Shown: piece after piece, positions 1 to 37,973 of the stretch | How positions within the stretch are numbered: the first letter of the stretch is position 1 | Layout of the letters: each line of letters begins with the position of its first letter | Assembly (NCBI GenBank): GCA_022565635.1 | Contig: JAIUMH010000013.1 | Coordinates: 1-37,973 of the forward strand | DNA from: Flavobacteriaceae bacterium | Lineage (GTDB): Bacteria; Bacteroidota; Bacteroidia; Flavobacteriales; Flavobacteriaceae | Length of the DNA: 37,973 bases | Direction: 5' to 3' | Made by a program: the position numbers and the translations under genes | The notes under the pieces: generated by a model | What the model was told of the DNA's origin: nothing | Database searches by the model: none | What the model saw: the letters and a program-made list of their open reading frames with translations, nothing else

Positions 1-57
1 TTAAGTGGCACCATTTGAACCGAAAGGGGTGGCATGGTCAGACCGAAATAGCCAGCA
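1..57. mobile_element. End of an IS21-like insertion element (partial)
   Basis: Two degenerate copies of a 20-21 base unit lie in tandem: GTGGCACCATTTGAACCGAAA at 5-25 and GTGGCATGGTCAGACCGAAA at 29-48. Each starts GTGGCA and ends ACCGAAA. Tandem terminal repeats of this style (GGTGG...CCGAAA..CCA) are typical of the ends of IS21-family elements in Bacteroidota, and such elements end in CA. The block is richer in G+C than the flanking DNA, and the mbnP reading frame to its right is cut off here. The exact junction is not visible; CA at 53-60 would fit. No transposase is in the window. IS21 membership is inferred from the repeat style only. Confidence 0.6.
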
Positions 58-441
58 GCAACAAGAAATATGACTTGGGCATGGATTGTGGGCTATAAAT
101 TTGTAAATTTTGAAGGTGAATTTACTTCAAATGAATTAGCTAATATGCACGATTTTAAAATTCACATTGGTAGTCATGGAGAAGCATTAGACAATTATAG
201 AGAAATTGAATTGAGCTTTCCAAGAACTGCTCAAGTAAGAACAGACAGAACTCCAGATGTTCACTTAGTAGCTGATGCCAACAAAATTTTAGATGGAACT
301 AACAAATTTGAACTAACTCCTTTATTAAATGACGCTGGAGCAAGTCAGATTATGGTAGATGCAGAAAGAGCTCCTTTGGTAGCCGACAATTTTATGGAAA
401 TGTTCTATGTAGATCATATTCACTCCAATACATCTCATTAA
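52..441 (+). pseudogene. mbnP: MbnP-family copper-binding protein, 5'-truncated by insertion element
   Basis: This is the C-terminal half of an MbnP-like protein, a secreted metal (copper) binding protein that partners the di-heme enzyme MbnH. About 125 residues remain of a usual 230-280. Family hallmarks visible are MTWAWIVGYKFVNFEGEF at the left end, then KIHIGSHGEALDNY, VHLVADANKILDGT and a C-terminal FYVDHIHSN. The ATG at 70 encodes the conserved internal Met before the Trp, so it is not the native start. No signal peptide remains, and the same frame is closed by TAG at 49-51 inside the IS-like end. I infer that the insertion removed the promoter, signal peptide and N-terminal domain, so the product is probably non-functional. 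The neighbouring mbnH gene supports the identity. Confidence 0.8.
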
Positions 442-450
442 ATCCAATTT

Positions 451-479
451 CCGCCTTGACAATAACTTTGTTAAGGCGG
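451..479 (+). terminator. Strong hairpin between mbnP remnant and mbnH
   Basis: A 12-bp stem (CCGCCTTGACAA / TTGTTAAGGCGG, one G-U pair) with a five-base loop (TAACT) fills most of the 57-base gap between mbnP and mbnH. It is followed by ATTATTACTCTTTT rather than a clean T-run, so it is a weak candidate as an intrinsic terminator. It could equally be an mRNA-processing or stability element within the operon. Confidence 0.5.
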
Positions 480-498
480 ATTATTACTCTTTTAAGCA

Positions 499-1551
499 AT
501 GCAAAAGATTTTTCTCTTACTCATTTTACTGGCTCTAATGTCATGTAAAAATGATGATGATTTTAAAAGTGTTTATGAGGATGTCAACGAGCCTTATCTG
601 TTTGAAATCCCAAGCAACTTTCCAGAAATGAAGTACAACCTAGAACACAATCCGCTTACAACTAAAGGAGTTGAATTAGGCAGAAAATTATTCTATGACG
701 GCAGATTGTCTTCAACCAATATTGTGTCTTGTGCATTTTGTCATGAACAACCTCATGCCTTTACACATCACAATCACAATTTAAGTCATGGCGTACATGA
801 CCGTGTGGGAAGAAGAAATACCGCTGCAACACAAAACTTGGCTTTTCAACCGTGGTTTTTCTTTGATGGGGCTACTTCAAATTTAGACACCGTTTCTATT
901 CTTCCTATTCATGATGAAAATGAAATGGATGAAACCATTCCAAATATCATTGAAAAATTAAGTGAAGATTCAGCTTATCAAAAATTATTTAGCCAAGCTT
1001 TTGAAAATGGTGAAGTTAATTCTACCAACATGATGCTAGCACTTTCTCAATTTATGGTAATCATGACTTCTTCAGATTCAAAATACGACAAATACGTAAG
1101 AGACGAACCAGGTGGTGAACTCACTCCAAAAGAAACTTACGGACTAGAACTTTTCAATGATAAATGTAGGAGTTGTCATGCTAGTGATTTATTTACAGAT
1201 CATCAGTTTAGAAATAACGGCTTACCCGTTAATCCTAACTTGAATGATAAAGGTAGAGCTGAAGTTTCTGGCAACCCAAATGACAACTACAAATTTAAAG
1301 TGCCAAGCTTAAGGAATATTGAACTTACTTGGCCATATATGCATGATGGACGATTTGGAAGCTTAGAATCGGTACTACTTCATTATAGAAATAACGTACA
1401 AGATTATCCAAACTTAGATCCCATCTTAAGAACTGAAGATGGACTTGGTATTGAAATGACGGATGAAGAAATGGAAGCCATAATTGAATTTTTAAAAACA
1501 CTTACAGATTATAAATTTATTACCAATGATGAATTGTATTTTAGAACTTAG
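499..1551 (+). CDS. mbnH: MbnH-like di-heme cytochrome c peroxidase, lipoprotein
   Basis: A periplasmic di-heme enzyme of the CcpA/MauG superfamily, here of the MbnH type, which in characterised systems oxidises a tryptophan of its partner MbnP. It has a lipoprotein signal (LLALMSC, lipid-accepting C16). Two heme c motifs are present, C78AFCH82 and C223RSCH227. Further marks are GRKLFYDGRLSS before heme 1, RRNTAATQNLAF, the acidic DENEM and the C-terminal YMHDGRFGSLESVLLHY. At 350 residues it has the usual length. It sits 57 bases after the mbnP remnant and overlaps the next gene by 26 bases, so the three probably formed one operon. Transcription of the original operon is likely altered by the upstream insertion. 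Superfamily is certain; MbnH assignment rests on context and motifs. Confidence 0.87.
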   Translation: MQKIFLLLILLALMSCKNDDDFKSVYEDVNEPYLFEIPSNFPEMKYNLEHNPLTTKGVELGRKLFYDGRLSSTNIVSCAFCHEQPHAFTHHNHNLSHGVHDRVGRRNTAATQNLAFQPWFFFDGATSNLDTVSILPIHDENEMDETIPNIIEKLSEDSAYQKLFSQAFENGEVNSTNMMLALSQFMVIMTSSDSKYDKYVRDEPGGELTPKETYGLELFNDKCRSCHASDLFTDHQFRNNGLPVNPNLNDKGRAEVSGNPNDNYKFKVPSLRNIELTWPYMHDGRFGSLESVLLHYRNNVQDYPNLDPILRTEDGLGIEMTDEEMEAIIEFLKTLTDYKFITNDELYFRT

Positions 1552-2515
1552 ATTAGTAATTGCATTTGGTTTGTTCTTTGGGCTAAACCATTCAACTAAT
1601 CAACTATACGCAAATGCATATGATGATTTATTGTGGGAGGATTGCGACTTATGTGGTTGTGCTACATCAAGTGGTGGTGTTGGATTTACAAATTTGAATA
1701 ATACTGATTTTATCGGAATTCGTGGTATTTACCAATCTTTTGAATCTAGAGATGGAATATTCAACAATTCGCCTAAAATAAAAGAAGAGTTCTTTACCTA
1801 TCAAATTTGGGGGAAAAAGCAAATTACAGACTTTTTCAGTGTTTCTGGTGTTATTCCTTTTTTAGATTTAAATCGAAGCTTTGAAAATGACCAATCTCAA
1901 GGGGTGAGTGGTTTGGGGGATATTAGCTTAATAGGTTGGTATCATTTTAATTTTAAAAAAAAGAAAACCAATAACCAAACTGTATTTGAAGAACCCATGC
2001 CTTCCAATCATAACTTACAACTTGGTCTTGGACTTAAATTACCCACTGGCGATTTTAAACAAGAGTTAGCAGAAAATCAAGTAAACCCAGGCTTTCAAGT
2101 AGGAACGGGAAGTTTAGATTATATAGTGAGTGCATTTCATAGCTATACTAGAGAAAAATGGGGATTAAGTACCAATCTTACCTACTTTTTTAAAACTGAA
2201 AATAGTGAGAATTATAGATTTGGTAATCAGATTAGTCTTTCTACCCGTGCATTTACTTTTTTTGAATTCAAAAAAACAATTTGGATGCCATTTGTAGGAA
2301 TAACTTTTGATCACTTTAATGAAATTGAAGAATTTGGACAAGTTATTCCAAATACAGATGGCTATGTAGCCAATGCTATGCTTGGAACAGAAGTAAGTTT
2401 AAATGAAATATTTACGCTTGGAAGTAATTTTTCTTTACCCATTCAACAAGAGCTGGTTGGTGGTGATGTAAATGCTGAATACCGATTTTCTGTCTATTTA
2501 AATTATCGATTTTAG
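1526..2515 (+). CDS. Outer-membrane beta-barrel-like protein with CDLCGC motif (MbnP/MbnH-associated)
   Basis: A 329-residue protein with a hydrophobic signal-like segment (residues 9-20, cleavage near LYANA) and a mature N-terminus carrying CDLCGCATSSGG (C40, C43, C45). The rest is rich in alternating aromatic and polar strands and ends in YRFSVYLNYRF, with the terminal Phe typical of outer-membrane barrels. Proteins with this CxxCGC start are, from general knowledge, found beside MbnP/MbnH pairs in Bacteroidota; their role is not established. The cysteine cluster suggests a soft metal such as copper(I), which is inference. The start overlaps mbnH by 26 bases; ATG at 1526 and 1529 are equally possible. 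Confidence 0.7.
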   Translation: MMNCILELRLVIAFGLFFGLNHSTNQLYANAYDDLLWEDCDLCGCATSSGGVGFTNLNNTDFIGIRGIYQSFESRDGIFNNSPKIKEEFFTYQIWGKKQITDFFSVSGVIPFLDLNRSFENDQSQGVSGLGDISLIGWYHFNFKKKKTNNQTVFEEPMPSNHNLQLGLGLKLPTGDFKQELAENQVNPGFQVGTGSLDYIVSAFHSYTREKWGLSTNLTYFFKTENSENYRFGNQISLSTRAFTFFEFKKTIWMPFVGITFDHFNEIEEFGQVIPNTDGYVANAMLGTEVSLNEIFTLGSNFSLPIQQELVGGDVNAEYRFSVYLNYRF

Positions 2516-2522
2516 CATATAA

Positions 2523-2960
2523 CTACTTTACAACTTGCATACTAAAAGCACTTTGTGTGTTTGATATATAGGGAATTTTAGTCAATTTTTTGACAATAAA
2601 CTCCCTATAAGCATTCATGTCTTTTACGCGTACTTTTAGTAAATAATCGTAGTTTCCACTTACGTGGTTACACTCTACAACCGCCTCTAATTGATTTACT
2701 TCCTTTTCAAAAACATTTAAATATTCTTGGGTGTGCTTTTCTAACTGAACCATGCAAAAAGCTAAAAAAGAAAGTTCAACTTTTGTAGGATTAATTTTAG
2801 CTTGGTAACCTGAAATCACTTGATTTCTTTCTAACTTCTTGATGCGTTCAAAAACCGCCGTAGGCGATAAATTCACTTGTAAAGCCAGATATTTAGTAGT
2901 CAGTTTTGCATCTTTTTCCAAATACTTTAATAGTTTATAATCGGTGGCGTCTAGTTTCAT
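2523..2960 (-). CDS. Lrp/AsnC-family transcriptional regulator
   Basis: A 145-residue DNA-binding regulator of the feast/famine family, which responds to an amino acid. Residues 1-60 are the winged helix-turn-helix (LDATDYKLLKYLEKDAKLTTK, then NLSPTAVFERIKKLE). Residues 65-145 are the RAM effector-binding domain (CNHVSGNYDYLLKVRVKDM). It is transcribed divergently from the PLP enzyme at 3173, with a 212-base shared control region holding repeated half-sites. That arrangement is common for local Lrp regulators controlling the adjacent amino-acid gene and themselves. The likely effector is methionine or another substrate of the neighbour, by inference. Its stop lies 7 bases from the convergent barrel gene. 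Confidence 0.93.
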   Translation of the reverse strand: MKLDATDYKLLKYLEKDAKLTTKYLALQVNLSPTAVFERIKKLERNQVISGYQAKINPTKVELSFLAFCMVQLEKHTQEYLNVFEKEVNQLEAVVECNHVSGNYDYLLKVRVKDMNAYREFIVKKLTKIPYISNTQSAFSMQVVK

Positions 2961-3069
2961 GATTCTTTAATTAATAGCTCTACTAATTGTCATACATCAA
3001 CTTAAGATGCGTTTGCTGATGAAAAATTTTCAATAAAAAATAATTCAAAGGTAAAAATATAGAATATTC

Positions 3070-3110
3070 ATCTAAATAAAAAAAATAATTAGATATTTTA
3101 CCTAAATAAA
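3070..3110. promoter_or_regulatory. Candidate Lrp/AsnC operator repeats
   Basis: CTAAATAAA occurs at 3072-3080 and again at 3102-3110, exactly 30 bases apart (about three helical turns). Between them TTAGAT at 3089-3094 forms an inverted repeat with ATCTAA at 3070-3075 and an imperfect one (TTAGAT-ATTTT-ACCTAA) with the right copy. The site lies just upstream of the mdeA-like promoter. Lrp-family proteins bind multiple phased, AT-rich imperfect palindromes, so this is the best operator candidate between the two divergent genes. Confidence 0.4.
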
Positions 3111-3120
3111 CGTAATTCTA

Positions 3121-3151
3121 TTGAATCACATTCAAAATAGGTTTACTTTTA
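3121..3151 (+). promoter_or_regulatory. Flavobacterial-type promoter for the PLP lyase gene
   Basis: TTG at 3121-3123 and TACTTTTA at 3144-3151 are separated by 20 bases, close to the Bacteroidota consensus TTG-N19-TAnnTTTG (one mismatch). Transcription would begin about 15 bases before the ATG at 3173, and the operator-like repeats lie directly upstream. Confidence 0.45.
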
Positions 3152-3172
3152 TAGAAATTAAATACGAATATC

Positions 3173-4393
3173 ATGAAAAAAAATAGCGCTGCGAAAAGCA
3201 TACAAGACCTACAATTTTTTGGCGAATTTGGGGGTGTAAATCCTTCTATTTCAGATTCCTCTACCTATACCTTTTTATCGGCTCAATCAATGGCCGATAC
3301 CTTTGAGGGTAAAGGAGAAGGTTGTTATTTATATTCGCGCCACACTTCTCCTAGCGGTTTATACTTGAGTGAAGCACTTGCCAAAATGGAAGCCACAGAA
3401 TCGGCTCATGTTTTTGCCTCAGGAATGGGAGCAATAACTTCTGTCATTCTTCAATTGTGTAAAGCTGGAGACCATGTTGTTTCAAGCAGAACAGTTTATG
3501 GAGGCACGTATGCATTCATGAAAAATTTCACCCCAAAATTGAATATTGAAACTAGTTTTGTAGATATTGTTAATTTACAAGCTGTAGAGAATGCCATTCA
3601 AAAAAACACCAAAGTATTGTATTGTGAAACAGTGAGTAATCCACTTATGGAAGTAGCAAATATTCAAGCCTTATCAAAAATTGCTAAAAAATACAACCTC
3701 ACCTTAGTGGTAGATAATACCTTTACCCCATTAATTTTAAGACCAAAAGAATTAGGAGCTGATGTGGTGATTCATAGTTTAACAAAGTTTATTAACGGAA
3801 GTTCAGACACTGTTGGAGGTGCTGTATGTGCTTCAGAAGAGTTTATCAATGCTCTAAAAGACGTAAATGACGGCGCCGCCATGTTATTAGGTCAAACTTT
3901 AGATAGTTTACGTGCTTCTTCCGTTTTAAAAAATTTGCGCACCTTACCTATCCGAATGAAACAACATTCAGCCAATGCTTTATACTTAGCAAAAGCTTTT
4001 CAAGAGTTAGGTTTCCGCGTTATTTATCCAGGATTAAAAAAAGCTAAATCGCATGAAGTGATGAGAAATCAAATGGATGAGAATATTGGCTTTGGTGGAC
4101 TTTTTTGTTTGGATTTAGGAAGTTTAGAAAAAGCAAATCTATTTATGGAAATGTTGCAGCACAAAAATTTGGGCTATTTAGCAGTGAGTTTAGGCTTTTA
4201 CAAAACTTTATTTAGTGCGCCAGGAAGCTCAACTTCATCAGAAATTCCAGAAGAAGAACAAGCTGAAATGGGATTATCTGAAGGCTTAGTTAGATTTTCT
4301 ATTGGCTTAGATTATGCAATAGAAGACACCTTTAAAGAAATGAAAAACTGTTTAGCTACTTTAAATATTCAGCCTGCTACATTGGCTATATAA
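3173..4393 (+). CDS. PLP-dependent Cys/Met metabolism enzyme, methionine gamma-lyase-like
   Basis: A 406-residue cytosolic fold-type I PLP enzyme of the Cys/Met metabolism family. These form tetramers and carry out gamma- or beta-elimination or replacement on sulfur amino acids. The Schiff-base lysine is K205 in HSLTKF. D181 (VVDNTF) would hold the pyridine nitrogen, and YSRHTSPSG (residues 54-62) supplies the phosphate-binding Tyr and Arg of the neighbouring subunit. Further marks are FASGMGAITS and CETVSNPLMEV. With a divergent Lrp regulator and no methionine-biosynthesis neighbours, a degradative methionine gamma-lyase is the most likely role. Cystathionine gamma-lyase or gamma-synthase cannot be excluded from sequence alone. 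A strong terminator follows. Confidence 0.87.
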   Translation: MKKNSAAKSIQDLQFFGEFGGVNPSISDSSTYTFLSAQSMADTFEGKGEGCYLYSRHTSPSGLYLSEALAKMEATESAHVFASGMGAITSVILQLCKAGDHVVSSRTVYGGTYAFMKNFTPKLNIETSFVDIVNLQAVENAIQKNTKVLYCETVSNPLMEVANIQALSKIAKKYNLTLVVDNTFTPLILRPKELGADVVIHSLTKFINGSSDTVGGAVCASEEFINALKDVNDGAAMLLGQTLDSLRASSVLKNLRTLPIRMKQHSANALYLAKAFQELGFRVIYPGLKKAKSHEVMRNQMDENIGFGGLFCLDLGSLEKANLFMEMLQHKNLGYLAVSLGFYKTLFSAPGSSTSSEIPEEEQAEMGLSEGLVRFSIGLDYAIEDTFKEMKNCLATLNIQPATLAI

Positions 4394-4401
4394 ATCTTAG
4401 T

Positions 4402-4445
4402 AAACTGCTATAAAGTTAATCTTCCTTCTTTATAGCAGTTTGTTG
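4402..4445 (+). terminator. Intrinsic terminator after the PLP lyase gene
   Basis: A perfect 14-bp inverted repeat, AAACTGCTATAAAG (4402-4415) and CTTTATAGCAGTTT (4428-4441), has a 12-base loop and ends in a short T/G-rich tail. It lies 9 bases after the stop codon. Confidence 0.75.
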
Positions 4446-4526
4446 TCATTTTAAACCTGCACTAGCTTTCAATTTCTTTTGGTCTTGCCATCTGAATAGT
4501 TTAACTTAGCCCTCTTTTAAAGTTAG

Positions 4527-5831
4527 ATGCGGAAACGACTAAAAAAAATAATCAACCATTCTCCTTTACTCAAAGTCACTTCTTTGAATTCTGTTTCCGT
4601 TTTCATAAAAATGATTACTGGATTTATTGTTAATAAACTCACGGCAAAATTTTTAGGCCCTGAAGGAATGGCATTAATTGGAAATTTAAGAAATTTCCTT
4701 AACATTTCACATAACTTTTCGGTTGCTGGACTAGAAAAAGCAACAGTAAAGTATGCTGCTGAAAGCATAGCAAATCAGGAAAAACAGCGTACTTTTATTT
4801 CTACTTTACTGGGTATTGGTTTTGTAGTATGTTTAATTATAGGTCTTCTTATTTTTAGCTTTGCAGAAGTAATTAATAATCAACTTTTTTATAAAAATAA
4901 TTTCACCCATATTATTCAAGTACTTGCTTTTATTCTTCCGCTACACACGCTTAATGTTTACTTAGTTGCTATTCTTAAAGCGTATGAAGAGTTTACTGTA
5001 GTGATAAAAATCCATATTATTGGGCACCTGCTTAACTTAACATTATTCAGTTTTTTAGTATATTTTTATAGTCTTGAAGGAGCTTTGTATACATTGATTA
5101 TTTTGCCCTCTATTTTAGTTTTTGCTTCGTTATACTATTTCAAAGCTTATTGGTCTATTTTTAAACTTTTCTCATTTCATAAATTAGACTCTAAGCTTAC
5201 AAAGAATTTTGGTCATTACGCATTGATGACACTAGTTTCAAGCATAAGTTTTCCTTTGATGTATTTAGGGGTAAGAAATGGAATAATTTCTGAACTATCT
5301 AAAGAAGCTGCAGGACATTGGGAAGCAATGAACAGGTTTTCTGTTTACTATCTTATGTTTGGTCAAAATGTGATCAGCTTATACATCTTACCTAAATTAA
5401 TAAAAGCTAACAGCAGTGCTCAATTTAGGGCAATTGTTTGGAAGTTTTATAAAGAGGTAATTCCCTTTTATTTGGTTGGAATGATTTGTATATACCTTTT
5501 TAGAGAACCCTTAATTCTTTTGGTGTATACAGATGATTTTCTGCCAACAAGTGATTTGTTTTTATATCAAATTTTGGGTGATTTTTTACGCCTTTTAGCT
5601 TTGGTAATTTCCTACCAATTCCACGCCAAAAGAATGACTTTAGCGTTTATTACAACAGATTTGCTCTTGGCTTTATGTCTTTTCTTCTTCTCTATAATCT
5701 TCTTAAAAACTATTGGTTTTCAAGGTGTTGCATTCGGGCATTTTATTGCTTATCTAGTCTATTTTATGGTAATTCTTATTTATTTTAGAAAAACATTTAT
5801 TGTGCCTTTAGTTCAGAAAATCCTGAAGTAA
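4527..5831 (+). CDS. Polysaccharide flippase (Wzx / O-antigen translocase type)
   Basis: A 434-residue integral membrane protein of the MATE-like polysaccharide exporter superfamily. It would flip lipid-linked oligosaccharide units across the inner membrane for O-antigen or capsule assembly. About 12 hydrophobic segments run through the sequence. The N-terminus (VTSLNSVSVFIKMITGFIVNKL, then FLGPEGMALIGNLRNF) is typical of WzxE-like O-antigen translocases, including the FLGPEGMALIG loop after helix 1. It overlaps the convergent glycosyltransferase gene by 24 bases at their 3' ends. With that glycosyltransferase and the phosphoethanolamine transferase it forms a small surface-glycan cluster. 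The sugar transported cannot be told. Confidence 0.85.
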   Translation: MRKRLKKIINHSPLLKVTSLNSVSVFIKMITGFIVNKLTAKFLGPEGMALIGNLRNFLNISHNFSVAGLEKATVKYAAESIANQEKQRTFISTLLGIGFVVCLIIGLLIFSFAEVINNQLFYKNNFTHIIQVLAFILPLHTLNVYLVAILKAYEEFTVVIKIHIIGHLLNLTLFSFLVYFYSLEGALYTLIILPSILVFASLYYFKAYWSIFKLFSFHKLDSKLTKNFGHYALMTLVSSISFPLMYLGVRNGIISELSKEAAGHWEAMNRFSVYYLMFGQNVISLYILPKLIKANSSAQFRAIVWKFYKEVIPFYLVGMICIYLFREPLILLVYTDDFLPTSDLFLYQILGDFLRLLALVISYQFHAKRMTLAFITTDLLLALCLFFFSIIFLKTIGFQGVAFGHFIAYLVYFMVILIYFRKTFIVPLVQKILK

Positions 5832-6917
5832 AGAATGCCATTTTTTAGCTACAGCATTTTCTGAATACTCTTCCACAGAACTTGATGCATTTTTTTTGCA
5901 ACATTGATAAAGGTCTTCATTAAAACAAATCTCATTAAGCGCTAAAGCAAAATCTTTAACTGATCTATTCTTGATAAGCAATCCATTTTTTTTATTCTGA
6001 ATAACTTCTGAAGGACCAGAAATAAAATCTAAAGACACAACAGGTGTCCCTACTGAAAGCGTTTCAATCATAACTAATGGAAAACCTTCAAACTTACTAG
6101 TTATAGCAACTGCTCTCGCTTTTTTAACAACCGTAAATGGATGCTTATTAAAACCTAAAAAAATAAGCGAAGAATAACAGCTAAGTTGTTTAGCATAGGT
6201 AATGATTTTTTCTTTATCTTGACCATCTCCCATTATTACCAAAGGTATTTTATGCTTATGTAAATCTGAATTTTCATAGGCATTCAATAAAAAAATAAGG
6301 TCTTTGTGTTCATTATCTATTCTTCCGTAAAACAAAATAAAGTCATCTAATCTAGAAATTTCAGCAGGAAGTGCAGAGGTGTTTGATTTATAATTTTCTA
6401 AATAAGTATTAGGAATATAGGTAGCGTTTTTTATTCCCTGACCTAAAAGAAGGTGTTCATAAATATATTGAGACACTCCCACGTTTGCAAAATTTGACTT
6501 GTAGATGGAAAGCATTTTGGGTACCGGAGATGCAAAATACTTTTCTGCCTTACTATTTTGAACTACATATATTCTAGCTATTCCTTTGTATAGGTATTTT
6601 GCATAAAACAATTCTCTTAAATAGTTGTTTTTTGGTCGCTGATCTATAACTACATCAAAGGCTTCTTTTTTAAGGTAACTCCTTAAAGATTTAAAACGCT
6701 TAAAGCGACTAATTGCTTTGTTTGATTTGTCCTTTTCTACACCCAAGTTATAGAGTTGGCCAGAAAACTCATATTCTATTTTATTGGTTAAAATAATAAG
6801 ATGTACATCATAACCAAAGTTGTGCAAAAGTTGAGATAGTATAGCTATAGAACGTTCTGCTCCTCCTCTAGCTAATGAAATACCAACAATACCAACTTTA
6901 GGAAGAGTCTTATTCAT
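5808..6917 (-). CDS. Glycosyltransferase family 4 (GT-B fold)
   Basis: A 369-residue retaining GT-B glycosyltransferase that would add a sugar from a nucleotide donor to a growing glycan at the cytoplasmic face of the inner membrane. The N-terminal acceptor domain begins VGIVGISLARGGAERS, the usual GGAER loop. The C-terminal donor domain shows ILFYGRIDNEHKDL, MGDGQDKEKI and the EX7E-type region SKFEGFPLVMIETLSVG followed by TPVVS. I place the start at ATG 6917 rather than the TTG one codon earlier. TATATTTG on the minus strand (6947 to 6940) is a possible -7 element. The gene is divergent from the phosphoethanolamine transferase across only about 46 bases and convergent with the flippase. Confidence 0.9.
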   Translation of the reverse strand: MNKTLPKVGIVGISLARGGAERSIAILSQLLHNFGYDVHLIILTNKIEYEFSGQLYNLGVEKDKSNKAISRFKRFKSLRSYLKKEAFDVVIDQRPKNNYLRELFYAKYLYKGIARIYVVQNSKAEKYFASPVPKMLSIYKSNFANVGVSQYIYEHLLLGQGIKNATYIPNTYLENYKSNTSALPAEISRLDDFILFYGRIDNEHKDLIFLLNAYENSDLHKHKIPLVIMGDGQDKEKIITYAKQLSCYSSLIFLGFNKHPFTVVKKARAVAITSKFEGFPLVMIETLSVGTPVVSLDFISGPSEVIQNKKNGLLIKNRSVKDFALALNEICFNEDLYQCCKKNASSSVEEYSENAVAKKWHSLLQDFLN

Positions 6918-6963
6918 CAAATTAATGTATTTTTATGCGCAAATATAAAGATACTTTAAAGTT

Positions 6964-8586
6964 TTGAGTAATTACAAAGCCATATTTAAAAATTATACTT
7001 TAAAAATAATTAATTGGAGTTATCTCTTATGGTGGATTTTTCCAATCTTATTAGCCTTTTGTTTCGAGTTATTTTCTACTAATTTTCAGGCATCAAGATT
7101 TTTAAATTTAACTGAAAATTTTTTCTTTGCCTTCTTTCTTATTGGTGTAGCATTATGTTTTCCTAAAAAATGGAGAAGATTTATTTTGCATTTAAACTTT
7201 CTTTTTTTCAATCTATTTACTTTTGTTGAAACACTTTATTTTAAATGGTTTGGAACCAATTTCTCTGCCTCCTCTATTTTTATTCTTTTTGAAACAAATA
7301 CTGCTGAGGCCAGCGAATTTATTAAATTTTACATCAATTCATTTAGTGTTTCTTATGCTGTAATTATGGTTTTATACCTTGTTATTTACAAGATTAAACA
7401 CCAAAAAAAGAAAGTAATAACAGCGCATTCTGTAAATAGAACTCAATTAATAATTGGACTTATATTATGCCTTTTTTTTCTAAGAATAACCAAGTTAATA
7501 GATCAAAATTACCCCTACTTAGTGCTTAGAGGAAGTATAGAGTATTTTTCTGAAAGAGAAAAATTAAAACAAATTCACATTCACTTAAATGAGGGGCACT
7601 TTACCAATGTAAGCTTAGAAGAAGAAAACCCAAAAACAATTGTTTTAGTTATTGGTGAATCTTCCACTAGAAATAATTTTGAACTGTATAATTACCCAAG
7701 AAAAAACAACCCTAAACTAAGCAAAAGAAAAGAAGAACTCTACCTTTTTAATGATGTGATTAGTTCAAGTGCATATACCATTGGTGCCTTAAAAACAGCT
7801 CTTACATTAAACAATTTTGAACACAAAAATGAATCTTCTATTATTCAACTCTTTAATCAAGCTGGTTTTGAAACGCATTGGATTTCTAACCAAAGACCTA
7901 TTGGCCCTTATGAAAGTATAGTAACAAAAATTTCTAAAGCTAGTAATTTTCAAACTTATACAAATTCTGAAACTGCTGGCCAAAAAACACCTTTAGACGA
8001 AGTCTTGCTTCCTCATTTAAAAACGGCTCTTAAAAGAAAAGCAAACAACAAATTTATTGTCTTACATCTTTTAGGGACCCATTTAAAATACAGTGATCGC
8101 TATCCCGATAACTTTAATATTTTTAAAGACACACCACCAAACTTCAAATTTTCAGAAAATGAAGCCATTAAAAAGAGAAATGAATACGATAATGCAATTT
8201 TATACAATGACTTTATAATCAATCAAGTTATAAGCCTTTTAGAAAAAGAAAAAAAGGAAAGCCTTATGCTTTATTTTTCAGATCATGGAGATGAAGTCTT
8301 TCATGAAAAAGATTTTGCTGGGCATAACGAAGATAATACAACTGCAAGTATGCATGAAATTCCATTTATACTTTGGAAAAATCAACTTTATCAAAAAAAC
8401 TTTAAAGGAGTTATTGATGAACAAAGACCCTACTCTACCCAGAATTTAATACACAGTCTTGCACAGCTTGCTAAAATTAAGTTTGATGAATTTGAATCTG
8501 AGAAAAGTATTTTTTCAGAAAATTTTCATGCAAAAGATAGATTTACAACAAATGGAAAAAATTATGATAAAATCTTTAAAAATTAA
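6964..8586 (+). CDS. Lipid/LPS phosphoethanolamine transferase (EptA/CptA-like sulfatase fold)
   Basis: A 540-residue inner-membrane enzyme that moves phosphoethanolamine from phosphatidylethanolamine to lipid A, core sugars or another glycolipid. Five hydrophobic helices occupy residues 20-185, followed by a periplasmic alkaline-phosphatase-type domain. Metal and nucleophile sites can be read: GESSTR (E232), ISSSAYT with probable nucleophile T272, SDHGDE (D440, H441) and FAGHNED (H454). HLLGTH at 368-373 is also conserved in the family. The start is TTG at 6964; no ATG lies nearby before the first helix. The 3' end overlaps the convergent ndh gene by 4 bases. Its substrate is unknown; the adjacent flippase and glycosyltransferase suggest a surface glycan or lipid A. 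Such changes usually lower sensitivity to cationic peptides. Confidence 0.87.
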   Translation: MSNYKAIFKNYTLKIINWSYLLWWIFPILLAFCFELFSTNFQASRFLNLTENFFFAFFLIGVALCFPKKWRRFILHLNFLFFNLFTFVETLYFKWFGTNFSASSIFILFETNTAEASEFIKFYINSFSVSYAVIMVLYLVIYKIKHQKKKVITAHSVNRTQLIIGLILCLFFLRITKLIDQNYPYLVLRGSIEYFSEREKLKQIHIHLNEGHFTNVSLEEENPKTIVLVIGESSTRNNFELYNYPRKNNPKLSKRKEELYLFNDVISSSAYTIGALKTALTLNNFEHKNESSIIQLFNQAGFETHWISNQRPIGPYESIVTKISKASNFQTYTNSETAGQKTPLDEVLLPHLKTALKRKANNKFIVLHLLGTHLKYSDRYPDNFNIFKDTPPNFKFSENEAIKKRNEYDNAILYNDFIINQVISLLEKEKKESLMLYFSDHGDEVFHEKDFAGHNEDNTTASMHEIPFILWKNQLYQKNFKGVIDEQRPYSTQNLIHSLAQLAKIKFDEFESEKSIFSENFHAKDRFTTNGKNYDKIFKN

Positions 8587-9881
8587 TCCGCATCATGCAT
8601 TTCTAATTTTTTGGTTTTAAACGGCCTAACTATAATTCTAGCAGCTCTGTCATAATTGATGTAATTATATACCCAATTCATGAAAGTCACTAATCTATTT
8701 CTAAAACCAACTAAAAACCAGAGGTGAACAAACATCCAAGTAAACCAAGCAAAAGCACCACCAAATTTAAGTTGGTGTAAATCAACCACCGCTTTATTTC
8801 TTCCTACCGTTGCCATGGTGCCCTTATCAAAATATTCAAAAGGGAGCATTTCTTGATTATTCAGTTTTCTCTTTATGTTTTTTGCTAAATGTCTTCCTTG
8901 CTGAATTGCAGGTTGAGCCACCATAGGATGTCCGTCTGGCCAGTCTTCTGTTTGCATTAGTGCAATATCTCCTAATGCAAATATATGTTGATATCCCTCT
9001 ACTTGATTAAATTGATTCACTTTATAACGCTTCATTTTTTCAAGCAAACTATCTGCTTGTAAACCTTGAATAGGAGCGCCACTTACTCCAGCAGACCAGA
9101 CAAAGGTTTCGGTTTCAAAAGTTTTACCAGAATTTGTTTCTACAACATAATCTTTGTAATCTTCAACAAATGTATTGGTATGGATTTGAACGCCAAGTTG
9201 CTTTAAAAACTTTGCTGCATTTTTAGAAGCTTTCTTACTCATAGGAGGTAAAACTCGGTCTTCGCCTTCAATAAGGTGTACGTTAATTTCATCTACATCA
9301 ATATCTGGAAAATCTTGACCTATTACATGATTTTTTAACTCAGCAAGAGCTCCGCTTAATTCAACTCCCGTTGGTCCAGCTCCAGCAACAACAAAATTAA
9401 GTAAGCGTTTTCTTTTTTGTTGATCATTGGTGATGCTAGCTTCCTCTAGGTTTTCAAGAATTAAACTTCGTAAATTTAAGGCCTGAGGCACGGATTTCAT
9501 GCTCATGGCATTTTCCTCTACATTTTTATTACCAAAAAAATTAGTCCGTGACCCTGTTGCAATTACTAAGTAGTCGAAATCAATTTTTCCTATATTGGTA
9601 ACAATGGTATTGTTTTTATCATCTATTTCTTGAACTTCAGCAAGCCTAAAGAATACATTTTCACTTTTATTAAAAATTTTTCGAATGGGGTAAGCAATAG
9701 AATCGGGTTCTAATCCAGAGGTAGAAACTTGATACAATAGAGGTTGAAAAGTATGATAATTCCTTCTATCTACCATCACTACCTGTAAAGGTTGGTTAAT
9801 TAAATTGCGCGCTAAACTTATACCAGCAAAGCCACCCCCTACAATTACCAATCTAGGGTGTTTAGAATATGGTAAATTCAT
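8583..9881 (-). CDS. ndh: Type II NADH dehydrogenase (NDH-2)
   Basis: A 432-residue single-subunit flavoprotein that oxidises NADH and reduces quinone at the inner membrane without pumping protons. The FAD-binding Rossmann motif VIVGGGFAGISLAR is at residues 12-25, and the NADH-binding motif VVAGAGPTGVELSGALAEL lies near residue 165. FALGDIAL and QPAIQQGRHLAKNI, near residues 300-330, line the flavin and quinone sites. The C-terminal amphipathic region (WFTWMFVHLWFLVGF, then VYNYINYDRAAR) anchors the enzyme to the membrane. Motifs and length are normal. It is divergent from the sigma-factor operon and overlaps the phosphoethanolamine transferase gene by 4 bases at its end. Confidence 0.93.
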   Translation of the reverse strand: MNLPYSKHPRLVIVGGGFAGISLARNLINQPLQVVMVDRRNYHTFQPLLYQVSTSGLEPDSIAYPIRKIFNKSENVFFRLAEVQEIDDKNNTIVTNIGKIDFDYLVIATGSRTNFFGNKNVEENAMSMKSVPQALNLRSLILENLEEASITNDQQKRKRLLNFVVAGAGPTGVELSGALAELKNHVIGQDFPDIDVDEINVHLIEGEDRVLPPMSKKASKNAAKFLKQLGVQIHTNTFVEDYKDYVVETNSGKTFETETFVWSAGVSGAPIQGLQADSLLEKMKRYKVNQFNQVEGYQHIFALGDIALMQTEDWPDGHPMVAQPAIQQGRHLAKNIKRKLNNQEMLPFEYFDKGTMATVGRNKAVVDLHQLKFGGAFAWFTWMFVHLWFLVGFRNRLVTFMNWVYNYINYDRAARIIVRPFKTKKLEMHDAD

Positions 9882-9887
9882 TGTTTT

Positions 9888-9918
9888 TTGTTTTTAGTAA
9901 ATTTAAAAATTACTTTTG
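9888..9918 (+). promoter_or_regulatory. Consensus flavobacterial promoter for the ECF sigma operon
   Basis: TTG at 9888-9890, a 20-base spacer and TACTTTTG at 9911-9918 match the TTG-N19-TAnnTTTG consensus with no mismatch. The start site would lie near 9925, leaving about 50 bases before the GTG start at 9974. This looks like a housekeeping (SigA) promoter rather than an ECF-type self-regulated one. Confidence 0.6.
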
Positions 9919-9973
9919 TTAGGTTTGTAACATTAAGAAAAATTTACTACTAACCTATTAGAAGATTTAAAAA

Positions 9974-10468
9974 GTGAGCAAGAAACTAGAGAAGCAGTTT
10001 GTAGAATTACTAGATAAACATCAAAATATTGTGCATAAAATATGTAGAATTTATGCTTATGATGATGCTTCACATAAAGACTTGTTTCAAGAAATTAGCA
10101 TTCAATTATGGAAAGCCTATCCCAAATTTAGGGGTGAAGCTAAGTTTAGTACTTGGATGTACAGAGTAGCTTTAAACACTGCTATAAGTTTGTACCGAAA
10201 GAAAAAAAGAAGCATTGCTACATCAAGTATCACCAACTTTGAATTTAAGCTTTCTGAGGACGAATATAACAATGAGGTAGAAGAACATTTAAAGCTTATG
10301 TACCAAGCAATTAAAGAACTTAATGATATTGACAAAGCATTGGTCTTTCTTTATTTGGAAGATAAAAATTACAAAGAGATTTCTGATACACTAGGTATTA
10401 CAGAGGTGAATGCAAGAGTAAAAATGAATCGAATAAAAAAGAAGCTAAAAGAATTAATTAGCGGATAA
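9974..10468 (+). CDS. ECF-type RNA polymerase sigma factor
   Basis: A 164-residue extracytoplasmic-function sigma factor. Region 2 covers residues 10-75, with KDLFQEISIQLWKAYPKFRG and FSTWMYRVALNTAISLYRK for -10 recognition and melting. Region 4 covers residues 105-160, with LYLEDKNYKEISDTLGITEVN as the helix-turn-helix for -35 recognition. The start is GTG at 9974. Two genes follow in tight succession: a four-helix membrane protein 9 bases downstream and a TraB/GumN protein coupled by ATGA. No classical anti-sigma domain (zinc-binding HxxxCxxC) or FecR-type sensor is nearby. The membrane protein is therefore the best candidate partner, by position only. Targets are unknown. Confidence 0.92.
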   Translation: MSKKLEKQFVELLDKHQNIVHKICRIYAYDDASHKDLFQEISIQLWKAYPKFRGEAKFSTWMYRVALNTAISLYRKKKRSIATSSITNFEFKLSEDEYNNEVEEHLKLMYQAIKELNDIDKALVFLYLEDKNYKEISDTLGITEVNARVKMNRIKKKLKELISG

Positions 10469-10477
10469 TATTTTTTT

Positions 10478-11086
10478 ATGGCAGAGGGATTGGACTTATT
10501 AAAAGAGCAGTGGAAGAAACAAAACAAGAATCTTCCTAAATACAGCAAAGATGAACTATATCAAATGCTGCAAAAGAAATCGACTTCTATTGTGAAATGG
10601 ATTTTTATTATTAGTATTTTGGAGTTTTTGTTCTGGATTGGATTAGAGGTGGTTTCCTATTTTAATGACTTTAATGCTATAATTGATGAAATTAACCTAA
10701 CTTATTTTTATAGAGTAACTTTAGTTATTAATCATTTAGTTATTATTGGCTTTATAATTTTATTTTTCAAAAGATACAAGAACATCAATGTAACCGATAA
10801 CGCTAAAGAATTAATGAAATCTATCATTAAAACAAGAAATACGGTAAAAGCCTATGTTTGGTTTAATGTTATTTTTTTCATTATTAGTTTTATCATTACT
10901 AATTATTTTACAATCAAGCACCTTTCCATAGATCAAGAGGGGTTTATTTGGGGATTTATTGCTGGTGTTTTTATTGTCATGCTTATATTTGTTGGATTGC
11001 TTTTGTTGTTTTATAGAATTATTTACGGCACATTAATCAAACGTTTACATAAAAATTACCAACAACTTAAAAAATTAGAATTATGA
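10478..11086 (+). CDS. Four-helix membrane protein in ECF sigma operon, possible anti-sigma
   Basis: A 202-residue protein without a domain I can name. A charged cytoplasmic N-terminus (residues 1-38, EQWKKQNKNLPKYSKDELYQ) precedes four hydrophobic helices at about 40-60, 80-98, 127-145 and 155-178, and a lysine-rich tail ends in QQLKKLEL. A soluble N-terminal helix placed before membrane helices, directly after a sigma gene, is the architecture expected of a membrane anti-sigma factor. No conserved anti-sigma motif is visible, so this is inference from position. It overlaps the TraB/GumN gene by 4 bases (ATGA), which suggests translational coupling. Confidence 0.7.
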   Translation: MAEGLDLLKEQWKKQNKNLPKYSKDELYQMLQKKSTSIVKWIFIISILEFLFWIGLEVVSYFNDFNAIIDEINLTYFYRVTLVINHLVIIGFIILFFKRYKNINVTDNAKELMKSIIKTRNTVKAYVWFNVIFFIISFIITNYFTIKHLSIDQEGFIWGFIAGVFIVMLIFVGLLLLFYRIIYGTLIKRLHKNYQQLKKLEL

Positions 11087-11952
11087 ATTTAAAACTTAAA
11101 ATTTCAAGTATAGCATTATTATTTACAGCTTTTATCTTTGGCCAAGAGGTAGAGAACGCATTGTTGTGGGAAATCACAAATAAAGAAAACAAACAAACTT
11201 CTTTTCTTTTTGGCACAATGCACGTGGGGTGTAATGTAGAATTAAATGATGAAATAAGAGTGGCCTTTGAACAGGCGGATATCCTACTTTTAGAAATTGA
11301 CTTAACCAACCCAGAAATGGCTGTTGAAATGAGAAAACACATGTTTATGAGGGACGGTAAAACATTGCTTGATTTAATTTCTGAAGATGAATATCAACTA
11401 CTATCTAACTACATCAACCCAAGGTTAGCGCCACAAGGAATTAATCTTGAGGTGATGAAAAATGTAAAGCCTATTTTATTAAGTACAATGCTCATGCAAA
11501 GTTTAATGGATTGTGATAATCCTGGCTCTTTTGATATGCAACTTGCAAGACTTGCCCAAGAAATGAGCATTGAGGTTATGGGGCTAGAAACTATTGAACA
11601 ACAGATGGATGTTTTTAACAAAATACCTGAAAAAAAACAGGCGCAAATGCTTTTAGAATCAGCTAAAGATGAAGGGAAAAAAGATCAACTCCAACTCCAA
11701 TCTATGATGGACGCTTACCAATCTCAAAATTTAAACGCTTTACAACAACTAGCTAAAGAAGACACAAGTGGGTTTATTGAATTTGAAGAGGAGATCTTAA
11801 TTAATAGAAACAAAAATTGGATTCCTCTGATTCAAAAATATATGACAGAACATTCTGTAGTTATAGGTGTAGGAGCGTTGCATTTAGTAGGTGAGCAGGG
11901 ACTGCTAAATTTACTAAAAAACGAGGGCTTTGAGGTAAACCCCGTAAGGTAA
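11083..11952 (+). CDS. TraB/GumN family secreted protein
   Basis: A 289-residue protein with a signal peptide (residues 1-20, ALLFTAFIFG before QEVENALLWEI). The TraB/GumN fold has a Tiki-type metalloprotease-like core. The two diagnostic GX2H motifs are FGTMHVG (residues 44-50) and GVGALHLVGEQGLLNLL near the C-terminus, and the conserved acidic LLLEIDL lies between them. Some relatives of this fold are metal-dependent proteases, but for bacterial GumN-like members the role is not settled. It is the last gene of the sigma-factor operon and is translated in overlap with the membrane protein. The operon context hints at an envelope-stress or signalling function. Confidence 0.85.
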   Translation: MNLKLKISSIALLFTAFIFGQEVENALLWEITNKENKQTSFLFGTMHVGCNVELNDEIRVAFEQADILLLEIDLTNPEMAVEMRKHMFMRDGKTLLDLISEDEYQLLSNYINPRLAPQGINLEVMKNVKPILLSTMLMQSLMDCDNPGSFDMQLARLAQEMSIEVMGLETIEQQMDVFNKIPEKKQAQMLLESAKDEGKKDQLQLQSMMDAYQSQNLNALQQLAKEDTSGFIEFEEEILINRNKNWIPLIQKYMTEHSVVIGVGALHLVGEQGLLNLLKNEGFEVNPVR

Positions 11953-12213
11953 ATTTATAAATCAATAGCTTGTTAGTGAATTGAGATTTTTGTCTTTGAT
12001 TTGAAGGATTACTCCTAAAGCAAATCCTAATTTAAGCATCAAGTGATTATTTCTAGTATAATGATTTTTTGTTGTAAGCATATTCCTAATTTTTGACCCG
12101 ATAGGCTTTTAAGGTGTATGTGAGTAACAGCGTTTTCATAGAAAAACCAATATTGCTCTATAATCAAGGTTGAATAGTTAAATAACGATAACTTAAAAAC
12201 TTCAAATTAGTTT

Positions 12214-12221
12214 TATCTTTG
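12214..12221 (+). promoter_or_regulatory. -7 element (TATCTTTG) overlapping the TTG at 12219
   Basis: TATCTTTG fits the flavobacterial -7 consensus TAnnTTTG exactly, though no TTG is found about 20 bases upstream. If used, RNA would start near 12228. The TTG at 12219 would then lie outside the transcript, favouring TTG 12237 as the start of the penicillin-binding protein. Confidence 0.35.
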
Positions 12222-14492
12222 TCAAAAACAAAACAATTGAAAAAAGCTATAAAGTACTTCTTCTTTGGATTAATTGGCATCGGTTTTTTGGTTTTCTGTT
12301 TCTACTTATCTGTACTTTATGGAGTCTTTGGAAAATTGCCATCTGCAGGTGATTTTGAGCAAATCAATCAAGCTGAAGCTACTCAAATATTAGACCACGA
12401 GTCTAAACTAATAGGTAAACTTTACAAATTTGATAGACAAAAAATAAAATACACCAAACTACCTAAACATTTAATAGATGCCTTAATTGCTACGGAAGAT
12501 GCACGCTTTTTTGAACATAATGGTGTGGACAAAGAAAGTTTGCTTCGGGTACTTTTTAAAACAATTATTTTAGGAAACTCCTCTTCTGGTGGTGGTAGTA
12601 CCATTACACAACAGTTAGTCAAAAATACTTTTGGTAGAGAAAATCACGGTACATTAAGCATTCCGGTTGTTAAAACTAAGGAAATTATTTTAGCAAAGCG
12701 AATAGAAAAACAATTCTCAAAAGAAGAAATCTTAGAATTGTATTTCAATACTGTGCCCTTTAGTGGTAACACTTATGGCATTGAAAGCGCCAGCCAAAAG
12801 TTTTTTAATAAAACTACCCAACAACTTCAATTGCACGAAGCCGCATTACTAATTGGTACGTTAAAAGCCAATCACTCTTACAACCCTAAACTCTTTCCAG
12901 AACGAAGTAAACTAAGAAGAGATGTAGTTTTAACACAGCTTAGAAAATACAATTACATCTCAGAAGAGCAGTTGGAAGTTAGCCTTCAAAAGCCCTTAGG
13001 TCTCAATTTAAAACAATACAACCAAAAAAGTTTTGCTGGTTATTTTGTTAATGAAGTAGAAAGTAGAGCAAAAGATATTATAAAAAATTTAGATGAAGAT
13101 TATAATTTAAAAACAGATGGTCTAAAAATCTATACAAGCTTAGATAGTCAGCTACAAGAATACTTAGAAAATGCCATTCAAGCGCATTTAAAAGACTTGC
13201 AAATGGCTTTTGAAAAAGGTCACCAATCAAATCCTCCATGGGAGAATGAGGTTTTTTTAACAAAGCAAGCCAACAAAACAAGCTTTGTGAAAAAATTGAA
13301 GAAAAAAGGAATGAATGATGCTCAAATAAAGGACTCTTTATTGGTTAAATCTAATCGTACCATTTTTGGCTGGAATGGATCAGAAACAGCATATATTTCT
13401 GTATTAGATAGTTTGGCGCATCAATTAAAGTTTTTATCAACTTCTCAGGTTGCTGTTCACCCTCAAACAGGAGATGTGAAGGCTTATGTAGGTGGTATTC
13501 ATCATCAATTCTTTCCTAGAAATAATCTTCAAAAAGCAAAAAGGCAAGTGGGCTCAACCTTTAAACCCATATTATACGCAACTGCCTTGCAACAAGGCTT
13601 TACTCCTTGTGATTATTTTAGCAACAAACCAATTACCTATACCAACCTTGAAGGCTGGCAACCTAAAAATGCGGGAGCTAAAGAAAATGATCCTTATACA
13701 AATATTGCATTAAAAGAAGCATTAGCTAAGTCTTTGAATACTATTTCTGTTCGACTTATAGAAGAGGTAGGAATTCAAGAAACTATAGAGATGGCAAAAT
13801 CTATGGGAATCACATCTTCTATTGAGACTACTCCATCACTTGCCTTAGGTACTTTAGAGTTAACGTCTTTTGAACTTGCAAAAGTGTATGCTGGCTTAGT
13901 TAATAATAATACGTTTGGAGACTTAAGCTTAATCTTAAAAATTGAAAATCAACAGGGAGAAATTATATACAAAAAACCAAAACGAAATTTAACCAAAAGT
14001 AATTTAAGTGCTGAAAATCGCTCTCAGTTACTTGAAATGATGAAACTAGTAGTAAAAGATGGAACTGCTAATAGGTTAAAATCTACTTACGGTTTAAACT
14101 ACGATATTGCGGCTAAAACAGGAACCACACAAAACAACCGAGATGGCTGGTTTGTTGGTCTATTACCAGAATTGGTTTTTGTGAGTTGGGTGGGGCATCC
14201 GTTTGAATTTGGTTTTACTTCAACCCATGTAGGGCAAGGTGCTAACTCTGCTCTACCTATCTACGCTAAAACGCTTCAGCAAATGAGCAAGAATTCTGCT
14301 TATACAGCAGTTTTAAACCAAAGATTTCATCCTATTTCAAAAGACATTCAAGATAATTTTGATTGCTCTACCAAAAAGAGAGAGGGTTGGCTGAAAAGAG
14401 TATTCTCTAAAGATGAAGAGGAAAGAAAATTTAAAGATGAAGAAAAGAAAAAAAAGAAAGGTATTTTCTCCATCTTTAAAAAGAAAGATTAA
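12219..14492 (+). CDS. Class A penicillin-binding protein (PBP1-type)
   Basis: A bifunctional peptidoglycan synthase with glycosyltransferase and transpeptidase domains, anchored in the inner membrane by one N-terminal helix (residues 14-33). The GT51 domain (about 55-230) shows ATEDARFFEHNGVD, with catalytic E93, and GGGSTITQQLVKN. The transpeptidase domain has S446TFK449 as nucleophile motif, S505LN and K633TGTTQNNRDGWFVG. Residues after about 735 are almost all charged (lysine/glutamate), a cytoplasm-like tail seen in several Bacteroidota PBPs. At 757 residues it is complete. I keep the longest frame from TTG 12219, but the second TTG at 12237 is more likely because a promoter element covers the first. 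It overlaps the convergent NlpC/P60 gene by 4 bases. Confidence 0.93.
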   Translation: MSKTKQLKKAIKYFFFGLIGIGFLVFCFYLSVLYGVFGKLPSAGDFEQINQAEATQILDHESKLIGKLYKFDRQKIKYTKLPKHLIDALIATEDARFFEHNGVDKESLLRVLFKTIILGNSSSGGGSTITQQLVKNTFGRENHGTLSIPVVKTKEIILAKRIEKQFSKEEILELYFNTVPFSGNTYGIESASQKFFNKTTQQLQLHEAALLIGTLKANHSYNPKLFPERSKLRRDVVLTQLRKYNYISEEQLEVSLQKPLGLNLKQYNQKSFAGYFVNEVESRAKDIIKNLDEDYNLKTDGLKIYTSLDSQLQEYLENAIQAHLKDLQMAFEKGHQSNPPWENEVFLTKQANKTSFVKKLKKKGMNDAQIKDSLLVKSNRTIFGWNGSETAYISVLDSLAHQLKFLSTSQVAVHPQTGDVKAYVGGIHHQFFPRNNLQKAKRQVGSTFKPILYATALQQGFTPCDYFSNKPITYTNLEGWQPKNAGAKENDPYTNIALKEALAKSLNTISVRLIEEVGIQETIEMAKSMGITSSIETTPSLALGTLELTSFELAKVYAGLVNNNTFGDLSLILKIENQQGEIIYKKPKRNLTKSNLSAENRSQLLEMMKLVVKDGTANRLKSTYGLNYDIAAKTGTTQNNRDGWFVGLLPELVFVSWVGHPFEFGFTSTHVGQGANSALPIYAKTLQQMSKNSAYTAVLNQRFHPISKDIQDNFDCSTKKREGWLKRVFSKDEEERKFKDEEKKKKKGIFSIFKKKD

Positions 14493-15241
14493 ATAATTTT
14501 TTTAATTACCCTTAGTTGATGAGAATAATTTTTGGTATCTACATTAAAAATTCCTGAGTGATCAATTCTGTCAATTCTTACATGCCCATGAGCATGAATA
14601 ATATAATTGTCTTTTAGCATAATACCCACATGCGTAATATGCCCTTCATCGTTGTCAAAAAAAGCTAAATCTCCCGGTTCACTTTCTTCTATAAAGCTCA
14701 ATGCCTCTCCTTCTTTTGCTTGTTGAGAAGCATCTCTAGGCAACACGTAACCATGTAAGCGATAAACCATTTGAGTAAGACCACTACAATCAATTCCAAA
14801 AGGCGTTTTTCCGCCCCACAGATAAGGAGCGTTGAGATACATAAAAGCTGTTTCTGGAATCATTGCCTTTTGATCAATGAGATGGCGGTTGTTTTGACCT
14901 TCAAATTGATGATTAAAAACCGTCTGAGCAGACAAACAACTACCTAATGGTATAGACATTAAGCTTTGATCACCTAATTCTACATACTCTATCAAATCAG
15001 CTGAGCAATCAAAGACTTGATTCATACAAGATTCAAACTGACTTTCATCAATGAATTCAATTTGCTTTTGATCTATCCACCCTTCATATTGATCAAATGC
15101 AATACGAATTTGCAACCAATTATTTTGTTGATTAATAATTTCAAAATGATCACCATAAAGAAGTTGAGTAACCATTTCAGATTCGTCATTGGGAGTTATT
15201 CTTACAGGGATAACTCCTAGTTTACAAATTCCGTATTGCAT
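14489..15241 (-). CDS. NlpC/P60 peptidoglycan endopeptidase with SH3 domains
   Basis: A 250-residue cell-wall hydrolase of the C40 family, which cuts gamma-D-Glu-diaminopimelate bonds in muropeptides. Residues 1-65 form a bacterial SH3 domain (VTQLLYGDHFEIINQQ, ending EGWIDQKQ), and 75-120 look like a second, divergent one. The catalytic domain starts at about 135: FGIDCSGLTQMVYR gives C152, HITHVGIML gives H204, and IIHAHGHVRID supplies the third polar residue (H216). No signal peptide is visible, so it may act on recycled muropeptides in the cytoplasm, as YkfC-type enzymes do. The gene is convergent with the PBP gene and follows the thiolase gene by 25 bases, probably cotranscribed. Confidence 0.9.
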   Translation of the reverse strand: MQYGICKLGVIPVRITPNDESEMVTQLLYGDHFEIINQQNNWLQIRIAFDQYEGWIDQKQIEFIDESQFESCMNQVFDCSADLIEYVELGDQSLMSIPLGSCLSAQTVFNHQFEGQNNRHLIDQKAMIPETAFMYLNAPYLWGGKTPFGIDCSGLTQMVYRLHGYVLPRDASQQAKEGEALSFIEESEPGDLAFFDNDEGHITHVGIMLKDNYIIHAHGHVRIDRIDHSGIFNVDTKNYSHQLRVIKKII

Positions 15242-15266
15242 TATATTATGATAAACATTAAATAAA

Positions 15267-16439
15267 TTATCTCTTCATTACTAATGCAGAAGCACCACCA
15301 CCACCATTACAAATAGCGGCTGCTCCTATTTTAGCATCATTTTGATGAAGCACATTTAGCAAAGTTATTAATATTCTCACTCCAGAGCATCCTAATGGGT
15401 GTCCTAAAGAAACTGCTCCCCCATTCACATTTACTTGGTCTGAATTTAAACCTAAAAGCTTCATATTAGCTAAGCCTACCACAGAAAAAGCCTCGTTAAA
15501 TTCAAAATAATCTACTTCATCTTGAGTAACACCAGCTTTCTTCAAAGCTAATGGTAAAGCTTTTGCAGGGGCTGTTGTAAACCATTTTGGCTCTTGAGCA
15601 GCATCTGCATAACCTGTAATTGTGGCTAAAACCTCAAGGCCCAATTCATTGGCTTTCTCTTTGCTCATCAAAACCATTGCTCCAGCCCCATCATTAATGG
15701 TTGAAGAATTTGCAGCGGTTGCACTTCCTTCTTTTGAAAACGCTGGTCTTAGTTGTGGTATTTTATCTAGTTTAATGTTTTTATACTCTTCATCTTCACT
15801 TACTACCAAAGGCTCGCCTCTTCTTTGAGGAACCTCCACCGGAACTACTTCATTAGCAAACTTTCCAGATTCCCAAGCTTTTGCTGAACGCTTATAAGAT
15901 TCAATGGCAAATGCATCTTGTTCTTCTCTAGATATTTCATGCTCTGTTGCACATAAATCTGCACAGGTTCCCATAGCTTCATGAGAATAAGCATCTACTA
16001 AACCATCTTTTTGCATACCATCAACCATTTGTGCAGGACCAAATTTTTGTCCTTTTCTTAACGGAAGATAATGAGGAATCATACTCATATTTTCCATACC
16101 ACCGGCTACAACGATTTCGGCATCCCCTAAAGCAATTGCTTGAGCTGCTTGCATAACCGCCTTCATGCCACTGGCACAAACTTTATTAACCGTTGTACAA
16201 GGTACATTTTGATCTATACCTGCTCCAAGTGCTGCTTGTCTAGCTGGAGCTTGACCATTATTGGCCTGTACAACATTTCCCATCAATACCTCATTCACTA
16301 ATTTGGGGTCTAAATTTATTTTATCTAAGGCACCCTTAATTGCTATACTTCCCAATTGGGTTGCAGGTACGGTTGATAAACTTCCTAAAAAACTACCTAT
16401 TGGTGTTCTTGCTGCACTAACTATAACTACTTCTTTCAT
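15267..16439 (-). CDS. Acetyl-CoA C-acetyltransferase (thiolase)
   Basis: A 390-residue thiolase catalysing the reversible condensation of two acetyl-CoA to acetoacetyl-CoA, or the thiolytic last step of beta-oxidation. All three catalytic signatures are present: C88 in NKVCASGMKAV, H347 in SLGHPLGCSG and C377 in ICNGGGGASALV. NEAF (325-328) and the start VVIVSAARTPIGSFLG are typical. No other fatty-acid gene is adjacent, so biosynthetic and degradative roles cannot be separated. The gene lies upstream of the NlpC/P60 gene on the same strand, and a 772-base gap without clear genes separates it from dnaN. Confidence 0.94.
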   Translation of the reverse strand: MKEVVIVSAARTPIGSFLGSLSTVPATQLGSIAIKGALDKINLDPKLVNEVLMGNVVQANNGQAPARQAALGAGIDQNVPCTTVNKVCASGMKAVMQAAQAIALGDAEIVVAGGMENMSMIPHYLPLRKGQKFGPAQMVDGMQKDGLVDAYSHEAMGTCADLCATEHEISREEQDAFAIESYKRSAKAWESGKFANEVVPVEVPQRRGEPLVVSEDEEYKNIKLDKIPQLRPAFSKEGSATAANSSTINDGAGAMVLMSKEKANELGLEVLATITGYADAAQEPKWFTTAPAKALPLALKKAGVTQDEVDYFEFNEAFSVVGLANMKLLGLNSDQVNVNGGAVSLGHPLGCSGVRILITLLNVLHQNDAKIGAAAICNGGGGASALVMKR

Positions 16440-17211
16440 GTGTAATATATTTTATTTATAGGTATAAAATCAATAGGGTTAAGCATTAATTAATGTATTA
16501 AAACAAAATCTTATGAATTTTATACAACTCTTTTTGAATCTGGCGCTAAATTAAGGATTTTGAAGCATTGTAAAAAGAGAATTGGGATTGAATTGTTGAA
16601 CTTTACAACTAACTTTAAAATATCAAACATAAGGTTAAACTATTTTAAACAGATGAAGCTATTTTTAGATTAGAAAGTTGATGAGTGGAATAAAACAGGA
16701 TGTGATTATGATTATCGCATCACTTTCAATCGTATTTTAATAAAACGTTTCTTAAAACCCCTATTTCTGTTTTTGAAATACCTCAGGAAAAAAGTGCAGA
16801 CAAAAATAAAAAAAAGTTGCATTTACAATTGACAAGTATTTTTTATTAAGTTAGAGTTGATTTACTCCATTGATGGATATTTTAACGACTATTCATCTTT
16901 TGAAAACCAATCAGAGCAGACTACAATGTATTTGAAATTTGTTTTTCATGGTAAATCTTTTAAAAACATTAATCCAAAAAATCTTATTGATCAAATGAGT
17001 CTTTCAATAGTTCACAAATTCAAACTTTATAGTAGCTATTGAGCTTGACTTAAAATTAAATGAATAAAAATGAAGGTACAGTAATACAGCGTTTAAGGAA
17101 AATTAAGATTTATAGGTAGATTTGATTTTTTTTCAATAAAAGAGCAAAAAAAACACAATAAATACTTACTTTCGCAAGATATTATTTTGACAAAAATTAA
17201 TAGTTTTACCT
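16440..17211. other. Long intergenic region with decayed reading frames
   Basis: This 772-base AT-rich stretch lies between the divergently oriented thiolase and dnaN genes. It holds no RNA gene or terminator that I can recognise. Two plus-strand coding-like fragments occur: 16653-16849, broken by a stop and a frameshift, and a 61-codon frame at 16857-17043 starting with TTG. Neither resembles a family I know. Near dnaN, TACTTTCG at 17167-17174 is one base from the -7 consensus and is the most plausible dnaN promoter element, about 38 bases before the ATG. Confidence 0.5.
16653..16849 (+). pseudogene. Possible decayed gene of unknown function
   Basis: An ATG at 16653 opens MKLFLD, then a TAG (16671-16673). 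The frame then stays open with coding-like composition (DEWNKTGCDYDYRITFNRIL, then IKRFLKP) until about 16760. A change of frame there gives ISVFEIPQEKSADKNKKK up to TAA at 16847-16849. The continuity of sense across one stop and one shift suggests a degraded gene. In AT-rich DNA this can also arise by chance, and I recognise no homologue. Confidence 0.25.
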
Positions 17212-18330
17212 ATGAAATTTATAGTATCAAGTACAGAAATGTTGAAAAAACTCCAGATATTAGGAGGTGTAATCAACAATAATAACGCCATGCCAATTTT
17301 AGATCATTTCTTGTTAGATTTGAATGAAAATGAGTTACAAGTTACAGCTTCAGACTTAGAAACCAACATGTCTGCTAAAATTCCTGTTGAATCTAATGAC
17401 AAAGGTGAAATTGCAGTTCAAGCAAAACTTCTGCTAAACATTTTAAAAGAATTTCCTGAACAACCACTCACCTTTTTGGTGATGGACAACCAAACTATTG
17501 AAATTAGTTCTGACTTTGGTAAATACGCATTGGCTTATTCTAGTGCGGAAGATTTTCCTAAAGTAGTTGAAGTTGAGGAACCAAGCAGTACTGTAATTCA
17601 AGCCGATATTCTTGCAACTGCTATTAATAAAACCATATTTGCTACAGGTAATGATGATATGAGGCCTGTAATGAACGGTATCTTTTTTGAATTTGCTACC
17701 GATGAAATTAAATTTGTAGGTACCGATGCGCATAAATTGGTAAAGTATGGCAGAACAGATCTCTCTGCTTCAGAAGACGCTCAATTTATAATGCCCAAAA
17801 AACCGCTTAACTTGTTAAAGAACATTTTAGCAGGAGAAGAAGATGAAGTTCTTATTGAATACAATGATACCAACGCTAGATTTAGTTTTGAAAACTTTGA
17901 TTTAGTTTGTAGATTAATTGATGGTAAATATCCTAACTATGAGGCCGTAATTCCAAAAGAAAATCCAAATGTCTTGGTAATAGACCGCATGCAGTTTTTA
18001 AATTCGGTAAGAAGAGTTTCAATTTTCTCCAATAAAACTACGCACCAAATTAGAATGAAAATTGCCGGCACTGAACTTAAAATTTCTGCAGAAGATATAG
18101 ATTACTCCAACAAAGCAGAAGAAAGGTTAGTTTGTGATTATCGTGGTGATGATATGGAAATTGGTTTTAATTCAAAGTTTTTATTGGAAATGTTAAACAA
18201 CTTAAATTCTGATGAAATTCAATTGGCCATGAGTTTACCTAACAGAGCCGGAATTTTAACCCCTATTGATGGACTTGATGAAGGTGAAAAAGTGACCATG
18301 CTTGTAATGCCTGTTATGTTAGGAAGATAA
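17212..18330 (+). CDS. dnaN: DNA polymerase III sliding clamp (beta subunit)
   Basis: The 372-residue beta clamp is a ring-forming homodimer that tethers DNA polymerase III and other clamp-binding proteins to DNA. The three repeated domains are each about 120 residues. Marks include MPILDHFLLDL and VTASDLETNM in domain I, NDDMRPVMNGIFFE with VGTDAHKLVKYGR in domain II, and LLEMLNNLNSDEIQL and the C-terminal PVMLGR in domain III, which end the hydrophobic cleft that binds clamp partners. It stands alone without dnaA or recF, as is usual in Bacteroidota. A terminator follows its stop. Confidence 0.97.
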   Translation: MKFIVSSTEMLKKLQILGGVINNNNAMPILDHFLLDLNENELQVTASDLETNMSAKIPVESNDKGEIAVQAKLLLNILKEFPEQPLTFLVMDNQTIEISSDFGKYALAYSSAEDFPKVVEVEEPSSTVIQADILATAINKTIFATGNDDMRPVMNGIFFEFATDEIKFVGTDAHKLVKYGRTDLSASEDAQFIMPKKPLNLLKNILAGEEDEVLIEYNDTNARFSFENFDLVCRLIDGKYPNYEAVIPKENPNVLVIDRMQFLNSVRRVSIFSNKTTHQIRMKIAGTELKISAEDIDYSNKAEERLVCDYRGDDMEIGFNSKFLLEMLNNLNSDEIQLAMSLPNRAGILTPIDGLDEGEKVTMLVMPVMLGR

Positions 18331-18365
18331 GGCTTATACCATTTAAAAATAAAATTAATTATATC

Positions 18366-18402
18366 AAAAACCCCCAACTTTATAAGTTGAGGGTTTTTAT
18401 TT
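18366..18402. terminator. Bidirectional terminator between dnaN and tsaC
   Basis: The arms AAAAACCCCCAACTT (18366-18380) and AAGTTGAGGGTTTTT (18384-18398) pair over 15 positions with one C-A mismatch around a three-base loop. The flanking A-run and T-run allow function in both directions, serving dnaN on plus and the convergent gene on minus. Confidence 0.8.
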
Positions 18403-18433
18403 TATAATCAATTAAATTCTTCAAGTTTTTCAA

Positions 18434-19051
18434 TTAAATTTCTGTACTTCCTTTCCCTTCCCTAATCAAAACAGGCTCATCACCTGTTAAATCTATAATT
18501 GTTGAAGCTATGTTACCTCCAAAACCTCCATCAACAACCACGTCAACAAGCTTATCCCATTTTTCCTTAATAAGTTCTGGGTCTGTAGTGTATTCAATTA
18601 CTTCATCTTCGTCTTTAATTGAGGTGGAAATAATTGGGTTTCCTAGTTCAGCAACAATAGCCTGCGCAATAGAGTTGTCTGGAACACGAATTCCTACTGT
18701 TTTCTTTTTCTTAAAAACCGAAGGCAAATTGTTATTTCCAGGAAGAATAAAAGTGTAAGGTCCTGGTAAGTTTCTTTTAAGTATTTTGAACGTGCTAGCA
18801 TTAATCTGTGCAACGTATTCAGATAAATTACTTAAATCTTCACAGATAAAAGAAAAATTTGCCTTTTCTAATTTAATACCTTTAATTCTAGCTACTTTTT
18901 CTAATGCAGTTGAGTTTTTTATATCACAACCTAAACCATACACCGTATCTGTGGGATAGATAATCAAACCTCCATTCCTCAATACTTTTACTATTTTTTT
19001 AATTTCCTTCTCAGAAGGATTTTCTTCGTAAATTTTAATAATTTCTGCCAT
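18434..19051 (-). CDS. L-threonylcarbamoyladenylate synthase (TsaC/Sua5/YrdC family)
   Basis: This 205-residue enzyme makes threonylcarbamoyl-AMP from threonine, bicarbonate and ATP, the first step of the t6A37 modification of tRNAs reading ANN codons. YrdC-domain marks are GGLIIYPTDTVYGLGCD near residue 30, ARIKGIKLEKANFSFIC for ATP and threonine binding, LPGPYTFILPG, GIRVPDN and NPIISTSI. The Sua5 C-terminal domain is absent, so it is the short TsaC type. The modified base is the substrate of MtaB, encoded at 31384-32712. The gene is convergent with dnaN and separated from it by the shared terminator. Confidence 0.92.
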   Translation of the reverse strand: MAEIIKIYEENPSEKEIKKIVKVLRNGGLIIYPTDTVYGLGCDIKNSTALEKVARIKGIKLEKANFSFICEDLSNLSEYVAQINASTFKILKRNLPGPYTFILPGNNNLPSVFKKKKTVGIRVPDNSIAQAIVAELGNPIISTSIKDEDEVIEYTTDPELIKEKWDKLVDVVVDGGFGGNIASTIIDLTGDEPVLIREGKGSTEI

Positions 19052-19226
19052 AAGTTTAAGATTATAAAAGCACCAATTTACAAAATTAATAATTCATGTG
19101 CATCTATTTAAAACACTTTTGACAAAGTGAGGATCTATTGAAATCAAAGATTAATTAAATAGAGTCATAATTTTCATTTTTTGAATACAATTAGCAAAAA
19201 ACATCACAAAGAAATCAAATCTATTC

Positions 19227-19256
19227 TTGTTTATTCAATTGGATTTTTTACTTTTA
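19227..19256 (+). promoter_or_regulatory. Promoter candidate for the secreted unknown protein
   Basis: TTG at 19227-19229 and TACTTTTA at 19249-19256 are spaced by 19 bases, the preferred flavobacterial spacing; the last base differs from TAnnTTTG. The ATG at 19276 is 19 bases beyond the element. Confidence 0.4.
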
Positions 19257-19275
19257 AATCAAAATATTTCAACTT

Positions 19276-19830
19276 ATGAAAAATAAATTCATACTTATTA
19301 TAGGTATCCTTTTTTTTATTTTCAACCTTCAAAAGGTTACTGCTCAAACCAAACTATTTCAGTCTTTAAACGAAGGAATGAAAAAATCTGAATTTGAAAA
19401 AGAAATTAAAGAAAATGCTTTAAAATACAATCAGATTAATTTTGGTAAAGATGTTGTCTGGGAAATTGATAGCGAATTTTGCGTGTTTGAAGATGAGAAA
19501 TTAAAAGTTGTTGTTATGAAACCAGCTGGTAATAAAAATGGAATCAATTACATAAAAACTGTAAATCATCTAAAAACCAGCAAGGAATATTTAATACAAA
19601 GATCATATAAAGTACTCAATGAACATGAACTTTGGTATAGTCCACAGCGATTTGTAGACGAAAAATATCCCTATGCTATTTTATTTGAAGGCCCTCAACA
19701 AGAAGTTGTTGTCAAAATAAATACAGAACGTTTTAAAGGAAATTATATGCCAAGCATAAGTATTACTTCTATAAAAAACAAAAACCTATTTGAAAAGAAA
19801 GAAGAAATTTATTCTGAAAGTGGCTTTTAA
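19276..19830 (+). CDS. Secreted protein of unknown function
   Basis: A 184-residue protein that I do not recognise. It has a clear Sec signal peptide (residues 1-23, IGILFFIFNLQKVTA before QTKLF). The mature part is lysine- and glutamate-rich with no cysteine pair, repeat or metal motif, and FQSLNEGMKKSEFEKEIKEN looks like an amphipathic helix. It is flanked by the divergent tsaC gene and, 80 bases downstream, by dapD, which appears to have its own promoter element. It is probably a single-gene unit acting in the periplasm or outside. No function can be proposed. Confidence 0.65.
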   Translation: MKNKFILIIGILFFIFNLQKVTAQTKLFQSLNEGMKKSEFEKEIKENALKYNQINFGKDVVWEIDSEFCVFEDEKLKVVVMKPAGNKNGINYIKTVNHLKTSKEYLIQRSYKVLNEHELWYSPQRFVDEKYPYAILFEGPQQEVVVKINTERFKGNYMPSISITSIKNKNLFEKKEEIYSESGF

Positions 19831-19887
19831 ACAACTTAATTAAATAAATTCCAATAAATATTTAAGAACATAAAATTTTGATTCTTT

Positions 19888-19895
19888 TATATTTG
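19888..19895 (+). promoter_or_regulatory. -7 promoter element for dapD
   Basis: TATATTTG matches TAnnTTTG exactly. A start site near 19902 would exclude the upstream TTG at 19878 and leave a short leader before ATG 19911. No TTG -33 element is found at the expected distance. Confidence 0.4.
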
Positions 19896-19910
19896 CCCAA
19901 AAAACAAAAA

Positions 19911-20726
19911 ATGCAAGAACTTAAACAACGTATATTAGAAGCTTGGGATAACCGAGAACTATTAAGTCAGACCAATACAATAAATTCAATTAGAAAAGCC
20001 ATTGAACTCCTTGACCAAGGAAAATTGAGGTGTGCAGAACCTACACAAAACGGTTGGCAAGTTAATGAATGGGTTAAAAAAGCAGTGGTATTGTACTTTC
20101 CTATTCAAAAAATGGAAACCATGGAAGCCGGTATTTTTGAATACCATGATAAAATGCCTTTAAAAAGAGGCTACAAAGAACGCGGAATACGGGTTGTTCC
20201 TAATGCGGTTGCACGCCATGGAGCCTATATTTCTTCCGGTGTGATTATGATGCCTAGTTACGTAAATATTGGTGCTTACGTAGATGAAGGTAGCATGGTT
20301 GATACTTGGGCTACCGTTGGTAGTTGTGCTCAAATTGGTAAAAATGTTCATCTTTCTGGAGGTGTAGGTATTGGTGGTGTTTTAGAACCCCTGCAAGCTT
20401 CTCCTGTTATTATTGAAGACAATGCCTTTTTAGGATCTAGAAGTATTGTTGTTGAAGGAGTTCGCGTAGAGAAGGAAGCTGTGTTGGGAGCCAACGTTGT
20501 TTTAACTGCTTCTACAAAAATTATAGATGTTACCAGGCCAGAACCTAAAGAAATGAAAGGTGTTGTTCCAGCTCGTTCAGTAGTTATTCCTGGTAGCTAT
20601 ACCAAAAAATTTCCTGCTGGTGAGTACAACGTACCGTGCGCCTTAATTATTGGAAAGCGTAAAGAAAGTACCAACAAAAAAACATCCTTAAACGACGCCT
20701 TACGCACCTATGATGTTGCCGTTTAA
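19911..20726 (+). CDS. dapD: Tetrahydrodipicolinate N-succinyltransferase
   Basis: This 271-residue enzyme transfers succinyl from succinyl-CoA to tetrahydrodipicolinate in the diaminopimelate/lysine pathway, which feeds peptidoglycan synthesis. An N-terminal helical domain (residues 1-95, LRCAEPTQNGWQVNEWVKKA) leads into a left-handed beta-helix of hexapeptide repeats: GAYVDEGSMVDTWATVGSCA, IGKNVHLSGGVGIGG and NAFLGSRSIVVEGV. The active enzyme is a trimer. I choose ATG 19911 over the in-frame TTG 33 bases upstream, because a TATATTTG promoter element lies between them and family members begin at MQELKQRI-like sequence. Length and motifs are normal. Confidence 0.95.
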   Translation: MQELKQRILEAWDNRELLSQTNTINSIRKAIELLDQGKLRCAEPTQNGWQVNEWVKKAVVLYFPIQKMETMEAGIFEYHDKMPLKRGYKERGIRVVPNAVARHGAYISSGVIMMPSYVNIGAYVDEGSMVDTWATVGSCAQIGKNVHLSGGVGIGGVLEPLQASPVIIEDNAFLGSRSIVVEGVRVEKEAVLGANVVLTASTKIIDVTRPEPKEMKGVVPARSVVIPGSYTKKFPAGEYNVPCALIIGKRKESTNKKTSLNDALRTYDVAV

Positions 20727-20752
20727 TAGGTGATTAAAATATTTTTGAATAG

Positions 20753-20823
20753 AAAAGTCTCAAATTAGCAAGCAAGTCAGGATTATGTTATAATTTTGGC
20801 GCTTGTATTTTGAGACTTTTTTT
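20753..20823 (+). other. Long inverted repeat with T-run before the ligase gene
   Basis: AAAAGTCTCAAA (20753-20764) and TTTGAGACTTTT (20809-20820) are perfect 12-base complements 44 bases apart, followed by T-run 20817-20823 that runs into ATG 20824. A nested CAAGC/GCTTG pairing is possible. TAATTTTG at 20791-20798, a perfect -7 element, sits in the loop. It could be a read-through terminator for dapD, a leader-like element, or simply two flanking operator arms around the promoter. Confidence 0.4.
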
Positions 20824-22038
20824 ATGAATTTAATATCCCGCTTAAAAGAAAATAATTTTCGTGAACTCATCTCTTTTGAGTCCTTTTTTACACTTCTAAT
20901 TTTCACATTTCCTTTTGCTAATGCTTTCATGTACCCTTTTTTGGTCTTAAGTTTTATTTTTTTTCTTATTGAAAAGAGATACAAAGAAGTGGACTTTAAG
21001 CACAACACCCCTCTTCTTATTTATATAGCGTTTGTTTTGTTTTTATACATACAAGGTATAATCAACCAAACGCTGTTGGAAGACTTTAGGTTAAACAGCA
21101 AACTATTCATCATCTTTTTTCTGTTTTTATTCACCACTACCTACAAATGGAAGGATAAGAATTTGATTGGAGAAAAAGCTTTTATTTACGGCGTTACCAC
21201 AGGAATAATCATTTCTATATTTAGAATTACAAAACATTGGTTTTTGTATAATGAAGTACCGCTTAGTTTAGGGTCTTTGGTAAACGATTTATTAATTGTG
21301 AATAGACCCTATTTAGGAATATTTATTGCAACTAGCTTATTTATTCAATTAAAAAATATAAGTAACTCGGTTTGGTCTAAAAACCATTATTATTTAGTTG
21401 TCTTTCAGCTTGCATTCTTGATTTTTATATCGGCAAGATTGGCCGTTGCATTAAGTATTATTATACTGGTTGCACATTTTGTTTATCAATTAAAAAATCA
21501 AAAAAAGAAATTAATTTGGTTATTTATTGGATTCGCTTTTCTGCTTTCTGCACTTGTGTTTAATCCTATTATGCAAAAAAGATTTAAAGTTGAAGAAGGC
21601 TTTAAAGTAGATGTTGAAAGGGTTTTAGATCATGAGCCACGTTATGTAATTTACTCCTGCGCATTACGTTTTTTAAATGAAGGCATCCCCTTTTTTGGAT
21701 TTTCAGGAAACACAGAACTTCAGACAAAATTAAATCAATGTTATGAAGCATCTATAGAGAAGAAAAAAAAGAGAGACTATTACCTAACTGCACAATTTCA
21801 CACACACAATGCCTTTTTAAACTTTACTTTTTTAGGAGGCTGGTTAGCTTTATTTTTATTTATACTGTTGTTATTTTATCCTATAACTAACTCTAAATTC
21901 TCAATGGCTTCTAAGTGTATGATTGGCATCCTGATTAGCTTCCTCATGTTTGAAAATGTTTTGTACACCAACCATGGCTCAATGTTTTTTGGTATTTTAT
22001 TTATGTACTTTTTTAAAAATGAAAAATCAACTCAATAA
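20824..22038 (+). CDS. O-antigen ligase / Wzy-like membrane protein
   Basis: A 404-residue polytopic inner-membrane protein of the O-antigen ligase/polymerase superfamily, with 10-12 hydrophobic segments. The long periplasmic loop between residues about 245 and 320 holds the family-type pattern: a conserved Arg (EPRYVIYSCALRFLNEG), PFFGFSGNTELQ, and QFHTHNAFLNFTFLGG with the conserved His-Asn near helix 10. Family members join or polymerise glycan units on undecaprenyl carriers. I use ATG 20824; an upstream TTG (20803) would lie at or before the transcription start implied by TAATTTTG. It is well separated from the flippase and glycosyltransferase, so a shared pathway is only inferred. It ends 5 bases from the convergent bshC stop. 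Confidence 0.8.
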   Translation: MNLISRLKENNFRELISFESFFTLLIFTFPFANAFMYPFLVLSFIFFLIEKRYKEVDFKHNTPLLIYIAFVLFLYIQGIINQTLLEDFRLNSKLFIIFFLFLFTTTYKWKDKNLIGEKAFIYGVTTGIIISIFRITKHWFLYNEVPLSLGSLVNDLLIVNRPYLGIFIATSLFIQLKNISNSVWSKNHYYLVVFQLAFLIFISARLAVALSIIILVAHFVYQLKNQKKKLIWLFIGFAFLLSALVFNPIMQKRFKVEEGFKVDVERVLDHEPRYVIYSCALRFLNEGIPFFGFSGNTELQTKLNQCYEASIEKKKKRDYYLTAQFHTHNAFLNFTFLGGWLALFLFILLLFYPITNSKFSMASKCMIGILISFLMFENVLYTNHGSMFFGILFMYFFKNEKSTQ

Positions 22039-22043
22039 GCGCT

Positions 22044-23639
22044 TTAATCATATTGAATTAAATCAAATTTTAACTCCAAAGGTCTTAATTTAGACAAAAG
22101 TAAGTTAATCAACTCTCCCTTACTTTCAACAAAATAAAAACTGAAATTATCGTGTCTCTCTTGCAATAAGTAATTAGGAAACAAGCTTAGTTGTAGTTTT
22201 GTAGCTCTCTTTAAAAAATCCTCGTGTTTTCTTTTTTGTGCTTTGAGTAAGCGCTTTTCTAAATGCTCTAATCCATTTTTTTGTTTTTGCTCTTGAGCGG
22301 CTACGGCTCCTTTAAAAGAGGCATCGGTTTGAGTGGCCACTTGATAAAGTTCTTCAAATTGTTTTGCCAAAAATTTCTTTTGATCAGAAAAATCAATGTC
22401 AATAGATGAGATTTGATGAGTAATTTTTTCTTTAAAACTTACTTCATCTAAAAACAAATCCTCTAAATTTAAATTAAGCTTTTTAATTTTCTTAGCCTGT
22501 ATTTTACTGTAAAGCAAAGCGGAGTTTCTGAGTAATAGTATGGGAAACTCTACTTTAGAAGATTGAAAATAATCTTTTAATTGAAACCAATAGGCCAATT
22601 CTCCACCGCCTCCAATATAGCAAAGGTTAGGCAAAATAACTTCTTGGTATAAAGGTCTTAAAATAACATTTGGTGAGAATCGTTCTGGATAATTTTGCAA
22701 TTCAGTTTTCATTTCCTCTTTCGAAAATCGAATTGAAGTACCTACCACTAAAAACTTGTTTTCTTCAAAAATAATACGCTCTCTTAATCCGTCTTTTAAA
22801 TAAAACAAGTTGATATTTCTAGGATTAACCTGCGTAGGGTAACCTTGTTTATGTAGTTGAGTAGAAGTTTGATGGACTTTATTTTCAGCTAAATTAGCAA
22901 ATAAGTCCTTTTCAAAATAAGAGATAGCTTGTCTTTTTAATTCTGGTTGATCGGCATCAATAATCAATAAACCTTCACTAGCAAAAAGCTCATTTACTAA
23001 ATAAAAAGTAGCTTCTGCTAAAGTTTCATGGTATTTATAAGACTTGATAAAAATGCTCTTCAGCTTCATAGCTGGCTCGCTATTTCCTAGTTTTTCACAA
23101 AAATCATCAACTAGTTGGTGCATTGATTTGGTTTTCATTCTTCCAACAGCTCCTTCTTCCTTTTGCTCCCAAATCATTTTCTGCTTTTTATGATGAAAAA
23201 AAGAAATTTCGTCAAAATCATGATCTTCAGTAGCCATCCAATACACAGGCACAAAATTAAACGTTGGATAAGCTTGCTTTAACTCTTTACACAGATTTAT
23301 GGTAGAAACAATTTTGTAAAGAAAATAAAGCGGTCCAGTAAAAATATTTAATTGATGCCCGGTTGTAACGGTAAATGTATCAGCGTCAAGCAAGGATGAA
23401 ATTTGACCTTCAACCACAGCATCTGTACTTACCAATTGGTATTGCTTTTTAAAATACGTATGCAAAATTTCCCTTTTTGATTTTGTGAATTGTGACTTTT
23501 TATTCTTGATTTGTTTTCCAAAATTTTCTATGGTTGGAAAATGAGAGTAAAATGACTCAAGTTTTGGATTTTGATCTAAGTAGTCTAAAATCAATTCAGA
23601 AAAAAATCCTGTTTTACAATAAGGTAGGTCTTCTTGCAT
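22044..23639 (-). CDS. bshC: Bacillithiol synthase, cysteine-adding enzyme
   Basis: This 531-residue cytosolic enzyme adds L-cysteine to glucosaminyl-malate in the last step of bacillithiol synthesis, the low-molecular-weight thiol of Firmicutes and many Bacteroidota. Recognisable marks are TVTTGHQLNIFTGPLYFLYK (near residue 92), FVPVYWMATEDHDFDEISFF (near 135), GEPAM-like NSEPAMKL, YIGGGGELAYWFQLKDYF (near 345) and the C-terminal coiled coil (residues 400-480). The CoaD-like Rossmann core is intact and length is normal. A single gene; bshA and bshB must lie elsewhere. TATATTTG on the minus strand at 23663-23656 may be its -7 element. Confidence 0.94.
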   Translation of the reverse strand: MQEDLPYCKTGFFSELILDYLDQNPKLESFYSHFPTIENFGKQIKNKKSQFTKSKREILHTYFKKQYQLVSTDAVVEGQISSLLDADTFTVTTGHQLNIFTGPLYFLYKIVSTINLCKELKQAYPTFNFVPVYWMATEDHDFDEISFFHHKKQKMIWEQKEEGAVGRMKTKSMHQLVDDFCEKLGNSEPAMKLKSIFIKSYKYHETLAEATFYLVNELFASEGLLIIDADQPELKRQAISYFEKDLFANLAENKVHQTSTQLHKQGYPTQVNPRNINLFYLKDGLRERIIFEENKFLVVGTSIRFSKEEMKTELQNYPERFSPNVILRPLYQEVILPNLCYIGGGGELAYWFQLKDYFQSSKVEFPILLLRNSALLYSKIQAKKIKKLNLNLEDLFLDEVSFKEKITHQISSIDIDFSDQKKFLAKQFEELYQVATQTDASFKGAVAAQEQKQKNGLEHLEKRLLKAQKRKHEDFLKRATKLQLSLFPNYLLQERHDNFSFYFVESKGELINLLLSKLRPLELKFDLIQYD

Positions 23640-23830
23640 TCAAATATATTTTAAACAAATATAAACCGAGTTATGATTTTGCTTTTTAAATTTTAGTTAA
23701 ACTCTAAAAATTACTCAAAACCTAAAAGCCTATTGATCTATACGATTTTAATCCATTTTTAATCTCTTGTTAGCTAATAATTTCTGTTTCAATGGGCAAA
23801 AATTGTATCTTAGCTTATTAAATTTTGACT

Positions 23831-24520
23831 ATGAAAATTTTAATTGTAGAGGATGATGTGGCTATTGCAGATTTGCTTACCAAAATACTGCTAACCAAAA
23901 ACTATCAAGTTAAACAAGTTGATGATGGCTTAGATGCTTTAGATATAATCAATAAAGAAGAATTTGACTTGATTTTATTAGATATAATGCTTCCGGGGTT
24001 AAACGGTGTTGATGTCCTAAAACGAATTAGAAAAAACAAAGTTGAAACACCTGTTATCCTGCTCACAGCTATTGGAACATCTAAATCGGTTGTAGAGGGA
24101 CTAAATTCTGGTGCTGATGATTACATTGTAAAACCCTTTAAAATTGAAGAATTACAAGCAAGAATTAATGCTATTTTAAGAAGAGGTCAAAATTTTGAAA
24201 AACCAAAACAGAAAGATCAAATCTATCAAATAAACGATATTATCTTGAATGATAGCACAAAAAAAGTACAACGAAATGGACAAGAAATAAAGCTAACCTC
24301 TAAGGAGTTTAACCTTCTTAAATACTTTCTACAAAACAAAAACAAAGTGCTTTCAAGAGAAAAAATCTTAGAAAATGTTTGGGGAATCAATTTTAATATT
24401 GGTACAAATGTAGTTGATGTTTATATTAATTATTTGAGAAAAAAACTAAGAAATGATCACCAAGAAAAAATTATTGAAACGGTGGTTGGTATGGGGTACG
24501 CAATGAGAGAAGAAGAATGA
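23831..24520 (+). CDS. OmpR/PhoB-family response regulator
   Basis: A 229-residue two-component regulator. The receiver domain (1-115) has the acidic pocket EDD (7-9), phospho-acceptor D51 in LLLDIMLPG, T79 in ILLTA and K101 in DDYIVKPF. The C-terminal winged helix (135-228) has LTSKEFNLLKYFLQNKNKVLSREKI and VDVYINYLRKKL followed by the hairpin VVGMGYAMRE. I start at ATG 23831, two codons after an in-frame TTG. The stop overlaps the kinase start by ATGA. The signal is unknown; no target gene is evident beside it. Confidence 0.94.
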   Translation: MKILIVEDDVAIADLLTKILLTKNYQVKQVDDGLDALDIINKEEFDLILLDIMLPGLNGVDVLKRIRKNKVETPVILLTAIGTSKSVVEGLNSGADDYIVKPFKIEELQARINAILRRGQNFEKPKQKDQIYQINDIILNDSTKKVQRNGQEIKLTSKEFNLLKYFLQNKNKVLSREKILENVWGINFNIGTNVVDVYINYLRKKLRNDHQEKIIETVVGMGYAMREEE

Positions 24521-25881
24521 AATATAGACATTGGATAGCATTAATTTTTACCTTAGCTTGTAGCTTAATAATTGGTATATTTTCAATCCTGATTTACTAT
24601 CTTGTAGAACAACACACCTACAACCAATTTGAAAATAGACTGGAAGAAAGAGCCATTTTAGCAGGTCAAGTATTATTAGAAAAGGACGAACTTAACTCCT
24701 CCAGTTATAACGAAATTGTTGAAAAACAAATGCGAAAACTTCCTGAGGAAGAGCATTACATTATTAGACTTGATGGAGATAGCGTTCCCTACCAACAAAT
24801 TCCTAATCAATTTCAAAACAAAGAAATCTATGAACTACTTCAGAACCACTTAGATATAAAATTTTTTAAAGAAAGAGGAAACCTAGTTGGTAATCTACTC
24901 TATAAAGATAATGAAGGCAACTTTTTAGTTATTATTACTGCAAAAGATCAAGACGGAAAGGAGGATGTTGCTTACATCAAAAAGGTTTTAATTAGTATGT
25001 TTTTAATCACAACTCTTCTTATTGGTGTTTTAGCAAATTATTTTAGTAGATTGATTTTATTGCCTGTAAGCAAAATCATTTATCAATTAAAAGCTATTAA
25101 TGCTAATAAACTAGATGAACGTTTAAAACTTAAAAAAAACCATGATAAGCTCTACGAATTATCTAAGGCGTTTAATACAATGTTGAGTAAAATTGAAGAT
25201 TCTTTTGAAAGTCAAAAGCAATTTATACATAATGCATCTCATGAACTAAGAACTCCTCTTACCATTATTTTAGGAGAAACTGATTTAGCTTTGCAAGACA
25301 AAAATTTAAAAGCTGAACAAAAAAACACACTTCTAAAAATTCAACTTCAAGCAGAAAAATTAAGGAATCTCATTAAAAGTTTATTAGAGTTGGCTTCATT
25401 AAATGAAAATGAATTGCGTGAAAGCTTTTGTCATTATCGTTTTGATGAAAGCCTTCAAGAAGCATTAAATTCAATTTTTGAAATTTACCCTGATGCTTCT
25501 ATAGATATTCAATACAAAGAACAAGATTTTACCAATCATGCTTTTGAAGTTTTTGGTAACGCAATGTGGATGGAAATTGCTTTTTACAATATTATTCATA
25601 ATTCGCTTAAATATTCAAAAGAAAAAAAAGTAAGTATTTTATTAGAAGACCAAAACGAAGCTGTACAAGCGGAAATTATAGACAATGGTATTGGTATAAA
25701 TAATGAAGATTTAAGATTTATCACCAAAGCATTTTATAGGGGCAAAAACGCCTATTTTTCTGAAGGTACAGGTATTGGTTTAGCTATTTCCAATCAAATA
25801 GTTCAACTTCAAAAGGGGGAATTAAAAATATTTTCTGAAAAGCAAAGTGGTACACGAGTAATCATCAAATTGCCCAAATGA
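24517..25881 (+). CDS. Sensor histidine kinase
   Basis: This 454-residue membrane kinase partners the preceding response regulator. TM helix 1 (residues 7-30) and TM helix 2 (154-175) flank a periplasmic sensor of about 120 residues with no recognised fold. A HAMP linker (176-230) leads to the HisKA domain with phospho-acceptor H242 in HNASHELRTPLT. The ATP-binding domain shows N-box FYNIIHNSLKYS, G1 IDNGIGI and G2 GTGIGLAISNQIVQLQKG. All catalytic boxes are intact. It ends 144 bases before the fluoride-responsive -7 element, which has its own promoter, so the two units are probably separate. Confidence 0.94.
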   Translation: MKYRHWIALIFTLACSLIIGIFSILIYYLVEQHTYNQFENRLEERAILAGQVLLEKDELNSSSYNEIVEKQMRKLPEEEHYIIRLDGDSVPYQQIPNQFQNKEIYELLQNHLDIKFFKERGNLVGNLLYKDNEGNFLVIITAKDQDGKEDVAYIKKVLISMFLITTLLIGVLANYFSRLILLPVSKIIYQLKAINANKLDERLKLKKNHDKLYELSKAFNTMLSKIEDSFESQKQFIHNASHELRTPLTIILGETDLALQDKNLKAEQKNTLLKIQLQAEKLRNLIKSLLELASLNENELRESFCHYRFDESLQEALNSIFEIYPDASIDIQYKEQDFTNHAFEVFGNAMWMEIAFYNIIHNSLKYSKEKKVSILLEDQNEAVQAEIIDNGIGINNEDLRFITKAFYRGKNAYFSEGTGIGLAISNQIVQLQKGELKIFSEKQSGTRVIIKLPK

Positions 25882-26001
25882 AGTAACAGATAGCTACAAA
25901 TAAACCTAAAGCTAAAATACCAATAAGTCTAACAATTTATAGATTTTATCTGAGATTTGGTGATTTTTAAATTCAATTACAAATCAAAAAAACAAAGAAA
26001 T

Positions 26002-26032
26002 TTGGTAGTTATTAATCTTTGACCTAATTTTG
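26002..26032 (+). promoter_or_regulatory. Consensus promoter driving the fluoride riboswitch RNA
   Basis: TTG at 26002-26004, a 20-base spacer and TAATTTTG at 26025-26032 match the flavobacterial consensus fully. The implied start near 26038-26041 coincides with the 5' end of the riboswitch aptamer. Confidence 0.6.
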
Positions 26033-26041
26033 TCTAACATA

Positions 26042-26109
26042 TGGCAATGATGTCTGCCTTGAACCGTCTTACTGACTAATGACGTCTACGAACATAAATT
26101 TTTGTGTAG
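26042..26109 (+). promoter_or_regulatory. Fluoride riboswitch (crcB motif) with candidate expression platform
   Basis: The aptamer elements can be read in order. GGCA 26043-26046 pairs with TGCC 26055-26058. The eight-base loop between them holds GATGTC (26049-26054), which pairs with GACGTC (26081-26086) as the long-range helix, with one G-U. GTC 26066-26068 pairs with GAC 26074-26076. The conserved AACCG (26062-26066), AATGACG (26078-26084) and TCTAC (26085-26089) are in the expected places; canonical members read CTGATGACGYCUAC here. A bulged stem, CTAC (26086-26089) + ACA (26092-26094) with TGTGTAG (26103-26109), ends on the base before the ATG. It could hide the start when fluoride is absent. 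The downstream CLC gene supports the call. The aptamer match is from memory of the consensus, not a covariance search. Confidence 0.9.
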
Positions 26110-27402
26110 ATGAAACTTAGTACCCTAAAAAAAACTTTAAATCAACTTGAACAAGTTAACCTGTTCGTCTATTTTACGAAATGGTCTATTATGGGTTTAA
26201 TTGTTGGTGCCTTAGTTGGTTCAGCTTCAGCAATTTTTCTGCTTTCTTTAAAAATGGCCACCAACTATAGAGAAACTAATTATTGGATTATAGCATTATT
26301 ACCTGTTGGTGGATTAATTATTGGCTACACCTATTATTGGCTTGGAAAAGGAGTAGAAAAAGGGAACAATCTCATTTTAGAAGAATACTATAAGCCTAAA
26401 AAAACAATTCCTTTTAAAATGGCTCCTTTGGTGCTTTTTGGTACGGTTGCTACTCACCTGTTTGGTGGCTCTGCGGGGCGTGAAGGTACAGCTGTACAAA
26501 TGGGTGGTGCTATAGCAGATCAATTTTACAGGCTGTTTAAAATGACCGTAAAAGACAGAAAAATCCTTATAATTATGGGGGTAAGTGCTGGTTTTGCTTC
26601 GGTATTTGGAACGCCTTTAGCAGGAACTGTATTTGCTTTAGAAGTGCTTATCTTAGGTAGAATAAGATACGAAGCTATTTTTCCGAGTCTTTTTGTAGCC
26701 ATTGTAGCGGATTACTTTTGTGCAGTGGTTTGGGACGTACCTCACACTACTTACGTAATTACTGAAGTTGCTCAAATGAACATCCAAAATTTAGGCTGGG
26801 CAATATTTGCAGGTATTTGCTTTGGCTTAACGGCCATGTTATTTTCCCGTTTAAAAGTATTTTGGAAAAAACAGTTTGCCAGAATAAATCACGCTCCTTT
26901 ACGACCTTTTGTGGGAGGTATTTTTATTGCTGGGTTTGTATTTTTAACTGCATCTACCAAATACATTGGCCTAGGTGTACCAATCATTGAAGAAGCCTTT
27001 CATACTCCATTAACTTCTTATGATTTTTTAATCAAAGTAATTTTAACTGCCTTTACTTTAGGAGCTGGCTTTAAAGGTGGTGAAGTAACCCCTCTGTTTT
27101 TTATTGGTGCTACTTTGGGCAATGCCTTGTTTTTATTTGTGCCAATACCTATTGGCTTATTAGTAGGCATGGGCTTTGTGGCAGTTTTTGCAGGAGCTAC
27201 TAACACTCCGCTTGCTTGTATGCTAATGGGCATTGAACTTTTTGGTATTGAAGCCGGTGTTTTTATAGCTGTAGCTTGTGTTACAGCCTACTTCTTTTCT
27301 GGCCATACAAGTGTTTATACTTCACAGATTATAGGTAGTCCAAAACACAGAGCATATCAATATTTTAAAGGTAAAACCATTCAACAAAGTAACGATGAAT
27401 AA
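26110..27402 (+). CDS. CLC-F type fluoride/proton antiporter (CLC superfamily)
   Basis: A 430-residue CLC-family transporter with about 12 hydrophobic segments. The fluoride-specific CLC-F clade expels F- in exchange for protons. The gating-glutamate motif is GREGT (E125 in SAGREGTAVQMGG) rather than GREGP. The chloride-selective GSGIP motif is missing; its place is held by GKGVEKGNNLI (residues 79-89). Helix N reads KGGEVTPLFFIG in place of GGIFAP. These departures, and the fluoride riboswitch immediately upstream, support fluoride rather than chloride as substrate. The usual automatic label would be voltage-gated chloride channel. Its stop overlaps the next gene by 8 bases, so the lipoprotein is probably under the same control. 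Confidence 0.88.
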   Translation: MKLSTLKKTLNQLEQVNLFVYFTKWSIMGLIVGALVGSASAIFLLSLKMATNYRETNYWIIALLPVGGLIIGYTYYWLGKGVEKGNNLILEEYYKPKKTIPFKMAPLVLFGTVATHLFGGSAGREGTAVQMGGAIADQFYRLFKMTVKDRKILIIMGVSAGFASVFGTPLAGTVFALEVLILGRIRYEAIFPSLFVAIVADYFCAVVWDVPHTTYVITEVAQMNIQNLGWAIFAGICFGLTAMLFSRLKVFWKKQFARINHAPLRPFVGGIFIAGFVFLTASTKYIGLGVPIIEEAFHTPLTSYDFLIKVILTAFTLGAGFKGGEVTPLFFIGATLGNALFLFVPIPIGLLVGMGFVAVFAGATNTPLACMLMGIELFGIEAGVFIAVACVTAYFFSGHTSVYTSQIIGSPKHRAYQYFKGKTIQQSNDE

Positions 27403-28333
27403 CTGTAAATTTCTAATTTTATTATTTTTAGGCTGGGTTGTAACATCCTCCCTAACTTCCTGTGGTTCAAACAAAGTTTTAACTTATCAAAGTACCGACA
27501 CTACTAAATGTACTACTGGATTTTATTATGATTATTCTGAAGAGGACTTACCGCAAGAACTCGACTTTTCAAAACTCTCAGAAAACTTGACTTCTAATTT
27601 TAAAAATGACGAAATCTACCTTTTGCACTCGCTTCAACTTATACCTCAAATTGAACAACTTTTAAAGATTAATGCTTCGGCTGAAAGCATGGAAGAAAAG
27701 ATGGAAAAACTCATCTTAAAGCAAGAAATTTTCCAAAAACTGAATCGAACTTCTTTAGAAATTTCAGCCTTGAGTTCAAGAATTGATTGTGAAGAAGAAC
27801 GAGCTGAACAAGTTGCTTCTTTTTTATCTAACAAACTCAGGAAAAGAGAATCTACCCTAACTGTGGCCGCTATCATTGTAGGAGCAACGGGTGCTATTCT
27901 TGCCGGAGGCTTTGCTACGGCGGGCACAACTCCTGAAATTATTGGACTGGCCACGGGTGTTACAGAAGCCATTTTTGGAACCATGATTTTAACCAACGAG
28001 AAGAAAATTAAATTTACTCACGAAGACAATATACTTAAAGATTTTTGGGAAGGACCAACTACTTCCATGTATGCACCACCTTCAGTTTGGTATTTTTTAA
28101 ACTCATCCAACCTCTCCGATAAAGCCTCTTCAAAGAGAGAACAAACCGTAAGTGGATGGAAAACTTTTACTGATTTTAGTGAAGACGAAGAAAATATGCT
28201 TTTTGGAAGTGGTGGTGATTATACCTCTAATTTACTTCAAAGAAGAGCCGAAATGCTTGATCAAGCGGAAGCGCAAATTAAAATGATGAAAATTATTTTA
28301 CTGGAAGTACAATTGGCTATTGAAAAAATTTAA
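27395..28333 (+). CDS. Lipoprotein of unknown function, co-encoded with the fluoride antiporter
   Basis: A 312-residue protein that I do not recognise. It has a lipoprotein signal (LTSC, lipid-accepting C23). The mature region is helical and rich in Glu and Lys, with predicted coiled coil around residues 85-150. A strongly hydrophobic glycine/alanine-rich segment follows at about 151-202 (AAIIVGATGAILAGGFATAG, then TPEIIGLATGVTEAIFG), resembling a membrane-inserting hairpin, and then another charged helix. The start overlaps the CLC-F gene by 8 bases, so translation is likely coupled and transcription fluoride-dependent. Whether it works with fluoride is inference. A bidirectional terminator follows. 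Confidence 0.65.
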   Translation: MNNCKFLILLFLGWVVTSSLTSCGSNKVLTYQSTDTTKCTTGFYYDYSEEDLPQELDFSKLSENLTSNFKNDEIYLLHSLQLIPQIEQLLKINASAESMEEKMEKLILKQEIFQKLNRTSLEISALSSRIDCEEERAEQVASFLSNKLRKRESTLTVAAIIVGATGAILAGGFATAGTTPEIIGLATGVTEAIFGTMILTNEKKIKFTHEDNILKDFWEGPTTSMYAPPSVWYFLNSSNLSDKASSKREQTVSGWKTFTDFSEDEENMLFGSGGDYTSNLLQRRAEMLDQAEAQIKMMKIILLEVQLAIEKI

Positions 28334-28355
28334 ATTCATTTTGATTTTAACCATA

Positions 28356-28385
28356 AAAAACCGCAGTAAAACTGCAGTTTTTGAA
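28356..28385. terminator. Bidirectional terminator
   Basis: AAAAACCGCAGT (28356-28367) and ACTGCAGTTTTT (28371-28382) pair with one C-A mismatch around AAA. A-run and T-run on the two sides let it end both the fluoride operon and the convergent redox operon. Confidence 0.75.
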
Positions 28386-28398
28386 GAATATTTTTTGA

Positions 28399-28653
28399 TT
28401 AATTACGGTCAATAGAACCTAGAACACGCTGGGCAAATGTATTGGCCGCATCTTTTTCGCTCATGCCTTCTTCTTTAATGAGTTTATGCATCTCAATAGC
28501 GCCAGCTATATTGGTAATTAATTCGCCAACCACATCCATTTCCTCTTCTTTTACCGATCTATGTTCGCTGAAAGATTCTAAAACCTCCATGGTGTGTTCA
28601 AGCTTTTCAGCTTCATTGTTTTTTTGTAAATGCTTAATTATTGGTAACTTCAT
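28399..28653 (-). CDS. DUF6952-type small protein
   Basis: An 84-residue, soluble, all-helical acidic protein (KLEHTMEVLESFSEHRSVKE, then EMDVVGELITNIAGAIEMHK) of a family known from Bacteroidota, where it regularly follows thioredoxin and peroxiredoxin genes. Its function is not established. The start overlaps the thioredoxin stop by 20 bases, so the two are translated as a coupled pair. Association with thiol redox control rests only on this conserved neighbourhood. Confidence 0.75.
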   Translation of the reverse strand: MKLPIIKHLQKNNEAEKLEHTMEVLESFSEHRSVKEEEMDVVGELITNIAGAIEMHKLIKEEGMSEKDAANTFAQRVLGSIDRN

Positions 28654-28948
28654 TGACTAATTCTTTTAATAATTCAAATTTATTGGTTTGTACTTGATTT
28701 TTAAATTCGCCTCTTACAAAAGTAGCAAAGGTTGGTAAATTATCAACTTTAGCTAATTTTCTAGATTCAGGAAATTTTTCTGCATCCACTAGAACAAATG
28801 GTATATTTTCATTTTCTCCAGCTAATTTCTTGAACTTAGGCTTCATTAATCTACAGTTCCCACACCAAGTGGCGCTAAATTGAACTATAACTTTTTCGTT
28901 ATTCTCTACAATCTCTTTTAATTGATCGTTCTCTAATTCCTGTAACAT
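28634..28948 (-). CDS. Thioredoxin-family protein
   Basis: A 104-residue single-domain thioredoxin fold protein in the cytoplasm. The active site is WCGNC (residues 28-32, SATWCGNCRLMKPK), with Asn-Gly order changed from the classical WCGPC. The cis-proline is in DNLPTFATF (near residue 71). The lack of the active-site proline should make it more oxidising than standard thioredoxin, which is inference from the CxxC dipeptide rule. It lies 58 bases downstream of the peroxiredoxin gene, beyond a hairpin terminator, and likely reduces or partners it. DUF6952 overlaps its 3' end. Confidence 0.9.
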   Translation of the reverse strand: MLQELENDQLKEIVENNEKVIVQFSATWCGNCRLMKPKFKKLAGENENIPFVLVDAEKFPESRKLAKVDNLPTFATFVRGEFKNQVQTNKFELLKELVNEVTNN

Positions 28949-28962
28949 AGTTTATTTTTTTT

Positions 28963-28993
28963 AAAAAAAAAGCCCACCCTAAAGTGGGCTTTT
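28963..28993 (-). terminator. Terminator or attenuator between peroxiredoxin and thioredoxin genes
   Basis: On the minus strand AAAAGCCCAC (28993-28984) and GTGGGCTTTT (28977-28968) form a perfect 10-bp stem with a six-base loop, followed by a run of T (to 28963). It is a textbook intrinsic terminator placed after the peroxiredoxin gene. Partial read-through would give less thioredoxin than peroxiredoxin. Confidence 0.85.
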
Positions 28994-29006
28994 CTAATTT
29001 ATTGTA

Positions 29007-29645
29007 TTATTTAGAAGCTAAATAAGAAGCTGTGCTTTTGCGGTCAGCTTTCATAGCGTCTTTTCCTTCTTCCCAGTTAGCTGGACAAACTTCTCCGTTT
29101 TTCTGAACATGCGTATAAGCATCTACCATACGAATAAATTCAGCAACATTTCTTCCTAAAGGCATGTGATTTACACCTTCATGAAAAACAGTTCCTTCTT
29201 CATCAATTAAGTAGGTTGCACGGTAAGTTACATTATCACCTTCAACAATGTAATCTCCAGTTTCCTCATCGTAACGCTCGTCCGTAATGTCTAAAATCCC
29301 TAATTGACGACTTAAATTTCTGTTGGAATCAGCTAAAATTGGGTAAGTAACACCTTCAATACCACCCTCATCTTTAGGTGTATTTAACCACGCAAAATGT
29401 ACTTCTGGTGTATCACATGAAGCACCAATTACCATCACGTTTCTTTTTTCAAATTCTGCTAAAGCCTCTTGAAATGCATGTAATTCTGTTGGACATACAT
29501 AAGTGAAGTCTTTTGGGTACCAGAATAAAAGAACTTTCTTGTTCTCTTTCTTTGCTTTTTCTAAAACATTAATCTTAAAAGTATCCCCCATATCATTCAT
29601 GGCGTCTACGTTTAAATTTGGGAATTTTTTTCCTACTATTGACAT
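29007..29645 (-). CDS. Peroxiredoxin (AhpC/Prx type, 2-Cys)
   Basis: A 212-residue thiol peroxidase that reduces hydrogen peroxide and organic peroxides. The peroxidatic cysteine is in FTYVCPTELHAFQ (about residue 50), and the resolving cysteine is in GEVCPANWEEGKDA (about residue 189), so it is a typical 2-Cys enzyme. The gene is the first of a redox cluster with thioredoxin and DUF6952 downstream. TAATTTTG on the minus strand (29677 to 29670) is an exact -7 element 25 bases ahead of the ATG, consistent with a short leader and strong expression. No OxyR-type site was recognised. Confidence 0.94.
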   Translation of the reverse strand: MSIVGKKFPNLNVDAMNDMGDTFKINVLEKAKKENKKVLLFWYPKDFTYVCPTELHAFQEALAEFEKRNVMVIGASCDTPEVHFAWLNTPKDEGGIEGVTYPILADSNRNLSRQLGILDITDERYDEETGDYIVEGDNVTYRATYLIDEEGTVFHEGVNHMPLGRNVAEFIRMVDAYTHVQKNGEVCPANWEEGKDAMKADRKSTASYLASK

Positions 29646-29749
29646 AATTTTCGTTTTTAAATTCTACAGCAAAATTAAGACAGATTAAGTTTATAAATGC
29701 TAAATTTTACTTATGATTTTTTATATTACTATAGATATTAATTATAGCT

Positions 29750-29808
29750 AATACCAATCAAAATAGACCTAATCAATAAGAAAAATCTATTCAACAAAAA
29801 TTAGTATT
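29750..29808. repeat. Imperfect nested inverted repeat
   Basis: AATACCAAT (29750-29758) faces ATTAGTATT (29800-29808) with one mismatch, and AATAGA (29762-29767) faces TCTATT (29786-29791). It lies in the 217-base gap between the peroxiredoxin and msrA genes, both on minus. It may be a small non-autonomous element remnant or a structured leader or trailer. Confidence 0.3.
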
Positions 29809-29862
29809 TAATTCAACTATTGCAGACTTGAGCAGATAATTGTATAAATTAGATCAGATATT

Positions 29863-30396
29863 TCACTTTAGCAAGTGCTTATATTGCTTTTTAAGGTACT
29901 CAAGTTTAGGATCAATGATGATTTCACAATACCTAAATTCTGAGTTATTATTGTAAAAATTTTGATGATCTTGTTCAGCTATGTAAAAAGTTGAAGCCGG
30001 AGTAACTTCAGTTACAATAGGCTGGTCCGTAAAAATATTTTCATTGAGATTAGCTATAAGCGCTTCTGCAGTTTTTTTTTGTTTTTCAGAATGATAAAAA
30101 ATGGCACTTCTATATTGGGTTCCTACATCATAACCTTGTCGATTAAGCGTTGTAGGATCATGCGTACTAAAAAACACCTCTAAAATTTGTTGATAACTTA
30201 TTTGTTCATCATCAAATTCAATTTCAATAGCTTCTGCATGGCCTGTTCTGCCCATTACCACTTCCCTGTAAGGAGGGTTTTTAATGCTTCCACCCGTAAA
30301 GCCTGAAGCAACATTCACTACTCCTTTTAATCGTTGAAAAACAGCTTCAGTACACCAGAAGCAACCATTAGCTAAAGTAGCTTTTACTAGTCCCAT
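29863..30396 (-). CDS. msrA: Peptide methionine-S-sulfoxide reductase A
   Basis: A 177-residue repair enzyme that reduces the S-epimer of methionine sulfoxide in proteins, recycled by thioredoxin. The catalytic motif NGCFWCTEAVF puts the nucleophilic cysteine at C12. GHAEAIEIEFD, FFSTHDPTTLNRQG and DVGTQYRSAIF are the conserved substrate-pocket segments. No signal peptide, so cytoplasmic. Length is normal for a single-domain MsrA; no MsrB is fused or adjacent. It sits on the same strand upstream of the peroxiredoxin/thioredoxin genes, across a 217-base gap, suggesting a shared oxidative-damage theme but a separate transcript. Confidence 0.95.
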   Translation of the reverse strand: MGLVKATLANGCFWCTEAVFQRLKGVVNVASGFTGGSIKNPPYREVVMGRTGHAEAIEIEFDDEQISYQQILEVFFSTHDPTTLNRQGYDVGTQYRSAIFYHSEKQKKTAEALIANLNENIFTDQPIVTEVTPASTFYIAEQDHQNFYNNNSEFRYCEIIIDPKLEYLKKQYKHLLK

Positions 30397-30591
30397 ATTA
30401 AGAATTGTTTATTTAATAAATTAATATATTGAACAAATTAAAGAAAAACCATTGTGGCAAACTTAGTAGTTTGCTAAAATTTAGCTTTTGTAAAATACTT
30501 TGATTCAGTGTTATTAGATTGTTTATTTTTAATACCTAACTTTATACCCTCAGATACTGGCAAGTTCAAGGAAAAATAATTTAACTTGTAA

Positions 30592-30624
30592 TTGACCTTG
30601 TTCATTTATAAACAATTATTTTTG
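30592..30624 (+). promoter_or_regulatory. Promoter candidate for the acetolactate decarboxylase-like gene
   Basis: TTG at 30592-30594 (or 30598-30600) precedes TATTTTTG at 30617-30624, an exact -7 match, with a spacer of 22 or 16 bases. The ATG follows at 30658 region (coding start 30657). Confidence 0.4.
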
Positions 30625-30656
30625 TTATTTAGATTCAACCCGTACATATCCATAAA

Positions 30657-31361
30657 ATGATTTATTACAGAATACTTTTGATTGCTTTCATTTGTTGTGT
30701 AAACCATACTTTTGCGCAAGAGGTGCATACCAAAGGAAAGGCAAAAAGCGTAATGCATGGTACGGACTTATCTTCAAAGATAGACTTAAAAGATATTGAT
30801 CAAGAACATCTTATAGGAGTTGGACCAGTACATCAGTTACAAGGTGAAATTACTGCTTTTAATGGAGTTATATACAAGTCAACCCTAACTAAAAACAAGG
30901 AGATTTTTACTTCAGTAACAAAGTCAATTCAAGCCCCTTTTTTTGTATATTCAAATGTTGCTGAATGGAAAAAAATTGAATTAGAGGTAGATTTAAATTC
31001 TATGGTAGCGCTTCAAAATTTAATTCATGATGTGCTTCAACAAAACAACTATTCACTTGATAAGGCATGGCCATTTAGAATACACGGTAATTTTAATCAA
31101 CTTAACTTTCATATCATTATGAAAGATTTAAACCAAACCAAGCATTCTCACGAAATACATAAAGCATCTAAAGTACTATTTGATCGATCTAACCAAAAGG
31201 GAGATTTAATCGGGTTTTATAGTGAACATCATGAAGGTGTATTTACACATAAAGGCCAATATATTCACGTTCACTATATAGACAATGAACGTTCTGAAAC
31301 AGGACATTTAGATGATATCCACATCAAAGGAAAAATTGAAATCTATATCCCATTCAATTAG
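30657..31361 (+). CDS. Acetolactate decarboxylase-like protein with signal peptide
   Basis: A 234-residue protein of the alpha-acetolactate decarboxylase family, which converts acetolactate to acetoin and CO2. The zinc ligands are H204, H206 and H217 (YIHVHYIDNE, then TGHLDD). Their +2/+13 spacing equals that of the Bacillus enzyme (194/196/207 as I recall it). E64 in LQGEITAFNG and R141 in FRIHGNFNQLNFH match the other active-site positions. Unlike the classical cytosolic enzyme it begins with a signal peptide (residues 1-20, ending NHTFA-QE), so it should be exported to the periplasm. No acetolactate synthase or butanediol gene is nearby. It may act on another substrate. It is convergent with mtaB, 22 bases apart. 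Confidence 0.85.
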   Translation: MIYYRILLIAFICCVNHTFAQEVHTKGKAKSVMHGTDLSSKIDLKDIDQEHLIGVGPVHQLQGEITAFNGVIYKSTLTKNKEIFTSVTKSIQAPFFVYSNVAEWKKIELEVDLNSMVALQNLIHDVLQQNNYSLDKAWPFRIHGNFNQLNFHIIMKDLNQTKHSHEIHKASKVLFDRSNQKGDLIGFYSEHHEGVFTHKGQYIHVHYIDNERSETGHLDDIHIKGKIEIYIPFN

Positions 31362-31383
31362 ATAATCACTATTTACCTCTCAC

Positions 31384-32712
31384 CTATTCAACATTTTCAA
31401 GCTGATGCATATTCACTTTCACCATTCCGTCATCAGCTATATCATTCAACTCAACTTGATGCATTGTATTACATAAATGGGGGTTCCAGGGGTATTTTAT
31501 TTTTACATAGTTTTCAGTAAAACCATGAATATAACCTTCTTTATTTTCACTCTCAAACAGAACTGTTTTTGTTTTACCGAGTTGAGATTCATAAAATGAT
31601 CTTCGTTTTTTAGCTGAAAGCCCTCGAAGCATTTTACTTCTTTTTTTCCGTACTTGAATGGGCACTACTCCATCCATTGAATCGGCTGGCGTATTGGCTC
31701 TTTCAGAAAAAGTAAAGACATGTAAATATGAAATAGGCAATTCATTCAAAAAATTATAGGTTTCAAGAAAAAGTTCATCTGTTTCGCCTGGAAAACCAAC
31801 AATTACATCAACTCCTATACAAGCATCTGGCATTTGGTTTTTTATTCGATTTACACGATCCACATAAAGTTCACGCATGTATCTTCTTCTCATCCGTTTT
31901 AATAATTGGTTGCTACCACTTTGCAATGGAATATGAAAATGAGGCACAAAAGTCTTACTTTCAGCAACAAAATCAATGGTTTCATCTTTCAGCAAATTTG
32001 GTTCTATGGAGGATATGCGCAAACGTTCAATTCCCTTCACCTGATCTAACGCTTGAACCATTTCTAAGAAAGTATGCTCATGACGTTTGTTTCCAAATTC
32101 ACCTTTGCCATAATCACCAATATTAACCCCAGTAAGCACAATTTCTTTAATTCCTTGCGAAGCAATATCACTTGCATTTTTCAGCACATTATCTAATTCA
32201 TCACTTCTGGAAATACCTCTTGCTAATGGAATTGTACAGTAAGTACATTTATAGTCACAACCGTCTTGAACTTTTAAAAAAGCCCTTGTTCTATCACCAA
32301 TTGAATAGGAACCAACATAGAAATCGGCTTCATTAATCTCACACGAATGAACTTCTCCAAAATCATTTTTGCTTAGATCGTTAATATAATCTGTAACTTT
32401 AAACTTTTCAGTAGCCCCTAAAACTAAATCAACACCCTCTACAGAAGCTAATTCTTCTGGCTGAAGCTGGGCATAACAGCCAATACCAATTATAAAAGCT
32501 TCGTTATTCGATTTTTGAGCTTGTTTTACAATAGTTTTAAAACGTTTATCTGCATTTTCAGTAACGCTACAGGTATTAATTACATAAATATCTGCAGTTT
32601 GGTCAAACTCAACACGCTCAAAACCTTCCTCTTCAAAGCTTCTAGCTATGGTTGATGTTTCAGAAAAATTCAACTTACAACCTAAGGTATAAAAAGCAAC
32701 TTTTTTACTCAT
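31384..32712 (-). CDS. mtaB: tRNA t6A37 methylthiotransferase
   Basis: A 442-residue radical-SAM enzyme that turns t6A37 into ms2t6A37 in tRNAs reading ANN codons. The N-terminal UPF0004 domain holds three cluster cysteines, in YTLGCKLNFSE, NTCSVTENADKR and GIGCYAQLQPEEL. The radical-SAM CxxxCxxC is in QDGCDYKCTYCTIPLARG (near residue 148). A C-terminal TRAM-like domain ends the protein. I start at ATG 32712; an upstream in-frame codon at 32763 would add 17 residues absent from relatives. The t6A substrate depends on the TsaC homologue at 18434. It is divergent from the peptide-binding lipoprotein gene. Confidence 0.94.
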   Translation of the reverse strand: MSKKVAFYTLGCKLNFSETSTIARSFEEEGFERVEFDQTADIYVINTCSVTENADKRFKTIVKQAQKSNNEAFIIGIGCYAQLQPEELASVEGVDLVLGATEKFKVTDYINDLSKNDFGEVHSCEINEADFYVGSYSIGDRTRAFLKVQDGCDYKCTYCTIPLARGISRSDELDNVLKNASDIASQGIKEIVLTGVNIGDYGKGEFGNKRHEHTFLEMVQALDQVKGIERLRISSIEPNLLKDETIDFVAESKTFVPHFHIPLQSGSNQLLKRMRRRYMRELYVDRVNRIKNQMPDACIGVDVIVGFPGETDELFLETYNFLNELPISYLHVFTFSERANTPADSMDGVVPIQVRKKRSKMLRGLSAKKRRSFYESQLGKTKTVLFESENKEGYIHGFTENYVKIKYPWNPHLCNTMHQVELNDIADDGMVKVNMHQLENVE

Positions 32713-32790
32713 TTCCAACTCCAATCTTTCAACTTTAATTATATTAGCCTGCAAAGATACCAAATATAATTTGTTATATAAATTGAAGTT

Positions 32791-34398
32791 TTGAAGTCAT
32801 TTCAACTAAATTATTTTTTACAAACACTGCTAATTATAAGTTTTTGGGCTTGTAGCAAAAAAGAATCAAACTATTCTGAAAAGGATGTTTTTAGGTATAA
32901 TGAACATGCTAACATTAGTTCCTTAGACCCAGCCTTTGCAAAAGACCAAAGAAATATATGGGCTTGTCATCAATTGTATAACACTCTGGTAGAATTAGAT
33001 GAAAACCTAAATATTGTATCGAGTATTGCTAAGGATTGGAAAATTAGCGATGATGGTTTAGCTTATGATTTTTATTTGAGGAATGATGTTTACTTTCATT
33101 CAAATGCAATTTTTGGCAAAGACAGTACACGCATTTTAAATGCCAACGATGTTGCGTATAGCATAGAACGCTTAAAAGATCCTCAGGTAGCTTCACCAGG
33201 AAGCTGGATTGTAAAAAATATAGACCGTATTGAGGTCATTGATAATTTTCATATAAGGTTTCATCTTCTTAGAAACTTTCCTGCTTTTTTAGGAATTTTA
33301 AGCATGAAATATGCTTCAATCATACCTATTGAAACCCAAACTAAATCATTTTCCTTTAGAGAAACCCCTGTAGGAAGTGGCCCTTTTTATTTGAAACGTT
33401 GGATAGAAAATGAAAAATTGGTTTTTAGAAAAAACAAATCTTATTGGGAGAAAGATGACCAAGGCAAACAGTTACCTTATATTGAATCTATTGCAATTAC
33501 TTTTCTCCCCGATAAACAAAGTGAATTTATGCAATTTATGCAAGGTGAAATTGATTTGTTAAACGGTCTGCACCCTTCTTACAAAGATGAACTTTTAACT
33601 TTAGAAGGAGAATTAAAAACACCGCTTAAAAAGAAGTTTAATTTATCTAAAGCTCCTTTTTTAAATACTGAATATATTGGTTTTTACTTACCTCAAAAAA
33701 ACAGTGCAATTCAAAACAAAAATTTTAGAAAAGCGATACATCACGGTTTTGACCGAGTGAGTATGATGAAGTATCTTAGAAACAGCATTGGTATTCCTGC
33801 CACTGGTGGAATAATTCCCGCCTCAATGCCTGGAAGTATTCATCAAGAAATGACTTTTTATCAACCTGAAAAAGCAAAAGCTTACTTAGAAAAACACAAA
33901 ACAGAAAGCGGTGATCAAAACCCCAGCGTGAGTATTGCAACCAATGCTAGTTATGTAGATTTAATTGAATTTGTACAGCAAGAATTACAGAAAATTGGCA
34001 TTCAGGTAAAGGTTGATGTAATGCCTGCATCCACATTACTTCAGCAACGCTCATCAGGTCAATTAGAGGCTTTTAGGGGAAGTTGGGTAGCCGATTATCC
34101 GGATGCTGAAAACTATCTTGGGCTTTTTTATTCAGAAAATTTTTCTCCAAATGGCCCTAATTATACACATTTCAATCAAGCTGAATATGATGTATTATTT
34201 AAACAGGCATCTACCAACAACTCTATTGATGAACGAATTTTAAATTACCAAAAAATGGATTCTATAATAGCAGAGGAACTACCCATTATTCCTCTATTTT
34301 ATGATGAAGTGGTTCGGTTTACATCAAAGAAAATTAAACATTTACCTGTTAATTCACTTAATTTACTAGAGTTAAGAAAACTAAAGAAATTAGAGTAA
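32791..34398 (+). CDS. ABC transporter substrate-binding lipoprotein (family 5, peptide type)
   Basis: A 535-residue DppA/OppA-like solute-binding protein for oligopeptides, or possibly nickel or other ligands. The lipoprotein signal ends LLIISFWAC, lipid-accepting C21. The family-5 signature lies at about 60-85 (DENLNIVSSIAKDWKISDDG), with YFHSNAIFGKDS following. NKNFRKAIHHGFDR and FRGSWVADYPDAENYLGLFY are typical of domains III and I. The start is TTG at 32791. No permease or ATPase gene is adjacent, so it is either an orphan or serves a transporter encoded elsewhere. Its stop overlaps the convergent MoxR gene by 9 bases. Confidence 0.88.
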   Translation: MKSFQLNYFLQTLLIISFWACSKKESNYSEKDVFRYNEHANISSLDPAFAKDQRNIWACHQLYNTLVELDENLNIVSSIAKDWKISDDGLAYDFYLRNDVYFHSNAIFGKDSTRILNANDVAYSIERLKDPQVASPGSWIVKNIDRIEVIDNFHIRFHLLRNFPAFLGILSMKYASIIPIETQTKSFSFRETPVGSGPFYLKRWIENEKLVFRKNKSYWEKDDQGKQLPYIESIAITFLPDKQSEFMQFMQGEIDLLNGLHPSYKDELLTLEGELKTPLKKKFNLSKAPFLNTEYIGFYLPQKNSAIQNKNFRKAIHHGFDRVSMMKYLRNSIGIPATGGIIPASMPGSIHQEMTFYQPEKAKAYLEKHKTESGDQNPSVSIATNASYVDLIEFVQQELQKIGIQVKVDVMPASTLLQQRSSGQLEAFRGSWVADYPDAENYLGLFYSENFSPNGPNYTHFNQAEYDVLFKQASTNNSIDERILNYQKMDSIIAEELPIIPLFYDEVVRFTSKKIKHLPVNSLNLLELRKLKKLE

Positions 34399-35343
34399 AC
34401 TATTAATTATTTCATCGGTAGTAAGTCCTTCTGCTTCTGCTTTGTAATTTTTGATTACTCTGTGTTTCAAAATACCCTGAGCAACTGCTTTTACATCCTC
34501 TATATCAGGTGCATATTTCCCATTTAAGCCCGCATTGGTTTTAGCCGCTAAAATTAAGTTTTGCGAGGCTCTTGGTCCAGCTCCCCAACCTACGTATTCT
34601 TTTACCAATTTAGATGCTGTAGGCTCATTTGGTCTTGTTTTTCCAACCACTTTAACCGCGTATTCTATCACGTGATCTGTAACTGGAATTCTTCTTATTA
34701 ACTGCTGAAAATCAATTATTTCTTGTGCATTAAACAAGGCATTGATTTCATGTTTCGTAGTTTGTGTAGTAGATTTAACTACTTCTACTTCTTCTTTAAA
34801 ACTTGGATATTTTAGTTCTATGGCAAACATAAAACGGTCTAACTGCGCTTCTGGCAAAGGATAGGTCCCCTCCTGCTCTATGGGGTTTTGAGTTGCAAGA
34901 ACAAAATAAGGTTGCTCTAACTCATAGGTTTTCCCTCCAATAGTAACGGATTTTTCTTGCATTGCTTCAAGCAGTGCTGCTTGTGTTTTGGGGGGAGTTC
35001 GGTTAATTTCATCGGCTAATACAATATTTGAAAAAACAGGTCCTTTTAAAAATTGAAATCGCTTTGCGTCATCCAAAATTTCAGAACCTACAATATCACT
35101 TGGCATTAAGTCAGGTGTAAATTGAATACGCTTAAACTGAAGCCCTAAAGCCTTAGAAATTGTATTTACCATTAGTGTTTTTGCCAATCCTGGCACTCCA
35201 ATTAATAAGGCATGGCCACCAGCAAAAATTGAAATCAATATCTGATTTACTACCAAATCTTGACCTACAATCACTTTGGCAATTTCTTTTTTAAGTGTTT
35301 GGTTTTTTTGAACTAAGTCTTTTATTTTATCTACGTCTGACAT
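34390..35343 (-). CDS. MoxR-family AAA+ ATPase
   Basis: A 317-residue AAA+ ATPase thought to act as a chaperone that matures protein complexes, usually with VWA-domain partners. Walker A is GVPGLAKT (near residue 45), Walker B FSNIVLADEINRTPPKTQ, sensor 1 LATQNPIEQEGTYPLPEAQLD and a C-terminal lid with GPRASQNL. I start at ATG 35343, 8 bases after the stop of the SurA-like gene; an upstream in-frame start would overlap it. It is the last of four genes on the minus strand. The usual VWA/DUF58 partners must lie outside the window, because the next gene downstream is the convergent peptide-binding protein. Confidence 0.93.
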   Translation of the reverse strand: MSDVDKIKDLVQKNQTLKKEIAKVIVGQDLVVNQILISIFAGGHALLIGVPGLAKTLMVNTISKALGLQFKRIQFTPDLMPSDIVGSEILDDAKRFQFLKGPVFSNIVLADEINRTPPKTQAALLEAMQEKSVTIGGKTYELEQPYFVLATQNPIEQEGTYPLPEAQLDRFMFAIELKYPSFKEEVEVVKSTTQTTKHEINALFNAQEIIDFQQLIRRIPVTDHVIEYAVKVVGKTRPNEPTASKLVKEYVGWGAGPRASQNLILAAKTNAGLNGKYAPDIEDVKAVAQGILKHRVIKNYKAEAEGLTTDEIINSLL

Positions 35344-35351
35344 ATTTTTAT

Positions 35352-36812
35352 TTAAATTTTTTCTTTCACCCAATCGTCTGCAAAATCACATACTTTGTAA
35401 TCAGAATTAAATTTAATGTAAGTATCTTTTGCCTTTTCTGTCACCCACTTTTGAATCTCTTTAATTTGCTTTTGTCTTAATGCAAGTTCTTTAATTCTTG
35501 GGTAATCATCTTGAAAATTAGCTTTGTGCTCAGGAATTTTTTTAGTGACTTTATAAATCTTAAAAGAGGTTTTTCCTGTTCTATCTTCGTCTCGAATTAC
35601 ACGAGAAAGTTCTCCTTCTCTTAGTTTATATACTCTTGTATAAAGCTCTGTATCCATCTTAGCTAATTCAAAACGCTTGCTTCCATCTGCAGAATTGATT
35701 AACTGTCCACCACTTTCTTTGGTTTCTGCTTCATCAGAAAATTCTTTTGCAGCAGCTTTAAATTCTAATTCGCCAGCTTCAAGCATGCGTTTTATTTTTT
35801 CAGCTTTTTCTTTAGCTTCATCAATGGCTTTTTGAGTAACTTCTGGGTAAAGCAAAATATGTCTAACATCTACTTGTTGACCTCTAATTTTTTCAACCAT
35901 CAATATATGCCATCCAAATTCAGACTCAAAAGGTTTGCTTATTTCTCCTTCATTTAAACTAAAAGCGGCGTCTTTAAACTCTTTTACAAAAGAATCTCTT
36001 CTGGTTAAGGTATATAAACCTCCCGTAGACCTAGAAGCTTTATCTTCTGAATAAAAAGTAGCTTTGGTAACAAAACTTGCTCCGTTTTCCAAAACATCTT
36101 GGCGCATTTCATTAAGTCGATCTACAACTTTATCTACTTGTTCTTGTGGCACTTTAGGGCGAATAACAATTTGAGCTACTTCAAGCTCATCTCCAAATAT
36201 AGGAACATCTTCAGCAGGAATAGATTCAAAAAACTTTCTAGTTTCTTCTGGAGTAACTTCTATATCATCTACCACATCAGACTTCATAAGTTCAGCCAAG
36301 CTACGTTCTAGATTAATGTCATAAAGTTTAGCTTTTAAATCATCTTCATTCTGTTGGCCATAAAACTCAACAATTTTTTCCATGCTACCAACTTGTGCAG
36401 CCATTTGGTCCATTTGTTGCTCTGTTTCTGCCATTATTCTTTCTTCTGAAACCTCTAAACTATCCTGAATTGCATGATGTGCAAATAGTTTATTTTCCAT
36501 CATGCGTTCTAAAATTTTACAAGGTGTTCTATCTGAAGCAGGAAGCCCTTGCTCTTTGGCATCTAATCCAAATTTTAACAGATCACTTTCTGTGATTAAG
36601 TAATCGCCAACAACCGCTGCAACGCCGTCAATTTTCTGTCTTACTTTACCATCTTTCCCAATATCAAATACTTTTCTATCTGCATCTTCTACATCTTTTA
36701 TCAAATTGTCTTCATCATCAATTACAACCTGAGCGTGAATACTAAAACTGGTTAACAATGCTAGGGCAATAAGACTAATTAAATGTTTGATACTCTTTAT
36801 TTCTAATTGCAT
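35352..36812 (-). CDS. SurA-like periplasmic peptidyl-prolyl isomerase
   Basis: A 486-residue periplasmic chaperone/isomerase for outer-membrane protein folding. It has a signal peptide (residues 1-28, SLIALALLTSFSIHA before QVV), a SurA N-terminal domain, and two parvulin domains. The first contains VAQIVIRP and ends with SEFGWHILMVEKIRGQ, then VRHILLYPEVTQ opens the second, which lacks the final GWH motif. Start ATG 36812 places the signal peptide at the terminus and overlaps the upstream gene by 38 bases; ATG 36833 is the alternative. The first gene pair and MoxR ATPase follow in the same direction, so an operon is likely. Confidence 0.9.
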   Translation of the reverse strand: MQLEIKSIKHLISLIALALLTSFSIHAQVVIDDEDNLIKDVEDADRKVFDIGKDGKVRQKIDGVAAVVGDYLITESDLLKFGLDAKEQGLPASDRTPCKILERMMENKLFAHHAIQDSLEVSEERIMAETEQQMDQMAAQVGSMEKIVEFYGQQNEDDLKAKLYDINLERSLAELMKSDVVDDIEVTPEETRKFFESIPAEDVPIFGDELEVAQIVIRPKVPQEQVDKVVDRLNEMRQDVLENGASFVTKATFYSEDKASRSTGGLYTLTRRDSFVKEFKDAAFSLNEGEISKPFESEFGWHILMVEKIRGQQVDVRHILLYPEVTQKAIDEAKEKAEKIKRMLEAGELEFKAAAKEFSDEAETKESGGQLINSADGSKRFELAKMDTELYTRVYKLREGELSRVIRDEDRTGKTSFKIYKVTKKIPEHKANFQDDYPRIKELALRQKQIKEIQKWVTEKAKDTYIKFNSDYKVCDFADDWVKEKI

Positions 36813-37626
36813 ATTCAATAACTTCTTTATCAATTTTCTTTTCTAATTCTATTTTTTTCTTATTTAATAGTATTTGTTCAATAGTTGGTTGAACATAGCT
36901 TAGCGGAGCCTCATCTTTTATTTTTTTTCTTTTGGATACATGAATTAATGCCAAACCTAAACTATCAGATATTTCAATTTTGTTTTGCAAAGCTAATTCA
37001 TTTGGCGTTAATCTTTTAAGCTTATTATTAAATTGTTTTAGGATGTCAAGTTCTCTTACCCAAACGGAATCATTTAAAGAGTAGTTTTTAAATTCTAGAC
37101 TTCGTTGTTCTAAAAAAAGCTGATCATCGGTTTTAAAACTCCAAAAAGCCTTTTTTATTTCATCTATATTGTATAGATTTTTAGAAAGTTGCAGGTATCT
37201 TACTTGCAGTAAATTTTCATTTAATTTAAAACTCTCTTGATGCTTTTCAAAATAATTTTTTATTTCTTCATCAGTAGGTTGATAATTTTTGACCTCTTCA
37301 CTCACTAAAGCATCTTTATAGGCTTTTGTATATAATTCATATTTATAATTTTGTACAAGTTCATTGTATTTTTGTTGATCTTCTGTGGGCAAATTAAACT
37401 TTGCTTTTTGCATCAATATATGTTTTAACGCCCACTGGTCTATATAATTTCTGGCTATTAAAACGCTATCTTGATCATTTTTAAAAATCTCTTTAGGAAG
37501 GTCACTTTCATACAAGTACTGGTCTCCAACCTTGGCAAGTGGTGTTGATTTTTCGTTGCTTTCAAACAAGGTACAAGATTGCAACAATAGTAAAACAAGT
37601 AATAATATGTGAAAATTATTTTTCAA
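36775..37626 (-). CDS. SurA-N-like lipoprotein without catalytic parvulin domain
   Basis: A 283-residue lipoprotein (LLLLQSC, lipid-accepting C18) related to the N-terminal part of SurA/PpiC: LAKVGDQYLYESDLPKEIFK is the first strand-helix unit, followed by a long helical domain to residue about 120. The segment where parvulins have VRHILI reads VRYLQLSK, and the GWH motif is missing, so isomerase activity is unlikely. It probably works as a membrane-tethered chaperone. The C-terminal helix is very rich in lysine and glutamate. It overlaps the SurA-like gene downstream by 38-59 bases and the preceding PPIase gene by 11 bases, so the three are coupled. Confidence 0.75.
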   Translation of the reverse strand: MKNNFHILLLVLLLLQSCTLFESNEKSTPLAKVGDQYLYESDLPKEIFKNDQDSVLIARNYIDQWALKHILMQKAKFNLPTEDQQKYNELVQNYKYELYTKAYKDALVSEEVKNYQPTDEEIKNYFEKHQESFKLNENLLQVRYLQLSKNLYNIDEIKKAFWSFKTDDQLFLEQRSLEFKNYSLNDSVWVRELDILKQFNNKLKRLTPNELALQNKIEISDSLGLALIHVSKRKKIKDEAPLSYVQPTIEQILLNKKKIELEKKIDKEVIEYAIRNKEYQTFN

Positions 37627-37973
37627 ACTTTTCTTTTAAAATTTCTAAGGCATCTTGATTCACTTTGTACGTATATTTCTCCTTTAATTGGCTTAACCAA
37701 TTTTCTTCTAACCTATTTTGATAATCTGAAATTACTTGTCCTCTTACTTCATCTAACTGAAGTTGTTTTGGAGGTAAAATTGCTTCCACTTGTAAAATTA
37801 CATATTTGTTATTTTTTTCAAAATATGGATTTATACCAAGTTGTACATCAAAATCCTTAGGTAAAGACAAATCTTCTACAGGTGTATTCTCTATAGTTTT
37901 ACGTATAACACTTGTAGTAGAATTGAAAGCCTCATCGATTGATTTTCCTCTTTTATTTACTTGTTTCAAAAAC
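37616..37973 (-). CDS. PpiC/SurA-type peptidyl-prolyl isomerase, C-terminal part (partial)
   Basis: The 3' end of a longer gene whose 5' part lies beyond the window edge; the frame is open up to the last base. The visible 118 residues (YVILQVEAILPPKQLQLDEVR, then GQVISDYQNRLEENWLSQLK) match the C-terminal region of the large, roughly 650-residue periplasmic PPIases of Bacteroidota, where the ending DYQ...EENWL is typical. The lead codon TTG at 37969 is only an internal residue. No catalytic residues are within the part seen. Confidence 0.75.
   Translation of the reverse strand, partial: FLKQVNKRGKSIDEAFNSTTSVIRKTIENTPVEDLSLPKDFDVQLGINPYFEKNNKYVILQVEAILPPKQLQLDEVRGQVISDYQNRLEENWLSQLKEKYTYKVNQDALEILKEKFEK

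Follow-up and report, generated by a model that had tools for sequence, protein, structure and literature searches.

A fluoride riboswitch with a putative start-codon-masking expression platform upstream of a CLC-F gene in a Flavobacteriaceae bacterium

The fluoride aptamer, its promoter and the CLC-F gene

The window, i.e. the whole stretch of 37,973 bases that was analysed (contig JAIUMH010000013.1 of assembly GCA_022565635.1), contained a single Rfam match at or above the gathering threshold, the fluoride riboswitch (RF01734; cmscan, Rfam 15). The match spanned the full model (positions 1–64) and was the only one for RF01734 in the assembly (3.04 Mb, 248 contigs). The first-pass annotation had proposed such an aptamer and suggested a search with the Rfam covariance model, in which the element scored above the curated cut-off (49.1 versus 34 bits, E 8.1e-11). 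The two short stems, the GATGTC/GACGTC long-range helix (the pseudoknot) and the AACCG segment that it had named were present, together with the conserved CUAC segment, in the cmscan alignment and the pairings (Table 1). With these features and a fluoride-resistance gene downstream on the same strand, the element is, judged by its sequence, a fluoride riboswitch aptamer, which would be expected to bind fluoride selectively.

Table 1. Features of the riboswitch locus (positions in the window)
Feature	Position	Strand	Basis or remark
-33 element TTTG, Bacteroidota-type promoter	26001–26004	+	Motif scan; TTTGG also in aligned L031/L122 and Psychroflexus maritimus
-7 element TAATTTTG (TAnnTTTG)	26025–26032	+	Motif scan; box common among related loci
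Aptamer, fluoride riboswitch RF01734	26034–26095	+	49.1 bits
Stem 1 GGCA/TGCC	26043–26046/26055–26058	+	cmscan alignment, pairings
Pseudoknot 5' strand GATGTC	26049–26054	+	Pairings
Stem 2 GTC/GAC	26066–26068/26074–26076	+	cmscan alignment, pairings
Optional outer helix ACUAA/UUAGU, would also open stem 2	26075–26079/26117–26121	+	Fold, alignment
Pseudoknot 3' strand GACGTC	26081–26086	+	Pairings; 26083–26086 common to masking hairpin
Putative start-masking helix, 5' strand CGUCUAC	26083–26089	+	Folds, arm test
Masking hairpin, upper part ACA/TGT (26092–26094/26103–26105) and 8-nt loop	26092–26105	+	Fold
Putative start-masking helix, 3' strand GUAGAUG, holding the start codon	26106–26112	+	Folds, arm test
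CLC-F fluoride/proton antiporter (by homology), 430 aa	26110–27402	+	PF00654, best solved relative 6d0j, signatures

The downstream gene starts 15 bases beyond the 3'-terminal position (26095) of the aptamer match. Its product matched Pfam Voltage_CLC (238 bits), and its matches to three NCBIfam chloride-channel equivalog models lay far under the cut-offs (best 97.7 of 482). The best solved relative was 6d0j, a CLC-F protein of Enterococcus casseliflavus (E 4.3e-60, alignment across residues 17–406), compared with only E 3.6e-12 for the best ClcA chain. The translation contained GNNLI, GREGT and GEVTP, and the reported CLC-F signatures are GNNLI/GMGLI, GREGT/V and GEVTP (PMC11139923). The GREG and GEVTP segments are shared with 6d0j, whereas GNNLI, one of the two selectivity signatures given in PMC11139923, corresponds to GMNLV in 6d0j. 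By homology and signatures, the gene encodes a CLC-F fluoride/proton antiporter; the first-pass annotation had named this target, and its best solved relative is such an antiporter. Close relatives of the protein were found in a Flavobacteriaceae metagenome-assembled genome (L122, PXFS01000033.1; 88% identity) and in P. maritimus (L123; 79%).

An ORF of 312 aa (27395–28333, + strand) overlapped the CLC-F stop codon (ATGAATAA) and had no Pfam or NCBIfam match. A relative of this ORF (77% identity) adjoined CLC-F in L122, and the 1-kb flank of the P. maritimus locus gave no match. It is possibly a translationally coupled partner of CLC-F. The same genome had another CLC homologue elsewhere (G000:C4:47906-48628), a distant one of 29% identity in a 630-aa frame; the genome's sole fluoride aptamer match was that of the window.

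A scan for the promoter pattern TTTG, 19–22 nt, TAnnTTTG identified TTTG-N20-TAATTTTG on the + strand (26001–26032), separated from stem 1 by 10 nt. A promoter placed so that the RNA starts at the aptamer had already been annotated at this site, with TTTG beginning one base too late (26002). In Flavobacterium psychrophilum the TAnnTTTG box is reported to sit at −12 to −5 (PMC9723704), so the RNA start is expected near 26037, six bases 5' of stem 1. The full pattern occurred 46 times on both strands of 437,973 bases of the genome. Of 289 sampled ORFs, four (own gene counted) had it in the 200 nt before their start, as did one of 289 control stretches taken from coding sequence; the ORFs were at least 150 aa long, counted from the first ATG, and came from 20 stretches of 20 kb and the window. 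Among 110 fluoride-aptamer loci (see below), TAnnTTTG ended 3–15 nt before stem 1 in 91, compared with 1 of 109 in an interval 60 nt farther upstream. RNA starting at the aptamer is thus the usual arrangement in these relatives.

Competing folds around the start codon

In the minimum-energy nested fold of 26038–26139 (−16.2 kcal/mol), stem 1 was kept and a CGUCUAC/GUAGAUG helix was formed, followed by ACA/UGU and the outer ACUAA/UUAGU. The stem CTAC..ACA/TGTGTAG of the first-pass annotation was present in this fold, but it had been drawn too short and, wrongly, as stopping one base before the ATG. The fold extended it by three pairs (C26083–G26112, G26084–U26111 and U26085–A26110) and took in the ATG. 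All AUG letters (26110–26112) lay inside the helix with pairing probabilities of 0.97–1.0, and the value for the AUG as a whole (0.98) was matched in 8 of the 289 sampled ORF starts, own start counted. The −12 to +9 region of the own leader was ordinary, with 77 of 289 ORFs being as highly paired. The short stem was rejected as an independent unit: 26086–26109 folded alone gave a different, weak hairpin (−3.0 kcal/mol) without the CTAC/GTAG stem. The longer helix is therefore the relevant one, and 26083–26112 folded alone formed the long stem (−7.5 kcal/mol).

Since the helix pairs 26083–26089 with 26106–26112, four letters of the pseudoknot (26083–26086) would help to clamp the whole start codon. 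Of this overlap only C26086 had been recognized before. The aptamer and start-masking pairings were mutually exclusive, with letters 26083–26089 common to both, in line with the competition between two folds that the earlier annotation had described. The masking fold compares with −10.6 kcal/mol for the nested fold of the aptamer plus −5.7 kcal/mol for the pseudoknot duplex GAUGUC/GACGUC (26049–26054/26081–26086), so the two states may be roughly balanced before fluoride is bound, by a crude estimate that leaves out pseudoknot loop entropy, tertiary contacts and Mg2+. With the pseudoknot strands and UAC barred from nested pairing, the AUG had a pairing probability of 0.36–0.38. The outer helix is considered optional only, since its 3' half is coding and TTAGT may be conserved because of the protein sequence; its letters were retained in L031/L122 and P. 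maritimus.

When the downstream stretch was dinucleotide-shuffled 10,000 times, 127 of the shuffled versions paired equally well with the aptamer 3' segment (p 0.013; p 0.005 with 200 shuffles). The pairing at the own locus is modest by itself and becomes stronger with the comparative data.

Complementary arms in related leaders

Loci were collected as RF01734 matches above the cut-off in searches of the family (20 of 397 genomes), genus (5 of 27), order (42 of 395) and class (40 of 395); the genome sets overlap between searches, and the stricter filters of the large searches lose weak matches. Matches below the cut-off were excluded. This gave 110 distinct loci. Right downstream, 91 of them had a CLC-F match covering 250 residues or more (39–100% identity). 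Of the 19 without one, 14 had a short frame of 112–133 aa or of similar length (95 aa in L093). Judged by size alone, these short frames might be crcB/fluC. Six loci with a called start more than 70 nt away were excluded, leaving 104 in which the 12-nt aptamer 3' segment was tested for pairing with the stretch from the aptamer end to 18 nt inside the gene (200 shuffles per locus).

An arm complementary to the aptamer 3' end was found in 69 of the 104 loci (p ≤ 0.05); two other aptamer segments, taken as controls, reached this level in 8 and 7 loci. Without the over-represented genus f5/g241, which contributed 39 loci, the numbers were 32 of 65 versus 8 and 7. Counted per genus by median p, the arm was significant in 20 of 39 genera (controls: 4 and 2) and not significant in the remaining 19. 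An arm was lacking in all seven loci of family f60, in the single locus of f81 and in three of the four loci of f55/g381. The start codon of several arm-less loci lay 5–19 nt after the aptamer match (L077, L086, L090, L091, L112, L114 and L117 of f60; L069, L071 and L072 of f55/g381).

The arms differed in sequence and in their place relative to the start, as in CCTGAT..ATCAGG-attatt-ATG (L039), CCTAC..GTAGG-tt-ATG (L085), TCCTGTACAT..ATGTACAGGA with the ATG inside (L065) and ACTCCTGT..ATGGACAGGAGT (L116). Relative to the A of the start codon (position 0), 68 of 69 arms lay within −21 to +14, a nearness that is partly built in because the tested stretch began 5–57 nt (median 30) before the start and ended 18 nt inside the gene. 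The arm overlapped −20 to +14 in all 20 genera with a significant representative and reached −8 or beyond in 18. The start codon itself was paired in 12 of the 69 significant loci from eight genera, among them the window locus.

Of the 27 genomes searched in the genus of the window, the same five carried both the riboswitch (above the cut-off) and a close CLC-F (66–100% identity); none of the further CLC matches listed for the 27 genomes exceeded 31% identity. This distribution fits a gain or a loss of the two together. The arm was present at each of the five loci (p 0.005–0.035 with 200 shuffles; 0.012–0.032 in the four retested with 10,000). The hairpin of L031 differed from the own one in the loop, the P. 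maritimus locus had CUAU and a different upper stem, and L032 and L033 had CUACUU/AAGUAG ahead of a TTG start candidate. No ATG was present shortly after the aptamer in L032 and L033, where this TTG, five bases past the GTAG arm, was the earliest candidate start of the CLC-F frame. One congener had a sub-threshold aptamer match of 28.9 bits (L035, G416:C113), with the nearest CLC protein just 27% identical.

Co-variation was examined with a swap test, in which each aptamer 3' segment was combined with every start region in a row- and column-centred matrix of one locus per genus (39), relatedness being allowed for solely through the single row per genus. The own combinations were 2.51 kcal/mol better than expected, a value reached in none of 20,000 permutations. 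The same result (0 of 20,000) was obtained with the first or last member of each genus, with aptamer-internal letters only and with family f5 left out, compared with 5191 and 7250 of 20,000 for the control segments. At the CUAC site of the 69 significant loci, the pair formed by the fourth letter was C-G (13 genera), A-U (five), U-A (four) or G-C (one), with one U-G, and that formed by the third was A-U (nine) or G-C (11), with two G-U; these counts rest on arms selected for pairing, a selection of which the swap test is free. When the aptamer strand was barred from nested pairing, the pairing of −12 to +9 fell by more than 0.1 in 19 of the 39 genera and rose in two (p 3.7e-6), in a model that leans toward unmasking since it can only forbid pairs. 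The modelled release of the AUG triplet was not significant over the 39 genera (delta above 0.1 in 16 and below −0.1 in nine, p 0.18).

Control at the start codon and alternative explanations

Ribosome binding in this genome appeared to make little use of Shine-Dalgarno pairing, as had been assumed for the phylum at first pass: SD-like 4-mers (AGGA/GGAG/GAGG) were not enriched at −18 to −4 of the 289 sampled ORFs (10 versus 14 at −60 to −46). The commonest base was A at −13, −12, −6 and −3. The own start has T at −3, where 126 of the 289 ORFs have A. The scarcity of SD-like motifs and the A-rich positions agree with PMC6847099, in which SD sequences are reported as absent in the phylum Bacteroidota and Flavobacterium johnsoniae is described as lacking them and tuning translation by structure near the start.

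We consider it likely that the riboswitch is a translational ON switch for the CLC-F exporter, which masks the start codon itself; fluoride binding at this aptamer, the ON direction and ribosome access as the regulated step are what we infer. The RNA would begin a few bases 5' of the aptamer. When fluoride is absent, the aptamer 3' end (the pseudoknot strand and the conserved CUAC) would be invaded by the sequence surrounding the start codon, and the resulting CGUCUAC/GUAGAUG helix would bury the AUG, with little exporter being made. Bound fluoride would lock the GAUGUC/GACGUC pseudoknot and the CUAC contacts, so that the masking helix could not form, the AUG would become more accessible and the ribosome could start. 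Fluoride would need to tip a near-even balance of two folds. Shine-Dalgarno pairing would be dispensable in such a switch, which would work through access to the start codon. We also lean, by a small measure, towards many Bacteroidota fluoride riboswitches having a common SD-independent platform, in which the pseudoknot/CUAC strand clamps the start region just before the start codon, on it or in the first codons. As such a clamp takes whatever surrounds the start codon, the AUG rather than a ribosome-binding motif would define the masked site.

The best-studied fluoride switches act by premature ending of transcription, and that of Bacillus cereus crcB has the same overlap as the window, its pseudoknot strand and a downstream hairpin having common letters and being mutually exclusive (PMC11077080). 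Control by termination, whether intrinsic or Rho-dependent, with the hairpin as the terminator, is nevertheless unlikely here. The B. cereus hairpin is an intrinsic terminator, whereas that of the window lacks a U-run and contains the AUG. A T5 run within 12 nt after the arm was found in 4 of the 104 loci (L004, L092, L093 and L115), which would suit termination there, but in none of the five loci of the window's genus. A terminator scan of 25850–26400 gave no site on the + strand and a single site on the − strand. With no T-run after the own arm and no terminator-like site on the + strand at 25850–26400, the reading as an intrinsic terminator was rejected at the window locus. Together with the co-variation of the arm and the 12 of 69 arms on the start codon, the few T5 runs and the lack of a + strand terminator in the scanned region support the control of translation that the first-pass annotation had suggested for this putative switch.

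A near-perfect inverted repeat at 26149–26166, in the start of the CLC-F gene, was terminator-like on the − strand.

The hairpin might also act chiefly on mRNA lifetime, through a nuclease site gated by fluoride, with translation following. The lysC riboswitch of E. coli is reported to control both translation and decay (PMC12121620). This explanation is more doubtful still than termination: the letters of the arm vary by genus while the pairing with the own aptamer near the start is kept, which a nuclease site would not need. Least probable is that the aptamer is real and the arm incidental at the window, the nearby folded aptamer itself changing ribosome access, as the own p of just 0.013 and the ten arm-less loci of f60 (seven) and f55/g381 (three) with starts 5–19 nt past the aptamer match would allow, since the arm occurs in all five loci of the genus, some of its letters being different in P. 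maritimus and in L033, and co-varies across genera.

Translational riboswitches are usually explained as hiding the Shine-Dalgarno sequence. The fluoride switches of Pseudomonas syringae and Burkholderia pseudomallei reportedly act through the Shine-Dalgarno region. The likeness to these systems lies in the translational control, both being named as translational variants in PMC13273304, whereas it is the start codon that pairs in the window, and SD sequences are reported as absent from its phylum (PMC6847099). Compared with the fluoride riboswitch class as a whole (crcB motif, RF01734), the aptamer of the window shows no notable deviation and the difference lies in the expression platform. 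Bacteroides TPP riboswitches, as given in a reference title in PMC7366714, come from the same phylum and control transcription or translation, with another ligand and aptamer.

A 2026 study characterised 1901 fluoride riboswitch sequences with covariation models built from terminator-filtered sequences, and took a looser covariation model to cover translational platforms (PMC13273304). The passages of PMC13273304 that were examined describe no start-codon clamp, and its main text does not contain 'bacteroid', 'flavobact' or 'chryseobact'. A description of such a clamp was likewise not found in the titles and abstract openings of the freely accessible papers listed in the literature searches. 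Both the class of aptamer and the principle of overlap have been described before (PMC11077080), and the start-masking expression platform is probably a new form within this class, an earlier report being possible. The locus and its relatives offer a concrete, short (~75 nt) and testable answer to how riboswitches may reach translation without SD sequences, namely by hiding the start codon. Leaders controlled by fluoride might also serve as gene-control parts for Bacteroidota.

In the folds of some f1 loci, a second segment complementary to the aptamer was seen, TTTAAGGC before the ATG pairing with TGCCTTAAA of stem 1 and the linker. It was not retained as a general feature (p ≤ 0.05 in 9 of 104 loci; swap test 144 of 20,000 permutations for all 39 genera and 9459 of 20,000 when confined to the family), and these weak statistics make it a lead only. 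In L007, L013, L016, L017 and L036, a short hairpin separated the aptamer from the arm, and the AAGG(C/T) directly before their ATG can pair with the 3' strand of stem 1 and the linker, which suggests, with the same weak statistics, a two-arm platform. In L004 and L092, the arm lay in the first codons (ATGGGTAGGA) and was followed by TTTTTTT, so that these loci might join start masking with a terminator.
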